A stretch of 64,000 nt of DNA from Teretinema zuelzerae (GTDB taxonomy: Bacteria; Spirochaetota; Spirochaetia; Treponematales; Treponemataceae): positions 1,922,001-1,986,000 of the forward strand of contig NZ_JAINWA010000003.1 in assembly GCF_021021555.1 (NCBI RefSeq), read 5' to 3'. Below are positions 1 through 64,000 of this stretch, in pieces. The position numbers and the translations under genes are program-made. Within the stretch, counting starts at the first letter, position 1. Each line of letters begins with the position of its first letter. The notes below the pieces were generated by a model. The model saw only the letters and a program-made list of their open reading frames with translations. It ran no database searches and was not told where the DNA came from.

Positions 1-55
1 CACCGGCCTTCAGATCCGCAATCTGACGCTCTATCCAGCTGAGCTATAGTCTCGC
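1..55 (-). tRNA. tRNA-Arg (anticodon GCG), 3' part cut by the window edge
   Basis: The minus strand reads a tRNA 5' half. It has a 7-base acceptor strand GCGAGAC at 55-49, a D arm with AGCTGGATA, an anticodon stem TCAGA/TCTGA and a loop TTGCGGA, giving anticodon GCG (Arg, CGC/CGU codons). The variable loop follows and the T arm runs off the window start. Bacteria usually decode these codons with an ACG (inosine) tRNA, so a G34 version is less usual. Confidence 0.85.
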
Positions 56-149
56 GAAATGGAAATCGTCAAAACTGACGATTTCCATTTCGCTTGGAGT
101 TTTTTCGCATTGCAAAAAAACTCCACACGCATTTGCGCTTATCAAGCGC
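56..149. repeat. Three consecutive hairpins between tRNA genes
   Basis: The spacer between tRNA-Arg and tRNA-Ser is almost entirely inverted repeats. The first is a perfect 16-bp stem GAAATGGAAATCGTCA (56-71 with 76-91, loop AAAC). The second is an 11-bp stem TGGAGTTTTTT (95-105 with 115-125). The third is a small 6-bp stem GCGCTT/AAGCGC (135-140 with 144-149). They may terminate transcription or mark processing points in the minus-strand tRNA transcript. Confidence 0.8.
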
Positions 150-157
150 TGTTCATA

Positions 158-245
158 CGGAGCAGGGGGGATTCGAACCCCCGAAACCCTTTTGGGGTTT
201 AACTCCTTAGCAGGGAGCCCGATTCGGCCACTCTCGCACCGCTCC
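158..245 (-). tRNA. tRNA-Ser (anticodon GCU)
   Basis: This is a complete class II tRNA on the minus strand. The acceptor GGAGCGG pairs with CTGCTCC, followed by discriminator G. The anticodon loop CTGCTAA gives GCU. The long variable arm (ACCCC/GGGGT type) and a T loop with GGTTCGAATCC are typical of serine tRNA. CCA is not encoded. Confidence 0.95.
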
Positions 246-296
246 AAGGAATCTTTCAGTAAGCATCGCCCGGTTAACGCGGCGGAGTATCAAAGC

Positions 297-381
297 CGGA
301 GCAGGGGGGATTCGAACCCCCGGTACCTTTCGGCACAACGGTTTTCAAGACCGCCTCCTTAAACCGCTCGGACACCGCTCC
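297..381 (-). tRNA. tRNA-Ser (anticodon UGA)
   Basis: This is a second class II tRNA with the same acceptor stem and T arm as the neighbouring serine tRNA. The anticodon loop CTTGAAA gives UGA (UCA codons). The long variable arm is present, the discriminator is G and CCA is not encoded. Both Ser tRNAs and the Arg tRNA are transcribed leftward. Confidence 0.95.
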
Positions 382-469
382 ATAAAGATGCTCCTCACAG
401 TATAGTAAAAGCATTGCGCGTGTCAAGAAGGCCTCGACGCATGAACTCCCCTCAAAATCCACTTTTTAC

Positions 470-498
470 TTGAGCAGAATCTTCCTTGGTTCTATACT
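470..498 (+). promoter_or_regulatory. Promoter of thyX, leaderless layout
   Basis: TTGAGC (470-475), 17-base spacer, TATACT (493-498). The ATG at 506 begins 7 bases after the -10 box, about where transcription should start, so the mRNA probably has no 5' leader. Confidence 0.7.
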
Positions 499-505
499 CC
501 TTCAC

Positions 506-1342
506 ATGGCACATTGTATAGTCCCCGAAGCAGAAGCACTTTTGGATAAGGAAATCCCGGTTTTAGACAAGGGATTCATCCGGTTGGTCGATTATCTGGG
601 CGGAGATTCCCGCATCGTTCAGTCAGCGCGCGTTTCGTACGGAGAAGGAACCAAGACCGTCAGGGAAGACGGCGCGCTCATCGATTATCTGCTGCGGCAT
701 CAGCACACATCGCCCTTCGAACAGGTGGTACTCACCTTTCACGTAAAACTGCCGATTTTCGTCGCCCGACAGTGGATCCGCCACCGAATGGCCCGCGTCA
801 ATGAAATCTCGGGAAGATACTCGATCCTGAAAAACGACTGCTATCTGCCGGACCCGGCGGATATCGCCCTGCAAAGCTCGGACAACAAACAGGGGAGAGC
901 CTCGGAACCAGTGGCCCGGGAAGAGGCATTGAAAATACGCGAAGAAATGAGGATTCAACAGGAAGAGGCCTTTTCCGGCTACGATTCCCTTATAGAACAG
1001 AATCTCGCGCGGGAAATCGCTCGCATAAACCTCCCTGTTTCCACCTACACCGAATGGTACTGGCAGATCGACCTGCATAATCTCTTCCATTTTTTGCGTC
1101 TCCGCTGCGACGAGCACGCGCAAAAAGAAATACGCGACTACGCGAACGCCATGCTTTCCGTCTGCCGGGCGGTCGCGCCCATGGCGACAGCATCTTTCGA
1201 GAGGCATCAAAAGAACGGCGTAAACTTTTCAGGCGAAGAAATGGTTGCGCTTCGGGCCATGCTCGAAGGACAAAAACCGGAGCTTGAAGGAAAAGCGCTC
1301 GAACGGCTCGAAGAAAAAATCCGCTCGGGAAAGCAGCTCTAA
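506..1342 (+). CDS. thyX: Flavin-dependent thymidylate synthase ThyX
   Basis: ThyX makes dTMP from dUMP using FAD, NAD(P)H and methylene-tetrahydrofolate, replacing ThyA. The protein is 278 aa from the ATG at 506. The family signature RHRx7S is present as RHRMARVNEIS at residues 92-102, and an N-terminal stretch (HQHTSPFEQ) matches the conserved active-site His/Glu region. An earlier in-frame ATG at 470 would start inside the -35 box, so 506 is preferred. No Shine-Dalgarno sequence is visible. The next gene converges with only 5 bases between stops. Identification is firm; 278 aa is slightly longer than many ThyX proteins. Confidence 0.95.
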   Translation: MAHCIVPEAEALLDKEIPVLDKGFIRLVDYLGGDSRIVQSARVSYGEGTKTVREDGALIDYLLRHQHTSPFEQVVLTFHVKLPIFVARQWIRHRMARVNEISGRYSILKNDCYLPDPADIALQSSDNKQGRASEPVAREEALKIREEMRIQQEEAFSGYDSLIEQNLAREIARINLPVSTYTEWYWQIDLHNLFHFLRLRCDEHAQKEIRDYANAMLSVCRAVAPMATASFERHQKNGVNFSGEEMVALRAMLEGQKPELEGKALERLEEKIRSGKQL

Positions 1343-1347
1343 GCGAA

Positions 1348-3039
1348 TTATTTAGCGCGCAGCGTTTTTGCGAAAAGAGCGTCGATATCCGTGCGGGCCT
1401 TCACTCCGAAGGCCGGCACGGAGCTTCCCGGCTCCAAAACCCGATACAGATGTTCCGGGTTTTTTCGGTACGCCGGGCTTTCCTTATCGTTCACCCACCA
1501 GTCAAGCACAGACAACACGCCGAACGTCGTCTCGATGAGATACGCGTTATTTCCCTTTTTCGAGTGCCTTCCGCCGCACAGGGCGTCGAGACGCACCGAG
1601 AGAGCGTTTGGAATGGCGAACTTGTAGGGCATCCAGGGATTGCCGATCCCGGGCACGGAGCTTTCAGGATCGGGGTCAGGAACGGAGAACTCGTGGATTT
1701 CGGCGGAGTATCGGGAAAGAAGCCGTTCAAGGCGGCGAACTCGAACGTAAAAGGGCGGAATCCGGTCGTCTTTCTGCAATCGGCTCGATCCGTACATTCT
1801 GATGTCGAAATACGGCAAAAACATATTCTTAATCAGCGAATACATATTGGATAACAGTTTTCGTCCGTAGGGAGACTTGCCGAAATCAGGCTGCGTATAA
1901 ATTTGGTGCGTAAAGGATTTTAAATCGACGCTGAATTGCTTATCGAAGATGCTTTCCTGATACAAAATCCAATCGTCGAGAATCGTATTAATGTCTTCTA
2001 TATCGTCGACGGCCGATTCCGGTTCAAGGCGTTCGAATTTAATCAGGCGCAAGCCCTGAAACAGTTCCTCGAGAATCCAGAAGAGTATCATGGCGAAATG
2101 CAACGGATTATCCGGAGCCAACTGAATAAAAGCATCCTGAAATTCCAGCATCGAAAGAAAATACGGACAAAAATCGGGATAGTTCTCCAGATTGTTCCAG
2201 CCGGCCTCGGGAAACAGGCGTTCAAGCAAATGCAAACCTTTTTGGACTTCTTCGGGAATCTCAGGAGGCCGCTCTTCCTCGACATCTGCCGCTGCGGTTC
2301 CGGAAGAAGCATACACGATTTCCGGTTCGTTGCCGCGCTGGATCAACACCTCGGAGGGGGACACATCGAGCCAGGAAAGAACCTTCGAACCATGGGCATA
2401 AAAAAGCTGTTGGAAGGAAAGATATTCAGGCGAAACGTACCGCAGCACCAGGGGATAGAGGCCGGGAATCACCTTGTCCAGAATGTAGTACCACTCTTCC
2501 GTTGCCGAGGAAACCTGGCGCCGCAGGCCGTCGGGATCGGAAGGAACGAAGTCGTTAATCAGGCAGGCGTAGGCGTTTTTATATTTGCGGGTTATCGCCG
2601 GACCGCCGAGATAGCAGCCCTTGATTAAAAAACGGAAAAGGGTTTTCACGAAGGGAGCGACCTCGGGAATCGTTGCTTCGGAAGCGCGATGCTGCAGATC
2701 TACCAGCAGCCGTGTCATGGCAGGAACATCCATTGAAGCGGTAAGAACAAGCAGGCCGGAGGCTATCGGATCGGCCTTGGCCAGAGACTGAATAAAATCG
2801 TCTTTTCTATCGAGCGGGAGCATCTTTCTGGTAGAAGTTACGCATTGCTGAATATGACCGATGTAATCGTTCAAGGTATACAGAAGGAAATCCGGATTGA
2901 CTTTATCGGTCCTGTCCGGCTTCAGGAAATTAACCGGCGCCTTGATTCGATATTGGCGATCGGACAACAGCTGATTCATCGCCTGAAGTTCTTTATCTGT
3001 CTGCGTCGCCAGCAAAATCGAGCCTGTCTTTACATCCAT
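1348..3039 (-). CDS. Spirochaete conserved hypothetical protein
   Basis: This encodes a 563-aa, probably cytosolic protein with no signal peptide or clear membrane segment. I do not recognise a catalytic motif. The general character (Leu-rich helical stretches, scattered aromatic residues) resembles large hypothetical proteins found in treponemes, but I cannot name a family with confidence. The start is supported by AAGGA seven bases before the ATG. It lies 10 bases downstream of the DUF2804 gene on the same strand, so the two probably form an operon. Its function is unknown. Confidence 0.75.
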   Translation of the reverse strand: MDVKTGSILLATQTDKELQAMNQLLSDRQYRIKAPVNFLKPDRTDKVNPDFLLYTLNDYIGHIQQCVTSTRKMLPLDRKDDFIQSLAKADPIASGLLVLTASMDVPAMTRLLVDLQHRASEATIPEVAPFVKTLFRFLIKGCYLGGPAITRKYKNAYACLINDFVPSDPDGLRRQVSSATEEWYYILDKVIPGLYPLVLRYVSPEYLSFQQLFYAHGSKVLSWLDVSPSEVLIQRGNEPEIVYASSGTAAADVEEERPPEIPEEVQKGLHLLERLFPEAGWNNLENYPDFCPYFLSMLEFQDAFIQLAPDNPLHFAMILFWILEELFQGLRLIKFERLEPESAVDDIEDINTILDDWILYQESIFDKQFSVDLKSFTHQIYTQPDFGKSPYGRKLLSNMYSLIKNMFLPYFDIRMYGSSRLQKDDRIPPFYVRVRRLERLLSRYSAEIHEFSVPDPDPESSVPGIGNPWMPYKFAIPNALSVRLDALCGGRHSKKGNNAYLIETTFGVLSVLDWWVNDKESPAYRKNPEHLYRVLEPGSSVPAFGVKARTDIDALFAKTLRAK

Positions 3040-3049
3040 GATATCATCC

Positions 3050-4087
3050 TTAAATACGCAACAAAACCTTTTTTCCGATGCCGGGAAAGTTTTTTAATAC
3101 GACTCGCTCCCCCTCGCCGGTCAACAGCACCCCGTCGAACGCGCCGTACACCGTATGATACATCGTGCGCACGATCAGAGCGCTCAACGCGCGGGAGCTG
3201 TCCGATATCGGGGTAAACACCAAATCGATCATGCTTTCCGTGTCCTGGATAATCCAATCGCCTGTAACGCCCCAGGGACGCGTAATTTTAACCGGAGGAA
3301 GAGGCCACGCCCTGCCGTCGATAAAAAGAACATTGTCGTTATACCGATAATCGTCGCGCGAAAGCGAATTCGCAAGATGAAACGAAACCAGCTTGCCGTT
3401 AATCCGCCCCATTCCGACGAGGGTGCTGCTTTTAGACCGCAGCGGCAGATAGGTTTTCCGGACATCGAAAAAACCGACTCCCTGATCCGCTGAAATCTGC
3501 CGGTCGTCGTAGCCGGTGCTTATCCACCCATGGAGAGGGCCGGTCGCCATATACGAACCCTGGCAGCGCCTGCGCACTTCGTAGGGAACCAGAAACGAGC
3601 ACTCTCCGCCTTCATGTTCAGAAGGATTCATTTCCAGGCGGCCCTCGCACGGAGGACGAACGCTGTCTCCCAGAAAATCGAAATCGACATGGATGAGGCT
3701 TTTTTGCATGCGGGAATGGATCCGGACGTATCTGCGATGGGACCGGCAGGCGGTAACGCCGTTTAAAAAGCTGCGGGGGATGCGGGTCAAACCCGGCGGA
3801 ATTATGCGCCGGTACGCGATTCGCCTTCCGGTTTTCCGGTTCCAGAGCGTCGTTTCCATGAAACCGAAGAAGCTGGAGTTGAATATCTCGATCTCGCCGA
3901 TGTTTTCAGAATCGCAAAAGAGGAAACGGAGAGTTTCCATGATCCGGAGATTGGTAAATGATACAGGCAGGGGTAAATCCCCGAAAGGACGCTTCATGCC
4001 GCGGATATCAAAATGGCCGAATGCGCCGTTGAACGATCCGAAACACGCTTTTCCGTTTTTTACCGGATAGTCAGGAGCAGGCCCCAT
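3050..4087 (-). CDS. DUF2804 family protein
   Basis: This 345-aa protein fits the DUF2804 family in length and in two typical stretches. One is the central GFFDVRKTYLPLRSK region. The other is the C-terminal AFDGVLLTGEGE followed by LKNFPGIGKK. The fold of the family resembles lipocalin/carotenoid-hydratase-like beta barrels, but the activity is unknown. An upstream TTG at 4102 is possible. The ATG at 4087 is preferred because a -10 box TATACA (4099-4094 on the minus strand) sits exactly 6 bases before it, matching the leaderless pattern of neighbours. The gene is divergent from the beta-CASP nuclease gene. Confidence 0.75.
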   Translation of the reverse strand: MGPAPDYPVKNGKACFGSFNGAFGHFDIRGMKRPFGDLPLPVSFTNLRIMETLRFLFCDSENIGEIEIFNSSFFGFMETTLWNRKTGRRIAYRRIIPPGLTRIPRSFLNGVTACRSHRRYVRIHSRMQKSLIHVDFDFLGDSVRPPCEGRLEMNPSEHEGGECSFLVPYEVRRRCQGSYMATGPLHGWISTGYDDRQISADQGVGFFDVRKTYLPLRSKSSTLVGMGRINGKLVSFHLANSLSRDDYRYNDNVLFIDGRAWPLPPVKITRPWGVTGDWIIQDTESMIDLVFTPISDSSRALSALIVRTMYHTVYGAFDGVLLTGEGERVVLKNFPGIGKKVLLRI

Positions 4088-4140
4088 CTCTCGTGTATAC
4101 AATGAACACCTCGAATCTCGATTATACCATAACTCCCGAC

Positions 4141-4169
4141 TTGCGGAACAGTTCCAATGCGTCTATCCT
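4141..4169 (+). promoter_or_regulatory. Promoter of beta-CASP nuclease gene, leaderless layout
   Basis: TTGCGG (4141-4146), 17-base spacer, TATCCT (4164-4169), then 6 bases to the ATG at 4176. Confidence 0.6.
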
Positions 4170-4175
4170 TTCTAT

Positions 4176-5585
4176 ATGAGCATATACTTTTATTCCCTCG
4201 GGGCGGCAGAAGAGGTAACAGGATCTAAGCACATCATCGAGGTCGACGGACGGATGATTCTCGTCGATTGCGGCGCATTCCAGGGCCGAAGGGCCGAGGC
4301 AGACGAAAAAAACCGCAATTTCGAGGTTCCGGCCGATAAAATGGACGCGGTCGTACTCACCCACGCGCACTATGACCATTGCGGACTCCTCCCCCTGCTC
4401 GGACTAAAAGGCTTTAACGGCAATATCTACGCTACGCCGGCTACAAGGGACCTTGCTAACATCATCATGATGGACTCGGCGCGCATTCAAGCCCGCGACG
4501 CGGAATACCTGCAAAAGCAGGCGAGAAAGCACGGCCAGGAATTTTCCTGGCGCCCGTTATACAACGAACAGGACGCGATAAACACGACAAACCAGATCAT
4601 CACCATCTCCTACAGAAGGCCGACGTGGATCACGCCCAATATACTGCTTGAATTCTTCGACGCAGGCCACATCCTCGGCTCCGCCATGGCTCTCATTACC
4701 GTAACAGACGGCGAAGGAAACACGAAAAAGATCGCCTGCACCGGCGATCTGGGGAGGAAGGGAAAAGCCATCATCCGCGATCCCGAGATTCTCCCCCCGG
4801 CCGATTACATCGTGTTAGAAAGCACCTACGGCGACCGTCTGCATGAAACCACCGAGGACGCGCTTGCGAAACTGGCCGACGTGGCGACAAAGGCCATAAA
4901 AATGAACGGCAAGATCGTCATCCCCGCGTTCGCGATCGAGCGCACCCAGGAGCTGGTATATTACTTCCATGTCCTCGTCGACCGGAAGATCATCCCCGAG
5001 ATTCCCATATTCGTCGATTCGCCGATGGCGGTGAACGCGACGAGCATCTTCCAGGTTCATCCGGAGTGCTACGACGAAGCGACCCATGAAGCCTTCATAA
5101 AGCATCACAAGAACCCCTTCGGCTTTAATTCGCTGAGGTTCGTCACCAGCGTCGAAGAATCGAAAAGCTTGAACGAGATGGAAGGACCGATGATAATCAT
5201 CAGCGCCGACGGCATGTGCGAAGCCGGCCGCATCACCCATCATCTGGCAAATACCATCGGAGATCCCTGCAACCAGATTCTTATCGTGGGCTATATGGCC
5301 GAACATACGCTCGGAAGGCGGATTTTAAATCGCGAAATGGAAGTAAGAATATTCAATCAATGGTATAACGTACGTGCGGAGATAACCCAGATCAACGCTT
5401 TCAGCGCTCATGCAGACTATCAGGAAGCTACCGATTGGCTTCAGTCTATGGATACATCAGGCTTAAAGAGAATCTTCATGGTTCACGGAGAACCTGAAGT
5501 TCAGGTGGTTTTTAAAGATCACCTTGAGGAAAACGGGTTCAAGTCCGTTCAGATCGTCAAATACGGAGAACACTACGAATTATGA
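4176..5585 (+). CDS. Beta-CASP metallo-beta-lactamase-fold RNase
   Basis: This is a predicted zinc-dependent RNA endo/exonuclease of the CPSF/YSH1-like bacterial group, 469 aa. The metal-binding motifs are in order: HAHYDHCG at 63-70, DAGHILGSA with His165, GDLG with Asp191, then the beta-CASP elements ESTYGDR and DGMCEAGRITHH, and the C-terminal RMMBL signature FSAHADYQE and VHGEPEV. No N-terminal signal or DNA-binding domain is seen. Its stop overlaps the next start (ATGA), so it is co-translated with the rRNA methyltransferase, suggesting an RNA maturation operon. The exact RNA substrate cannot be told from the sequence. Confidence 0.92.
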   Translation: MSIYFYSLGAAEEVTGSKHIIEVDGRMILVDCGAFQGRRAEADEKNRNFEVPADKMDAVVLTHAHYDHCGLLPLLGLKGFNGNIYATPATRDLANIIMMDSARIQARDAEYLQKQARKHGQEFSWRPLYNEQDAINTTNQIITISYRRPTWITPNILLEFFDAGHILGSAMALITVTDGEGNTKKIACTGDLGRKGKAIIRDPEILPPADYIVLESTYGDRLHETTEDALAKLADVATKAIKMNGKIVIPAFAIERTQELVYYFHVLVDRKIIPEIPIFVDSPMAVNATSIFQVHPECYDEATHEAFIKHHKNPFGFNSLRFVTSVEESKSLNEMEGPMIIISADGMCEAGRITHHLANTIGDPCNQILIVGYMAEHTLGRRILNREMEVRIFNQWYNVRAEITQINAFSAHADYQEATDWLQSMDTSGLKRIFMVHGEPEVQVVFKDHLEENGFKSVQIVKYGEHYEL

Positions 5586-6364
5586 GAATCATCACCGGCT
5601 TCCATGCAATCGAAGAAGAACTGCGGGTTCTAGAGTCGAATCTTGAAGGAAAAAACTCCAAAGGGAAAAAAACGCCCCTGCCAGAGGGTCTTACAATACT
5701 GTACGCAAAGCCCGGACCCCGCGTAAAGAAAATACTTGAGCTCGCAGGAAAACTCGGAATCGCGGCGGAAGAAACCGATCCCAAAAAACTGGACGCGCTC
5801 GCCTCTGCGTTGCCGCCGCTCGCCCGCGATCACCGCGGCATCGTCTTCCAGATGGCGCATGCAGATGAAAAAGCGCCCTTGCGCCTCGAGGACGCGATAA
5901 AACAGCTTGCCGTCAAAGAAAAAGCGATTGTGATTATTCTGGACTCGATTACCGATCCGCATAATACCGGCGCGATAATCCGAAGCGCCGACCAGTTCGG
6001 GGTGGATCTCGTCATCATTCCCGAACACAGAAGCGCTACCGATTTCGAAGTGATAGCCAGAACGAGCGCGGGCGCCTCGGCCTGGGTTCCGATAGTCCTG
6101 GCTACGAACCTCGTGCGCGCCGCCGAACAACTTAAAGAAGCAGGCTTTTGGCTCTACGGCGCGGACGCGGGCGGAACGCCGCTCGGTCAGCTTGCGTTCG
6201 CCGACAAAGCCGCCGTCGTCATGGGCAGCGAGGGAAAGGGCATCGCCCAGCTGTTGTCCAAAAAATGCGATGCGATCGTTTCGATACCGACTCGCGGCCG
6301 CCTCGACAGCTTGAACGTTTCCGTGGCAGCCGGAGTAATTCTCTACGAAATTACAAGAAAATAA
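5582..6364 (+). CDS. rlmB: TrmH/SpoU-family 23S rRNA 2'-O-methyltransferase (RlmB-like)
   Basis: This enzyme transfers a methyl group from SAM to a ribose 2'-OH in rRNA and is 260 aa. An N-terminal substrate-binding domain (about 1-95) is followed by the SPOUT knot domain. Its three motifs are visible: NTGAIIRSADQFG (motif 1), VMGSEGKGI (motif 2) and IPTRGRLDSLNVSVAAG (motif 3). The start ATG overlaps the upstream stop as ATGA. The RlmB assignment rests on length and motifs; a tRNA target cannot be excluded. Confidence 0.88.
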   Translation: MRIITGFHAIEEELRVLESNLEGKNSKGKKTPLPEGLTILYAKPGPRVKKILELAGKLGIAAEETDPKKLDALASALPPLARDHRGIVFQMAHADEKAPLRLEDAIKQLAVKEKAIVIILDSITDPHNTGAIIRSADQFGVDLVIIPEHRSATDFEVIARTSAGASAWVPIVLATNLVRAAEQLKEAGFWLYGADAGGTPLGQLAFADKAAVVMGSEGKGIAQLLSKKCDAIVSIPTRGRLDSLNVSVAAGVILYEITRK

Positions 6365-6383
6365 TTAACGCGCCTTTTCGCAA

Positions 6384-6427
6384 CCTTTTCTGTTTGACGG
6401 GAGTCTAACAACCAGAAACAGAAAAGG
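6384..6427 (+). promoter_or_regulatory. Hairpin covering the ribosome-binding site of the hemolysin III gene
   Basis: CCTTTTCTGTTT (6384-6395) pairs perfectly with AAACAGAAAAGG (6416-6427), with a 20-base loop. The right arm contains the AAAAGGA ribosome-binding site of the gene starting at 6435, so folding would hide it. No U-run follows, which makes a simple terminator less likely. Confidence 0.6.
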
Positions 6428-6434
6428 ATGCGCC

Positions 6435-7085
6435 ATGAATAAACTCCCGAAACCCTATCGCCTCAGCGAAGAAATTGCGAACGCCATAACGCACGGCATC
6501 GCCGCTTTTTTATCAATAGCCGGACTCGTCATACTGATAACCCGCGCCGTCCTGCATGCGCCTGAAGGCGAAACCGCGTATTACGTCACCGCGTTCAGCA
6601 TCTTCGGTTTTTCGATGGTATTTCTCTACCTGATGAGCACTCTCTACCATTCGCTGTTAAAAACAAAGGCATACAGCGTATTCGAACGGCTGGACCACTC
6701 GGCTATTTACGTACTAATCGCGGGAACTTACACCGCTTACTGTCTGACGGCGCTGAGGGGAACGGTCGGATGGTGGATTTTCGGAATCATCTGGGGACTT
6801 GCCGCAGCCGGAATTTCGCTGTACGCGGTTTTCGGCTCGAAGCTCAGATACATATCGCTTTTCACCTACATCGGAATGGGATGGATAATCGTTTTCGCCG
6901 CCGATCCGCTGAAAGCAGTCGTAAGCGAGGACAGTTGGGTCCTCCTGCTTGCCGGAGGCATCGTATACACAGTCGGCGCCGGAGTATATGCGCTTAAAAA
7001 GATCAAGTGGACTCACCCGGTATGGCATCTCTTTGTAATGGGAGGAACGATCCTCCACTTCTTTTCAATACTAAAGAGTTTTTAA
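6435..7085 (+). CDS. Hemolysin III / PAQR family membrane protein
   Basis: This is a 216-aa integral membrane protein of the TrhA/YqfA (PAQR) family, predicted with seven transmembrane helices. The family markers are EEIANAITHGIAA near the N-terminus (motif SxxxHG-like), LYHSLLKTKAYSVFERLDHSAIY in the middle and HxxxxxG at the end (HPVWHLFVMGG). These His/Asp residues bind metal in relatives. It is linked in other bacteria to membrane fluidity rather than true haemolysis. The start is set by AAAAGGA, which lies within a hairpin. Confidence 0.9.
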   Translation: MNKLPKPYRLSEEIANAITHGIAAFLSIAGLVILITRAVLHAPEGETAYYVTAFSIFGFSMVFLYLMSTLYHSLLKTKAYSVFERLDHSAIYVLIAGTYTAYCLTALRGTVGWWIFGIIWGLAAAGISLYAVFGSKLRYISLFTYIGMGWIIVFAADPLKAVVSEDSWVLLLAGGIVYTVGAGVYALKKIKWTHPVWHLFVMGGTILHFFSILKSF

Positions 7086-7121
7086 CCCTATCTTTTGATT
7101 CCTTGCTGAAACCGGAAACGC

Positions 7122-8702
7122 TCAGGTTCCAGCGACCACCTTGTTCTTTCCGGTTTTCTTTCCTTCATAGAGAGCCTCGTCCGCGGCGATTATCATTTTT
7201 TCTATATTAGTTCCGGCATACGACGAAACGCCGAGGGTCACCGTAACAAAAACGCTACGGCTTCCGTCGCTAATCGGCGTATCCGCAATAACGCGCCTGA
7301 TCTTCTCCGCGATGCCCTTGCCTCGAATTATGTCCGCGTTGCGGATTACCACGAGAAATTCCTCGCCGCCCCAGCGGAACAACAAATCGTCGACGCGCAA
7401 AACTCCGAGCGAACGAGCCGCGATTTCTCGCAGCACCAGATCTCCGAACACATGCCCATTAAAATCGTTAATCTTCTTAAAATCGTCGATATCGAACATT
7501 ATTATGACGAAACCGATTCCATCCCGTCTATATTCATCGATGAAAGTAGAAACCCGGCTCAGCATGCTGCGCCTGTTCAACAAGCCGGTCAAGGGATCGG
7601 TTTCCGAAATGAGCTCGAGTTCCTGATGACGCTTCGAATACTCCCGGGCTTCTTTAGCCATATAGCTGAACATGGCGATGGTTCCGAACACGGACGATAA
7701 AACAAGGACAATGATAGATATCACGTACAGCTGCACAAGAGAAAATGCTTCCCCGGCGTCCTGTTGCACGACAAGAATCCAGTCCTTGCTTTCTAGCTTG
7801 GCATACGAGGCTAAAATTTGTCTCCCTGATTCCTGATCCGCGTATAGTCCCGCTTTATATATATTTTTCTGCGCGTTCTTGAAAATCGGACTATTCTCCA
7901 TGCTGTGAAAGTCCTGTGTCTCTTTATCGCCGTCCAAACCTTTCAGATCTCCGAATCGGGGATGGGCAACGACGCGACCCTGCGAGTCGATCAAATAGAC
8001 CTGTCCTGTTTTGCCGTACTGCAACGAAGAAACATAGAGGGACAAGGTGTCGAGAAGAATATTGCCGTAGAGGATGGCTTCAAGATTTCCCTCTTCACCC
8101 GGAATTCCGACAGACATTGAAACAGCCGGATAATCCCCCGGTTGCGACAAAAACACATCCGATACGTGAACCTCGGGAAACCCGGATCCGTTCCAAAGTG
8201 AAAACAGACGCTTCGTTTCTTGCGCCCACCTTCTCCAGTTATAGCCCATGAAATACTGCATATCGGTCAATTGTTCCTGCGCCTCATAGGGTTCGGTTAA
8301 CAGGAGCTTGGTCTCTTCGGCAGTCAACAGGGCAAAAAACCGGAAACTGGGAAATTCCTGATGTATTTTGGACAAAAAGGTACGATATTCCAAAGCTTCG
8401 GCAGACGGAATGCCCTTATACCGGCTGCTTGCGCTTTTCTTTAGAAATTCGATATCCGGAAGCTGATTCGTCGCGGCCAAGCGAAGCAATGCGCTTTTAT
8501 CGGCCAAAAACTCTTCGATATGCTGTTTGCCTAAATTGAGAACGATTTCCTGTTCCTGGAGATACGCTTTTTGGATGGAATAAAAAAATAATACCGGAAA
8601 TACAATGCCTAACACAAAGACAAGACACACAATGAGCCACACGAGAAGAACCATTTTTTTCATCATTTTTTCAATTTTCTCAGGTATCCGGGAAGCGCCC
8701 AT
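7122..8702 (-). CDS. Membrane diguanylate cyclase with extracytoplasmic Cache-like sensor
   Basis: This enzyme is predicted to make cyclic di-GMP. It is 526 aa: an N-terminal transmembrane helix (VLLVWLIVCLVFVLGIVF, about 17-37), a large periplasmic region with Cache-like features (LIDSQGRVVAHPR), a second transmembrane helix (about 325-350) and a C-terminal GGDEF domain. The active site is GGEEF at about 445-449. An RVDD sequence five residues before it matches the RxxD inhibitory site. The ATG at 8702 is chosen over one six codons upstream because TATACT ends 6 bases before it. Together with the PilZ protein at 41382 it suggests active c-di-GMP signalling. Confidence 0.9.
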   Translation of the reverse strand: MGASRIPEKIEKMMKKMVLLVWLIVCLVFVLGIVFPVLFFYSIQKAYLQEQEIVLNLGKQHIEEFLADKSALLRLAATNQLPDIEFLKKSASSRYKGIPSAEALEYRTFLSKIHQEFPSFRFFALLTAEETKLLLTEPYEAQEQLTDMQYFMGYNWRRWAQETKRLFSLWNGSGFPEVHVSDVFLSQPGDYPAVSMSVGIPGEEGNLEAILYGNILLDTLSLYVSSLQYGKTGQVYLIDSQGRVVAHPRFGDLKGLDGDKETQDFHSMENSPIFKNAQKNIYKAGLYADQESGRQILASYAKLESKDWILVVQQDAGEAFSLVQLYVISIIVLVLSSVFGTIAMFSYMAKEAREYSKRHQELELISETDPLTGLLNRRSMLSRVSTFIDEYRRDGIGFVIIMFDIDDFKKINDFNGHVFGDLVLREIAARSLGVLRVDDLLFRWGGEEFLVVIRNADIIRGKGIAEKIRRVIADTPISDGSRSVFVTVTLGVSSYAGTNIEKMIIAADEALYEGKKTGKNKVVAGT

Positions 8703-8708
8703 CTGACA

Positions 8709-8736
8709 AGTATAGTTCACTCATCCGCAATTGCAA
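8709..8736 (-). promoter_or_regulatory. Promoter of diguanylate cyclase gene, leaderless layout
   Basis: On the minus strand, TTGCAA (8736-8731), 16-base spacer, TATACT (8714-8709), then 6 bases to the ATG at 8702. It is divergent from the aspS promoter. Confidence 0.65.
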
Positions 8737-8752
8737 AATTCAACGGCTCTTC

Positions 8753-8782
8753 TTGTCATGAACCGACGCTTCTGCATATACT
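8753..8782 (+). promoter_or_regulatory. Promoter of aspS, leaderless layout
   Basis: TTGTCA (8753-8758), 18-base spacer, TATACT (8777-8782), then 6 bases to the ATG at 8789. Confidence 0.7.
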
Positions 8783-8788
8783 GGTTCA

Positions 8789-10570
8789 ATGGAAACCATG
8801 AAAAGAACCCATACTTGCGGGGATTTACGCAAAAGCGATACGGGAAAAACCGTCATTCTCAACGGCTGGATACACAGGAAGCGCGACCATGGAGGCATTT
8901 CCTTCATTAACCTCAGGGACCGCTACGGATTAACCCAGGTCGTCGTCGACTCGGACGCCGCGGCCGAACTTTCAGCGACGACGGCAGAGCTTAAAATGGA
9001 ATACTGCATCGCTCTGGAAGGCGTAGTGCGCGCGCGTCCTGACACAATGGTGAATCCAGACATGGCCACAGGAGAGATCGAAGTCGCGGCGAGCAAAATC
9101 GTCATTCTCTCGGTTTCCGATACGCTTCCATTCATGATCGACGAAAAATCGAATGCGAACGAAGATTTGCGGTTAAAGTATCGATATCTCGATCTGCGCT
9201 CCGCTCACATGCAGAACCACATCGCGCTTCGCTCGAAAGTCGCTTTCGCAACCAGGCAGTATCTCACCGATCGAGGCTTCTTTGAAATAGAAACGCCGAC
9301 CTTTATCGCCTCGACTCCCGAAGGCGCCCGGGATTATCTGGTTCCGTCCCGGCTATACGCGGGGAAATTCTACGCCCTGCCCCAGTCTCCGCAGCTGTAC
9401 AAGCAAATTCTCATGGTTTCCGGATTCGATAAGTACTTCCAAATTGCGCGCTGCTACCGGGACGAAGACGCCCGAGGCGACAGACAGCCCGAATTTACCC
9501 AAATCGACATCGAGATGAGCTTTGTCGGAAGAGACGACGTTTTGTCCTTGATCGAAGGCATGATGGGCCACATCTTCAAGGAAACGCTCAAGGTTCAACT
9601 GCCGGCCGTTTTCAGGCGCATCTCCTACGACGACGCGATCGAACTGTACGGCACCGACAAGCCTGAACTCCGCTTTGAAATGCAAATGCAGGACGGAGCA
9701 TTCCTCGCGGACCTCGGGACCTTCCAGGCGTTCAAGGACGCGATCCAGGGCGGCGGTAAAGTCAAAGCCCTCGTCGTGCCGGGCGTCGCTGAAAAATACA
9801 GCCGCAAACTGATAGAAGAACTTGAATCGACCGCTAAAATATACAAGGCGAAAGGTCTTGGATGGATGAAGGTCTCGGGAGCAGAGAAGGCCCCGGCGCT
9901 CGAGGGCGGAATTTCCAAGTTCTTCGAAGGAAAAGCGGAATCCGTCTGCGACACCCTCGGCGCGAAACCGGGAGATCTCCTTCTGTTCGTCGCCGATTCA
10001 AAGGCGAAGATCGCCTGCACGGCGCTCGGAGCCGTCAGAACAAGGCTCGGCAAGGATCTCGGGCTCTGCGAAGAAGGAAGATTCGAATTCGCCTGGATCG
10101 TGGACTTCCCCATGTTCGAGTGGAACGAAGACGAAAACAAATGGGACACCGCGCACCATATGTTCACCTGGCCCCAGGACAAATACCACGCCACGCTTGA
10201 ATCCGATCCGGGCAGCGTAAAAGGCGATTTGTACGACCTCGTCCTCAACGGCTACGAACTCGCTTCCGGCTCTATCCGAATTCACGATCCCGAACTGCAA
10301 AAACGCATTTTCAAGATCGTCGGGTTCAGCGAAGAAGAAGGCCAGAAGAAGTTCGGATTCCTGACCGAAGCGTTCAAATACGGAGCGCCTCCCCACGGAG
10401 GCATCGCGCCCGGTTTGGACCGCCTGGTAATGCTCATGGCGGGAGAAACTTCCATAAAAGAAGTCATAGCGTTCCCGAAAAACAGCTTCGCGATCAGCCC
10501 GATGGACGATTGTCCGAGCGAAGTCGACCAAAAACAATTGGATGAGCTTCATCTTAAGATTGTAAAATAG
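8789..10570 (+). CDS. aspS: Aspartyl-tRNA synthetase
   Basis: This class II synthetase charges tRNA with Asp. It is 593 aa, the usual bacterial-type length. It has an N-terminal OB-fold anticodon-binding domain (GWIHRKRDHGGISFINLRD), motif 2 in the ARCYRDEDARGDRQPEF stretch, the GAD insertion typical of bacterial enzymes, and motif 3 GGIAPGLDRLVML. The first ATG is used because it lies 6 bases after the -10 box; a second in-frame ATG occurs four codons later. Whether it is discriminating or also acts on tRNA-Asn cannot be decided without checking gatCAB in the genome. Confidence 0.97.
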   Translation: METMKRTHTCGDLRKSDTGKTVILNGWIHRKRDHGGISFINLRDRYGLTQVVVDSDAAAELSATTAELKMEYCIALEGVVRARPDTMVNPDMATGEIEVAASKIVILSVSDTLPFMIDEKSNANEDLRLKYRYLDLRSAHMQNHIALRSKVAFATRQYLTDRGFFEIETPTFIASTPEGARDYLVPSRLYAGKFYALPQSPQLYKQILMVSGFDKYFQIARCYRDEDARGDRQPEFTQIDIEMSFVGRDDVLSLIEGMMGHIFKETLKVQLPAVFRRISYDDAIELYGTDKPELRFEMQMQDGAFLADLGTFQAFKDAIQGGGKVKALVVPGVAEKYSRKLIEELESTAKIYKAKGLGWMKVSGAEKAPALEGGISKFFEGKAESVCDTLGAKPGDLLLFVADSKAKIACTALGAVRTRLGKDLGLCEEGRFEFAWIVDFPMFEWNEDENKWDTAHHMFTWPQDKYHATLESDPGSVKGDLYDLVLNGYELASGSIRIHDPELQKRIFKIVGFSEEEGQKKFGFLTEAFKYGAPPHGGIAPGLDRLVMLMAGETSIKEVIAFPKNSFAISPMDDCPSEVDQKQLDELHLKIVK

Positions 10571-10588
10571 AAACGGAAGACCGATACT
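10560..10588 (+). promoter_or_regulatory. Promoter of sensor-GGDEF gene, leaderless layout
   Basis: TTGTAA (10560-10565), 17-base spacer, GATACT (10583-10588), then 6 bases to the ATG at 10595. It starts within the end of aspS. Confidence 0.65.
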
Positions 10589-10594
10589 TTCGGT

Positions 10595-12811
10595 ATGTCC
10601 AACTTTAAATCGAATCCGGATGATTCCAACGGACCTAAAACCGTTGGAATCATGCTGGATTCAGTTGATACATTTTTTAATTCCCGCGCTATCTCGGACT
10701 TAATCGATGCATGCGAAGAGCGTTCCATCCGCCCTGTTTTCTTTTTCGGCGGATCTCTGGAAAGAAGCTCTTCTGCCGGCAGATATTCCTATGCATACAG
10801 CCTGCCGAATTCGAAATTCATCGACGCTTTAATCGTTTTTCCTCATTCAATTGCCCCGTACGACCCGATTGAAGCAGTCCGCACGCTGATAGAGCGAATC
10901 CCCGACCTTCCGGTGTACTCTTTTTTCGGCCATCTCCCTGCGATATGGAGCATCGGTCCAGAGAACTCGCGCGCAATTCAAGAAATAATTCACCACCTTC
11001 ACGCCGATCATGCATATACGAAATTCGCGCTGCTCACCGGTCCAGACGCGCCGGGGACGACGTCCAGAGAGCGGCAGCTTCAAATTGAAAAGGAGCTCCA
11101 CCGCATCGGAATAACGATTCCCGATGAATGGATCTTTCCCGGCACATACTCGCAACACGACGGAAAAACGACCGCGGCGCAGATATTGAAACTCGACGGC
11201 GATACGCCGGAGGTTCTTATCTGCATGAACGACCAAATGGCGATCGGCGCGGTGACGGAATTTCAAAACCACGGAATCTCCGTACCCGGCGACATCGCTG
11301 TAGTCGGATTCGACGACGTAGAAGAAAACAGCTCGCTGCCGACAAGCTTCACCAGCGTAAATTTTCCCATATGGGAAATGGTCTCCATCATGATGGACCG
11401 AGTCGTCTCCGATCTCAACGGCATCACCTCTTATTTCCCCGAGCAGATTTTTCGTCCCGCCCAGTTCATGCACCGCGAATCCTGCGGATGTTCGTCATGG
11501 TTCGATCATGCCGATCGCCAACAGGGAAATTTCACTCCGCTGGAACTTACCCGCACGCCTCAGAGAAATTTAAAGAAACTTTCGGGGTTGCGCCGGTCGT
11601 TGGAAAGCATCATAGATCAATGCCTGCAATCGGGAGACTACGGCGCCTTTACATCCTTTATGCAGGGAATAATCCAAACCCTGTCCCGTTCGGGTCACTT
11701 ATCGGACTCGTTCATCGACCTGTTCTCTACCCAATGGACAAGCACCCTGCTGAAACACAACGATAAGGAATCTCAGATTCTTTTGAATTCGCTGTTTCTC
11801 GACGCGTTCCGATTGCTAATACAAACAAAACAGAAATCCTTCAGAAAAATACGCGAGCAAGATCTTGGCAGCCTCGCCTTTTATCGGGAAGGTAACGAGC
11901 TTTTAAGCAAGAAAATCACCATTAAGGACGCTGTGCGCGGAATCGGCGCGAATCTCCCGATACTGGGCATAGAAGAATGCCACCTCGTGTTCCTGAATCA
12001 GCACGACCCGAAAAAAGGAGACCTCCGGTTTTCCTTTTATGCGGGGCAATATACGGAAGTATACGAGGAGCCGTATACCCGCTTCCCGGTCGAGGAATTG
12101 CTTCCCAAACAACAGATGAAAAGCGGGAATCCCCTCGCCGCCCTTCCTCTCGCCTTCAATAATTACGTTTACGGCTATCTCGTCGTCTCGATAACCGACA
12201 AACATTTTTCCCAATTCGACATGATACAGGACCTTGTTTCCCGGATTATCGACGCCGCCATGGGAAACGAGATCCTTTCCTGCCATATAGAGACGCTTAC
12301 ACAAAACAATTCCACGTTGTCCCGGCTTTCGATGATCGACGAGTTCACCGGCTTATACAACCGCAGAGCCCTGGACATCACCGGAAAATCGATGTTCGAC
12401 CAGGCGGTTAAGTCGAGGCAAAGCTGCTGCTTCATCTTTCTCGATATGGACGGTCTAAAAAAAATCAACGATTCATGGGGACACAAAGAAGGCGATCAGG
12501 CGATTCTCTCCCTGGCGGAAATATTGAAGGCCAGTTTTCGTGAACGCGACTTGGTTGCGCGCTACGGAGGCGACGAGTTCGTCGTTCTCATGATAAATGT
12601 GCAGGAAAACGTCGTGATTCGAACCCTGGAGCGAATTTCGGCAAAACTCGACTCTTTCAACCAAACCGGCGCATATCCGTGGACCCTTTCGGCGAGCTGG
12701 GGTTTTTCCATGCGCACTAAAGAAGACGTCGATAAAACTTTTGAATCGCTGATCGAGGAAAGCGACGCCATTTTGTATCAGCACAAGAAAAAGAAAAGAT
12801 CTTCGCAGTAA
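10595..12811 (+). CDS. Diguanylate cyclase with LacI-type ligand-binding domain
   Basis: This 738-aa cytosolic protein joins a LacI/PurR-like periplasmic-binding fold (about 15-300; motifs VGIMLD, ICMNDQMAIGAV and VVGFDDVEE) to a central linker and a C-terminal GGDEF domain. The catalytic GGDEF is at 658-662 and an RERD inhibitory-site motif lies five residues upstream. No helix-turn-helix precedes the sugar-binding fold, so it senses a small molecule to control c-di-GMP rather than DNA. No signal peptide or membrane helix is seen, so the ligand would be intracellular. Confidence 0.88.
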   Translation: MSNFKSNPDDSNGPKTVGIMLDSVDTFFNSRAISDLIDACEERSIRPVFFFGGSLERSSSAGRYSYAYSLPNSKFIDALIVFPHSIAPYDPIEAVRTLIERIPDLPVYSFFGHLPAIWSIGPENSRAIQEIIHHLHADHAYTKFALLTGPDAPGTTSRERQLQIEKELHRIGITIPDEWIFPGTYSQHDGKTTAAQILKLDGDTPEVLICMNDQMAIGAVTEFQNHGISVPGDIAVVGFDDVEENSSLPTSFTSVNFPIWEMVSIMMDRVVSDLNGITSYFPEQIFRPAQFMHRESCGCSSWFDHADRQQGNFTPLELTRTPQRNLKKLSGLRRSLESIIDQCLQSGDYGAFTSFMQGIIQTLSRSGHLSDSFIDLFSTQWTSTLLKHNDKESQILLNSLFLDAFRLLIQTKQKSFRKIREQDLGSLAFYREGNELLSKKITIKDAVRGIGANLPILGIEECHLVFLNQHDPKKGDLRFSFYAGQYTEVYEEPYTRFPVEELLPKQQMKSGNPLAALPLAFNNYVYGYLVVSITDKHFSQFDMIQDLVSRIIDAAMGNEILSCHIETLTQNNSTLSRLSMIDEFTGLYNRRALDITGKSMFDQAVKSRQSCCFIFLDMDGLKKINDSWGHKEGDQAILSLAEILKASFRERDLVARYGGDEFVVLMINVQENVVIRTLERISAKLDSFNQTGAYPWTLSASWGFSMRTKEDVDKTFESLIEESDAILYQHKKKKRSSQ

Positions 12812-12849
12812 AAGCTCCGTACCTCTTTTTTTCCCCGGTCATATCTTTA

Positions 12850-12855
12850 TATACT
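12850..12855 (+). promoter_or_regulatory. -10 box of ftp, leaderless layout
   Basis: TATACT at 12850-12855 lies 6 bases before the ATG at 12862. The -35 region is weak. Confidence 0.5.
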
Positions 12856-12861
12856 ATCGGC

Positions 12862-13902
12862 ATGACTTTCATTCGCTCACGCTCCGAACAAAAGAATCAA
12901 AGACATCTCTTCTTGCTTTTTAGTCTTTTCGCCTTCGTACTTGCTTCTTCCTGTACGGTAAAAGAACCGATTCGAACTGAGTTCGTTCTCGGTACGGTTT
13001 GTTCAGTTCAATTGTTTGAAAAAGGAACTCCGGAGATTCACAATACAATCTTCTCGAGATTGCGCGAGCTTGAATTGATTTTCAGCGCGAATAGAGACGA
13101 TTCCCTCCTTATGAAAATCAACAAAGCTGCAGGTTCGGAGGCGGTTCAGGCGCCTGAAGAAATTCATACCGTCTTAACCGAAGCGCTCCGAATAAGCTCC
13201 CTTACCGACGGAGCCTTCGATCCGACCATAGGACCGCTGGTGAAAGCGTGGAATATCGGCACAGACTATGCGGCAGTCCCGGATGAATCGGATCGGCTTG
13301 AGGCCTTGAAACTGATCGACTATCGAAAGGTTTCAATATCCGGAGACGCTGTTACGCTGGAAGAACCCGGAATGAGGTTAGACCTGGGAGGAATCGCGAA
13401 AGGGTATGCGGCTGATGAAATCGTAAAACTTTTAAAAAAATACGGAATACAGCGGGCGATCATCGATCTCGGCGGAAACGTATATGCGTACGGCAAAAAA
13501 GCAAAAAACCAGAAATGGACGATCGGAATCCGCGATCCTGAAGAATCCGAAGGCGATCCGGTTCTCTCGATACCGGTGGAGAACCAATCCGTCGTAACCT
13601 CGGGCGTATACGAGCGCAATTTTCTTTCGAACGGCATTCTCTATCATCATATTCTCGACAAGAAAACAGGCTTCCCCGCCGACACCGGTTTAATATCAGT
13701 CACAATCGTATCGGAAAACTCGATGATGGCGGACGCTCTTTCCACGTCGGTGTTTCTCCTGGGAGCTGAAAAAGGGCTTGAATTGTTGAACGGAGCCGAT
13801 AATACGGAAGGAATTCTCATCACTAAAGACAGAAAAGTTCTCATAACGCCGGGCTTGAAATCGCTCGTTAGGGTTCTCGACGAGCGATTCCAACCGGAAT
13901 AA
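12862..13902 (+). CDS. ftp: FAD:protein FMN transferase (ApbE/Ftp), lipoprotein
   Basis: The ApbE family attaches FMN covalently to Thr/Ser of flavoproteins such as Rnf/Nqr subunits; treponemal Ftp can also hydrolyse FAD. This protein is 346 aa with a lipoprotein signal ending at ASSC (Cys31), so it is periplasmic and membrane-anchored. Motifs seen are FDPTIGPLVKAWNIG, DLGGIAKGYAADEI, IDLGGNVYAYG and MMADALSTSVFLLG, the last holding metal-binding residues. No target flavoprotein genes are adjacent. The start is fixed by the -10 box 6 bases upstream. Confidence 0.93.
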   Translation: MTFIRSRSEQKNQRHLFLLFSLFAFVLASSCTVKEPIRTEFVLGTVCSVQLFEKGTPEIHNTIFSRLRELELIFSANRDDSLLMKINKAAGSEAVQAPEEIHTVLTEALRISSLTDGAFDPTIGPLVKAWNIGTDYAAVPDESDRLEALKLIDYRKVSISGDAVTLEEPGMRLDLGGIAKGYAADEIVKLLKKYGIQRAIIDLGGNVYAYGKKAKNQKWTIGIRDPEESEGDPVLSIPVENQSVVTSGVYERNFLSNGILYHHILDKKTGFPADTGLISVTIVSENSMMADALSTSVFLLGAEKGLELLNGADNTEGILITKDRKVLITPGLKSLVRVLDERFQPE

Positions 13903-13909
13903 GACGCGT

Positions 13910-14218
13910 CTACACTATTACAACGGAATTGTCAGCGTTTCCGAAGTTGGAGGGCATATATTTGTCGGCTGCCCAATCGTTTTCCCAGCGAATGTCGTCC
14001 ATCAAATAGCGGAATTGATACTCGTTACCCTGTTCAAGAGCAACAGTGATGGAATACAAGCCTTCTTTGTTCAAAGACAACACATGGGCTTTTGTATCCC
14101 AGCTATTAAAATCGCCGACCAACGCGACTTTTTTCACCCCCATTGTCGCTTCCGCAGGCAATTCGAAGGTCACCTTGCAGGTTTTGCCCTTCTTCGGGTA
14201 CGCCTTATATAACGCCAT
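13910..14218 (-). CDS. Small CBM48/isoamylase-N-like glycogen-binding protein
   Basis: This 102-aa cytosolic protein consists of a single beta-sandwich domain of the CBM48/AMPK glycogen-binding type. The typical core is VALVGDFNSWDTKAHVL followed by GLYSITVALEQGNEYQFRYLMD and WENDWAADKYMPSNFG. No catalytic domain is attached. Free-standing domains of this type occur in other bacteria and may regulate or bind glycogen. The start is supported by AAGGAG with proper spacing. It is divergent from metK and converges on ftp with 7 bases between stops. Confidence 0.82.
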   Translation of the reverse strand: MALYKAYPKKGKTCKVTFELPAEATMGVKKVALVGDFNSWDTKAHVLSLNKEGLYSITVALEQGNEYQFRYLMDDIRWENDWAADKYMPSNFGNADNSVVIV

Positions 14219-14307
14219 AAATATCTCCTTCTTCTGGCATTTATTGATGAACTTGTGTATATTTTCAGCGTAATCATATTTTTTCTATATTGCAAGGGAG
14301 ACCGGCT

Positions 14308-15477
14308 ATGAATAACGCACGACATCTATTTACCTCGGAATCGGTGGGAGAAGGACATCCCGATAAACTGTGCGATCAGGTGTCGGACGCGATTCTCGAC
14401 GCCTGTCTCCGCGACGATCCTACGAGCCATGTCGCCTGCGAAACCTTCGCGTCGACGGCGCTCGTCCTGGTCGGCGGGGAAATTACAACGAACACCTACG
14501 TCGACGTACAAAAAATCGCCCGCGATATTGCCCGTGAAATCGGCTACACGGATTCTGACTACGGCCTCGACTGCGATTCGATGGCGGTAATGGACATGAT
14601 CCACTCTCAATCTCCCGATATTAATCAGGGCGTAGCAGGATCCGGGCTCGAAGAATACAAAGGCCAGCAGGGCGCCGGAGACCAGGGAATGATGTTCGGC
14701 TTCGCGTGCACCGAGACGCCCGAGCTCATGCCCGCGCCCATAATGTACTCTCACGCGCTTCTCCACAAAGCGACGCTTCTTCGGAAAAGCAAGCAAATCC
14801 CCTGGCTCAGGCCGGACGCGAAAAGCCAGGTTACGGTAGAATACGACGGCCACAAACCGATTCGGGTCGATACAGTCGTCATTTCCCACCAGCATGATCC
14901 GGATGTTTCGCATGCGACAATCAAAGAAGCGATGATCGAAGAAGTTATCCGGCCGGTTCTCGGATCCACCGGTTTACTGGACGCGGATACTAAATTCTTC
15001 ATCAACCCGACCGGACGCTTCGTCATAGGCGGGCCCTTCGGCGATACCGGCTTGACCGGACGAAAAATCATCGTGGACACCTACGGCGGCATGGGACGGC
15101 ACGGAGGCGGAGCGTTCTCGGGAAAGGATCCGTCGAAAGTGGACAGATCCGCGGCGTATATGGCCAGATATGTCGCTAAGACCATAGTCGCGGCAGGACT
15201 TGCCGAACGGTGCGAAATACAGCTTGCGTACGCGATCGGAGTTCCCTTCCCCGTATCCATTATGGTCGATACCTTCGGCACCGGCCTCGCCGACGAAACG
15301 GCGATTACGAACGCGGTAAAAGCTGTTTTCGACCTGTCTCCCGCCGGAATAGTCAAAACGCTCGACTTGTGCAGACCTATTTATCAGGCAACAGCGGCTT
15401 ACGGACATTTCGGCCGGTCCCAGTTCCCCTGGGAAAAACTCGACCGGGTGGAAGAGCTTAAAAAAGCCGTAAAATAA
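14308..15477 (+). CDS. metK: S-adenosylmethionine synthetase
   Basis: MetK makes SAM from methionine and ATP. This protein is 389 aa from the ATG at 14308, which has AGGGAG nine bases upstream; a start six codons earlier would lack a ribosome-binding site. Family signatures are [17 protein letters not shown] (ATP/methionine binding), [10 protein letters not shown] and [16 protein letters not shown]. The sequence is full length. A short 89-base spacer separates it from the divergent CBM48-like gene, too small for a classic SAM riboswitch, and none is seen. The next gene starts 3 bases after the stop. Confidence 0.97.
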
Positions 15478-15479
15478 AC

Positions 15480-16118
15480 GTGCCGCAAAAAACTATATTA
15501 CCAAGAATCACGGCAGGGACGGTTTTATCGCTGTCCCTTCTTTTTACCTCGTGTTCCAATGTGCTCAACGTAGTAATTTCGCCTTTCGCTCCGGATTTTC
15601 TCCCGGAAGCGCACGCTGAAAACGGTAGCGTGCTCATACCTCTTTCTTTGTCGTCAGAATATGAAACAACCGATAAAGACGGAAGCTGGGAAACCGACTA
15701 CGCGTGGTACGTGTACCGCTCCGAAATTTCCCCCTACCAGGGAATGGCTCTCGTCGGCAGGCTGTACCGGCCGGGAGCGCTCGGCGTTTATACAGACAGA
15801 CGACACCGCCTTGCCAGCGACGAAGACGGCGATCAATATATAGCAACAACATCCAGCGATAAGGATTTCACGCTGTCCCGCCTAAATGCTTCTGGATCGG
15901 AAACAGTGCAAAATCAAAACTCAAACGCATCAAGTTACTTCATCGATGAGAATGCCCCGCGAACGACCCTATACTACCGGGTTTCCAGGGTACGCCTGCG
16001 AAAGGAAGTTACAGAACGAGAATTCACCATTTCTGATTCAAAAACAACCGTAACAGACATCGAATATTCCCTGGAACATACAGAAACGAGCGGCTGGACC
16101 GCGGCGGAAAATCAATGA
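15480..16118 (+). CDS. Hypothetical lipoprotein
   Basis: This 212-aa protein from a GTG start has an N-terminal hydrophobic stretch ending in the lipobox LFTSC (about residue 25), so it is likely an envelope lipoprotein. The mature part is rich in Ser/Thr/Asp, with no recognisable domain. The GTG lies 3 bases after the metK stop with no clear Shine-Dalgarno sequence, suggesting coupling to metK. Its stop overlaps the next ATG (ATGA). Given the barrel-like product of that gene, the two may work together at the outer membrane, but this is inference from position only. Confidence 0.7.
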   Translation: MPQKTILPRITAGTVLSLSLLFTSCSNVLNVVISPFAPDFLPEAHAENGSVLIPLSLSSEYETTDKDGSWETDYAWYVYRSEISPYQGMALVGRLYRPGALGVYTDRRHRLASDEDGDQYIATTSSDKDFTLSRLNASGSETVQNQNSNASSYFIDENAPRTTLYYRVSRVRLRKEVTEREFTISDSKTTVTDIEYSLEHTETSGWTAAENQ

Positions 16119-17299
16119 AAAAAGCCTTTTTTTGCGCTTCGTCGAAGCTTGCCTTCGCCCTCGCCATATCCCTTATGAGCGGCACAGTATCAGCCGAAAC
16201 CATCTCCTTCGACCCCGGCGATCTTGGCAACAGGCTCGGAAGATCGATCTCCCTCACCGAGGCCTTCCTTCCCCGCTACCATGGCCTTGCGGATATGCTC
16301 GGCGGCAGATCGAAAGATATGTTTCAAACCGCGAGTCTTCAGGCGATCTGGTACACGAACTACTCGATTTCTACGGATTTCGGAAGCGAGACCGGATCTC
16401 TGGGACGTGTATACGGAGATGTATTCGGCGCGAGAGTCGGGAAAAACCTCTCCCTTCTGTTCGGCGCGGGAGGATTCCGGTACGGCGTATTTCTTACCGA
16501 CATATCGCTCCCCGCTCCAGCCGGAGATCCCGCAGGGAATCCCTTCGTAACAGACTTCACCGGCACTCAGTTTTTCCAGGACATTTACGCGATCGGCCTA
16601 TTGATTCGTAAAGAAGTTCTTCTTACCGCCTTCGTAAATCAAAACAGGCAGTATGCTCCGGACTCGGGAGTCGTCGACATATATAAACCGGAAGTTTCCG
16701 AATTTATTTTCGGCGGTGAATTAGCACTCGGGGGAGCCCTCTCGGTAGAGTCCTTCGCCACAGAAACCGGCGCACATCTCAGAACAGAAGGAAGAATACA
16801 TCCGACGCGCATCGTCTACCGCGCGATGGGGATGCCGGGGAAGGGATCTTTCGACCTTTCGACAGGGATTCGATGGATCAACGCCGGCGACGGAAAATTC
16901 ACCCTTTCACGTTACACGATACCGACCGATTTCTCCTTCAAGCCCGGAAAACGGGTTGTTCTCTTTTCAGGGTTTTCTGTTGCCGGCAAAGAAATCAGGG
17001 AAGAAACAGACAGCCTTTTTCGGTACGGCTATGGAAAAGCCGGTTGGAACCTCTCGGACGAAATTCAGATCTCAGCCGGCGCTTCGTACATTGCCGACCC
17101 GCGCATGGCCTATTTTTACCAGGGAAACACGGAAGCTATCGGATACTGCGCGGAACTGCAGTTCTGTTATGAAGATCTTGTGCGTTTCTCCATCGGCGCG
17201 AGAAAAAATTGGCACCAGGACCTTGCCGACCTTATCGAGACGGTCGATCGCCCGGTTTTCTACGCTTCGCTAAACCTTCTCGTACCCACGCTTTTCTGA
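16115..17299 (+). CDS. Probable outer-membrane beta-barrel protein
   Basis: This 394-aa protein has a signal peptide (MKKAFF..., cleavage expected after GTVSA, residue 27). It shows alternating polar/hydrophobic strands and a C-terminal phenylalanine after SLNLLVPTLF, the usual hallmark of an outer-membrane barrel. I do not recognise the family; it resembles uncharacterised treponemal surface proteins only in general character. Translation is coupled to the upstream lipoprotein by an ATGA overlap. It converges directly on the chemoreceptor gene with no intergenic space. Confidence 0.7.
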   Translation: MKKAFFCASSKLAFALAISLMSGTVSAETISFDPGDLGNRLGRSISLTEAFLPRYHGLADMLGGRSKDMFQTASLQAIWYTNYSISTDFGSETGSLGRVYGDVFGARVGKNLSLLFGAGGFRYGVFLTDISLPAPAGDPAGNPFVTDFTGTQFFQDIYAIGLLIRKEVLLTAFVNQNRQYAPDSGVVDIYKPEVSEFIFGGELALGGALSVESFATETGAHLRTEGRIHPTRIVYRAMGMPGKGSFDLSTGIRWINAGDGKFTLSRYTIPTDFSFKPGKRVVLFSGFSVAGKEIREETDSLFRYGYGKAGWNLSDEIQISAGASYIADPRMAYFYQGNTEAIGYCAELQFCYEDLVRFSIGARKNWHQDLADLIETVDRPVFYASLNLLVPTLF

Positions 17300-19558
17300 T
17301 CACTCATCGCGAAGCTGAAAGCGCGATACAAGCCCCCTCAAGGAAACCGCCTGTGACGAAAGTTCCTCGCTCGTGGCGGCGCTCTCCTGCGAAACCGACG
17401 CGTTCGCCATAACCACCCGGGACACCTGCTGAAGGTTTTCAGTTATATCCCTTATACCGTGCGTTTGATCCGCAGAGGAATGAGCAACCTCTTCCACAAG
17501 GCCGGCGATCTCTCGCGACTTGTCCGCAATGCGCCGAAGCACCTCCGCCGTGCGGTTCGCGATATCGGATCCGGTTTTTACCGTCGCCAAAGAGGTTTCG
17601 ATATAGCCTGCGCTTTCACGGGCGGCTTCGGAGCATCGTCCCGCCAAATTCCTGACCTCGTCTGCGACGACAGCAAAGCCCTTTCCGTATTTTCCGGCCC
17701 GCGCGGCCTCGACTGCAGCGTTGAGAGCCAGAATATTCGTCTGGAAGGCGATATCGTCGATCGTCTTCAATATGCCGGTGATGTTTTCAGACGACGCTTG
17801 TATTTCTTTCATGGCATTCAGCATTTCGCTCATTCTGAAATTTCCCTCCTGAGCGAATTCCTGAGCCTCGCTTGTCATGACCCGCGCGCCGGCCGCGTTC
17901 TTCTCCGTCAGATTGTTTTTCTCCGAAAGCAGTTTCACCTGGGCCGCCAGATTATCCACTGCCGTCGTCTGCTCCTGCGTACCCGCCGCGAGATCCGCGC
18001 TTCCCAGGGATACCTGATCGGCGCCCGCGGTAAATTCATCAGCCGCAAGACGGATTTCCAAAAGCGTTCTGTCGAATGTTTCCAGAATTTGATTTATCGA
18101 GCCGCTGATCTTCGCGAAATCGCCTTCGAATTCACCGTCCAGCGAAACCTGTAAATTCAAAGCGGCGGCCTCGTCCAATACCGAAACGATTTCGTTGGTA
18201 TACCGGGACATTTTTTCGATTATTCCTGTTTTCTCGCCGATGTTTCGCGACTCGCGCTCTATTTCCTTCCGATTGTAATCGATGCAGTTGCCGGGAAAAT
18301 TGCACCCGTTGAATATCGCGGTAACCATGTCGTCGCAGGTGTGGTATCCGCAGGCCGAACAATCGATCGACCGGTCAGCTTCCGCTTCTTTATGAAGTTC
18401 GAGCCAGATTTTCTCTTTCTCTGCGGCGTTCGGCTTCCCCAACTGCACAGTCTTTGGCGTATATTTTCTGAGAAAATCGTCCAGAACCAGGGTTTTATCG
18501 AAATATCGATACAACTCCTTTTGCTTCGTTTTCCCGAACGAAGCGCGTTCCTTCATTTTCGCGTTTCTGATTTCATTCAACGACTTATCGACATCGTCGA
18601 TCTGCACGTTCTTGCAGGTGCCGGTTCCGATGTTGCATCCGTGAGAACAATTGAGAATATCCACTAGCAGAGGCACCGGTTTATTTTTCTGCACGCGGTT
18701 TTCATATTCCTGCAGATACGGATACGCGTGGCGGCTTCCTTCTACCTGGCGAACCCACACGCCGGGAACGAGAGCTTCGACGTTTTCCCGCAATCCGCCG
18801 GGACGGCTGAATAATGCGCCGAGCCAGCATCCGATATCATCGTAAGAACCATCCTGCTGCCGGGATAGATCGATTTTCTTGTTTTCGATGTATTCATAGA
18901 GTTTTTTATACGTAACATTGTACGAAACAAGTCCTTCGGTGTTCGGATCGGTAAATTCATCCGTTTTTCCTACGCACGGAGATAAAAATGCGATTTTATC
19001 GCTGTTTTTCGCGTATTTCCGCAGATACACCGCGGTGCAGAGCGTCGGACTATGTATAGGGGCCAGCGTATCGATCAGTTTCGGCTGATATTTCTCGATA
19101 TAATTAACAATGGCAGGACAGGGCTGCGCTATCACGGATTGCAAATTCCGCCGCTGTATCGCTTGTAAGTAGGCCCAGGTCGTAATATCCGCGCCGAAAG
19201 ATACATCGTACACAGAACGAACGCCGAGAGACTTCAAATAACCGATCATTTTTCGGTGTGTATTGAAATTTACCCGAGCCGCAGGGGCCGCGACGACAGT
19301 GATTGAAGAGCCTCTTTTCAGATCATTGAAGAAATCTTCAGTATCATCCGTATAATCCCGAGCTTTATGCGAACAGGCATCCAAACAAGCGCCGCAACGT
19401 ATGCATTTTTCCTGATCTACGCGAACCCGGGTAACGCCGTCCTTGACATAAGAAATATTCGCTCCCAGCACAGGACAATTACGTATGCATTTATTGCATC
19501 CAACGCACTTTTCTTCGATAGTAAACACAACCTCGGAATTTGAAATCTTATTAGACAT
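17300..19558 (-). CDS. Soluble [FeFe]-hydrogenase-like methyl-accepting chemotaxis protein (putative H2 sensor)
   Basis: This is a 752-aa cytosolic fusion. A two-cluster ferredoxin (Cys18, 21, 24, 28 and 52, 55, 58, 62) leads into an [FeFe]-hydrogenase-like H-cluster domain. All four H-cluster cysteines appear present: AQPCPA (147), SPCVGK (195) and NCSHGC (304, 308). The proton-relay cysteine of the usual TSCCP motif is replaced by Pro, as expected for a sensor rather than a fast enzyme. A CxxCGxxxC Fe-S motif follows (CSACGYHTC), then a chemotaxis signalling domain with the hairpin [20 protein letters not shown]. No membrane helix is seen. It probably reports H2 or redox state to CheA. Confidence 0.9.
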
Positions 19559-19580
19559 TTCCGCATACCGCCTGAAGAAA

Positions 19581-19609
19581 AGTGTTGTACCCGGAGGCGC
19601 AATTGTCAA
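19581..19609 (-). promoter_or_regulatory. Promoter of hydrogenase-like chemoreceptor
   Basis: On the minus strand, TTGACA (19609-19604), 17-base spacer, AACACT (19586-19581). The ATG at 19558 follows after a short leader containing AGGCGG, which favours this start over an upstream in-frame ATG at 19681. Confidence 0.6.
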
Positions 19610-19663
19610 ATTTCGTTTAGTAAAACAGTAATAAAACGACACCCGCGGCCGCAGGAGTCCTGC

Positions 19664-19692
19664 TTGTTTTTGCGTCTCCATATCAGTAGGAT
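19664..19692 (+). promoter_or_regulatory. Promoter of RluA-family gene, leaderless layout
   Basis: TTGTTT (19664-19669), 17-base spacer, TAGGAT (19687-19692), then 6 bases to the ATG at 19699. Confidence 0.6.
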
Positions 19693-19698
19693 GCTTTC

Positions 19699-20685
19699 AT
19701 GTCTTTCCAGATATTTCGCTTATCAATTTCGGCAAAAGGCGGCACTTCATTACAGGAAGCCTGCCGGCAGTGCCTGACAACCAACGGAATCCCGGCGGCC
19801 GAACTTTCTAATTCCAAAGTCCGCCGGCTTGTCATAGCAGGAATGGCCTCGATCAACGGTATTCAGGAAAGACAGCCCGCCCGCCGCATGAAGGCCGGAG
19901 ACCTTGTGGCCGTCAAGTTCGACTCCTCCAGATTTTTCCGCGAAAAGCAACCCGACGACATCGACTTCGAAATGACGCAAGACCGGATTCTCTTCGAAGA
20001 CAGCTCAATCATAGTAGTAAACAAGCCCGCGTGCTTTCCAACCGAAGCGACTATCGTCGCAGACAGAAAACACCTTCACGCTGCGGTAAAGGAATTCCTG
20101 CACCGGCGAGACAACACCAGAAACGAACCCTATGCGGGCCTTCATCATCGTCTGGACAGGGAAACTTCAGGCGTCATTCTGTTTTCCAAAACGCGAGAAG
20201 TTAATCCGGCGATCCACGCGCTATTCCTGGAACAGCGAATACATAAAGTATATACGGCCCTTACCGTAGTTCCGGTGCGCGCCTGCGCGTACGAAAAACA
20301 AGATCGATTCGTTCTCTCGAACAACATAGACCGGATTACCCCCAAAAGTTCTGCGGGAAAGTGGGGAGTCGTTCAAACGGGGGGCGATCCTGCCGTAACC
20401 GATTTTGTCGTTCGCAACAGACGTTCCTGTTATCTTGAAGTGCAAGCCTCTCCGCTCACCGGAAGGACGCATCAAATCAGGGTGCATCTTTCTTCGGTCG
20501 GGCTCCCCCTGCTGGGAGACGTACTGTACGGAGGGCCCAAACAGTTGCAGGGAATTCCGTTCGACATAACGCGAACCATGCTTCATGCCGAAACCCTCTC
20601 CTTCCCGCATCCGCTCACCGGAGAATTGATAGAAGTTACCGCGCCGATTCCGCCTGATATGCAAAAGATACTCGACCTGCAATAA
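19699..20685 (+). CDS. RluA-family pseudouridine synthase
   Basis: This enzyme isomerises uridine to pseudouridine in rRNA or tRNA. It is 328 aa: an S4-like RNA-binding region at the N-terminus (about 25-75, RRLVIAGMASINGIQ) followed by the synthase domain. The catalytic motif HHRLDRETSG has its Asp at residue 153, and the supporting motifs GRTHQIRVHL and LLGDVLYGG are present. Which RluA subfamily and target it belongs to cannot be settled from sequence alone. A terminator follows. Confidence 0.92.
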   Translation: MSFQIFRLSISAKGGTSLQEACRQCLTTNGIPAAELSNSKVRRLVIAGMASINGIQERQPARRMKAGDLVAVKFDSSRFFREKQPDDIDFEMTQDRILFEDSSIIVVNKPACFPTEATIVADRKHLHAAVKEFLHRRDNTRNEPYAGLHHRLDRETSGVILFSKTREVNPAIHALFLEQRIHKVYTALTVVPVRACAYEKQDRFVLSNNIDRITPKSSAGKWGVVQTGGDPAVTDFVVRNRRSCYLEVQASPLTGRTHQIRVHLSSVGLPLLGDVLYGGPKQLQGIPFDITRTMLHAETLSFPHPLTGELIEVTAPIPPDMQKILDLQ

Positions 20686-20723
20686 AAAAACCCGCCGAAG
20701 GCACAGGCCAGCGACGGGTTTTT
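20684..20723. terminator. Bidirectional terminator between the RluA-family gene and ilvC
   Basis: AAAAACCCG (ending 20694) and CGGGTTTTT (20715-20723) form the outer stem with a run of A on the left and T on the right, so it can stop transcription from both converging genes. Confidence 0.75.
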
Positions 20724-20752
20724 AATTTAATTCCGAATACCCTATACGCCGA

Positions 20753-22222
20753 TTAGATCACTTCTTTCATAGCAGTCATATAGGCGCGCAATACGCTTCC
20801 GATTTTTTCAACCGGATGATTGCGAATTGCATCGTTTACTTTCACGAGCTCCCGGTTCGAAACGGACGAGTCCTTGACGGAAAGTCCTTTTCCTATGACG
20901 TCGGTATCCACTTTCGCCATGAAATCCTTAAGCAGCGGGCGGCACGCGTTGTCGAAAAGGTAGCAGCCGTACTCGGCCGTATCGGAGATAACCTTGTTCA
21001 TCTCGTACAGCTTCTTTCTGGCAATGAGGTTGGCGATAAGCGGAGTTTCATGGAGAGACTCGTAATACGCGCTTTCCGCCTTGATTCCTGCGTCGGTCAT
21101 GGTTTCGAAGGCGAGCTCTACGCCCGCTTTCACCATTGCGACCATCAGAATGCCCTTGTCGAAGTACTCCTGCTCGCTAATTTGCACGTCTCCGGCGGGC
21201 GTTTGTTCAAACGCAGTCTTTCCGGTAAGTTCGCGCCAGGTCAGCAGGTTCTTGTCGTCCGCGGCCCAGTCTTTCATCATAGTGGACGAGAATTCGCCGG
21301 AAATGATGTCGTCCTGGTGCTTCTGGTACAGAGGCGCCATGATTGCCTTCAGCTGCCGGGACAGTTCGTTCGCCTTGATCTTTGCGGGATTGGAAAGACG
21401 ATCCATCATGCCGGTGATTCCGCCCCATTTAAGGGCCTCGGTGATCGTTTCCCATCCGTACTGGATGAACTTCGATGCCCAGCCCTTGTCGATGCCGGAG
21501 GCGACCATCTTGTCGAAGCACAACAGAGAGCCGGTCTGAAGCATTCCGCAGAGGATGGTCTGCTCGCCCATCAGGTCGGATTTTACTTCCGCGACGAAGC
21601 TCGATTCAAGAACGCCCGCGCGGGAACCGCCGGTTCCGACGGCGAGAGCCTTAGCGATCGCCCATCCGCGGCCGTCCGGATCGTTCTCGGGATGAACGGC
21701 GATAAGGGTCGGAATACCGAATCCGCGCTTGTACTCGACGCGCACTTCCGATCCCGGACCCTTCGGCGCCATCATCACGACGGTAAGATCCTTGCGGATC
21801 TGCATTCCTTCTTCAACGATATTGAATCCGTGGCTGTACCAGAGAGCGGCGCCTTTTTTCATCAGCGGCATGACCGCGCCGATGACCGGAGTATGCTGCT
21901 TGTCCGGAGTCAGATTTCCGACTACGTCGGCGGAGGGAATAAGCTCCTCGTAGGTTCCGACCGTAAAACCGTTTTCAGTCGCATTTTTCCAGCTCGCTCT
22001 CTTTTCCGCGATCGCTTCCTTGCGGAGCGCATAGCTGACGTCGAGACCGGAATCCCGGAGGTTCAAACCCTGGTTCAAGCCCTGGGCGCCGCATCCGACG
22101 ATTACGATTTTCTTTCCTTTCAGGGCGTTCGCGCCGTCGTTGAATTCTTCGCGGTTCATGAAACGGCAGGTGCCCAATTGCTGCAGGGCGACTCGCCACG
22201 GTATTGAATTAAAATAGTTCAT
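20753..22222 (-). CDS. ilvC: Ketol-acid reductoisomerase, class II
   Basis: IlvC carries out the second common step of valine, isoleucine and leucine synthesis, converting acetolactate to dihydroxy-isovalerate with NADPH and Mg2+. This 489-aa protein is the long class II type known best from enterobacteria and plants, with duplicated C-terminal domains. The nucleotide-binding motif [18 protein letters not shown] is near residue 40. The ATG at 22222 follows GAGGAG; a start nine codons earlier has no such site. A LysR-type gene resembling ilvY lies divergently, as in Escherichia coli, so induction by acetolactate is likely. No other ilv genes are in view. Confidence 0.95.
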
Positions 22223-22267
22223 TTGATTTCTCCTCGTCTTGTTATACACGTTTCATATAAATGCGTA

Positions 22268-22300
22268 AAGTGAAATAAAATCACTTAATTATTGAATAAT
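22268..22300. promoter_or_regulatory. Candidate IlvY operators in the ilvC-ilvY spacer
   Basis: Two adjacent inverted repeats lie in the 104-base divergent spacer: AAGTGA-N7-TCACTT (22268-22286) and the perfect palindrome ATTATTGAATAAT (22288-22300). Tandem dyads are expected for a LysR-type regulator controlling a divergent target. Confidence 0.55.
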
Positions 22301-22326
22301 ATGCATCATAACGATACTATCTCGAC

Positions 22327-23259
22327 ATGGATTTCTCGGAACTGGAAACCTTCATCGCGCTGGCGGAAACGCAGAACTTCGCCAAGGCCGCTCAACAAAT
22401 ACACCTCAGCCCTTCCGCCGTAAGCAGGCTTATTTGCAGGCTGGAGGACGAATGCGAAGCGAGGCTGTTCGAGAGAGATACCCGCCAGGTGAGAATAACC
22501 CGGCAGGGAGAAGACTTCCTGCGATTCGCCCGCGACTGCATCGGTAAAAAAAAAGAGCTTTCTCTCAACTTCCAGGGCAACGCAACCAGGCTGCGGGGCC
22601 CCTTCGCGATATACGCCTCCGTTACCGCCTGTTATTCGATACTGCCTCCCCTGGCGGAGGCTATCACTCAAGAATATCCGGAAGCCCAGCTGTCGGTCGA
22701 AACGGGCGACCCCGCGGGCGCAGCCCAGGCTGTCAGGGAAGGACGGGCGGAGCTTGCAGTGACAGCGATTCCGGTCAACGGCTTTCCGGATTTGCTCTCG
22801 TTTTCCGTCAGAAAATCCCCGCTCGTCTTCGTCTCCGCGAAAACAGGGCCCTTCGGAAATATCAAAGCCCTGCTCGATACTCGCAATACCGAATCGTCTC
22901 TGCTGAAAACTCTTCGGACAACGCCGCTCCTCCTCCCCCGGGCCGGCCTTTCCCGGCAGCGTTTCAATGCCTGGGTGCATCGAATCCAGCAGCACGGCGA
23001 ACCGTTTAGCCCGGGCATTGCGGCTGAAACCGGCGGTAACGAAGCTCTGCTCGCCCTGGCCCGCCTCGGCCTCGGCCTTGCGCTCATCCCGCATCTTGTG
23101 TTGGATAACAGCCCTTTTTCGGAAGGACTTACCATATACCAGGCTGGATCGCACTTCGGCGACTACGACATAGGCTTCATCCAGCAACCGTCAAAACTTC
23201 CGGACTCGAGAAAACAAGCGATAGCCGATCTCATTACCCGGGTCTACAATCTCGCGTAA
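22327..23259 (+). CDS. ilvY: LysR-family regulator, IlvY-like activator of ilvC
   Basis: This 310-aa protein has an N-terminal winged helix-turn-helix (FIALAETQNFAKAAQQIHLSPSAVSRLI, about 8-35) and a LysR effector-binding domain. The effector domain contains SVTACYSILPPL and TGDPAGAAQAV, which closely resemble the corresponding parts of enterobacterial IlvY as I recall it. With the class II ilvC divergently placed, IlvY function is very likely. A GATACT -10 box lies 8 bases before the ATG. Both genes have the look of a unit acquired from gammaproteobacteria, to be tested by phylogeny. Confidence 0.85.
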   Translation: MDFSELETFIALAETQNFAKAAQQIHLSPSAVSRLICRLEDECEARLFERDTRQVRITRQGEDFLRFARDCIGKKKELSLNFQGNATRLRGPFAIYASVTACYSILPPLAEAITQEYPEAQLSVETGDPAGAAQAVREGRAELAVTAIPVNGFPDLLSFSVRKSPLVFVSAKTGPFGNIKALLDTRNTESSLLKTLRTTPLLLPRAGLSRQRFNAWVHRIQQHGEPFSPGIAAETGGNEALLALARLGLGLALIPHLVLDNSPFSEGLTIYQAGSHFGDYDIGFIQQPSKLPDSRKQAIADLITRVYNLA

Positions 23260-23307
23260 AACCGCAACGCATACACATTTTTCCGGTTTCGCGATACAGT
23301 GCTTCTC

Positions 23308-24813
23308 ATGAGCGAACATCCCCTGCTTTCGATTCAACACGCGTCGATTCTCCACCAGCAACAGATTTTTCTCCGCGACTTTTCCTGGACAGTGCTGCCG
23401 GGCGAAGCCTGGGTGATAACCGGGTCAAACGGCTCGGGCAAGACAACGCTGATCAATGCGATCATCGATTCCGAAAAGATGGTTCCGTCGTCTGCCGACG
23501 GTTTCTTCTCGGCCTTTTCAAAAATCACGCTTCTTTCTTTCGAAGCTGTAGCGGCCTTCATAGAAAATGAACTGAAAAACGACGACTCTGACTTCGTCGA
23601 AGGAGGCATAGATCCGGGCAGAACTCCGGCCGCGTTATTGGAGGGATGCCCGGAGGCCGAACGGTACGCCTCTATTTGCGGCATTAGCCATATACTGCAT
23701 CGGGGTTTAAAGTTCCTGTCCACCGGCGAGATCAGGCGGACACTCCTGGCTCAAGCCTTGGCCGGAGCTCCTGACCTTCTCATTCTCGATGATCCGTTCG
23801 ACGGACTTGACTCGGAAGGAGTCGCGACTCTATCCGCGCTGCTCGATTCGCTCATCGGATCGGCATCCTCCAGCAATAAGACAGCGTATATGATCGTCCT
23901 CGATCGCTATATCTCTGTTCCGCGATCCTGCACCCATGTCCTGGAACTTGAGGGCGGAAAAACCGTATTTTCAGGAACCCGCGAGGATTTCGAGCAGCGT
24001 CTCGCGGAAAGAACTCTTCTGGGGGCCTGCGAACCCCAAAACGCATCCTTTCCCGCCGATCTGGACGAAGAGCTGGCCGTCCTCGATACGGAAAAGACTC
24101 TTTCCGACGACACAAAGCCTTTAATCGAAATGACGCGGGTCTCCGTAGAATGGTCCGGCAGGAAAGTGTTGGATGATGTAAGCTGGACAGTGAACAAGGG
24201 CGAACACTGGATCATCAGGGGCCCGAACGGATCCGGAAAAACGACGTTGCTCGAATTAATAACCGGAGACAATCCTCAAGTGTTCAGAAACAGGGTATCC
24301 CTTTTCGGCGCCCCACGCGGATCCGGAGAAACGATCTGGGAAATCAAGGAAAAAATCGGTTTTGTGTCGCATCGGCTCCATCAGGAATACCGGCGCGTCG
24401 GAGACGTCACAGTCGAAACCGTCATCGTTTCAGGCTTTTACGACTCGATCGGATTATACGAAAGAGCTTCTACGGAAGAAAGAGAAAAAGCGGCGAGATG
24501 GCTTGAGTTGGGAAATCTGCAAAATCTGGCAAAGGAGGCGTTCAACGCTCTTTCCTACGGAGACCAGCGAAGCGTCCTCATACTCAGGGCAGCCGTTAAA
24601 CTGCCGCCCCTCATCATTCTCGACGAGCCCTGCCACGGCCTGGATGAGCAGCACCGAGCACGAACCCTTTCACTCATGCAGCGAATCGCGGAAACAGGAC
24701 ACTCGACCCTGCTTCATGTTACCCATGATCCGGACGAATACCTGCCCTGCGAAACAAACATTCTTGAACTGCTTCCCGGCGGCGATCCGATGTACCGAAT
24801 CATAACACGCTGA
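23308..24813 (+). CDS. modF: ModF-like protein with two fused ABC ATPase domains
   Basis: This 501-aa soluble protein has two ABC cassettes in one chain. Walker A motifs are GSNGSGKTT and GPNGSGKTT, signature motifs LSTGEIRRTLL and LSYGDQRSVLI, and Walker B motifs LLILDDPFDGLD and LIILDEPCHGLD. No membrane domain is present. Length and characteristic stretches (KFLSTGE, LFGAPRGSGETIWEIKEKIGFVS) match E. coli ModF (PhrA), which lies near molybdate genes but whose role is unclear. No molybdate transporter is adjacent here. ATG 23308 is preferred to GTG 23299, which would abut the -10 box GATACA (23293-23298). Confidence 0.85.
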   Translation: MSEHPLLSIQHASILHQQQIFLRDFSWTVLPGEAWVITGSNGSGKTTLINAIIDSEKMVPSSADGFFSAFSKITLLSFEAVAAFIENELKNDDSDFVEGGIDPGRTPAALLEGCPEAERYASICGISHILHRGLKFLSTGEIRRTLLAQALAGAPDLLILDDPFDGLDSEGVATLSALLDSLIGSASSSNKTAYMIVLDRYISVPRSCTHVLELEGGKTVFSGTREDFEQRLAERTLLGACEPQNASFPADLDEELAVLDTEKTLSDDTKPLIEMTRVSVEWSGRKVLDDVSWTVNKGEHWIIRGPNGSGKTTLLELITGDNPQVFRNRVSLFGAPRGSGETIWEIKEKIGFVSHRLHQEYRRVGDVTVETVIVSGFYDSIGLYERASTEEREKAARWLELGNLQNLAKEAFNALSYGDQRSVLILRAAVKLPPLIILDEPCHGLDEQHRARTLSLMQRIAETGHSTLLHVTHDPDEYLPCETNILELLPGGDPMYRIITR

Positions 24814-24815
24814 AA

Positions 24816-25421
24816 TCAGCTCTTTAAGAAACCTGAAACATGATTCAGCAGCTCGCTGTATTCTTCATAGGCGGGAACGGCGGGGTATTGAGAACGTATG
24901 CTTGAGGGGGAACGGAACAGGGCTCCGCTATCCGCGGCAAAGATCATCCCCAGATCGTTATACGAATCGCCCGACGCCAACACCTTCATGTTGATCGATT
25001 GAAAGGCCTGCACCGCCTTCTTTTTGCCGTCGCTCTGTCGCAGCCTGTATCCCTGGACAAAACCGTCATCGGATATATCAAGCTCATTGCAGAAAAGAGT
25101 CGGAAATTTCAGTTTTTTCATTAAGGGCTGGGCGAACTGGGTAAAGGTATCCGAAAGAATAACAACCTGCGTTTTTTCCCTCAACTCGTCCATGAACTCT
25201 TTCGCCCCCGGCAAGGGATCCATTTTTCCAATGACATTTTGAATATCGCCCAGTTTCAAGCCCTTGCGTTCAAGTATGTCGATGCGATACTTCATCAGCT
25301 TATCGTAGTCGGGTTCGTCCCGTGTTGTTATCCGCAATTCATCGATTCCGGTCGCCGCGGCAAATTCAATCCAAATTTCGGGAACCAATACGCCTTCCAG
25401 GTCAAGACACACAACATGCAT
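24816..25421 (-). CDS. thrH: ThrH-type phosphoserine phosphatase / homoserine phosphotransferase
   Basis: This HAD-superfamily enzyme is 201 aa. The first motif is DLEGVL (Asp7, Glu9) instead of the usual DxD, a known trait of ThrH. Motif II is LSDTF and the last acidic motif is GDSYNDLGM. In Pseudomonas, ThrH hydrolyses phosphoserine and can pass the phosphate to homoserine. It may supply serine synthesis here. The start is supported by GAGGAG at six bases. It converges on modF with 2 bases between stops and lies downstream of the nitroreductase, separated by a likely terminator. Confidence 0.88.
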   Translation of the reverse strand: MHVVCLDLEGVLVPEIWIEFAAATGIDELRITTRDEPDYDKLMKYRIDILERKGLKLGDIQNVIGKMDPLPGAKEFMDELREKTQVVILSDTFTQFAQPLMKKLKFPTLFCNELDISDDGFVQGYRLRQSDGKKKAVQAFQSINMKVLASGDSYNDLGMIFAADSGALFRSPSSIRSQYPAVPAYEEYSELLNHVSGFLKS

Positions 25422-25447
25422 AGGACTCTCCTCGCAGGAAGAGTAGC

Positions 25448-25489
25448 AAAAAAAGCCCTTCGCCTCAACAGCGTCATCCGCAAGCGAAG
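25448..25489 (-). terminator. Probable terminator after the nitroreductase gene
   Basis: On the minus strand, a CTTCGC/GCGAAG stem (25489-25484 with 25463-25458) is followed by GGC and a run of seven T (25454-25448). Confidence 0.55.
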
Positions 25490-25527
25490 CATCCCGATAT
25501 CCAGGACGCCTCGCTGACCAGATGCGC

Positions 25528-26127
25528 TTATTTAAACGTCAGCACTCTGCCTTCCAAGGGAGTAAAGGTTTTTTCTCCCGCGGGCGCTTCTACGGAGCCA
25601 AAGGGCATTTGAGCCAACAACTTCCACGAGGCCGGAACATTCCACTCTTTGCGAACGAAATCGTCGACCAGCGGATTATAATGCTGGAGCGACGCGCCCA
25701 GACCCAAGTCCTCAAGCATCGTCCACACGGCAAACTGGAGCATTCCTGAAGACTGCAGCGACCATACGGGGAAGTTATCCTGGTATAAGGGATACGATGT
25801 CATGAGAGACTCCACGACTTCCTGATCCTCGAAAAACAGAATAGTGCCTAGTCCCGCCGCGAAGCTCTGCAGCTTAGCCTCGGTCTGTCCGAACGATTCA
25901 GGCGGAACAATCTTCTTCAATACATCTCCGACAGCCTTCCAAAAAGAGTCGCTCTGTTTACCCCACAAAACGACTATCCGAGCCGACTGCGAATTAAAGG
26001 CAGAAGGAACATGCAGAATGCTTTCATGTACCGCTTTCTCCACTTCGCCCTGTGTTACCGCATCCATGCGTCCCAACGCGTAAATGCTTCTTCTGTTTTT
26101 CACTGCTTCTATAAATGAACGAGCCAT
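25528..26127 (-). CDS. Nitroreductase-family flavoprotein
   Basis: This 199-aa member of the FMN-dependent nitroreductase group starts with the typical FIEAVKNRRSIYALG. It keeps HVPSAFNSQSARIVVL for FMN binding and the GLGASLQHYNPLVDD region near the C-terminus. Substrates cannot be predicted; this small subgroup often reduces quinones or nitro compounds with NADH. The ATG at 26127 has the strong site AGGAGG seven bases upstream. The spacer before it contains the dyad ATTAC-N7-GTAAT, a possible operator. It is divergent from the secreted nuclease gene. Confidence 0.88.
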   Translation of the reverse strand: MARSFIEAVKNRRSIYALGRMDAVTQGEVEKAVHESILHVPSAFNSQSARIVVLWGKQSDSFWKAVGDVLKKIVPPESFGQTEAKLQSFAAGLGTILFFEDQEVVESLMTSYPLYQDNFPVWSLQSSGMLQFAVWTMLEDLGLGASLQHYNPLVDDFVRKEWNVPASWKLLAQMPFGSVEAPAGEKTFTPLEGRVLTFK

Positions 26128-26173
26128 AACGACCTCCTGAATTCTATTACTTGAAATGTAATTATTAACTAAC

Positions 26174-26209
26174 AACGAGTACAGAAAAATCACCTGTGCT
26201 ATACTCGTT
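26174..26209. promoter_or_regulatory. Inverted repeat overlapping the nuclease promoter
   Basis: AACGAGTA (26174-26181) and TACTCGTT (26202-26209) are perfect 8-bp arms 20 bases apart. The right arm overlaps the -10 box TATACT (26200-26205), which ends 7 bases before the ATG at 26213. This could be an operator. Confidence 0.5.
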
Positions 26210-26212
26210 TTC

Positions 26213-27040
26213 ATGCTTGATCCATTGCTGATCCCCGGAACCATCTGCTCGCTATTCATTGCTTTTTTCACGCCCCAGAATAAAACCTTCCCCTTTCCCG
26301 AATCCATCGTATCCTCGGATTCTCTTGCACGCCCGTCTCAAACAGAAAACATCCCCGAATATACGAAATCAGGGTTTATTGTCGGTTGGAATGCAGAAAC
26401 CAAGCAACCTGCGTGGATCGCGTACGAATTAACCCTGGAAGAAGTCTACGGATCGCAGGCGAAGCGCGAATCGGCATTCAAAGCCGACGCAGAGATAGTA
26501 ACCGGCACTGCTAGTAATGAAGACTACTATAAATCAGGTTACGATCGCGGCCACCTTGCGCCGGCGGCGGATATGAAAGCTTCTCCGGAAGCGATGAAAG
26601 ATTCTTTTTTATACAGCAACATCAGTCCCCAGGAACCTTCTTTTAACAGAGGAATCTGGGCCGATCTGGAAGCCATGACGCGCTATTGGGCTGTACTGGA
26701 CCAATCGCTGTTAATCGCCGTAGGGCCGGTTTTTCTTTCACACGAGAGAAGAACTATCGGCCCGAATGCGATATCGGTCCCCGACGCCTTCTATCGCGTG
26801 ATCGCCGATTGGTCCCTGCCCCAAAGAAAGGCGATCGCCTTTCTTATCCCGAACAAAAAACAGACAGACTCGGTATTCGCTTTCTCGACGACCGTCGATG
26901 AAATTGAAGACCTAACAGGACTCGACTTCTTCTCGTCTCTTCCTGATTTCATAGAAAACGAAATAGAGGGCGAATTAGATCCGGATCTATGGCCGGAAGA
27001 AGAATTTTCGCTTAATCGGCATCCGTATCCGGAACGGTAA
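26213..27040 (+). CDS. Secreted DNA/RNA non-specific endonuclease (NucA/EndoG type)
   Basis: This 275-aa nuclease cuts DNA and RNA using one Mg2+. The active-site motif DRGHLAPA has its catalytic His at 114, and the metal-binding Asn lies in NISPQEPSFNRGIW. The first residues (LIPGTICSLFIAFF) form a hydrophobic segment that probably exports or anchors the protein. The C-terminus is acidic and may be regulatory. It likely scavenges nucleic acids or degrades extracellular DNA. The promoter is leaderless-type with an overlapping inverted repeat. Confidence 0.9.
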   Translation: MLDPLLIPGTICSLFIAFFTPQNKTFPFPESIVSSDSLARPSQTENIPEYTKSGFIVGWNAETKQPAWIAYELTLEEVYGSQAKRESAFKADAEIVTGTASNEDYYKSGYDRGHLAPAADMKASPEAMKDSFLYSNISPQEPSFNRGIWADLEAMTRYWAVLDQSLLIAVGPVFLSHERRTIGPNAISVPDAFYRVIADWSLPQRKAIAFLIPNKKQTDSVFAFSTTVDEIEDLTGLDFFSSLPDFIENEIEGELDPDLWPEEEFSLNRHPYPER

Positions 27041-27044
27041 ACGA

Positions 27045-27572
27045 TTACGCCCCGCCCTCGATGAGGAGAACCGCAAGCGATTGAAACAGCCGGGCCGCTC
27101 CCGCAAATTCCAGGGCCGCCTTCGCCCGCTCCTCGGCAGAATCCAAATCCACACCCTCGCAACGCGACGCCGCGGTTCGGCATAGCTCGATCATCTGCGT
27201 CATCATTCCTGATACGACGGAATCATACCAGACATCGCTTTCGGAAACTGTATCAAGGGAGTCGATCGCGGCGGAGATATCGCCAACGGATAATACCTGC
27301 TTCAGCATCCGGAATATCGAAAGAGCCGCAAGATGATGCGTACCGTATCTCCTGTTAATGGGCGGCTTGATCAGTTTGTCCTTAACGTAATTATTTACCA
27401 TATTCGAGGTAAGAAGGTCGCCGCTCGCACCGATCGGCTCAAAAGGCGTTGAGCGCCCGTTAATCCAACCTAAAAGCTGCTCCATATACAAAGTCATTTC
27501 AGGAAAAGAGTCTGAACGATCCGGCAGGAAACTCTCGACTCTCCGCAAGTAGTCGGCTACATCAGATTTCAT
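27045..27572 (-). CDS. DUF1836 family protein, putative regulator
   Basis: This 175-aa protein carries the DUF1836 signature: LTSNMVNNYVKDKLIKPPINRRYGTHHLAAL at about 55-90 (given here as its parts LTSNMVNNYVK and PPINRRYGTHHLAAL), then FRMLKQVLSVGDI. The pattern resembles a MerR-like winged helix, so DNA binding is plausible but unproven. ATG 27572 is chosen because AAGGAG lies six bases upstream; earlier in-frame ATGs lack one. It converges on the nuclease gene with four bases between stops. Confidence 0.82.
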   Translation of the reverse strand: MKSDVADYLRRVESFLPDRSDSFPEMTLYMEQLLGWINGRSTPFEPIGASGDLLTSNMVNNYVKDKLIKPPINRRYGTHHLAALSIFRMLKQVLSVGDISAAIDSLDTVSESDVWYDSVVSGMMTQMIELCRTAASRCEGVDLDSAEERAKAALEFAGAARLFQSLAVLLIEGGA

Positions 27573-27723
27573 CAGGATCTCCTTATCAAGGCACATCATA
27601 AAGTTATACTTACCAGATTATATTGTACCGCAAACAAGAAGATAAGAAAACTACCGACGCAGCGATACAATGCCTTGCTTCTGAGTGATTGACCACCATT
27701 GAGGAAAACAGGAGAATCATGCC

Positions 27724-28140
27724 ATGAACATTCAACTTCTCCACGAATCAATACTCAGCAACGCTCGCTTTTCGTTCAGCAAATCAGGAGGTCCAGGAGG
27801 ACAAAACGTCAATAAGGTAAACTCAAAAGCCAGCTTGGAGATTCCCATAAGTCTTCTTCTTGGCCTAAGCGAAGAAGAACGTTCTCGCATAGAAAACAAG
27901 CTTAAACACAGAATTTCCTCAGAAGACTGCTTATTCTTGAGCATAGACGAGGACCGAAGCCAGCTTATTAACAGAGAAAGAGCTTTAGCACGCGCCGAAG
28001 AATTACTTGTCCAGGCAGCGCATATTCCGAAAAAGAGAAAAGCCACGAAACCGACCAGGGGATCAGTCCTCGACCGTCTTAAAACTAAAAAGCAAAAGGG
28101 TTCTATTAAGGACCTCCGTAGAAAGCCTATCACTGACTAA
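27724..28140 (+). CDS. arfB: Peptidyl-tRNA hydrolase ArfB (YaeJ-type ribosome rescue factor)
   Basis: This 138-aa protein has one release-factor catalytic domain with the GGQ motif in SGGPGGQNVNKVNSK (GGQ at 25-27). A lysine/arginine-rich C-terminal tail follows (PKKRKATKPTRG...KKQKG), which in ArfB enters the empty mRNA channel of stalled ribosomes. The domains that read stop codons in RF1/RF2 are absent. An AGGAG site lies nine bases upstream of the ATG. It is the last gene before the parS cluster. Confidence 0.93.
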   Translation: MNIQLLHESILSNARFSFSKSGGPGGQNVNKVNSKASLEIPISLLLGLSEEERSRIENKLKHRISSEDCLFLSIDEDRSQLINRERALARAEELLVQAAHIPKKRKATKPTRGSVLDRLKTKKQKGSIKDLRRKPITD

Positions 28141-28148
28141 AGTCCTTT

Positions 28149-28164
28149 TGTTCCACGTGAAACA
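28149..28164. promoter_or_regulatory. parS site 1
   Basis: TGTTCCACGTGAAACA matches the bacterial parS consensus (TGTTNCACGTGAAACA), the ParB binding site for chromosome segregation. Confidence 0.93.
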
Positions 28165-28204
28165 TTTAGATTCGCGTTCATAAGGCGCATTAAATCGTGC
28201 CAAA

Positions 28205-28220
28205 TGTTCCACGTGAAACA
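28205..28220. promoter_or_regulatory. parS site 2
   Basis: This is an identical copy of the TGTTCCACGTGAAACA parS sequence, 56 bases after the first. Confidence 0.93.
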
Positions 28221-28264
28221 AACAACCTTTATAACCCTGCTATTAACAATCCGCTACTATTATT

Positions 28265-28280
28265 TGTTCCACGTGAAACA
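28265..28280. promoter_or_regulatory. parS site 3
   Basis: This is the third identical parS copy, 60 bases after the second and about 5.6 kb from the dnaA start, the usual origin-proximal placement. Confidence 0.93.
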
Positions 28281-28357
28281 AATAAAAGATCTTTGCTGGG
28301 ATTTATTAACAGGAAATTCTGTTTACAACAGATATCATTGAAAAAAGCCGTAGACAC

Positions 28358-28386
28358 AAAAAAAGCTGCCGGATTTCTCCGGCAGC
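28358..28386 (-). terminator. Terminator of the toxin-antitoxin operon
   Basis: On the minus strand, GCTGCCGG and CCGGCAGC form a perfect 8-bp stem (28386-28379 with 28372-28365) with a 6-base loop, followed by seven T. Confidence 0.85.
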
Positions 28387-28428
28387 CGCATGATGGACTT
28401 CTGTCTTCCCCAAAACAGAAAAAATGAA

Positions 28429-28791
28429 TTATGTAAAACAATACCTTTTGCCCATAGTTGTCATTAGCTTCGCTCCGTGCGTTTTAGAAAGGGCATACAC
28501 AGTTAGATCCTCGGTCGATATGGTTTTGCCCTTTTTCTGTAAAACATGTCGGACATCGGCCATAAGCTTCAGCGTTGCAAGCTCTGGAAAGAGCACGCGA
28601 ACAGTAAGAAGAAACTGATCAATAAGAAGACTGTTTCCTTCGACATCGGAAGATCTTTTTGCGTGTCTATACAGTTCTTCAACAGTGATAGAAGCTATGC
28701 ATACTTCTTTAATGCTACCCTTTAGAATATCCTCAGGAGTTATTTTTCCAAAAAAAAGGGATAAGCAAATATCGGTATCCAATAAAATCAT
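28429..28791 (-). CDS. VapC-type PIN-domain toxin
   Basis: This 120-aa predicted RNase toxin has PIN-domain acidic residues in LLDTDICL (Asp5, Asp7), ITVEELYRHAK (Glu39/40) and the ISTEDLTVYALSKTHG segment. The final motif, often TxNxxDF, is changed to TTMGKRY, so the last acidic residue may be missing. The start overlaps the antitoxin stop by four bases (ATGA), so the two are co-translated. A terminator follows. VapC relatives cut initiator tRNA or rRNA; the target here is unknown. Confidence 0.85.
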   Translation of the reverse strand: MILLDTDICLSLFFGKITPEDILKGSIKEVCIASITVEELYRHAKRSSDVEGNSLLIDQFLLTVRVLFPELATLKLMADVRHVLQKKGKTISTEDLTVYALSKTHGAKLMTTMGKRYCFT

Positions 28792-29090
28792 GACAGTCCT
28801 TCTCTATTGCGTATCTGTTCGGTAATAACCTGCGATACGGATCTTTCATCGACCCAGGCCCCGAACAGATTTTTCCACAACAGCGCCCGAACTTCCGGAG
28901 AGCTTACCTTCTTGGCGCCGGTCTCGGCTTCGGCGAATTCTTGCATAGCCTTTTCCTCCACCAACGCGCAAAGGCCTGCTTCAAGAGTTATCAATAATTC
29001 GCTGTTCAAGCTTCGCCGTTCTTTGGCCGCAAGAATTCTAATTTTTTTGAGGATTTCAGTTGGAATATTTCGTACTGTGATATTAACCAT
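28788..29090 (-). CDS. Ribbon-helix-helix antitoxin (FitA/VapB-like)
   Basis: This 100-aa protein begins with an Arc/FitA-like ribbon-helix-helix, VNITVRNIPTEILKKIRILA followed by RRSLNSELLITLEAGL. The more variable C-terminus should wrap the toxin. The first gene of the pair, it overlaps the toxin start. A 21-base dyad over its promoter is the likely self-regulation site. Confidence 0.87.
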   Translation of the reverse strand: MVNITVRNIPTEILKKIRILAAKERRSLNSELLITLEAGLCALVEEKAMQEFAEAETGAKKVSSPEVRALLWKNLFGAWVDERSVSQVITEQIRNREGLS

Positions 29091-29091
29091 T

Positions 29092-29112
29092 TTATAACCG
29101 TTATCGTTATAA
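29092..29112. promoter_or_regulatory. Operator dyad of the toxin-antitoxin operon
   Basis: TTATAAC-N7-GTTATAA overlaps the -10 box TATTAT (minus strand, 29114-29109). The -35 TTGACC lies at 29138-29133, 18 bases away. This placement fits repression by the antitoxin-toxin complex. Confidence 0.75.
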
Positions 29113-29150
29113 TACAGTTACTTCTACTGAGCGGTCAATCGAAGAAGGAT

Positions 29151-29198
29151 AAAAAAAAACCGTTTGACAGATCCGGTTGCTACCGGCCTGTCAAACGG
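29151..29198 (-). terminator. Terminator of gyrA
   Basis: CCGTTTGACAG (29160-29170) and CTGTCAAACGG (29188-29198) form an 11-bp stem. On the minus strand it is followed by a run of T (29159-29151). Confidence 0.88.
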
Positions 29199-29236
29199 TC
29201 CTCCTTTATTTAAACGGTCCTTTCTAAACCGTTTAC

Positions 29237-31855
29237 TTACTCTTCGTTTGAATCCTCTGAGGATTCAGCGTCGGCGTCCTGAACTTCATCATCGGATTCA
29301 GAATCGTCTTGAGCATCGCTTACAGTAAGCGCGACATCGTCCGATCCGTCAAGATCCAGTTCGCCGGCGATTTGAATCTCGCCTGACGATTCTTTATCCG
29401 CGTTCTGTTCGGTATCTCCCGTAGCGACGGTATCGATGCCGATCAAGGTGTCGGGCCGTTCGATATTCAAAATGCGAACGCCCTGAGCCGCTCTACCCAT
29501 AAGACCGATAGTAGAAGCCTTCACGCGCAGCGTCTTTCCCTGACCGGTAATGCACACCACTTCGTCGATATCGCATACGGTGATCAGGCCGACGATTTCC
29601 CCGGTTTTCTCGGAGATCGTATAAATCTTCTGGCCGCCGGTCGCTCGTCCGTGCGGAGAGAATTCAGAGAACTTAACGCGCTTGCCGTATCCGCATTCAG
29701 ACATCACAAGCATGCACCGTTCGTTATCGACGCGAAGCGCGCCGGCCAGCTCGTCGCCTCCCGAGAGGCGGATCCCGGTAACTCCGCGTGACGCGCGTCC
29801 GAGAACCCGAAGATCCGTTTCATTGATGCGGAGCGCCTGGCCCTGGCGGGTGATAAGCATCACCTCGTCTGAACCGCTGGTCAAAATCGCGCTCACCAGG
29901 CGATCGCCTTCGTCGAGCTTTATAGCAATGATTCCGCGCGTTTTTGCGTTCTGGAAGTCGCTTGTCTTAACCTTCTTGGCGACTCCGCTCGCGGTAGCCA
30001 TTAACAGATACTCGGTATCGCTGAAATCCTTCAGGGTTACTACTCCGGTGATTTCTTCATCGGACGTTACCGTCAGCAGCGATTTGATATGGGTGCCGCG
30101 GCTGGTTCTGCTGGCTTCCGGTATTTCATGAATCTTCAACCAATAGGCCTTTCCTATACTGGTTATGAAAACTACATGATCGTGTGTTGATGCAGTGAAA
30201 ATCTGGTTAACGAAATCATCTTCGGCAAGCTTGGCGCTGTTAGATCCCTTTCCTCCCCTGTTCTGGCTTTTATAGGAAGAAGCAGGCACGCGCTTGATAT
30301 ATCCGAGATTGGAGATGAGAAGAACCATCTCTTCGTTCTGGATCAGATCCTCGATGTTGATCTCTTCGACTTCGTCGGCGACGATATCGGTTCTGCGCTT
30401 GTCTCCGTACTTTTCCGCCAACAGCTGGGCTTCGGATTTAATCAGGGCCATGAGCTTTGCGGGGCTGGCGAGGAGTTCTTTGTAATACTCGATAAGGGCT
30501 TCGATTTCCTTCAATTCCTGCTCGAGTTTTTCAATTTCGAGGCTGGTAAGCTTTCCAAGCCGCATATCGACGATGGCTTGAGACTGGGGATCCGAAAACT
30601 GGAAGCGCTCCATAAGAGCGGCTTTCGCCGTATCGATGTTTCGCGACTTTTTGATTATTGCGATGACTTCGTCGATATTGTTGAGTGCGATGACGAGTCC
30701 GCGCAATATATGCGCCCGCTCTTCGGCTTTTTTCAGATCATAGCGGGTTCGCCTGGTTACTACGTCGACCCGGTGCTCGACATAGTATTTAATCATCTGC
30801 TTGAGCGTAAGCGTTTCCGGCCGGCCCTTAACCAGGGCGAGATTTATTACGCCGAAGGACGACTGCAGCGACGTATGGGAGAAAAGCTGATTTAAGACAA
30901 CCTTGGCGATTGAACCGCGCTTCAGTTCAATGACGATGCGCATTCCGTCGCGGTCGGATTCGTCCCTGATTTCGGAAATTCCGTCGATAACCTTATCCCG
31001 GACAAGCTCCGCGATGCGGGTTATCAAGGTAGCCTTATTAACCGCATACGGGATTTCGGTAAAAATGATGGTTTCTTTTCCGCGCTTGTCCACTTCGAGG
31101 GTAAAGCGTCCGCGGACAATGATTTTGCCCCGGCCGGTTTTATACGCCTGGCGGATTCCCTTCTTGCCGAAAATGAGTCCGCCGGTCGGAAAATCGGGGC
31201 CCTTCATATGCTTCATCAAATCTTCGATCGTGCATTCGGGGTTGTCTATGTATTCGGAAACGGCGCCGATGATTTCATTCAAATTGTGAGGAGGCATGTT
31301 CGTCGCCATGCCGACGGCGATTCCGCTCGCTCCGTTCGCCAAAAGAAACGGAAAAGCTCCGGGGAGAACCAAGGGCTCCTTCATCGAGTCGTCGTAGTTC
31401 GGACCGAAATCGACGGTTTCTTTTTTAATATCTTCTATTATAGCTTCTGCTACTTTCGCAAGGCGGCTTTCGGTATAACGCATAGCCGCGGGAGGATCGC
31501 CGTCGACGGAACCGAAGTTTCCCTGTCCCTGTATAACCGGATATCGCAGCGAAAAATCCTGGGCGAGACGCACCAAGGCGTCGTAAATAGACTGATCTCC
31601 GTGAGGATGGTATTTACCCAGAACATCTCCGACGATGCGTCCGCACTTCTTAAAAGGAGTGTTGGCGCGAATACCCATTTCTTCCATTGAATACAAAATT
31701 CTGCGATGCACGGGCTTTAAACCGTCGCGTACATCGGGCAACGCTCTGCTGACGATGACTGACATCGCGTAATTAAGGTATGCGGTCTTTACTTCATCCT
31801 CAATGGAAATAGATATAAGTTTACCACCGGGAAGAGGCGTGTTTGTATCACTCAT
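29237..31855 (-). CDS. gyrA: DNA gyrase subunit A
   Basis: GyrA is the DNA-cutting subunit of gyrase, 872 aa. The active-site Tyr is in [11 protein letters not shown], the N-terminal winged-helix region begins [20 protein letters not shown], and the C-terminal wrapping domain carries the GyrA box as QNRGGKG. The tail of about 50 residues is very acidic (Asp/Glu/Ser-rich). In the quinolone-resistance region the usual Ser83 is Gln (HGDQSIYD). The start has GAGGAG upstream and lies 17 bases after the gyrB stop, so the two form one operon. Confidence 0.97.
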
Positions 31856-31872
31856 GGAAATTCAACTCCTCG

Positions 31873-33795
<1,923 letters not shown>

Positions 33796-33821
33796 TTATA
33801 TGGTAGAAACAATTAATCGTT

Positions 33822-33850
33822 ATAATACCGTCATTGTCAAAAAAAGTAAA
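33822..33850 (-). promoter_or_regulatory. Candidate promoter of gyrB-gyrA
   Basis: On the minus strand, TTTACT (33850-33845), 17-base spacer, TATTAT (33827-33822), giving a leader of about 30 bases that includes the AAGGA site. Confidence 0.5.
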
Positions 33851-33863
33851 GAAGGAGTATAAT
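33834..33863 (+). promoter_or_regulatory. Promoter of dnaA, leaderless layout
   Basis: TTGTCA (33834-33839), 18-base spacer, TATAAT (33858-33863), then 8 bases to the ATG at 33872. It overlaps the divergent gyrB promoter. Confidence 0.75.
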
Positions 33864-33871
33864 GCCCCACT

Positions 33872-35277
33872 ATGGGTAGCTGGGATTATAGTATATTTTG
33901 GAAAGAAGCATTGAATCAATTCAAATCCGAATTGACGGAACAAGAATTCAGCATGTGGTTTAATATTGAATACGAGACTTCGGGAGAATCATCCCTTCTC
34001 GTATCGGTCCCCTCTGCCTTTTACAGAGATCAAGTAAAGCAAAGATATCAAAACCGGATCGAAGCCAAACTTTTTGAACTATCGGGACAGCACATCGATG
34101 TAGAATTCGAGGTTAAGCCGCGCAAAAGAGAAGAATCTCCCGCAGCGAACAAACCTGTGCAAAGAAACGAATCGACGTTTGAAGTACAGCGCTCAACGTA
34201 TTCTCAGCCCCACAGGGCGGCGCCTGTTCAGGAAGCTCCAAGGGAAACACACCCTCAGCTCAGGAAGGATTATACCTTCGACAGCTTCGTAATAGGCGAA
34301 AACAATTCCTTCGCCGCGAACGCGGCTATAGCCATCGCAAAAAACCCGGGAACCTTATACAACCCCTGTCTTATTTACGGCGGAGTTGGTTTGGGTAAAA
34401 CGCATCTTATGCAGGCGATAGGAAATATGGCCTGGAAAGAAAGAGACTGTAAAATCATTTATATCACCGCAGAAAATTTCACCAATGAGTTCGTTGAATC
34501 GATAAAAAACAATAAAACGCAGGATTTCAAGAATAAGTATCGTAAGACTGACATGCTGTTAATCGACGATATTCACTTTCTGCAAAAGAAAAACGAAACG
34601 CAGGAAGAGCTTTTTCATACATTCAACGCCTTATACGACGCAAGCAAACAGATTATATTCACCTGCGACCGCCCGGTTTCCGAACTCAAGAATCTGTCGG
34701 AACGATTGAGATCTCGATTTGAACGCGGTTTGAATGTAGATCTGCTTCCTCCAAACTATGAAACCCGCTGCGCGATTCTCGCTAAGAAAATCGAAGCACG
34801 CGGAACTTTGATTCCTTCGGAAGTCATCAATTTGGTCGCCAAAAACATATCATCCAACGTCCGCGATCTGGAAGCGTCCTTGACCAAATTGATTGCGTAC
34901 GCTGAGTTGACCAAAAAACCCGTCACTCTTGAATCCGCCCAACAGCAATTAAGAGACTCGTTCGGCGCCCCAAAACAGAATAATGTAACGATTGATACCA
35001 TTCAAAAAGTAGTAGCTGAATACTTTTCCCTGTCTTCGACAGATATAAAGGGGAAAAAAAGAACAAAAGCGGTTTCGTTTCCCCGCCAGCTTGCTATGTA
35101 TATTGCCAGGGAGATAACCGAATATTCCACAACTGAGCTTGGCATGGAATTCGGAGGAAGAGACCATACCACTGTAATGCACGGCTGCCAAAAATCGAAG
35201 AAAGATTGAAAGCAGAGCCTTCTTTAGAAACCACGATCAATAAATTGAATAAAATGATCAAGGATTATAACAGCTGA
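33872..35277 (+). CDS. dnaA: Chromosomal replication initiator DnaA, 3' end frameshifted
   Basis: DnaA binds origin DnaA boxes and melts the origin using ATP. The intact frame runs 33872-35209 (445 aa). It has an N-terminal DnaB-contact domain, AAA+ Walker A GGVGLGKTH and Walker B LLIDDIHFL, and the DNA-binding signature GRDHTTVMHGC. At the AAAAA run 35189-35193 the frame is one base short. Adding one A gives about 25 more residues (KIEERLKAEPSLETTI...) up to the stop at 35275-35277, matching a normal DnaA C-terminus. As written, the protein ends HGCQKSKKD at 35209. Either a base was missed in sequencing or DnaA lacks its last helix. Confidence 0.95.
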
Positions 35278-35513
35278 GATTATTGTTTTTTTCTTGTGTA
35301 TTTTATGCTACTATGTTGTGAAAAGATCGTGTACAACCGACGATCCTGTTGATTTGTGGATAACTATGCAACTGTAAGGCTTGCCTTTAAATGAATAACA
35401 AATGCTTATATCAAAACGAGATAAGCCTCTTATTAAGAATTTAACAGGCATTACTACTATTACTATTATTATTTATATATATGTATATATAGAGAACGAT
35501 ATTCGGAGGAATT
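35278..35513. other. Candidate oriC between dnaA and dnaN
   Basis: This 236-base gap holds a perfect DnaA box TGTGGATAA (35355-35363) and weaker matches nearby. It also contains an AT-rich stretch (about 35440-35495, TA-steps and TTATTATT-like repeats) that could unwind. It lies beside dnaA and 7 kb from parS. No gene is seen. Cumulative GC skew over the genome would settle it. Confidence 0.6.
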
Positions 35514-36617
35514 ATGAAATTTAGCTTTGACAGGGATTCATTATTAAAGGAAATAGTAATTGCTCAAGAAATTATCGCGACTAAAAACGCTATATCGATA
35601 TTATCAAATGTGTTGTTGGAAGCACAAAACGGATCTCTCATAATCAGGGCGACTGATATTAAAGTTCATTTTGAAACTCGAATTCCCGTGGATGTCCAGG
35701 AAGCCGGTTCAACTACGGTATTCTGCGACAAATTCATGAGCATTCTTTCATCTCTTCCTTCCGGCGAAATCGAATTTGAACAAAACGACATCAAGATCAA
35801 CATCAAGCCCGTCACCAAAAAAGCTAAATTTCAATTAAAAAGCATAACAAGCGATAAGTTTCCTGAAACGACTTCTTCCGAAGGAATCAGTTTTTTCGAC
35901 GTTCCGGTGAAAGAATTCAAGGAAATGATAAATCAAACGGTTTTTTCCGTTTCTGACGATGAAACGCGTTATTTCATGAACGGCGTTTTCATGGAAAAGA
36001 AAAACGATGAACTGTTGTTAGTAGCTACTGACGGACGCCGTCTGGCATATATTTCCAAGAACTTCGGATTTTCGCTGCCTGATTTCAAGGGAATCATTAT
36101 TCCTCCGAAAATCTTATCGATCATCAATAAGCGCGCTACCGACGAAGGTCCGATAGCCATCGGCGTAGGTGAAAAGAATATTTTCTTCCGGTTTGCTAAT
36201 TACGAATTTTCTTCCGTTCTCATAGAGGGACAGTTTCCCAACTATAACAGGGTAATTCCTGAATCCCAATCCAGTTCATTCAGCGTCGACAGCAAGGATT
36301 TATTGGAAGCGTTGAAACGTGTCGCTTTGCTTGTTGAGCAGAAATCCAGAAGAATCTATCTCAACGTCGGACCGGGAACTCTAACAATCAGTTCGCAGGA
36401 AACAGAAATCGGAACCGCCCGCGAAGAAATTCCCTGCAGATACGACGGAGAAGAACTGACTATAGCGTTGAATTATTTATATGTTGAAGAGCCGGTCAAA
36501 GTTATCGGAACGGAACGGGTAACCTTCGAGTTTACCGAAGCTATGAAGGCCATAACGATTAAAGCCGATCCGGATAAAGACTTTTTCCATATCGTTATGC
36601 CGATGCAGATGGAATAG
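35514..36617 (+). CDS. dnaN: DNA polymerase III sliding clamp (beta subunit)
   Basis: The ring-shaped clamp tethers DNA polymerase III to DNA. The protein is 367 aa, normal length, with three repeated clamp domains. Recognisable parts are MKFSFDRDSLLKEI at the start, FMNGVFMEKKNDELLLVATDGRRLAY in the second domain and the C-terminal HIVMPMQ (ending in the usual MP.. hydrophobic pocket strand). GGAGGA precedes the ATG. recF starts 10 bases after its stop. Confidence 0.97.
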   Translation: MKFSFDRDSLLKEIVIAQEIIATKNAISILSNVLLEAQNGSLIIRATDIKVHFETRIPVDVQEAGSTTVFCDKFMSILSSLPSGEIEFEQNDIKINIKPVTKKAKFQLKSITSDKFPETTSSEGISFFDVPVKEFKEMINQTVFSVSDDETRYFMNGVFMEKKNDELLLVATDGRRLAYISKNFGFSLPDFKGIIIPPKILSIINKRATDEGPIAIGVGEKNIFFRFANYEFSSVLIEGQFPNYNRVIPESQSSSFSVDSKDLLEALKRVALLVEQKSRRIYLNVGPGTLTISSQETEIGTAREEIPCRYDGEELTIALNYLYVEEPVKVIGTERVTFEFTEAMKAITIKADPDKDFFHIVMPMQME

Positions 36618-36627
36618 CAGATTACAA

Positions 36628-37704
36628 GTGCCCTTTCTTTCTGTTAGTTATACGTCCTTTCGAAATATTGCCGATACAACAATAGACCTCCTTTCGAAGG
36701 AGGTCTATTTTATTGGCGATAACGGACAGGGTAAAAGCAATATTCTCGAAAGCTTGTACATGGCATCGTATGGATCATCCTTTAGAACGAGGGACGATAG
36801 CGAAATTGTTAGAACAGGCAATTCCCAGTATGGAATACGCGCGATTTTTCGGGATCAAAAAGAACGGACGAATACGATTCATGTATCATGGAAAGACGGA
36901 AAAAAAAGAATTGAAAAAAACGCAAAACAGATAATAGACCGTAAAGAACTGGTAGATACCGTTCCCTGCGTGCTTTTTTGCCACGACGATCTGGATTTTG
37001 CCATCGGCACGCCGGAACGCAAGAGGTTTTTCATAGACCAGTCTTTGTCGATGTACGACAGTTCTTATATCGACATACATCGGCAATACAAAAAAATACT
37101 GAAAAGCAGAAACTGTCTGTTGAAAGATAAAAAAGCCGATTTGCTTGACGTTTTGGATGTTCAGCTGGCTCAAACCGGATTGCAGGTGATTCAAAAACGG
37201 CGAAAAACAATAGCCAATTTCAACCAGGTTTTTGCTCGACTATATCAGGAAGTGTCGGGAATTTCCGGAGTGCATATCGAGTATTCTCCGTCCTGGAAAA
37301 GCGAAGACGAACATTCGATTGTTCAACAGCTCATTGAAAGACGGGAACAGGATTTGTTGATAAATACGACATTAACCGGCCCTCATCGGGACAGAATTCG
37401 ATATGTGATAGGAAAAACGCCGTATGTGCCGACAGCTTCTACCGGACAGAGAAGGCTTTTATCGTTGATTTTAAGAACGGCTCAGGCTCAGTTCTATACG
37501 GAGCTTACGGGACGCCTTCCGGTTTTACTGATGGACGATGTCATGCTTGAATTGGATCCGGACAAACGGCAGCGATTTACTTCCGTGCTTCCGGAATACG
37601 ATCAATTGTTTTGCACATTTTTGCCGGGAGAGCCGTATGAGCGGTATAAACGTTCGACAACTCGCGTATTCGATGTGAGCGGAGGAGAATTTAATGTGCG
37701 CTGA
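36628..37704 (+). CDS. recF: RecF recombination/repair protein
   Basis: RecF is an SMC-like ATPase that helps load RecA at stalled forks and gaps. It is 358 aa from a GTG start 10 bases after dnaN. Walker A is GDNGQGKSN, the signature is STGQRRLLSL and Walker B is PVLLMDDVMLELD. The ribosome-binding site is weak, so translation is probably coupled to dnaN. Codons 18-28 contain a strong terminator-like hairpin, described separately. Its 3' end overlaps the DUF721 start by 11 bases. Confidence 0.95.
   Translation: MPFLSVSYTSFRNIADTTIDLLSKEVYFIGDNGQGKSNILESLYMASYGSSFRTRDDSEIVRTGNSQYGIRAIFRDQKERTNTIHVSWKDGKKRIEKNAKQIIDRKELVDTVPCVLFCHDDLDFAIGTPERKRFFIDQSLSMYDSSYIDIHRQYKKILKSRNCLLKDKKADLLDVLDVQLAQTGLQVIQKRRKTIANFNQVFARLYQEVSGISGVHIEYSPSWKSEDEHSIVQQLIERREQDLLINTTLTGPHRDRIRYVIGKTPYVPTASTGQRRLLSLILRTAQAQFYTELTGRLPVLLMDDVMLELDPDKRQRFTSVLPEYDQLFCTFLPGEPYERYKRSTTRVFDVSGGEFNVR
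36681..36714 (+). terminator. Terminator-like hairpin inside the recF coding region
   Basis: AATAGACCTCCTT (36681-36693) pairs perfectly with AAGGAGGTCTATT (36697-36709) around a 3-base loop, followed by TTATT. It has the shape of an intrinsic terminator about 55 bases into recF, and could limit transcription of recF and DUF721 relative to dnaN. The right arm also contains an AAGGAGG sequence. Confidence 0.6.
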
Positions 37705-38167
37705 CTATAGAAAGGCCGCTGATCTGGTTTCCGCCCTTTTCGACGGCATGATGAATAAAGAAATGAATCAATCCATGTCCTTTATCAGAGGATGGAAAAG
37801 CGTTGTCGGTGATAAACTGGCGGCACATAGTAAAATAATCGATTTGGACAGAGGTTCCATCATTGTTGAAGTCGATCATCCGGGATGGAGCCAACAGATA
37901 TTGCTTCAAAAAAAGAGGATTGTTTCTTCTCTTTCACGCAGTTTTCCGGAACTGCAGATACAGAATATACAAATCAGGGTATTGTCGGAATGCAGTACGC
38001 CCTATGTAAAAGAAGCGACGCCAATAGGCGAAGGATTGCATCGGAATAGCGAAGAGGAAACCGATGTATCGGTAAACGCCGAACTACCCGATGAACTTCA
38101 GGATCTTTTTTCCAAATTGAAAGAGAGCATACGCAAAGGGAAGCCGAAGTCTGTCAAGCACTTTTGA
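37694..38167 (+). CDS. DUF721 protein, DciA-like helicase loader
   Basis: This 157-aa protein has the DUF721 domain (about 5-100), with FIRGWKSVVGDKLAAHSKIIDLDRG and VEVDHPGWSQQILLQKKRI as family marks (quoted as parts WKSVVGDKLAAHSK and VDHPGWSQQILLQKK). DciA proteins of this family load the replicative helicase DnaB in bacteria that lack DnaC. The position beside recF, as in other treponemes (TP0004), fits a replication role. GGAGGAG precedes the ATG, which lies inside recF. The AT-rich island begins directly after its stop codon. Confidence 0.85.
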   Translation: MCADYRKAADLVSALFDGMMNKEMNQSMSFIRGWKSVVGDKLAAHSKIIDLDRGSIIVEVDHPGWSQQILLQKKRIVSSLSRSFPELQIQNIQIRVLSECSTPYVKEATPIGEGLHRNSEEETDVSVNAELPDELQDLFSKLKESIRKGKPKSVKHF

Positions 38168-38218
38168 TAATTTACCAATAACTAATAAAGATTCTTTTTA
38201 CTAGTTATTGTAAATTAT
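38167..38218. repeat. Long inverted repeat at the junction of chromosome and island
   Basis: The left arm ATAATTTACCAATAACTA (38167-38184) pairs with TAGTTATTGTAAATTAT (38202-38218) with one bulged base. The loop contains a smaller palindrome AAAGA-T-TCTTT. It begins on the last base of the DUF721 stop and ends just before the transposase gene, so it may be the element's end, a terminator, or both. Confidence 0.75.
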
Positions 38219-38245
38219 ATGAAATTCTTGAAAAGAGGTAAAGTT

Positions 38246-39511
38246 ATGGAAAATGAATTACAAAAAACCTTTGAACGAGCGTATTTCATCAAGGGTGCAT
38301 GCGAAGGAATGTTTACTGTTTCTGAATGCGCTGATCGTTTGAAAATTACTCAACAACGGGTTAAACAGCTAAAACGAGCCTATAGAACGATCGGCGCAGC
38401 AGCTTTTATTCATGGGAACAAAGGACGAGCGCCTGCATCAAAAATCCCTGAGGAAATTAAAAAACGAATAGTCGAGTTAAAACAGTCTGATGCATACCGA
38501 ACAACAAATTTTGTTCACTTTAGAGAATTATTAGCGGAATATGAAGGAATTCGTTATAGCAAAACAACAATAACGAATATTTTAAAAAATGCAGGTATAA
38601 AAAGTCCGAAACGACGGCGGCCAAGGAAATTAAAGCAACCGCATCCTCCAAGACCACGAAGAGAGTGTTTTGGAGAATTGCTTCAAGCAGATGCAAGTCC
38701 TTATGATTGGCTTAATACTGGAGAAAAGTATTCGCTCCACGGATATCAAGATGATGCAACAGGAAAAATCACTGGATTATACTTGTGCAAAAATGAATGT
38801 CTTCTAGGATATCTTGAAGTAACACGTCAAACACTTGAAAACCATGGAATACCTTTAAATATTTACCCGGATCGTGTAGGTGTGTTCTTTGTAAATCGAA
38901 AAGATAGGGACAAAATAAGTATAGAGGAACAATTAAAAGGGAAATCTGAAGCAAAAACACAAATGGGAGAAATTCTTGAAGAATTAGATATTTCCTTATT
39001 TCCAGCGGGATCACCCGAAGCTAAAGGAAGAATTGAGCGATTATGGCAAACACTTCAAGGGCGTTTACCGACAGAATTTCGAATACGAGGAATTAAGACA
39101 ATTGAAGAAGCAAATTCTTTCTTAACACAGGTATATATAGAACAATTTAATAAACAATTTTCTGTTCCTCCTGCAAAAGATGATAGCCGATTTGTACCTT
39201 TGGAAGACACCACATTCCTGGATACGCTTTTAACAGCACGAGTTATTCGGAAAACCAATAGCCAGGGAGTGTTCTCATTCGAGAACTTTAAGTTCGTTAT
39301 CGATGCACCGGAATGTCGAAACAAGCAAATTACAATTGTAATGAGCGAAAAAATTGGAATAAAAGCTATGTGCGGTAAATCGTTTTATGATATTCGTTTC
39401 TGCGATTTTTATGACAATCGTCATTTATATACTCATATGCCAGAAGTCACTCAAATTCTTATAGATAAATACCTCCGAGTAAATGCGAAAAAGGATAGCA
39501 AGGTGAGTTAA
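38246..39511 (+). CDS. DDE transposase, ISNCY-like
   Basis: This 421-aa transposase has an N-terminal helix-turn-helix (TVSECADRLKITQQRVKQLKRA) and an RNase H-like DDE core. The likely acidic triad is Asp in LLQADASPYDW, Asp in IYPDRVGVF and Glu in SPEAKGRIERLWQTL. The arrangement fits the ISNCY/integrase-core group. The ATG at 38246 is preferred over 38219 because GAGGT lies just before it. It is intact. The next gene follows after 15 bases with its own AAGGAG, suggesting a passenger gene in the same transcript. Clear terminal inverted repeats on both sides were not found. Confidence 0.85.
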   Translation: MENELQKTFERAYFIKGACEGMFTVSECADRLKITQQRVKQLKRAYRTIGAAAFIHGNKGRAPASKIPEEIKKRIVELKQSDAYRTTNFVHFRELLAEYEGIRYSKTTITNILKNAGIKSPKRRRPRKLKQPHPPRPRRECFGELLQADASPYDWLNTGEKYSLHGYQDDATGKITGLYLCKNECLLGYLEVTRQTLENHGIPLNIYPDRVGVFFVNRKDRDKISIEEQLKGKSEAKTQMGEILEELDISLFPAGSPEAKGRIERLWQTLQGRLPTEFRIRGIKTIEEANSFLTQVYIEQFNKQFSVPPAKDDSRFVPLEDTTFLDTLLTARVIRKTNSQGVFSFENFKFVIDAPECRNKQITIVMSEKIGIKAMCGKSFYDIRFCDFYDNRHLYTHMPEVTQILIDKYLRVNAKKDSKVS

Positions 39512-39526
39512 CGTAAGGAGACGGCC

Positions 39527-40273
39527 ATGGCAGAAGAAATAAAATGCCTCTTTGACCCGATTCAGCAAGCCCGTGAATATGTATGGGATGCCTGGGACTC
39601 AATAAAAACTGAAGAAAAAAAAACTATGGCGTTAAGAGCGCTTCAACTCGATCCCTTATGTTGTGATGCATACAATATCCTTGCCTTGTATGCAAAAAGT
39701 AATAAGAAACGTTTAGAATTTTATAAAAAAGGGTTGGAGAGTTTTCTTGAACGTACAAATCAAACCGAGTTTGATGAATACATAGGGAATTTCTGGAGCA
39801 TACAATTCCGCCCATATCTTCGTAGTATATATGGATATGGAACAGCATTGTGGGATGAGAATCTAACCACTGATGCAATATCACAGTTTCAATATTTGCT
39901 CACACTTGATGAAACGGATCACATGGAGGCACGCGTAAAACTGATGTACTGGTTTGCGAGTAGCAAGCAATATATGGAAGCGACAGAAGAATTGTTGTTT
40001 TTTCCTAAGAACTCATATCACTATATTTTTGGAAAGCTATTTATAGAACTTCAAATAAACAATAATTATTCTGGGGTAATTAAAGCATATGAAAGGGCAA
40101 CTGAAACCAATCACATCATAATCGATTTAATAACAGGAAAAATGAAAGAACCAGAGCAGTATCCAGAATCCTACAAACAAGGAAGCAAAGAGCAAGCTCT
40201 CTGTTACTATCACCAAATTAGTTCTGAATGGAAGGATTCACGAAAAAAATTACGTGCCGTAGTCATGAAATAG
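39527..40273 (+). CDS. TPR-like protein, ST7-type
   Basis: This 248-aa protein is built of helical tetratricopeptide-like repeats (ALRALQLDPLCCDAYNILAL, then EDNLTTDAISQFQYLLTLDE-like repeats further on). The features ARxxLxLDPxCxDAY, FRPYLRSIYG and a C-terminal EQALCYYHQISSEW resemble bacterial proteins annotated as ST7-like TPR proteins. A protein-protein scaffold role is likely; no enzyme motif is seen. It sits 15 bases after the transposase with its own ribosome-binding site AAGGAG. The stop codon begins palindromic repeat copy 1. Confidence 0.65.
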   Translation: MAEEIKCLFDPIQQAREYVWDAWDSIKTEEKKTMALRALQLDPLCCDAYNILALYAKSNKKRLEFYKKGLESFLERTNQTEFDEYIGNFWSIQFRPYLRSIYGYGTALWDENLTTDAISQFQYLLTLDETDHMEARVKLMYWFASSKQYMEATEELLFFPKNSYHYIFGKLFIELQINNNYSGVIKAYERATETNHIIIDLITGKMKEPEQYPESYKQGSKEQALCYYHQISSEWKDSRKKLRAVVMK

Positions 40274-40288
40274 CTTCACATGAAGCTA
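40271..40288. repeat. Palindromic repeat family, copy 1
   Basis: TAGCTTCA-CA-TGAAGCTA. It includes the stop codon of the TPR gene and is followed by TTTT, so it may serve as terminator. Confidence 0.85.
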
Positions 40289-40382
40289 TTTTGGCTGTTA
40301 AGAACATAAATTATTTTATAATAGATTTGTTCAATATTTGAATAGATAATAAAGAATCTTTTGCTTGTTAAGGAAGGAACTT

Positions 40383-40787
40383 ATGAAAAAGTCTTTAATG
40401 GTTTTATTATTTCTGAGTGTATGTGCAACACTAACATTTGGTCATAGTGGGAGAACTGATGCGAATGGAGGACACTATAACAGAAAGACAGGAACCTACC
40501 ATTATCATAATGGTGGCAAATCCAGTACTCCCTCGGAAAAGGCAAAAACTTCAGAAACACCGAAAACGACAATATCCTCGTCCGACGTAGGAAGCAAGGT
40601 TCATGTTATTCAAGATGCTAATTTACGAACAGGTCCAGGGTCAACGTTTGAAATACTAAAAGTGATAAAAAAAGATTCCTATGTAACGATATTAAGTGTT
40701 GAAGGAAATTGGGCAAATGTTGAGTCGGAAGAGTTATTTGCTGGCACTGCGTGGATTTCAACTTCATTACTAAGAACGGAAAAATAG
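40383..40787 (+). CDS. Exported YHYH / bacterial SH3 domain protein
   Basis: This 134-aa protein has a signal peptide (MKKSLMVLLFLSVCATLTFG), then a His-rich YHYH region (HSGRTDANGGHYNRKTGTYHYH, given as its first half HSGRTDANGGHYN), a Ser/Thr/Pro linker and a C-terminal SH3b domain (ANLRTGPGSTFEILKVI and WANVESEELFAGTAWI). SH3b domains bind cell-wall peptides. Such proteins are common on plasmids and phages but their role is not known. The ATG at 40383 has AAGGAA just upstream. Confidence 0.82.
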   Translation: MKKSLMVLLFLSVCATLTFGHSGRTDANGGHYNRKTGTYHYHNGGKSSTPSEKAKTSETPKTTISSSDVGSKVHVIQDANLRTGPGSTFEILKVIKKDSYVTILSVEGNWANVESEELFAGTAWISTSLLRTEK

Positions 40788-40876
40788 AATCATATATTTC
40801 TTTTGCAACAGGTGTTTATAACACCTGTTGCCCTGCTGCTTAATCTTCTATACAAAAAAATCATAGTAGCATGCGA

Positions 40877-40931
40877 GATACTATCCACAATCGTCCGGCT
40901 CTTTAATGGCCTCCCTCATGTGGATAGTATC
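40877..40931. repeat. 13-bp inverted repeat with DnaA-box-like ends
   Basis: GATACTATCCACA (40877-40889) is the exact reverse complement of TGTGGATAGTATC (40919-40931), with a 29-base loop. The inner CTATCCACA differs from the DnaA box TTATCCACA at one base. Confidence 0.8.
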
Positions 40932-40970
40932 TAGAGCAAAAATTAAGTTCCGCGACAGACAAGAAAGAAT

Positions 40971-40988
40971 TAGCCTCACATGAAGCTA
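40971..40988. repeat. Palindromic repeat family, copy 2 (imperfect)
   Basis: TAGCCTCA-CA-TGAAGCTA, one mismatch in the left arm. Confidence 0.7.
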
Positions 40989-41023
40989 TTTTCCCAAATT
41001 CGAGGTTATCAAGCTACTAATTA

Positions 41024-41047
41024 AATTAGCTTCACATGAAGCTAATT
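41024..41047. repeat. Palindromic repeat family, copy 3
   Basis: The left arm AATTAGCTTCA, centre CA, and a perfect right arm form a 24-base palindrome. Confidence 0.85.
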
Positions 41048-41284
41048 CTCATCAATGAAGAAGATGTGGGCTTGTCAATGATATCCTACTGGCCCGCATA
41101 CAGGGCAAGATAAAGGGCGTGGTACAAGGCGGGTTAATTCTTTGTTATATATAGATATATCTGTACCACATAGATTCATTAGTACCACACTTGCGATATA
41201 TTTCCTTGTATGGTATGGACTTATTTGTACCACACACCAGAAAAGTTATGATTAGAGAGAGCTAGACAAGTTTAGAAGAAAAAA

Positions 41285-41312
41285 AAGCCCTGAACCAGAG
41301 TGTTCAGGGCTT
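41285..41312 (-). terminator. Terminator of the PilZ operon
   Basis: AAGCCCTGAAC (41285-41295) and GTTCAGGGCTT (41302-41312) form an 11-bp stem; on the minus strand a run of T follows (41284-41278). Confidence 0.85.
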
Positions 41313-41326
41313 AATCGGTCTCAGTT

Positions 41327-41350
41327 AATTAGCTTCATGTGAAGCTAATT
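41327..41350. repeat. Palindromic repeat family, copy 4
   Basis: The same 11-base arms as copy 3, with centre TG. It lies 32 bases downstream of the PilZ gene stop on the minus strand. Confidence 0.85.
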
Positions 41351-41363
41351 TATGGCTTGAGAG

Positions 41364-41387
41364 AATTAGCTTCACATGAAGCTAATT
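41364..41387. repeat. Palindromic repeat family, copy 5
   Basis: The 24-base palindrome with centre CA. It overlaps the stop codon of the minus-strand PilZ gene (41382-41384). Confidence 0.85.
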
Positions 41388-42089
41388 CTCGATAGATTGT
41401 TTTTGAAAGTAGTCGGCAAGACGTGAGCGAAGTACTAAATCGATTGGTTCAAAAAAACGTACCGCAATATCAACACAAGAAGTTCCGGCAATATCAATTA
41501 TCTGTTTTCGCAATACGACAGCGCGAAGGGTTGCAATTTCACTGGGAGACGTAAATGGAATTTTAAGTACTAGCTTGTCGTCGCCTTCGATCAAGTTGTT
41601 TTCAATGCATAGCAATCGTGCTCCTGAAAAAGAAATATTCTGTATAGAACAATCCAATTTTGTTTCATGAAAAAAGACTTCAGTCGCCATTGGATTCATG
41701 CGAAGCGCATCTATATTCTTCTTAGATGCGCTCACGCGTACATCGGCGCGCAACCGCTGAACGTGTGTAATATCGAGAAGGGTCATCCATGTATCATGCA
41801 AAGGCGGCTCGATTGTGTCCGGTGAATAAGAAAAGGTGAATATCCAATGTCTTGTTTTTGTTTGCATAGTCGTTTCATATGATACCGGAAGTGAAAATGA
41901 ATCCAATCTGGTTGTAATCTTCACGAAGGTGGGATCAATGAATTGATCTGGCTTTTCTTTTGAAATGAACGAGATATGAGATTTTGAAAAAGCAAATACA
42001 ACGGAAGGTTGTATTGTGTTCGTACTATGAATTGATACACTTGCAATATCAAGACGAGATATAACATCAGGTGTGAGTAAAACATCCAT
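41382..42089 (-). CDS. PilZ-domain protein, putative c-di-GMP receptor
   Basis: This 235-aa protein has an N-terminal YcgR-like or unrelated beta-rich half and a C-terminal PilZ domain. The c-di-GMP binding motifs are RLRADVRV (RxxxR) and NISFSGARL (NxSxxG) about 50 residues later. It has no membrane helix. The ATG at 42089 follows AAAGGAG; earlier in-frame starts lack a site. It overlaps the upstream gene by 23 bases. Being on the mobile island, it could tie conjugation or motility to c-di-GMP made by the chromosomal cyclases, but that is inference. Confidence 0.82.
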   Translation of the reverse strand: MDVLLTPDVISRLDIASVSIHSTNTIQPSVVFAFSKSHISFISKEKPDQFIDPTFVKITTRLDSFSLPVSYETTMQTKTRHWIFTFSYSPDTIEPPLHDTWMTLLDITHVQRLRADVRVSASKKNIDALRMNPMATEVFFHETKLDCSIQNISFSGARLLCIENNLIEGDDKLVLKIPFTSPSEIATLRAVVLRKQIIDIAGTSCVDIAVRFFEPIDLVLRSRLADYFQKQSIEN

Positions 42090-42513
42090 GAGAAAGACTC
42101 CTTTGAAGTAATGAATCAATCGCTTCATACGATAGCTTGCCTTTTGTGAGCAAGTGTATTCCAAGTCGTGTATAAAACGAATCAGATAATGAATATGTAT
42201 AATCAGGATAGTGTTCCCGAAGATATGAGACTGCGCGTTTTGTTTTATCAACCCGAGAGGCATACTGCTTAAATAGTATCGATACTGGCATGGATAAGCC
42301 AGGTAAAGAGCTTTTCCCAGTTTCAGAATTTCTTACACAATATACTCTTCGATGAGCAGGGAATGTGTAATACAGAAATAACACAGCATGAGGGGGATAG
42401 AGTAATTCAACACCGTTTGGTTTTTCAATCATGGTGTCCTCATGACCATCAGCATAGAGAGTATAAAAATGAGGTGCATTCAATATCTCAACACTCAGAA
42501 TTCTATTGTTCAT
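42067..42513 (-). CDS. Hypothetical island protein
   Basis: This 148-aa protein has no recognised family and no signal peptide. The first half contains beta-type segments (ILSVEILNAPHFYTLYADGHED) and a Pro/Tyr-rich stretch; the C-terminus is helical. The ATG at 42513 lies 7 bases after TATAGT (42526-42521), with TTGCAC (42548-42543) 16 bases further up, so the leaderless pattern recurs on the island. It is first gene of a two-gene operon with the PilZ gene, overlapping it by 23 bases. Confidence 0.65.
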   Translation of the reverse strand: MNNRILSVEILNAPHFYTLYADGHEDTMIEKPNGVELLYPPHAVLFLYYTFPAHRRVYCVRNSETGKSSLPGLSMPVSILFKQYASRVDKTKRAVSYLREHYPDYTYSLSDSFYTRLGIHLLTKGKLSYEAIDSLLQRSLSHGCFTHT

Positions 42514-42558
42514 ATAAATCACTATACAGCGAATAACAAAAAGTGCAATACAATGACA

Positions 42559-42588
42559 TTGACGCATACAAGTGGTTGTTGTTATACT
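42559..42588 (+). promoter_or_regulatory. Promoter of the ArdC-like gene
   Basis: TTGACG (42559-42564), 18-base spacer, TATACT (42583-42588). The start codon is about 90 bases downstream, so this mRNA has a leader. Confidence 0.65.
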
Positions 42589-42686
42589 AACTACAAGCTG
42601 AACTCAACGACAGAATCAATCACTCGTTTTTTCTTACGAAACATTATTCGTGAGCATTGATTGATTTCCTCATCAGAGAGGTGTCT

Positions 42687-43505
42687 ATGAGTATCAGAGA
42701 ACGGCAGATCACTGACGAACTGTTCTATAAAAAATTTGAACGAACTTATCAAAATCTTACATTAACCGGAAAAGCACCATGGCTCAAAGAAGGAAAGATT
42801 GAACGTGATATAGCGTACAATCCAACTTCCGGAGTTATATTTAAAGGCGTTAATGCACTCATGCTCGAAATGAGTGCTGCTGAGCAAGGCTTCAAAGAAT
42901 CCAGATGGTTATCAGAAAGCGAAGTCAATAATCTGAAATTACGTGTTCGCCCAGGAATGGAACCAACACCCATTGCCTATGTAAACCGTTACGCTCATGC
43001 AACTGATGTACATCCTTCAACTGGAAAAGCATTCGACGAAAAACATCCGAAACAGAAATACTACTACATGTACAATATTGAACAACTGAAAGAGTATTCT
43101 TTAATACGAGAATCAGGCTTAACACTTGATCGAGCACTGGTTCAAGAAAAGATTAAAACAGTTGTAGAGAATACCAAGACAAATCGGTTTCCCGAAATAC
43201 TTGATAAGGTAAGTAGTAGTGCAGAACAGAAGATAACGGATGAAAAAGCACGGCTTATCGCTCAAGAACTTTCACGTTATCGTATGACTCAAGAATTCAA
43301 AGGAAATTTTATTCCACAGGCTCCACTACTTGCCATGAAGGATGCTTCAATTAAAACACACGGAGCTACACTTCTTACAACCTTATATCACGCAGAAGTT
43401 GCAAAAGATCGTTTTATCTCCCGAGGTATGAATCTTGAAAATGATAAAGTGCGAACAGTCGCACGAACTAGACAACAAGAACATCAACAAGGGCTTTCAC
43501 TGTAA
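42687..43505 (+). CDS. ArdC-like antirestriction / ssDNA-binding protein
   Basis: This 272-aa protein has an N-terminal ArdC-type domain with the usual landmarks: APWLKEG, NPTSGVIFKGVNALML and SRWLSESEVNNLKLRVRPGM. ArdC proteins on conjugative plasmids bind single-stranded DNA and shield incoming DNA from restriction. The metallopeptidase half (HExxH) of full ArdC is not present here. The ATG at 42687 has GAGAGG nearby; a start 10 codons earlier is weaker. A terminator-like palindrome follows. Confidence 0.75.
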   Translation: MSIRERQITDELFYKKFERTYQNLTLTGKAPWLKEGKIERDIAYNPTSGVIFKGVNALMLEMSAAEQGFKESRWLSESEVNNLKLRVRPGMEPTPIAYVNRYAHATDVHPSTGKAFDEKHPKQKYYYMYNIEQLKEYSLIRESGLTLDRALVQEKIKTVVENTKTNRFPEILDKVSSSAEQKITDEKARLIAQELSRYRMTQEFKGNFIPQAPLLAMKDASIKTHGATLLTTLYHAEVAKDRFISRGMNLENDKVRTVARTRQQEHQQGLSL

Positions 43506-43521
43506 GAAATGTAACAATTTA

Positions 43522-43551
43522 AATAATTAGCTTCATATGAAGCTAATTATT
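43522..43551 (+). terminator. Palindromic repeat family copy 6, acting as terminator
   Basis: This is the longest copy: AATAATTAGCTTCA arms around TA form a perfect 30-base palindrome followed directly by a run of T, just after the ArdC-like gene. Confidence 0.8.
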
Positions 43552-43609
43552 TTTTTATCCCACCTGAGCAATCATTCTTTTAACAACTGTTCGATGGAGC
43601 AAAAATACA

Positions 43610-46600
43610 ATGAGCGATTCTGACTTTAGACAAGCTTCAAGCAATACTTATAAATATATCCCTTCAGTCGGAGCTGATGGTTTTATTGATTACACGGGAG
43701 TAGAACCGGATAAAGTTTACCTTGCAAACCGGAAAACAATACTGGAAGAAGAATACCCTTCCTATCTTCCACCAGTACACATACGAAGAAATACCAACTA
43801 TGACATTCCTGCGTACAAGGTACGTGATAATGTGTATTTACTTCGTGAATCCGATGAATTACGGCGTGATGAGAATGGCAAACTCCATAATCCACGTATC
43901 TATAAAGTCTCGCTTGATGTATATGCCGCCTTGGTCAATTATCATCTTGAGTTTGACCGTGCCGCCTTCGTAGCAGTCGCAAAGCTAAACGAAGAGTCAC
44001 GTGCAAAAGCGTTAAAAGAGGGAATAAATGAATACCCTGCAATAAGAGAAAAAGATATACCAATAATCCCTGGTAGATTTGATGCACGTTCAATAAGTAA
44101 CACGTACACCCATAGATACCCGCATATAGAACATAAACCATCCAGGGTTTCCTTAAAGAGCACTAAAAGCGGACGAATGGGGGTAGAAGCCTTTTATTTC
44201 ATTCAAGACATGAATAACGCGTATGGAGGAACATTAAATCGGGGCGGCATATTTAGAATGCACCGTGAATGCCTTGATGATGTTAACCAGAAAATACTCG
44301 ATATGGAGCTACAGAAGGCCGACTGGGAATCGACCTGGACTAAGGGTCGGGAAACCTCGTATGGGGATACAAATCTTGATGATTCGTTGCTGCAAACGTA
44401 TGGCATACGGGTTAAACGACAGAACGGTGAGAATATATCCAAAAAGGAGATTGAGGAGCTAAAAATAGCTCTTGATCGAGTTCATTCAGTATTTGGAAAT
44501 ATCTCTGATGTTTCACAAGCATGGGGGCTAAAAGTAAGCCATGCAGGAAACACAAAGATGCACGCTTCAAAGTATATCGGTCTTTTTACCCCGTACTATC
44601 GGGCAATCGGTATTTCCTTTGCTGGAGGTGAAGCCGAAGCAAGCCTGACGGCAATTCACGAATATGCGCACTTTATGGATCATTTGTCCGGCAAAGAACT
44701 AAATGCATGGCACGCTTCCGATATTCCAGGAACTCTTGAAAACCAAATTGCGGTGGAATTCCGTGGACAGATGATAGATGTAAAAGGCGCATATTGGAGC
44801 AGAACGTGTGAGTGTTTTGCCCGTGCGATAGAAGAGTATGCACAGATCACGCATATTCGTGAACAAGAGGTGGTTGACAACTTTTCGATAGACTCTATAA
44901 ACAAAATCAATGAAAAAATAGCGAAGCCCGGTAGTGTGAAATATCTTCCTTTCAAAGAAAATATAGAACCTTTGGTTAATAGACTTTTAGAGCAGTATAG
45001 AGAGCGTTATACAAGTAAACAGCAAGAGGTGAGTAAGTCCGGTCTTGTTCTGGAAAATACTACGAGCAAAGCTATTCCTGCTATTCCTCAGGAAGTCACT
45101 ATCGAAGAGCTTCAAAAAGAGATCTATAGCCTGGCCGTGGAAAAAAACAGACTTGAGAAAGAAGCGAGAAGTATAACTGAAAAAATAAATGAAGAACGCA
45201 GAATTCTTTTCGAGCAGGAATTGAAAAGAATCAGTACAGAAATAGGAGCCATTGATAGGAAGCTATTATTGCAAAGTGAATCAGGCGGTGCTGAAGAACT
45301 AGCACGCAACCTCGAAGGACAAAAAAAGGAACTTGCTGAAAGATACAATGCCGTTCGATATGATTTTACTCCAGAAAGCGAAAGCCTAAGAGCGTATCGT
45401 GAAAAGGAAACGCAACTACATTCAAGCCTACAAGAAATCGATAAAGAAGGTATGCGACTTACCCTCAAGTTGATGGAACTTGAGAAGAAGGAAGAGGAAA
45501 GAAAAAAGGAAGAAAAGGAACATTCTCTACTGACGGGTACGTTTACTCAGCTAGAGTTATTTGAAAAGGCGGCAGAATATAGTGCGCAAGAGAGGGAAGA
45601 AGGGAGAAGTGTTACTGAAATAATCGAAGGAGATCCCACGATAACGAGGGAGCATATTCGAGAGGTAAAGGCAGCGCAAAGAAAATATACCAAGGGGATT
45701 CTCAAGGGAACAAAAAGCGGATTATGGACAGCCTTTAGAGATTTCAAAAAGCACGGTATTTTTGATATTCAAGGCGCTCAGGTGGCAACCGGTCAAGATG
45801 GAAAAATTACCCGTGAAGGATGGGAGCAACTTCACCAAGCATTACATATTTATCGCGATAAACGATTTGAAACATTCCGTGTGCTTTTCGTCACCCCTGA
45901 TGGGGTTATCACTGACCAGTTAGCGATTTCCAGCTATTTACCCACAAAAGTGGCTCTTTTTTCACTCACTAGTGAACTGGGAGAGCACGTTAAAGACTAT
46001 GCTGTACGAACAAATACTAAAATTGTATTTGTCCATAATCATCCTTCAGGGAATGTGTCTCAAACACCACAAGATGAAGCAATCACCAAAGACCTTGAAT
46101 CAACATTGATCGGGACAGATGGGCGGCCTCTTTTACTTGGTCATATTATTCTTGACCATGATTCTTTTGGATTATACGAATCGAATACCTGGGATACCAT
46201 TCATGTTAAGACTCAGGGGCGTGATCCACTACTAAAAACACGATTACCGGAGTTTACTCAAGAGAAAATCATTAATCCGATGGTATTGCGCGATATAGCC
46301 GAAAAAATCAATGAAAATGATAGATGGAATAATACGGACTGGGTTCCTGTAGCATTTACCAGTGCCGATGCTCGAATTGGAGGCATACGGTATTACTCAA
46401 AAGAATGGTTTGAAACCGTCTCTTCCAATGACATGGCGAGACAATTTCAGACTATAAGCGTTCAAACAGGTGCACTATGGGCATTTCCAATTCTTTCAGA
46501 TGAACTTGCTCAGGACACCCTTTTATGCACTGCTATCAAAGAGCACATGAAAGAAGGGTGTTTCATGGACTTCTATATTGCCGGAGCCACATCAGAAGAA

Positions 46601-48859
46601 TTTGACCTCCATCATTATAGAGGCTCTTATTTCTCGTTTATGTCACAAGCAGAGGTAAAGGAGCGAACAACGACCGATGCGACTTTCGCGCTTGAAGGAC
46701 TAACTGTAATTACACAAACAACGGATGAGTCTGTAGCATCAAAAGTTTTGGAAGAATATAACGGAAAAGAACGTAATGAGAACCTCTTCCGAACGGACAT
46801 TACCGCTGGACTTTTTGCAGCTCTTGAGGGTATCTCACGAGCGGATATAGGTAAACCAAATGTGTTTATCACTATCACAGAAAAGACACCTTTCGCCCTT
46901 ACAGTAAATGGGTTACCTGACACAAAAATAGCTATGTACCGCGATAAAATTGCACGTGCGTTGTATCTGGAGCCGGTACAGCCTGGCCAACGGTTCCAAC
47001 ATGGGCATTCCGATGGACTGGATAAAAATATCATTAAGAGGGTCTTCAAGGAGCTTGCAAACCCATATTACGTGTTTGCGTCGAGAGATGGAGCTTCACT
47101 GGTGGGGGTGTATGACATTCAAGATAAAAACGGCGAGCCCGTTATTATTTCATTCCGACATAAAAATGCAGACCACCAAGTAGAGGCAAACTGGATCACT
47201 TCGCTCTATGGGAAAAATGAAGCGGGAATTGAACGATGGGCACAGGATGGTCTTTTACGATATGTAAACGACAAAGAAAAAGCGACTGAATTGACCTTTA
47301 CGCTCCAAATGCGAGTTAAGTCCAATTCAGTCGCTTACAGTAAAAATATAATACGTAAATCTGAGCTTGTCAACAGTGGTTTTGTACAAGAATCACAACA
47401 AGAATATTCAAGAGGAAATGGAGGAAGAACGATGGAAGATAACAGAAAAGAAGCAAATTCATTGGAGTCTTTTGTGTTAACCAATGAGCAGGACAGAAAG
47501 CATTTTTATGTAAGCATCGGTATTGACCCTGCTGAACCCTTGTTTCCCGAAGGGAAATCATTACAAGACATTACTTCGGTTATGGCGGGGCCGCTAGCTC
47601 ATGATGAGTCAGGCTTTGTCAGCCAGAAAGAATATGTATTATCAGCAGATGACGTTTTATATGCAGCATTTGTTTCTGATATAGACCATGAACAGGGTAC
47701 GCCACTTTCGTCTATACACGGACTTGATAGTTTTCTAGTCAAAAAAAACTTCAGTCTCGATGGTATAGAACAAGGAAATTACTTATTCAATAAAGCGCTC
47801 GCTGAAAGAGAGAGATACCTCGAAATACAGAAAGACCTGAAAAACCCTCAACAGACTGAAGTTAAAGAAGCGATAGAAGAACCTAAAAAGTCGTATAATC
47901 AGCTACACACAGAACGGATTCTTGCTTCGCTTAAGTCAAGTTCCGCCCCCTTCCTTGGTCAACCGGCTAAGAATGCTTCCATAACACTTGTACCACAAGC
48001 AATCCGTTCTGCAGAAACAGGAAGAGCGTTTCGTGGAATGAATCAAATCATTGCGCAAATTATGACACAGGAAGCAGGAGGAAAAGACTACGAGCTTATT
48101 ACCTACGAACAGGCAAAACGGCATGGGGCAGGTATTAAGAAAGGTTCTGTAGGGATAAATCTTACAACATTTGATGTTGCAACCAAACATCAGAATGTCT
48201 ATCGCTATTATCCTAAATCGTCTGTATATAATCAGGAAAAACTTCCAAAATTACCAGAACAGAACAAGAATCCTGAAATTATTGTCGAGTGTAATGAAAC
48301 AACACCAGATAAATATCTTGGTAAGTATCTAGCGGCAACATCTCTCGGTGCTCGATTTGAAACTACGAAAGACACGATGGAGGCATTTCAGAAGAACCTT
48401 GAGGAAGATCTCAAACGATCTTATGATGAGAAGTGTTATACCAGAATTTTCGAGCTTGGGAATAAAGCGAGCGTGATTTGTCAAAATACCATGAGTGAAA
48501 TTGGACAACAAGCACGTGACGGAGAAAAAATCAGGCAAAAGGTGAGTGAAAGCAGATCTAGATATGAGCCATACAACCCGGTTACAGGGGAGAAGTTTGT
48601 TGGTTTGGCCGCAAAAAAAGCTCAGCATGTTATGGGGATGAGCAATTCTCATGATCCACGATTCTTAGAGCTTTCCGATATATTGAAGGCCGGATTAAAA
48701 CTAAAAGAGGCTGTAAAAGAGCCCTTGGTTATCTCTGATAATGGTAAGTCACGATTTTTCTATAATGCGAAAGATGTTGAAGGGGTACCACCTATCAAGA
48801 TTAAGACAATTAGCCTGAGTCAACAACGAAGTAAAACCGATGCGGAGCTGCAATTATGA
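43610..48859 (+). CDS. Giant polyvalent protein (metallopeptidase-like, RadC/JAB, MuF-like, ArdC-like)
   Basis: This 1749-aa multidomain protein is of the polyvalent class carried by phages and conjugative elements and thought to enter the new host with DNA. A central LPD1-like segment has a metallopeptidase-type HEYAH (350-354). A charged coiled coil spans about 500-650. A RadC-type JAB domain has HNHPSG at 809-814 and a downstream Asp. A MuF-C-like domain spans about 1055-1240, and an ArdC-like ssDNA-binding domain about 1440-1570 (GRAFRGMNQ, IKKGSVGINL). No signal peptide is seen. It shares its ArdC theme with the preceding gene and overlaps the next by ATGA. Domain edges are approximate. 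Confidence 0.8.
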   Translation: MSDSDFRQASSNTYKYIPSVGADGFIDYTGVEPDKVYLANRKTILEEEYPSYLPPVHIRRNTNYDIPAYKVRDNVYLLRESDELRRDENGKLHNPRIYKVSLDVYAALVNYHLEFDRAAFVAVAKLNEESRAKALKEGINEYPAIREKDIPIIPGRFDARSISNTYTHRYPHIEHKPSRVSLKSTKSGRMGVEAFYFIQDMNNAYGGTLNRGGIFRMHRECLDDVNQKILDMELQKADWESTWTKGRETSYGDTNLDDSLLQTYGIRVKRQNGENISKKEIEELKIALDRVHSVFGNISDVSQAWGLKVSHAGNTKMHASKYIGLFTPYYRAIGISFAGGEAEASLTAIHEYAHFMDHLSGKELNAWHASDIPGTLENQIAVEFRGQMIDVKGAYWSRTCECFARAIEEYAQITHIREQEVVDNFSIDSINKINEKIAKPGSVKYLPFKENIEPLVNRLLEQYRERYTSKQQEVSKSGLVLENTTSKAIPAIPQEVTIEELQKEIYSLAVEKNRLEKEARSITEKINEERRILFEQELKRISTEIGAIDRKLLLQSESGGAEELARNLEGQKKELAERYNAVRYDFTPESESLRAYREKETQLHSSLQEIDKEGMRLTLKLMELEKKEEERKKEEKEHSLLTGTFTQLELFEKAAEYSAQEREEGRSVTEIIEGDPTITREHIREVKAAQRKYTKGILKGTKSGLWTAFRDFKKHGIFDIQGAQVATGQDGKITREGWEQLHQALHIYRDKRFETFRVLFVTPDGVITDQLAISSYLPTKVALFSLTSELGEHVKDYAVRTNTKIVFVHNHPSGNVSQTPQDEAITKDLESTLIGTDGRPLLLGHIILDHDSFGLYESNTWDTIHVKTQGRDPLLKTRLPEFTQEKIINPMVLRDIAEKINENDRWNNTDWVPVAFTSADARIGGIRYYSKEWFETVSSNDMARQFQTISVQTGALWAFPILSDELAQDTLLCTAIKEHMKEGCFMDFYIAGATSEEFDLHHYRGSYFSFMSQAEVKERTTTDATFALEGLTVITQTTDESVASKVLEEYNGKERNENLFRTDITAGLFAALEGISRADIGKPNVFITITEKTPFALTVNGLPDTKIAMYRDKIARALYLEPVQPGQRFQHGHSDGLDKNIIKRVFKELANPYYVFASRDGASLVGVYDIQDKNGEPVIISFRHKNADHQVEANWITSLYGKNEAGIERWAQDGLLRYVNDKEKATELTFTLQMRVKSNSVAYSKNIIRKSELVNSGFVQESQQEYSRGNGGRTMEDNRKEANSLESFVLTNEQDRKHFYVSIGIDPAEPLFPEGKSLQDITSVMAGPLAHDESGFVSQKEYVLSADDVLYAAFVSDIDHEQGTPLSSIHGLDSFLVKKNFSLDGIEQGNYLFNKALAERERYLEIQKDLKNPQQTEVKEAIEEPKKSYNQLHTERILASLKSSSAPFLGQPAKNASITLVPQAIRSAETGRAFRGMNQIIAQIMTQEAGGKDYELITYEQAKRHGAGIKKGSVGINLTTFDVATKHQNVYRYYPKSSVYNQEKLPKLPEQNKNPEIIVECNETTPDKYLGKYLAATSLGARFETTKDTMEAFQKNLEEDLKRSYDEKCYTRIFELGNKASVICQNTMSEIGQQARDGEKIRQKVSESRSRYEPYNPVTGEKFVGLAAKKAQHVMGMSNSHDPRFLELSDILKAGLKLKEAVKEPLVISDNGKSRFFYNAKDVEGVPPIKIKTISLSQQRSKTDAELQL

Positions 48860-49347
48860 GAAACAGACCTCTTGTGCTATTACTCATATGTCTTTCCCTC
48901 TTAAACATTGGGTGTAAGAAATTTCAAAGTCGCTCTTCACAAGAAAATCCGTATGTAGGAACATGGATGAGTACATATGTATATAAATCTGGATATACAA
49001 ACTCATATTTTATGCCAGTCGCAATTAAACTTGTAGAGCACGTGATGACTGTAAACGATGACGGAACCTTTGAACAAAGTGTTATTCTACAATATGTCGA
49101 TGATACAGTCTCCATATCTTCATATTCTGGTACATACACATTTTCAGATACTGAAATAACTCTTCAAACGACAAGAGGATTCTCAGATAATGATATTATT
49201 CCCGAAGACAGACTTCCTGGTAATGAATCATATCTCAGGCAGAAAAAAAGCATAACAGCAAAGGAGGTATACTTCTCAGAATCGCCAGAAAGAGATGAGT
49301 ATAATCAGCTTAAATATCCAATCATTCTTACTTATACCAAAAAATAG
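48856..49347 (+). CDS. Small hypothetical lipoprotein
   Basis: This 163-aa protein has a lipoprotein signal MRNRPLVLLLICLSLLNIGC (Cys20). The mature part resembles small beta-barrel lipoproteins of the lipocalin-like type (NPYVGTWMSTYVYK, SYSGTYTFSDTEITL), found widely in treponemes. Its role is unknown; on conjugative elements such proteins can act in entry exclusion. The start overlaps the polyvalent gene stop (ATGA), so the two are coupled. Confidence 0.75.
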   Translation: MRNRPLVLLLICLSLLNIGCKKFQSRSSQENPYVGTWMSTYVYKSGYTNSYFMPVAIKLVEHVMTVNDDGTFEQSVILQYVDDTVSISSYSGTYTFSDTEITLQTTRGFSDNDIIPEDRLPGNESYLRQKKSITAKEVYFSESPERDEYNQLKYPIILTYTKK

Positions 49348-49408
49348 TGTATAAACATCACTTTGGAGAATCTTTGATCACCCAACTTTAATGTAGGTAC
49401 TATCATAT

Positions 49409-49436
49409 AAAGGCCAGTACATAGGTACTGGCCTTT
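49409..49436 (+). terminator. Terminator after the lipoprotein gene
   Basis: AAAGGCCAGTAC (49409-49420) pairs perfectly with GTACTGGCCTTT (49425-49436) around ATAG; a modest T-rich tail follows. Confidence 0.7.
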
Positions 49437-50215
49437 CTTGTTGATAACACTTACGAACCACTTGAATATCACTCAAATACCTATTACAGAAGTAAGAATT
49501 ACAATAATACCCACAATGTGCCAAAATACGATACCCTTGTTGTTCATGCAATAGAATTCACTCAATCAACAAGGATGAAAACAATCTGGTTTTTCAAAAA
49601 GGCAGTGTTAAATTAAACCCTACTTTTCTTATAGGGAGTAAGAATCCTAAGAAAGCACACTTGTTAACTAATACATACTCCGAATAGTTGAAAAAAAGAA
49701 GATCGAATCTTCTGGATATCAGTAATAAGACTAATAAGGCATTAGAAATATTCTAAATAGTGGAAATTCAAAGATCAAAATGAAGAACTTAGGTTTAAGT
49801 CAACACAAAGAATAACTATATAAAATAAAATCAGTGACATTTTTTTAGATCATGTTATACTGATCAGTAGAAAACCCTTTGAAGTGTATGAATTCACAAC
49901 AAAGATTTACTTGAGGATACTATATGTAATAACTATTCATTAACTAATGATTTTTTGTGGTTCTTTACTAGTTTCTTTTAACATATTTTATCAAAACCAT
50001 ATTAATGTCCTAAAACAAGATAATATTGATTCTTTTCATGTACACAAGAAGATTCTACATGGACAAACAAGCAACTGTGAATCTATCACTCCAGACAAGC
50101 TACATACGAGAATTGTTAGATTCGTAGTTTCTATCAATCTTATTTTTTCAATCTATATTTATCATATTATCTTGTTGTTTAACATAAACATATTATTTAT
50201 TGAGAACAGCCAAAT

Positions 50216-50227
50216 AGTTGTTCGACG
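50216..50227. repeat. Left boundary repeat of the Thoeris cassette
   Basis: AGTTGTTCGACG is the exact reverse complement of CGTCGAACAACT at 52392-52403. It contains GTTCGAC, which resembles the integron core site GTTRRRY except for C at the fourth position. Confidence 0.6.
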
Positions 50228-50329
50228 GACGCCTGCGGCGCAATGAGATGAAAAAATTACACCTATTTTGTTTTCCGCTTTATGCTCAATAGATTATAGA
50301 AAATTTGTATTAAATGAAGGAGTAATAGA

Positions 50330-51760
50330 ATGAAATTAGATAGGGATATTGAATCGTTTATAAATAACTATGTAAAAGCGTTGAAAGAAAAAAATGCTGT
50401 AGCGTTTATTGGATCAGGAATGTCGGTATCTCAAGGTTTTTTCGATTGGAAAAAACTATTAAAACCAGTTGCTGATAAGCTTGGGCTTGACATTAATGAT
50501 GAGCAACATGATTTAACTTCATTGGCTCAATTTTTTGTTGACGATCATGGAGGAGTTAGGGGAGAACTAGACCAAATACTTGTCGAAGAATATGGTAAAA
50601 CAAAAATGTCAGTCTCTGATAATCATCGGATTCTAGCTAGACTTCCAATTCAAATATATTGGACCACCAATTATGATAGACTAATTGAAAACGCATTATT
50701 AGAACAGGGTAAAACACCTGATATTAAAAAAGCACAATCAGATTTGACAGTAAATCTACCAAAGCGAGATGCAATTATATACAAAATGCATGGAGATATT
50801 GAAACTGTATCTGAAACAGTTCTAACAAAACATGAGTATGAAGATTATAATAAAAAAAGAGAATTGTTTAGTAATGCATTTAAAAGTGACTATGTTTCTA
50901 GAACATTTTTATTTATCGGATTCAGTTTTACTGATCCCAATCTTGACTACTTAATTAGTCGTATAAGAACAACATTAGGCCAGAATATAAAACCAGACTA
51001 TTATTTCATAAAAAAAGAAACGGATACAAGATTGCAGAGAAGGCAAGAACTTAGAGCGAACTCCTTAAAAAAATACGGATTAAATCCATTATGGATAAAT
51101 GAATATCCCGAAATAACTACAATTCTTAAGGAAGTAGAATCTAGATTTTTACGGACAACAATTTTAATATCAGGTAGCGCTGAAAATTATGGAAGTTTTG
51201 GTGAAAAAAGAGCTGTAGAACTTCTACATGACCTTAGCAAGTCTCTTTCAAATAATTCATACAAGATTCTGACAGGCTTTGGCTGGGGTGTTGGTAGTGC
51301 TGTAATTAACGGGGTTTTAGATAATATGGAAAGTGAAAGAAATCAAAACATGGACAATTACTTAATTATGAGACCTTTCCCTCAATTTGAAACTCACGGA
51401 AAAAACTTAAAAGAATTATGGGTCGAATATCGAAAAAGATTTATACCCTTAGCTGGTATTGCAATTTTTGTTTTTGGAAACAGAAAGAACAAAACTACCG
51501 GAGTTCTTGAAGAAGCAACTGGAGTAATTGATGAGTTCAACATTGCTTTTGAGAATGGACTCTTATTAATTCCTATTGGAGCCACAGGATTTGTGTCAAA
51601 ATGCCTTTGGGATCAAATTATTGCTTCATTTAAGGATTTCTTTCCTAATCATGAATATTTACTTGACGATTTCAAACTACTTGGTGATACTACTATTGAT
51701 AACTCAGTGATAATTAAAACCGTTTTAAAAATAATCAATACATTGAATTCAAGGCAATAG
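50330..51760 (+). CDS. thsA: Thoeris effector ThsA (SIR2-SLOG NADase)
   Basis: ThsA destroys NAD+ on phage infection when its SLOG domain binds the cyclic ADP-ribose-type signal made by ThsB, halting the cell. This protein is 476 aa, the same length as Bacillus cereus ThsA as I recall it. The SIR2-like domain has AFIGSGMSVS near the start, TTNYDR with Asn114 and KMHGD with His154, the expected catalytic pair, and FLFIGFSFTDPNL. The SLOG domain begins near 277 with LISGSAENYG and contains LTGFGWGVGSAV. AAGGAG precedes the ATG. thsB follows after 21 bases. Confidence 0.93.
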   Translation: MKLDRDIESFINNYVKALKEKNAVAFIGSGMSVSQGFFDWKKLLKPVADKLGLDINDEQHDLTSLAQFFVDDHGGVRGELDQILVEEYGKTKMSVSDNHRILARLPIQIYWTTNYDRLIENALLEQGKTPDIKKAQSDLTVNLPKRDAIIYKMHGDIETVSETVLTKHEYEDYNKKRELFSNAFKSDYVSRTFLFIGFSFTDPNLDYLISRIRTTLGQNIKPDYYFIKKETDTRLQRRQELRANSLKKYGLNPLWINEYPEITTILKEVESRFLRTTILISGSAENYGSFGEKRAVELLHDLSKSLSNNSYKILTGFGWGVGSAVINGVLDNMESERNQNMDNYLIMRPFPQFETHGKNLKELWVEYRKRFIPLAGIAIFVFGNRKNKTTGVLEEATGVIDEFNIAFENGLLLIPIGATGFVSKCLWDQIIASFKDFFPNHEYLLDDFKLLGDTTIDNSVIIKTVLKIINTLNSRQ

Positions 51761-51781
51761 AACACAAAAAGGAGCATTTAT

Positions 51782-52267
51782 ATGGCAACAAAAAGAAGAG
51801 TTTTTTACAGTTTTCATTACGACAACGATGTTTTTAGAGTTCAACAAATTAGGAACATGGGTGCTATTGATGGAGATGAACCTGTCTCGAAGAATGACTG
51901 GGAAACAGTAAAGAAAGGTGGGGATAAAGCAATTGAAAAATGGATTGATGAAAATATGGATGGAAAAAGTTGTGTAGTTGTTCTTATAGGTGAAGATACT
52001 TATAAAAGACCGTGGGTTAAACATGAAATTGTAAAAGCTTGGAATGAAAAAAGAGGGCTTGTTGGTATTTACATACATAATTTGAAAGACCCAAAAACAG
52101 GAACTTGCTATAAGGGAACAAACCCTTTTGAACAATTTACTTGTAATAGTGGTAAAAAATTATCTGATTATGTAGAATGTTATAATCCTAAAAGTACAGA
52201 CGCTTATAATGATATAAAAGAAAATCTTGCAGACTGGATTGAAAAAGCAATTGAAGACAGAAAATAA
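51782..52267 (+). CDS. thsB: Thoeris sensor ThsB (TIR-like signal-producing protein)
   Basis: This 161-aa TIR-like (DUF1863 type) protein is a partner of ThsA. ThsB detects infection and turns NAD+ into a cyclic ADP-ribose isomer that activates ThsA. Hallmarks are RRVFYSFHYDNDVFRVQQIR at the start, VVLIGEDTYKRPWVKHEI in the middle, with Glu82 matching the usual catalytic glutamate by position, and a conserved C-terminal ENLADWIEKAI. AAGGAG lies before the ATG. One thsB only is present. An attC-like site follows 125 bases after the stop. Confidence 0.92.
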   Translation: MATKRRVFYSFHYDNDVFRVQQIRNMGAIDGDEPVSKNDWETVKKGGDKAIEKWIDENMDGKSCVVVLIGEDTYKRPWVKHEIVKAWNEKRGLVGIYIHNLKDPKTGTCYKGTNPFEQFTCNSGKKLSDYVECYNPKSTDAYNDIKENLADWIEKAIEDRK

Positions 52268-52392
52268 GCTCTAACTCAGACCAATATTTTTTCACGATTA
52301 ATAAAGTGTATATATGTGGTCTATCAATTGTAAGATTTATTGGATATCTGAATTTATAAGGATGTGAAACTATATAATAGGCCAATAATATC

Positions 52393-52508
52393 GTCGAACA
52401 ACTGCTTCAACCTGACATTGCTATTGTCACACTTTTTGCTAGTCGTCGCTTTGCTCCTCGGCAAAAAGTGCGCCAATGTACGCAATGCAGGTTAAGCAAA
52501 TGTTCAGC
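52393..52508 (+). repeat. Integron attC-like recombination site
   Basis: A 116-base imperfect inverted repeat is bounded by GTCGAAC (52393-52399) and GTTCAGC (52502-52508). These mirror the RYYYAAC and GTTRRRY core sites, with one base off in each. Inside, TGCTTCAACCTG pairs with CAGGTTAAGCA leaving one unpaired C, like the extrahelical base of attC. The central stem CACTTTTTGC/GCAAAAAGTG closes it. It lies just after thsB, the position of attC in a gene cassette. Confidence 0.6.
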
Positions 52509-52606
52509 AGATAATAATACAAAAATCGAAATTAAGACATGAAATTACATATTTAACTCAGAATTATAATTCTGAACTAAGTAATTTGCGTATTACGGTT
52601 ACAAAA

Positions 52607-52631
52607 AAGGCCGTCCTGTTGGGACGGCCTT
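52607..52631. terminator. Terminator of the Ig-repeat lipoprotein gene
   Basis: AAGGCCGTCC (52607-52616) and GGACGGCCTT (52622-52631) form a 10-bp stem. On the minus strand six T follow, so it stops the lipoprotein gene; it may also insulate the Thoeris side. Confidence 0.85.
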
Positions 52632-52646
52632 ATAAGGTAGTACTTA

Positions 52647-55600
52647 CTATTTAGTACACTTTCTTGTCTCTACAACAATCGGAATCTGGAAGGCTTGATT
52701 TCCGCTTGGCCGTACAACCGTTCCATTAATATACCCGGCTGTTACTGTGCTGATAATCGACTTATCAAGTGATGGTACTTTTGCAGCTTCATTTATATCC
52801 CATGCAGACCAGGTTCCATGATGATCATACCAACTTCCCCAACTTTTATACGAATATCTTTGTTCATGTTCTGGCCAATAATAATCTGTATTGGCTTTAT
52901 AGTCAGATTCAGACATTCGTAACGGAGTAGAACGCTCTTGCCTAACAAAAGTTGGAGACCATGTTGTAATTGGAGTCCAGCTTGAGTTACCGTTTCCGTT
53001 CGGAAGATTTGGTGAAATATAGGCATTATACCCAGTATGAGTCCCGCCATCATCTTTATAGCGAACAAAATACAAGTTATTTCCGAATGAAGCATACCAG
53101 TATTGGTTATCACCATTATACACTGCATGTTCCCATCTTACTGTTAGCCGGTCATTATCTTTTTTGAAATATGTATCATGAGTAACAAGCCGTTCATAAA
53201 TAATGTAATCTACCGTATGCTTGACATTCCACAGTCCTGTTGACGGTTGACTTAGCACTATTGGAGTCGGAGATGAAGTTGCATTAACATATTGCACATT
53301 GCTAATTGAGTATGAAGCGTTCTCTTCTACAACGGACAAAGAGACTGATACATCTTCTCCATCACCTAAGACCAACATACCACCTTCAGCGTTATACCTT
53401 GAATACGATCCTTGCTTGGAGATTATCACTGGTTTTACTGTAAGGCGGCTATATCCGAAATTTAGGCTACAGGTCTGTGTTCCGAATTTGTAATTATTAT
53501 ACACATTTGTTGCTGAAACCGAGAAATTAGCGGTTCCTTCCTTTGTTGGACGTATGTAAATCTCCCGTTTAGTCTTATCAATGGTATATGTTGCAATATC
53601 ATTATCAATGAGCAAATCAATGCGAGCATCAGCAGGGTTTACCTCATAACTAATTATGTACAATTGTGGGTTTGATGAATCATATTTTGGTTCAGTCTTA
53701 ATAAGCGTCTTATTTATGCTCAGCTTATAATCCCAAGCACAAGTAATATTGATACTTGCGCTCATACTGTTCGCTGTTCCGGAAAGTTTTGTAACTCCTT
53801 CGGAAAGGCCTGTAACGGTCACTGTTTTTGAGCTCGTATCAACAGCGTACGTTACAAAATCATTTGAATTGGTCATCCAATTTATCGAAGCATCCTCAGG
53901 AATCAAGACATACTTGAAAGTCTTCTTTTGACCAGGTTGTAGACGCATTGACTGGGTATCAAAACTGAATTGCCTTGATGCAGCTATCAACACATCACAT
54001 TTAGCTGTTTTTCCCTTGAACTCGGCCGTAACCGTGGTTTTTCCGGTAGATAAGGCATAAAGGGCGACTGTTTTCCCGCTTCCGAGAATTGACACGATCT
54101 CAGCACCACCGACCTTATCAGCGCTCCATGTAATAGCTTTATAGTCCTCGCTTGTACCAAGATCTATATTTGCAGATATTTCAACCGTTTTACCGGTCTC
54201 TGTTGCTATATAGTTCTTGTTTAGCGAGATTCCAGCATTTGATCCTTCTACCTGTACATGTATGGTATAGATAGTTGATGTCTTCGGGTGAGAAATCCGT
54301 ATGGACGTTTCACCGGCTTTTAACGGCTTAACGATGATATTTGATCCAGAGGTGCCTATAAGACTTGCAATAGATGGATCAGTAATTTTCCATTGTAGAT
54401 TATACTGGTCTGGAGTCGAGATTCCCTCTCCGACAATCGAAGCACTCACAGATCTCTGAGAATCAGTAATTTTCATCGCAAGGACATTGGTTTGAGACGT
54501 AATATAAGGAGCTGTCATCTCAGTAGCTTTCTTAACATAAATCATTAAGTCGCTTTTAGCTCCGGAAGGGCTTGTAGCAGTAACAATCGCTGTTCCAGTT
54601 GCAAGAGCAGTTACCTGAGCGACCTTATTAGTGCCAGTGATTGTTACAATCTTTGAGTTGTCAGTTGCATAGGTAACTCTACCGGAATACTCTCCTTCGA
54701 TAGCCGGAACCTGCATTGCAACAAATTGAGTCGTACCTTCAGCAATCGTCATTGATGACTGAGAAAAAGCAAATTGAGAATATTCGGTGACCCTGACAAT
54801 TATCTTCCCATCATACGGAGATTTTGGATGCGAGATAGTTATTTCAGCTTTTCCTTCTTGTCGGGGCGTTATGACCGCTGTATTTGCAGAATAGGTAAGG
54901 TCTATAACATTATAGTTATCCGCGCTCCATACAAAGCCATATTTATCTTCAGCTGTACCGCCAACTAAGGTAGCTGTGACAGTTTGTGCTGAATCAGCAG
55001 GTTTCATTGATACAATTGGAAGCGAAGGGTTTATATAGAGGTTTGAAGATGGGGCCGCTTCATCAACAATTACCACCAAGGGGAATGGATATGTCGATTT
55101 TGGATGAGTGACAGTAAGACGGCACTCTCCAGCGGAAATACCTTTCACGACTGCGCTTTGACCATTCGAGGTAAGCTGAATAAGATCTCCACGATCAACC
55201 GTCCACACAAAATGTTGGTTATCCGATTCACTTCCACCAGCGAGTGTCACTGAAAGCGTTTTAGAAGATCCTCCCTTGGTAACGGAAAGAATGTTTTGGC
55301 TTGATGTGATGTAAGGACTTGAGGCTGCGTCTTGGAGTGTATTTGATATAATTACAGTAATATCAAGCGGATAAACACAGGAGGCGTGCTTCACTGTAAC
55401 ACGAGCGACACCCGCACTGATTCCTGATAATACCGCAGTTCCACCATTATCAACGATTTGCAGGATAGAGGGGTTGTCAGAAGTCCAAGCATAATCCGCA
55501 GCACTTGTTTCAGATGTACCTGATAAACGAACACTTACGGTTTGTTGAGTACCGGTTACCATCCGAACAACGTTTTGTGTTGTAGTAAGATAGGAAAGTC

Positions 55601-58310
55601 CATCAATATCTGCTTGAGTGTTCCCAACCAAAATAAGGACATTTTTATCATAGGTGGAATTAGCATGACGAACGATAAGACGTGCTTGGCCGGGAACTTT
55701 TGGAACAATGTAGCATTTGTTTCCAAGAGGGCTTATCGCTGCAATAGAGGGATCATCGATTTCCCATGAGAATAACGTTGTATCAGCCCCATTTTCAAGT
55801 TTAGCAGTGATCTGCTCCCCCTGAGACCCAGAAATAAGACCAACAACATCCTTACTTGTACTAATAAAGGGATCTTTTGGATTTACGATAATATATTCAT
55901 CACCAATACGTACTGTGATTTTAAGTACATTGTCAGCCTTTGGATGTGATATCGAGATGACCGCTGTACCCTTGCTTTTTGATGTAATAGTTGCAGTATT
56001 TCCGTTCGGAATGACTTCTACAATGGAAGGAGAATCAGAGATCCAAGATATTCCAGAATAGTCTGAAAGAGGAAGATTTACTGGCGTTACAGAAACGACC
56101 TTATCCGTATTGATCGATGGAAACTGCACAACATTCTGAGCTGTGGTAAAGAATATTGAAGGTGGCAGTACCGATAAATCAGTCCCAACTGGGTATACGG
56201 TAACAGTGAATCGTACTGACTGTAATCCAGCTAGTGAAGCGGTTATAATCGCTGTTCCACTTGAAACACCAGTTATCGTAGATACTGTATTTTTATCACT
56301 GGGTGTAACAGTTGCAACAGAAGAATTACTGGAACTCCATTGAATGGCAGTAAGTTCTTCCGGCGAAAGATTCCGTGTCATTAAATACAGTTGATCTGAT
56401 TTTCCAGCGATTAGATTGTAGTATGTTTTCTCTGAGTAGAGAACCTGCATAGCCTCCAGTTCTTCAGCAGTTTCTGCAACATAACAGAGAATCTTTTTCG
56501 GATTATCAGCCCGAGGATTAGTTATAGTTATAAAGGTTTGTCCATTTCCGACGGCTGTTACCAGCTGTTCTTTCCCTGCACCTGCAACAGTTACAATATT
56601 TGAATCTGCACTTGACCAGTCAAGAGACGATTCATCATTTATTGTCACATTACCTTGAAGGGTCACTGCAAGTTTCTGAGACGTTCCACGAACAAGTCCC
56701 AGGAGTGACTGACCCTTGATGACAAGGGGTTCTTCAAAGGAGGCGTATGAAGGGAAAACCTTTACCAATACCTCTGTAGGGGTCAAAGCCTTTGGATGCG
56801 TGATATAGATAACAGCAGAACCTTCTTTTTTAGGTTCAATAAAGGCAGTTCCATTTGCTCGCTGCGTAATGATAGAGGCGGTACGTCCCCAAACTCCAGT
56901 TGTTCCATTTGTTGTACGAAGAGAAATGATATCAGGATTATCAACTGACCAAACAAAATTTTTCTCATCTCCGGCTTCACCACCAACAAGAGAAACAAGG
57001 AGTTCGCTTTCCTCGAGTCCTAGTTTTGTCCGGATATAATTCTGACTCGTCGTAATAAACGCACCAGAATGCACTGCGCCATCTGCTTGATTCTCCACAA
57101 AAATCATGATTTCTCGCGGATATTTCGCGGCCGGATGAGATACCGTGAGCTTTGCTATTCCATTCTTTTTGCCATTCAAGACAACTTCATTATGATAAGA
57201 AGCAAAATCACAAATAGACGAATCATCAATCGTCCATTGAAATTGAGAAGGATCGAGTTCATTAACACGAGTAGAGCCCTTTAACGAAACCGACAAGTTT
57301 GCAGGAGTTGAACCATTTACGGTAACCTTACTCTCAATAACATCGATATACACATTCTCAATAATGGTAACAACACGGACTTTTATATCAAGAGGATAAA
57401 GGGCTCGAGGGTGGCTCACCCTGACTGTTGCCCGTCCATCAGCTCGTGGGGATATTTCTGCATTAGCACCATTTGCAGTTAGCGAGATAGTGCCAGGAGC
57501 ACTTTCTTCCGAATCAAGCACTTCCCAGGTAAAACTATTTTGATCTGCTCCATCCCCATTGACAAGGGAGACAGAGACTTTTCGGTCTGCTCCATTGTGA
57601 GCAAGCGAGATAATATTCTGGCTTGTTGTAAGGTATATCGCTTTTTCATTCTCCGGCTTGACGAATACAAGTAGTTCTAGTGGATAGGTGCTTGACGGAT
57701 GAGAGACAGTAATTCGCGCGACCCCATTTGTTTTCGCACTGATAATTCCATTCTGTCCGGAAGCCTCTACTGTAGCAATACTGGACTTATCAATACTCCA
57801 AGAAAATTGTGACATCTCAGCGGATGAACCCTTTGATAAAGATACCAGTATTTTCTTTGTGGTTCCTGCTTCCATTTCAACCACTGGCATGGTTGTGGAT
57901 ATATAGGGAGCGTTCTCGGTAATCGGATCAATACCAGACACACCAATGACGCAGGCGGCCGCCTGACCATTTGCTTTTGCGATGAGCACCGTATTTCCAT
58001 TTCGAAGACCTGAAACGGTTGCACCCGAAGAGTCTCCATCAACTTTGATGACTGATTCATCATATGTGTACTCTATTCGCGCATTACTCTTTGCTTCAGT
58101 CGGATTTATGGAAAGAGTTAAGTACTCAATTCCACCAATACCCAGAGAGAGTGTAGTTTTTGAAAAAGCTAACGATTTGACAGTAACGCTCTCGTCTTTA
58201 TCATTCGATAAAAACAAACTACACGAAGCAGTCAGAAAAGAAATGAGTACCATCAGAAAAGAAATGAGTACCACAAAAGCTAGAAAAGCGTTAGGTTTTG
58301 AGTGTCGCAT
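52647..58310 (-). CDS. Giant Ig-like (Big_2-type) repeat lipoprotein, putative adhesin
   Basis: This 1887-aa protein has a lipoprotein signal ending at LTASC (Cys30). About 15-20 bacterial Ig-like repeats follow, each near 85-100 residues. Typical repeat marks are TTSQNVVRM, a central W-S/T-x-D-N, then GxAxITVSHP and a final hydrophobic strand. The C-terminal 200 residues are Trp/Tyr-rich and different, perhaps a binding head. A 21-base duplication inside the signal region (58234-58275) repeats VLISFL. AAGGAG precedes the ATG. Placed next to type IV secretion genes, it may hold mating pairs together. Exact repeat count needs a domain search. Confidence 0.82.
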   Translation of the reverse strand: MRHSKPNAFLAFVVLISFLMVLISFLTASCSLFLSNDKDESVTVKSLAFSKTTLSLGIGGIEYLTLSINPTEAKSNARIEYTYDESVIKVDGDSSGATVSGLRNGNTVLIAKANGQAAACVIGVSGIDPITENAPYISTTMPVVEMEAGTTKKILVSLSKGSSAEMSQFSWSIDKSSIATVEASGQNGIISAKTNGVARITVSHPSSTYPLELLVFVKPENEKAIYLTTSQNIISLAHNGADRKVSVSLVNGDGADQNSFTWEVLDSEESAPGTISLTANGANAEISPRADGRATVRVSHPRALYPLDIKVRVVTIIENVYIDVIESKVTVNGSTPANLSVSLKGSTRVNELDPSQFQWTIDDSSICDFASYHNEVVLNGKKNGIAKLTVSHPAAKYPREIMIFVENQADGAVHSGAFITTSQNYIRTKLGLEESELLVSLVGGEAGDEKNFVWSVDNPDIISLRTTNGTTGVWGRTASIITQRANGTAFIEPKKEGSAVIYITHPKALTPTEVLVKVFPSYASFEEPLVIKGQSLLGLVRGTSQKLAVTLQGNVTINDESSLDWSSADSNIVTVAGAGKEQLVTAVGNGQTFITITNPRADNPKKILCYVAETAEELEAMQVLYSEKTYYNLIAGKSDQLYLMTRNLSPEELTAIQWSSSNSSVATVTPSDKNTVSTITGVSSGTAIITASLAGLQSVRFTVTVYPVGTDLSVLPPSIFFTTAQNVVQFPSINTDKVVSVTPVNLPLSDYSGISWISDSPSIVEVIPNGNTATITSKSKGTAVISISHPKADNVLKITVRIGDEYIIVNPKDPFISTSKDVVGLISGSQGEQITAKLENGADTTLFSWEIDDPSIAAISPLGNKCYIVPKVPGQARLIVRHANSTYDKNVLILVGNTQADIDGLSYLTTTQNVVRMVTGTQQTVSVRLSGTSETSAADYAWTSDNPSILQIVDNGGTAVLSGISAGVARVTVKHASCVYPLDITVIISNTLQDAASSPYITSSQNILSVTKGGSSKTLSVTLAGGSESDNQHFVWTVDRGDLIQLTSNGQSAVVKGISAGECRLTVTHPKSTYPFPLVVIVDEAAPSSNLYINPSLPIVSMKPADSAQTVTATLVGGTAEDKYGFVWSADNYNVIDLTYSANTAVITPRQEGKAEITISHPKSPYDGKIIVRVTEYSQFAFSQSSMTIAEGTTQFVAMQVPAIEGEYSGRVTYATDNSKIVTITGTNKVAQVTALATGTAIVTATSPSGAKSDLMIYVKKATEMTAPYITSQTNVLAMKITDSQRSVSASIVGEGISTPDQYNLQWKITDPSIASLIGTSGSNIIVKPLKAGETSIRISHPKTSTIYTIHVQVEGSNAGISLNKNYIATETGKTVEISANIDLGTSEDYKAITWSADKVGGAEIVSILGSGKTVALYALSTGKTTVTAEFKGKTAKCDVLIAASRQFSFDTQSMRLQPGQKKTFKYVLIPEDASINWMTNSNDFVTYAVDTSSKTVTVTGLSEGVTKLSGTANSMSASINITCAWDYKLSINKTLIKTEPKYDSSNPQLYIISYEVNPADARIDLLIDNDIATYTIDKTKREIYIRPTKEGTANFSVSATNVYNNYKFGTQTCSLNFGYSRLTVKPVIISKQGSYSRYNAEGGMLVLGDGEDVSVSLSVVEENASYSISNVQYVNATSSPTPIVLSQPSTGLWNVKHTVDYIIYERLVTHDTYFKKDNDRLTVRWEHAVYNGDNQYWYASFGNNLYFVRYKDDGGTHTGYNAYISPNLPNGNGNSSWTPITTWSPTFVRQERSTPLRMSESDYKANTDYYWPEHEQRYSYKSWGSWYDHHGTWSAWDINEAAKVPSLDKSIISTVTAGYINGTVVRPSGNQAFQIPIVVETRKCTK

Positions 58311-58341
58311 ACGGTGAACTCCTTTTGTTCAAACATGTATG

Positions 58342-58365
58342 TATAAAGAGTGAAGACTCTTTATA
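58342..58365. promoter_or_regulatory. Perfect 24-base palindrome upstream of the Ig-repeat gene
   Basis: TATAAAGAGT (58342-58351) pairs with ACTCTTTATA (58356-58365) around GAAG. It lies about 30 bases before the gene's start, between it and virB10, so it could be an operator, leader hairpin or terminator. Confidence 0.6.
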
Positions 58366-58473
58366 TTCTGTGTTTCTAAAGAGAAATCAAAAAAAGGTGA
58401 GGATAATAGAAGGAAATATGTGATTGTCGTTACTAGAATACAGAAGACCGCCTGTATCAGCGGCCTTTACGCA

Positions 58474-59832
58474 TCATCTTTTATATACAGATGTAACAGG
58501 TGGAGATGAAACAGGTGGAAGGCGAATATTTTTATTAAGCATAATATTGATCTTTGTTCCGCTTTTCACCGTAAGTGTCGGTTGAATATTCATTGTTCGA
58601 TCAATAATTTTGGCTCCCAGTTGGTTAATGACATTCTGGTTTGCAGCTATGAGATTCTGTGCTGTCTCATTTTGAGTAGTAGCCATAGTTGCAGCAAACT
58701 CACCATTAACCAATGTAAATGCTGAAATAATCCCCATCGCTTTCACGTACTGGAAAAGATGCTCATCAACCTTGCCTTTGGTTCCTGAATATCCTTTATC
58801 ATCTACGCCATTCATATTCCCAAGTGAAACCTGAAATCCATCCGGCCGGATTAACGTGTTCCAGGCTATCTGAACACGGCTTTGTGCAAAAGAAACAGAA
58901 GAATTATACGATGCAATCAGTATGCTTCCTTGAGGGATGAGAAGTTTCTTGCCTGTCAGTGAATCATAGATGTTTTCAGTTACTCGTGCCTGAATATCAC
59001 CCGGAAGGTCAGTGTTTATACCGGTAATAAGAACACCAGGAATTATTGATCCATTCCACAGAGTATCATTTCCGATAAAATACCCCGTTGCCTCATCCTC
59101 TCGGCCAGAACTATAAAACGATTGCTTGTCGTCTTGCATATTCTGTTCACGGTATCCCATCGATTCTCCACTTCCTGTGCCGCCAGAGGAGCCAATTCCC
59201 CCAAGAGCCGCGATCCGATGTGCCGTATATTCGTCCTGACCCATGGGAACAGAACCAAAAGCAGAGATGGTTTGCATTAACGGGTCTTGTCCTTGAGAAT
59301 TTCCCCTATACGCTCCTTGAGTTTCTTGGCCGAGAAGTCTTCCTTGAACCACTGGTATAATTGCAGATCCATAGGCATTCAACGCACTTTCATCTACTTG
59401 AGCCGGTCTTCCACCACCTGTCGGTTGTGACTTTTTCGTTTGCTGAGTGGGAGGTATATACACCGGACTCTCTTCCTGAATGGCCGGAGGAGACGAATTG
59501 CGTATTTCCGTACGTTCCTCGTAGGGCTTAGGTTGCACAGAAAAGTCAGGGACATTCAATTCAGAAGCGACGCCGTCTTCCATCTTCTTCTTTTTTTTGC
59601 TCTCAGAAGGGGAGATAATCGAAACAACAACGATGAGGGAAGCAAGCCCACCGGCCAACAACAAAATGAGTTTTTTGTTAATCCTCGGAACAACTGTTTT
59701 CGGCTCAACTGAAGCACCATCTTTTTCTGAAGAAACATCTTCGGTACCTTTTTCTTCTTCCAGCGCTGCTTCTCGTGCAATTTCATCTTCATCCGAAAGA
59801 ACAAGGCCGGTTTCCTCGTCATATTGACTCAT
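58474..59832 (-). CDS. VirB10/TrbI-family conjugation channel protein
   Basis: VirB10 spans the inner membrane and periplasm and helps form the outer core of a type IV secretion channel. This protein is 452 aa. An acidic cytoplasmic N-terminus is followed by one transmembrane helix (LILLLAGGLASLIVVVSI, about 54-72) and a Pro-rich periplasmic linker. The C-terminal TrbI domain holds IIPGVLITGINTDLPG, LLIPQGSILIASYNS and VKSGTKINIMLNKNI. It starts 3 bases after the VirB9 stop. Confidence 0.92.
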   Translation of the reverse strand: MSQYDEETGLVLSDEDEIAREAALEEEKGTEDVSSEKDGASVEPKTVVPRINKKLILLLAGGLASLIVVVSIISPSESKKKKKMEDGVASELNVPDFSVQPKPYEERTEIRNSSPPAIQEESPVYIPPTQQTKKSQPTGGGRPAQVDESALNAYGSAIIPVVQGRLLGQETQGAYRGNSQGQDPLMQTISAFGSVPMGQDEYTAHRIAALGGIGSSGGTGSGESMGYREQNMQDDKQSFYSSGREDEATGYFIGNDTLWNGSIIPGVLITGINTDLPGDIQARVTENIYDSLTGKKLLIPQGSILIASYNSSVSFAQSRVQIAWNTLIRPDGFQVSLGNMNGVDDKGYSGTKGKVDEHLFQYVKAMGIISAFTLVNGEFAATMATTQNETAQNLIAANQNVINQLGAKIIDRTMNIQPTLTVKSGTKINIMLNKNIRLPPVSSPPVTSVYKR

Positions 59833-59835
59833 TAC

Positions 59836-60816
59836 TTACCCCTTTTTCTTCTCGATTGTAATTCGCTCTTTTTTGTACTTGACTGTCACACGCTCGATAA
59901 GCTTATCAATGACAATCAAATTCCCCTGTGGGCGATAATTTACCACGTCGGCCTTATTTTCAAAGATCCCTGGTAATTCCATCTGTAAGACTTCTTCACC
60001 GAAGGTTATATAGGTCTTCTTTCCATCATCATAGACTCTTGTTGGAATCCATCGAGGTTTCTTGAAAACATTGAAAGTAATCTTGTAGTCGAATGATAGA
60101 AAGCGTGGATCTATTGTATCCATTTCTGTTGCTACTTGAATTTCTTTGGTTATGTCTTTAGCAAAGATCTGTGGCATCCCTTGATTGTGATATTTCCATT
60201 TCACAATAGGCATATACACGTTTGAATAACTTCTTAAAACCACATGGTATACTCTCATATTTGTATTTATGATGAGTGTGGCATCAAGTCCGGCCTGTTT
60301 CGGTTTAACATAGATATGTTGAACGACAACATTGTTCTGCTGATTAACACCTGCACCAATAATCCATCGCTCGGTATCTGAAACAAATGGACTATCGATG
60401 ACTATCTCACCGGGCTGTAGGTGTATATCTGTTGTGCGTAGTATCTGACAATATACTTCATACACCTGATCTGGATCATAATCATAGATTCTCGCTGCGT
60501 GTGAGTACTCAGTTGGTTTGATAGTTCCCTCTTCAGTAGATTGTTTGACTGAATCAAGACCGGTAGTCCGTTTTACCGCTGGCTCAGGAGTCGGAATATA
60601 CACAGGGCGATCAACATAGACTATTTGATTTTGAACATCGATGGAGGCTTTCAGTTCTTCAACTGCAACTTCTTCTTCGCTCTTTTCTTCCATTTCAACA
60701 AGTTTGTCTTTGACAACTTCGTTTCTCGGCTCCATGTCCATTGTTTTACAGGAAACTCCCAGAATAATACTGATAGCGAGTAAAAAAATGGCGCGGATCT
60801 CATGTCTTTTGTACAT
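59836..60816 (-). CDS. VirB9/TrbG-family conjugation protein, lipoprotein form
   Basis: VirB9 forms the outer-membrane core ring with VirB10. This 326-aa protein starts with a lipoprotein signal LLAISIILGVSC (Cys23), so it may carry its own lipid anchor in place of a separate VirB7. The VirB9/TrbG domain includes YDPDQVYEVYCQILRTTDIHLQPGE (quoted as YDPDQVYEV and LQPGE), HIYVKPKQAGLDATLIINT and, near the end, VYDDGKKTYITF. The start ATG shares its A with the upstream stop (TAATG), so it is coupled to virB8. Confidence 0.9.
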   Translation of the reverse strand: MYKRHEIRAIFLLAISIILGVSCKTMDMEPRNEVVKDKLVEMEEKSEEEVAVEELKASIDVQNQIVYVDRPVYIPTPEPAVKRTTGLDSVKQSTEEGTIKPTEYSHAARIYDYDPDQVYEVYCQILRTTDIHLQPGEIVIDSPFVSDTERWIIGAGVNQQNNVVVQHIYVKPKQAGLDATLIINTNMRVYHVVLRSYSNVYMPIVKWKYHNQGMPQIFAKDITKEIQVATEMDTIDPRFLSFDYKITFNVFKKPRWIPTRVYDDGKKTYITFGEEVLQMELPGIFENKADVVNYRPQGNLIVIDKLIERVTVKYKKERITIEKKKG

Positions 60817-61514
60817 TACTGTGCTCCTTGTATGCGAGTGATTTCAGTGAGATTGTATTCTTCGATGTAAATACCTAGTGGATTGAGTTTTTCTGCTTTC
60901 TTGGGCGGCGTCTTCCGGGTTGTCGTAACCAATGCGCGGAAACGTTTAGTTCCCGCTCCCCGTCCGGTTACAGTTTCAATAAAATCAACTTGATAGGTAC
61001 TACCTGATACCCGTATTGTCGATTCTATTGTTACTACTCGCTTCTTGAATCCAATATCTGCGAAGGGATTATCCTCACGGATTGCAGGGGTCATTCGATC
61101 TGCACAGGAAGGAGTAATGATGTTATAGAGGGAGCTGATATTTGAAGTGAGAACTTCTCCATCGGTGGGAAGCGTACGTAAGTTTTGGAGGAATGTTTCC
61201 ACCTGGTAGATATATGCGCTTTCAGGGATGTTCATCGTTTGATAGGAATAGCTGGATACATCCCCTACATATTTTGCTTCGCCCCATGGTAGAACAGTAA
61301 TTACAACCGGGATCTTCTTCGGTAGTGTCATTGCCCATGACAGTGACACTGCAAGAACAATGATCACAGCGAGTTCCACTATCGCTATAATAAGCCACTC
61401 TTTTTTGCCTTTACTCTCCCGAGCCACTAAATCGCAGTATAGTTTTTCATTTCGCTTCATAGGGTTATCAATATCAAATTCTGTGTAGATTACTTTCTTA
61501 TGATGACTTGCCAT
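60816..61514 (-). CDS. VirB8/TrbF-family conjugation protein
   Basis: VirB8 is an inner-membrane assembly factor of the channel. Taken from the ATG at 61514, which has the strong site GGAGGAAATA before it, the protein is 232 aa: a short cytoplasmic head, one transmembrane helix (WLIIAIVELAVIIVLAVSLSW) and a periplasmic TrbF domain (VITVLPWGEAKYVGD, YQVDFIETVTGRG). In the sequence as given the TrbL frame runs straight into it, which would make a fusion; I think these are two genes joined by a frameshift. Its stop overlaps the virB9 start. Confidence 0.85.
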   Translation of the reverse strand: MASHHKKVIYTEFDIDNPMKRNEKLYCDLVARESKGKKEWLIIAIVELAVIIVLAVSLSWAMTLPKKIPVVITVLPWGEAKYVGDVSSYSYQTMNIPESAYIYQVETFLQNLRTLPTDGEVLTSNISSLYNIITPSCADRMTPAIREDNPFADIGFKKRVVTIESTIRVSGSTYQVDFIETVTGRGAGTKRFRALVTTTRKTPPKKAEKLNPLGIYIEEYNLTEITRIQGAQ

Positions 61515-63085
61515 TATTTCCTCCAGATGGTGGTGTAGGTGGTGTAGGTGGTGTAGTACGTTGTGGGATTGTTGTCCTAACGGAGTTCCACCGTCATACT
61601 TTTTGGTATCTTGCTGAACAGGTTTTTGCATTCCGCCTATTTGTGCTTTCCATGCAGAAGATTCAGCATTTTTAGTTTCTTGCTTATGTTGTGCATATCG
61701 TTCCGCTCCTTTTGCTTTATTCTCCTGAGCAAATTCACCGCTTGTTTTCCGATTCCCATCTTCTTTTGGTTTGTTCCGAGCCTCAAGAGATGAGAATCGA
61801 TTTCCGCCGCCACTATTACTTCCGCCTCCTCCTTTACCATTCGTAAGACTTTTTGCAAGTCCATGAACACCGGACTTCACAGACTCTTTGGCAGAATCAC
61901 CCATCGAGCGCGCACCTGCTGCAATTGAGCCAAGCTTTCCTTTCCCATCAGCGGCGGCAGCCTTTCCAGCACCAACAGCCTGATCAACCGCTGCTTTCCC
62001 TTGTACAGCGGTTTTGACTCCAGCAGAAGCTGCACCCTTAACGGCAGCTCCACCGGCTGCGGCGGCTCCTGCCATAGAGGCAGCAGTCCGAAGACCTTCA
62101 GCCATTGATAATTGAGGCGTACCGGTCAACAGAGCTGTCGCAAGGGCGGGGCCGTTTTGGCAAAGAAGCCAATGAAGGAAGATGGTGAATAGCGTATAGA
62201 TCGTCTGGTCGATGAAGTTATCAAAGGGTCGAACCATGAGCGCAAGAAACCCATTTATTGCGAGCATGAACGTAAGGGTTACAAAGAGAAGTTTTAACGC
62301 CTGACCGACTATTGCTCCCACCAGTTTCTCTGTAAGGAACTTTGTTCCATCCCAGAGCATGAAGGGAAGCATAATACATCCAACACTTGTGATAAGTGTA
62401 AATTCAATTGCACCAATGAAATATTGAATGGAACAGAATATTCCACCAAGAAGAACCGCAAGTGAAGCAAGTGCAAGTAATGTAAAACCTCCGATATCAG
62501 GACCTTTTGGTGGAACCACACTTACACTTAAGCAAACAAGTGCTTTGCTCCAGATATTTTCAAAGGTAAGCATCAGTAGGCGCATAACCGCGTTTGGTCT
62601 TATGAACATACCCGGACGTTTATCAGAGCCTTTATCAAAGATATCAAGCACATACTTTTTTGCGACATTACCTTTCCCAGTTTCTTCTTCCAATACTTTA
62701 ATGATGTCTGAATATGCATCAGGGTCGTTTGCTTTCTTTTCCCAGAACTCAGTTGCCTCGCCATCAGAAGTAGTTTTCTGGATCATCGCGGCAACCTTCC
62801 CGTAGCTTGAACCATAACTCCAGGCATAGATAATTCTGTTTATACCTTGAATCATTAAGGATAAGCATTAATGAAAATTAAGAAGAAAATCACAGATGTG
62901 AATGTCTTGATTAACTGCTCTGATAATCCTTCACCTTTAGCAATATACTTAATCGCGATAAACCCAAGATTAAGTGTTAGGATAATTTTTGCAATAAACA
63001 TCGCTTGTCCCATGAAATACCCTTGAAGACTGGAAAAGTCCTCTAACAAGGTAAAGAATGGGGCATCAAGCCATTTTGGTTCCAT
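61494..63085 (-). CDS. VirB6/TrbL-family channel protein, apparently split by frameshifts
   Basis: TrbL/VirB6 is a polytopic inner-membrane channel subunit. The N-terminal 76 aa (63085-62855, WLDAPFFTLLEDFSSLQGYF and two membrane segments) end at a TAATG. A second ORF starts there and continues with several transmembrane helices and a Gly/Ala/Lys-rich tail. Adding one base near 62858 would join them, and one near 61583 would end the gene normally at the stop at about 61494-61496 (tail TTPPTPPTPPSGG), overlapping virB8. Without corrections the frame fuses into VirB8 (60816-62855, 679 aa). A real TAATG-coupled split cannot be excluded. Confidence 0.7.
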
Positions 63086-63169
63086 TTGTCCTCCTGTGCC
63101 TTTTGTGCTTTTGCATCCGATAACTCCTGTTCTATAGTTATATTTAATTAAGGGAATCCTTAACTTACC

Positions 63170-63199
63170 TTGTTTTTCAGTGTCTAGAAGTGTTATACT
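63170..63199 (+). promoter_or_regulatory. Promoter of the tandem-repeat gene
   Basis: TTGTTT (63170-63175), 18-base spacer, TATACT (63194-63199). AAGGAG follows before the ATG at 63219. Confidence 0.65.
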
Positions 63200-63218
63200 T
63201 TTTAGTAAGGAGATGTAG

Positions 63219-64000
63219 ATGAAAAAATATTTATGCTTCTGATATTTATTCTTACTGGATATATGAGTTTTACAGAAAATTACTCAACACCTCTTTTTAT
63301 TAGTACAGAACTAGTTGCAACTGTTAATGATGAAATTGTTCGCTTCTTTTCCTTTGAAAAGGATTCTTGGAAGTCTGATCCCTCTGCTAATTTGACTTTA
63401 CCGGTTGGTTGTTCCGATGTTTCTTTGACAAGTGTTCTAGGAAATATTGTTGTCGCAACCGTTGATGGAAACATTGTTCGTTTCTTTTCCTTTGAAAAGG
63501 ATTCTTGGAAGTCTGATCCCTCTGCTAATTTGACTTTACCGGTTGGTTGTTCCGATGTTCTTTGACAAGTGTTCTAGGAAATATTGTTGTCGCAACCGTT
63601 GATGGAAACATTGTTCGTTTCTTTTCCTTTGAAAAAGATTCTTGGAAGTCTGATCCCTCTGTTAATTTGACTTTACCGGTTGGTTGTTCCGATGTTTCTT
63701 TGACAAGTGTTCTAGGAAATATTGTTGTCGCAACTGTTAATGAAATACTGTTCGTTTCTATTCCTTTGAAAAAGGTTCCTGGAAGTCTGATCCCTCTGCT
63801 AATTTGACTTTACCGGTTGGTTGTACCGGTATTTCTTTGACAAATGTTCTGGGAAATATTATCGTTGCAACTGTCAATAAAAATTCTATTCAGTTATATT
63901 CATTTGAAAAAGGTTTCTGGAAGACTGATCCTTCTACAATTTATCATTTTGATTCTATCCAGCCGTCTAAACTGACGGCTCAATCCTCTTTAACTTATTT
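63219..64000 (+). pseudogene. Tandem-repeat surface-type protein gene with frameshifts, running off the window
   Basis: A good promoter, AAGGAG and ATG (63219) lead into ATGAAAAAATATTT, but the frame stops after 7 codons. Adding one A to the A6 run gives a convincing signal peptide start (MKKIFMLLIFILTGY) that joins the open frame at 63233. The body is a tandem repeat of about 138 bases (46 aa). Units begin at 63317, 63455, 63592, 63730 and 63867 with the theme NIVVATVDGNIVRFFSF and LTLPVGCSDVSLTSVLG. The second and fourth intervals are 137 bases, each shifting the frame. The beta-propeller-like pattern is a guess. It could be decaying, phase-variable or mis-sequenced. Confidence 0.65.

Follow-up and report, generated by a model that had tools for sequence, protein, structure and literature searches.

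Can a spirochaete sense hydrogen with a chemoreceptor that carries an [FeFe]-hydrogenase domain, and through which machinery would such a receptor act? The question is raised by a gene of Teretinema zuelzerae in the window, by which we mean the whole analyzed stretch of 64,000 nucleotides (contig NZ_JAINWA010000003.1, positions 1,922,001 to 1,986,000):

17300..19558, minus strand: whole gene of 752 aa for an H-domain chemoreceptor of the HydDB C2 type, as judged by its Pfam domains and by orthologues of 55-61% identity

The original prediction gave no strand for this open reading frame, which is a single intact minus-strand gene. Its frame is open upstream as far as 19681, and the chosen start (MSNKIS...) at 19558 agrees with the orthologues; the promoter scan for the gene found nothing. 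In Pfam searches the protein matched MCPsignal (2.2e-47, residues 561-715), Fe_hyd_lg_C (2.7e-30, residues 86-311), and two 4Fe-4S ferredoxin motifs (about residues 15-66), and PF04060 FeS was matched at residues 398-425 with 7e-4, below its cut-off in the window copy, and with up to 3e-7 in orthologues. These matches reproduce the make-up predicted earlier, in which a ferredoxin, an H-domain, a further Fe-S motif, and a chemotaxis signalling domain are joined in one chain. The cytosolic location predicted with it is also borne out: a Kyte-Doolittle scan found no membrane helix of sufficient hydrophobic length in the protein, and a cytosolic place is reasonable because the highest 19-aa hydrophobicity is only 1.07. 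Six further species of the genus have full-length orthologues, and because of this conservation at 55-61% identity the gene is far beyond chance. A chance match of the domains was ruled out by these orthologues together with the fold match to solved [FeFe]-hydrogenases described below. In the four genus species whose contigs extend far enough, the gene lies between metK and ilvC or beside ilvC. In the window, a convergent 394-aa gene (16115-17299) with an exported-protein-like start and no Pfam match abuts the stop codon of the chemoreceptor gene, and a large protein with a periplasmic-binding/LacI-like front and a GGDEF end is encoded at 10595-12811, beside aspS, a position kept in the genus.

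The window protein is probably a cytosolic H2/redox chemoreceptor that works through the Che system of the che operon in this genome. The sensor half, predicted to be able to hold an H-cluster, has the following features.

19361..19513, minus strand: N-terminal dicluster ferredoxin, residues 16-66, with eight cysteines (Fer4 models; all eight invariant in 60 relatives)
18626..19303, minus strand: H-domain (Fe_hyd_lg_C), residues 86-311 (E 2.7e-30; fold match to CbA5H, Z 39.6)
19118..19120, minus strand: Cys147, first H-cluster ligand, motif AQPCP, in which Pro146 replaces the proton-relay Cys299 of CpI (alignments)
18974..18976, minus strand: Cys195, second H-cluster ligand, motif SPCVGK, in which Ser193 replaces Met353 and Lys198 (= Lys358) is kept (alignments)
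18647..18649, minus strand: Cys304, third H-cluster ligand, motif ILNCSHGC, in which Leu302 replaces Met497 (alignments)
18635..18637, minus strand: Cys308, fourth H-cluster ligand, the expected bridge to the 2Fe subcluster (alignments)
18284..18367, minus strand: C-terminal Fe-S motif Cx2Cx4Cx16C, residues 398-425, with Cys 400, 403, 408, and 425 (PF04060; PMC8163306)

The four cysteines proposed earlier as ligands (147, 195, 304, and 308) were numbered correctly and were invariant in 60 of 60 aligned relatives. The residues that we take to hold the 2Fe unit (the equivalents of Lys358, Pro231, Pro324, Pro354, and Glu361 in CpI numbering) were likewise invariant in all 60, including sequences from hydG-lacking genomes. 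With the four cysteines, the CN-binding lysine, and the pocket prolines kept, the H-domain is predicted to be able to hold an H-cluster. In the C-terminal motif, Cys 400 and 403 were invariant in the 60 aligned relatives and Cys 408 and 425 in all except one gapped row, and its spacing is the exact motif of group C and D sensory hydrogenases (PMC8163306).

A structure prediction had been proposed for the H-cluster pocket, and the model of residues 1-485 (mean pLDDT 92.4) matches solved [FeFe]-hydrogenases: CbA5H with an rmsd of 2.8 over 350 residues at the Z score given above, and CpI with Z about 35. None of the solved chains that it matched was recognised by name as a sensory-class [FeFe]-hydrogenase. 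After the H-domain, this model has a long helix at residues 426-466. The full-length AlphaFold model (pLDDT 51.7) was used for secondary structure only.

The active-site motifs were read by alignment with other H-domains of the same genome (group A6, B1, PAS-type, and group-D-like). The first motif, AQPCP, differs from the TSCCP of catalytic enzymes, which sets the protein outside groups A and B, and Pfam gave no PAS match at E values up to 1, a point in which it departs from group C (M2f). The serine at the M353 position (Ser193, in 60 of 60 relatives) without a PAS domain agrees with the description of group D (M2e). The proton-relay position is Pro in every one of the 60 relatives, and the Met497 position is Leu in 59 of them. 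Since Pro at 299 occurs in only about 10% of the whole HydDB 'sensory' set (PMC10055695), these changes mark a subfamily, and the lost proton-relay cysteine with M353->Ser and M497->Leu is, as read from the alignments, a family signature. The original prediction had noted the loss of the relay cysteine, and this part stands; the loss alone is not a sign of a non-catalytic protein, because TmHydS, with Ala at this position, retains slow turnover (PMC10055695). GC3 was slightly lower in the sensor half, and this dip was discarded as a sign of transfer of that half, the same trend being common to all orthologues.

The change of the C299, M353, and M497 positions across the whole family would also suit a redox or O2 chemoreceptor, in which the H-domain would carry [4Fe-4S] clusters only and the cell would follow intracellular redox or oxygen (energy taxis) and not H2; the three further Fe-S sites would be at home in such a sensor. 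However, the residues expected around the 2Fe unit are invariant throughout the 60 relatives, and TamHydS, with both M353->Ser and M497->Leu, assembles an active H-cluster (PMC8163306). The maturases bear on the same point. The original prediction had named the absence of hydEFG as an observation that would speak against it; in a profile search all three, HydG, HydF, and HydE, were found together on contig C3 at 1682748-1687802, each above its curated cut-off. The other side of this evidence comes from the relatives. HydG was over its cut-off in 24 of the 37 genomes that have relatives, and the other 13 were also without HydF over its cut-off:

Genomes in which neither HydG nor HydF exceeded its cut-off: L039, L043, L047, L063, L067, L074, L076, L077, L085, L090, L097, L099, L104

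Every one of the 13 also carries other H-domain proteins. Most of these genomes are draft MAGs; the record titles of Lachnospiraceae bacterium 28-4 (L077) and Desulfocucumis palustris NAW-5 (L043) bear no such mark. Such genomes add to the case for a redox or O2 sensor, and some C2 relatives may work without the 2Fe subcluster. However, because these genomes are mostly draft MAGs and have other H-domains, they do not show that C2 proteins function without H-clusters. We therefore regard a redox or O2 receptor as rather unlikely for the window protein and keep to an H2/redox chemoreceptor as the preferred reading.

The second half of the question concerns the output, the features of which are as follows.

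18074..18196, minus strand: HAMP_2-like segment, residues 455-495 (PF18947 matches 5 of 7 orthologues, at best with 2.8e-5, and the window copy weakly, with 0.055)
17318..18067, minus strand: 36-heptad-type signalling hairpin, residues 498-747 (MCPsignal 2.2e-47; gapless to the genome's own che-operon receptor and to Tsr)
17693..17752, minus strand: hairpin tip, residues 603-622 (20 aa), the region of contact with CheA/CheW, with the same sequence as in E. coli Tsr

The hairpin aligned with that of E. coli Tsr (1qu7) over 224 to 224 residues with no gap. The closest chemoreceptor in the genome to the window protein is the che-operon receptor (L124 6505-8859), which has strong HAMP_2 domains (5.5e-57) and to which the output half is 38% identical over 297 aa, again gapless. 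These alignments show the output half as a full 36H receptor module whose CheA/CheW tip is intact. It shares with Tsr and the che-operon receptor the gapless 36H hairpin, but both of these are transmembrane proteins with extracytoplasmic ligand domains. The genome has three CheA genes and five CheR genes, and the CheA gene at 633 kb of contig C1 stands in an operon-like row with genes for a receptor, CheW, CheR, CheB, CheD, and CheY.

The presence of three CheA genes leaves room for a different output, in which the hairpin would feed another Che-like pathway (gene expression or development) and not swimming. Short C2 hairpins are widespread in Lachnospiraceae genomes and the related sensors L013, L014, L042, and L045 end in kinases or GGDEF/EAL domains, which would agree with such a role. 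We consider it quite improbable for the window protein, the nearest receptor of which lies in the operon with CheA, CheW, CheR, CheB, CheD, and CheY and the CheA/CheW tip of which is identical to that of Tsr. A catalytic hydrogenase with a fused regulatory tail would account for the retention of all the H-cluster ligands but is hardly credible, as the proton-relay cysteine has given way to Pro in all 60 relatives, catalytic A6 and B1 enzymes are already present in the genome, and a conserved full-length signalling module would be left without explanation. The preferred reading remains a receptor that signals to the Che system of the che operon.

The H-domain of the window protein is joined, in the Pfam annotation, to a methyl-accepting chemotaxis domain, and the protein is, by its domain architecture set against the class description, of the HydDB [FeFe] group C2 kind, a group named 'Chemotactic (putative)' in 2016 (PMC5037454). 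In the HydDB description, too, an H-domain and Fe-S domains are joined to a chemoreceptor domain and H2 sensing via MCPs is predicted (PMC5037454). A 2022 survey dropped its C2 hits after validation (PMC9431212). The original prediction had treated a direct link between a hydrogenase and chemotaxis as unusual; this did not hold, since the C2 class was already defined and dozens of such fusions were found, and the claimed novelty of the architecture is ruled out on the same grounds. The new part looks smaller, namely a Bacillota-type C2 sensor half with a full-length HAMP_2 and 36-heptad output half. Most of the C2-type proteins found have no HAMP and a short hairpin, with an arm of about 81-94 aa (near 24H) and about 87-100 aa past the conserved hairpin motif, whereas the core of the window clade reaches 132-133 aa past that motif and is preceded by the HAMP_2-like segment.

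The longer output half was compared with both kinds of hairpin. In blastp searches, it scored up to 169-185 bits with the genome's own receptors versus at most 82 bits with short C2 hairpins, and in a careful MCP tree the window clade and che-operon receptors were joined at a support of 96/90. The HAMP_2 segment, the arm length, and the MCP tree point to a swap of the MCP module. The swap is not proven, because AU tests in which the window clade was grouped with short C2 hairpins (p 0.06, 0.07, and 0.11 with three row sets) do not formally reject a common origin. Long 36H-like arms are found as well in a C2 protein of Calditrichales (L034 4992-7172), whose genome also encodes a short-hairpin copy (L035), a possible further output swap.

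Relatives of the sensor half are numerous. In a scan of species genomes, 563 candidate stretches were found to encode them; the best 80 of these 563 are mostly from Bacillota, with others from Calditrichota, Gastranaerophilales, Acidobacteriota, and further groups. Nearly all of the relatives examined have Cx2Cx4Cx16C, and most end in a chemoreceptor hairpin. In L013, L014, L042, L045, L062, L068, and L073, the same sensor half is fused to histidine kinases or to GGDEF/EAL domains. Across these fusions, the sensor half is apparently swapped among output modules.

Among C2 proteins, the nearest to the window protein in the sensor half come from Bacillota and Calditrichota, with 50-57% identity. 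The H-domain chemoreceptors L015-L020 of Treponematales (group codes f1, f4, and f5 of the relatives search) come from a related host group and share the overall architecture and the predicted role in H2 gradients; however, their sensor halves are only 32-39% identical to that of the window protein, they form a clade separate from the window clade in the H-domain tree, and they have a different MCP module. H2 sensors of termite-gut treponemes were reportedly proposed by Ballor 2012 and Warnecke 2007, as cited in PMC4070709 and PMC4704652. Identity and a quick tree suggest a transfer of the sensor half from Bacillota, but uniting the window clade with the Treponematales clade in the sensor tree costs 0.6 log units (p-AU 0.40), and no direction is claimed. 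Within the genus, for which 12 partly incomplete genomes were counted, seven have the window-type H-domain chemoreceptor. Four (G003, G004, G006, and G009) have another type of H-domain sensor, of 582-749 aa and 37-39% identity, the G003 copy of which (L019) groups with the Treponematales set in the H-domain tree, and G010 has neither type. The two non-orthologous types were not seen together in any of the 12; G008 has two fragmentary extra matches. The occurrence of one or the other type in 11 of the 12 genomes fits a conserved shared role. As a tentative proposal, which we hold with some doubt, a Bacillota-type sensor half may have been grafted onto a native spirochaete receptor in parallel to the separate lineage of the order, so that bacteria would have put together H2-taxis receptors at least twice and from different parts, with true H2 sensing and taxis in the window protein.

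Other sensory hydrogenases give a measure of how such a sensor might behave. TamHydS (group D/M2e) resembles the window protein in its dicluster ferredoxin, H-domain, and Cx2Cx4Cx16C motif, in having no PAS domain, and in M353->Ser, M497->Leu, and the lost proton-relay cysteine (PMC8163306). It differs in being a separate protein with no fused chemoreceptor domain, and the present genome has its own TamHydS-like gene at L122 5834-7336. TmHydS (group C) shares the ferredoxin, the H-domain, the C-terminal Fe-S motif, and the loss of the relay cysteine (PMC10055695), but it has a PAS output, M353->Gly, and M497->Ser. In the surroundings of the TamHydS-like gene (L122 5415-7336, contig C1 about 0.29 Mb), the group-D-like H-domain protein (SSSC, ISPC) follows straight after a small histidine-kinase-like HATPase, an arrangement that resembles that described for TamHydS. 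The genome's own group-D-like protein (L005) stands far off on a long branch in the H-domain tree. At L121 5813-10507 (contig C1 about 1.49 Mb), a group B1 hydrogenase, a 2Fe-2S thioredoxin-like protein, a SpoIIE-type phosphatase, and an H-domain protein with an Fe-S motif and a weak PAS match are encoded in a row, the arrangement of a phosphatase-linked sensory hydrogenase.

H2 binding and H2 taxis by the window protein are predictions from its sequence, and one possible mechanism is that H2 would be split slowly at the H-cluster and that the altered proton path and second sphere would let the reduced state persist. TamHydS, in which the Ser and Leu changes also occur, has a stabilised Hred (PMC8163306). 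The electrons would pass to the Fe-S cluster that adjoins the long helix at residues 426-466, and a change in this helix might shift the packing of the HAMP segment and hairpin and with it the activity of CheA. Altered CheA activity would bias swimming along gradients of H2 or of low redox potential. The direction of the response is a guess. The genome has two enzyme-type [FeFe]-hydrogenases, A6 and B1, and CdhC/AcsB was not found in it; the cell therefore probably makes H2. For an H2 producer, attraction is just as likely as negative taxis or a search for partners, and the cell may swim away from accumulating H2 or towards partners that consume it. The archaeon Methanococcus maripaludis is known to respond to H2 in its swimming, according to a passage of PMC4266047 that cites this, and it has been suggested that sensory hydrogenases orient termite-gut bacteria in H2 gradients (Warnecke 2007, as relayed in a passage of PMC4704652). 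In the literature searched, we found neither H2 binding nor taxis data on any C2 protein, nor a demonstrated bacterial H2 receptor for taxis.

Hydrogen is a central currency of anaerobic communities, and the C2 class has been 'putative' since 2016. The window protein is ordinary as a member of its class and moderately interesting as a test case. Its standard 36H module and Tsr-identical tip could make it easier to test in E. coli or in CheA/CheW arrays than the short-hairpin C2 proteins, and thus it could make H-cluster-driven chemotaxis directly testable.
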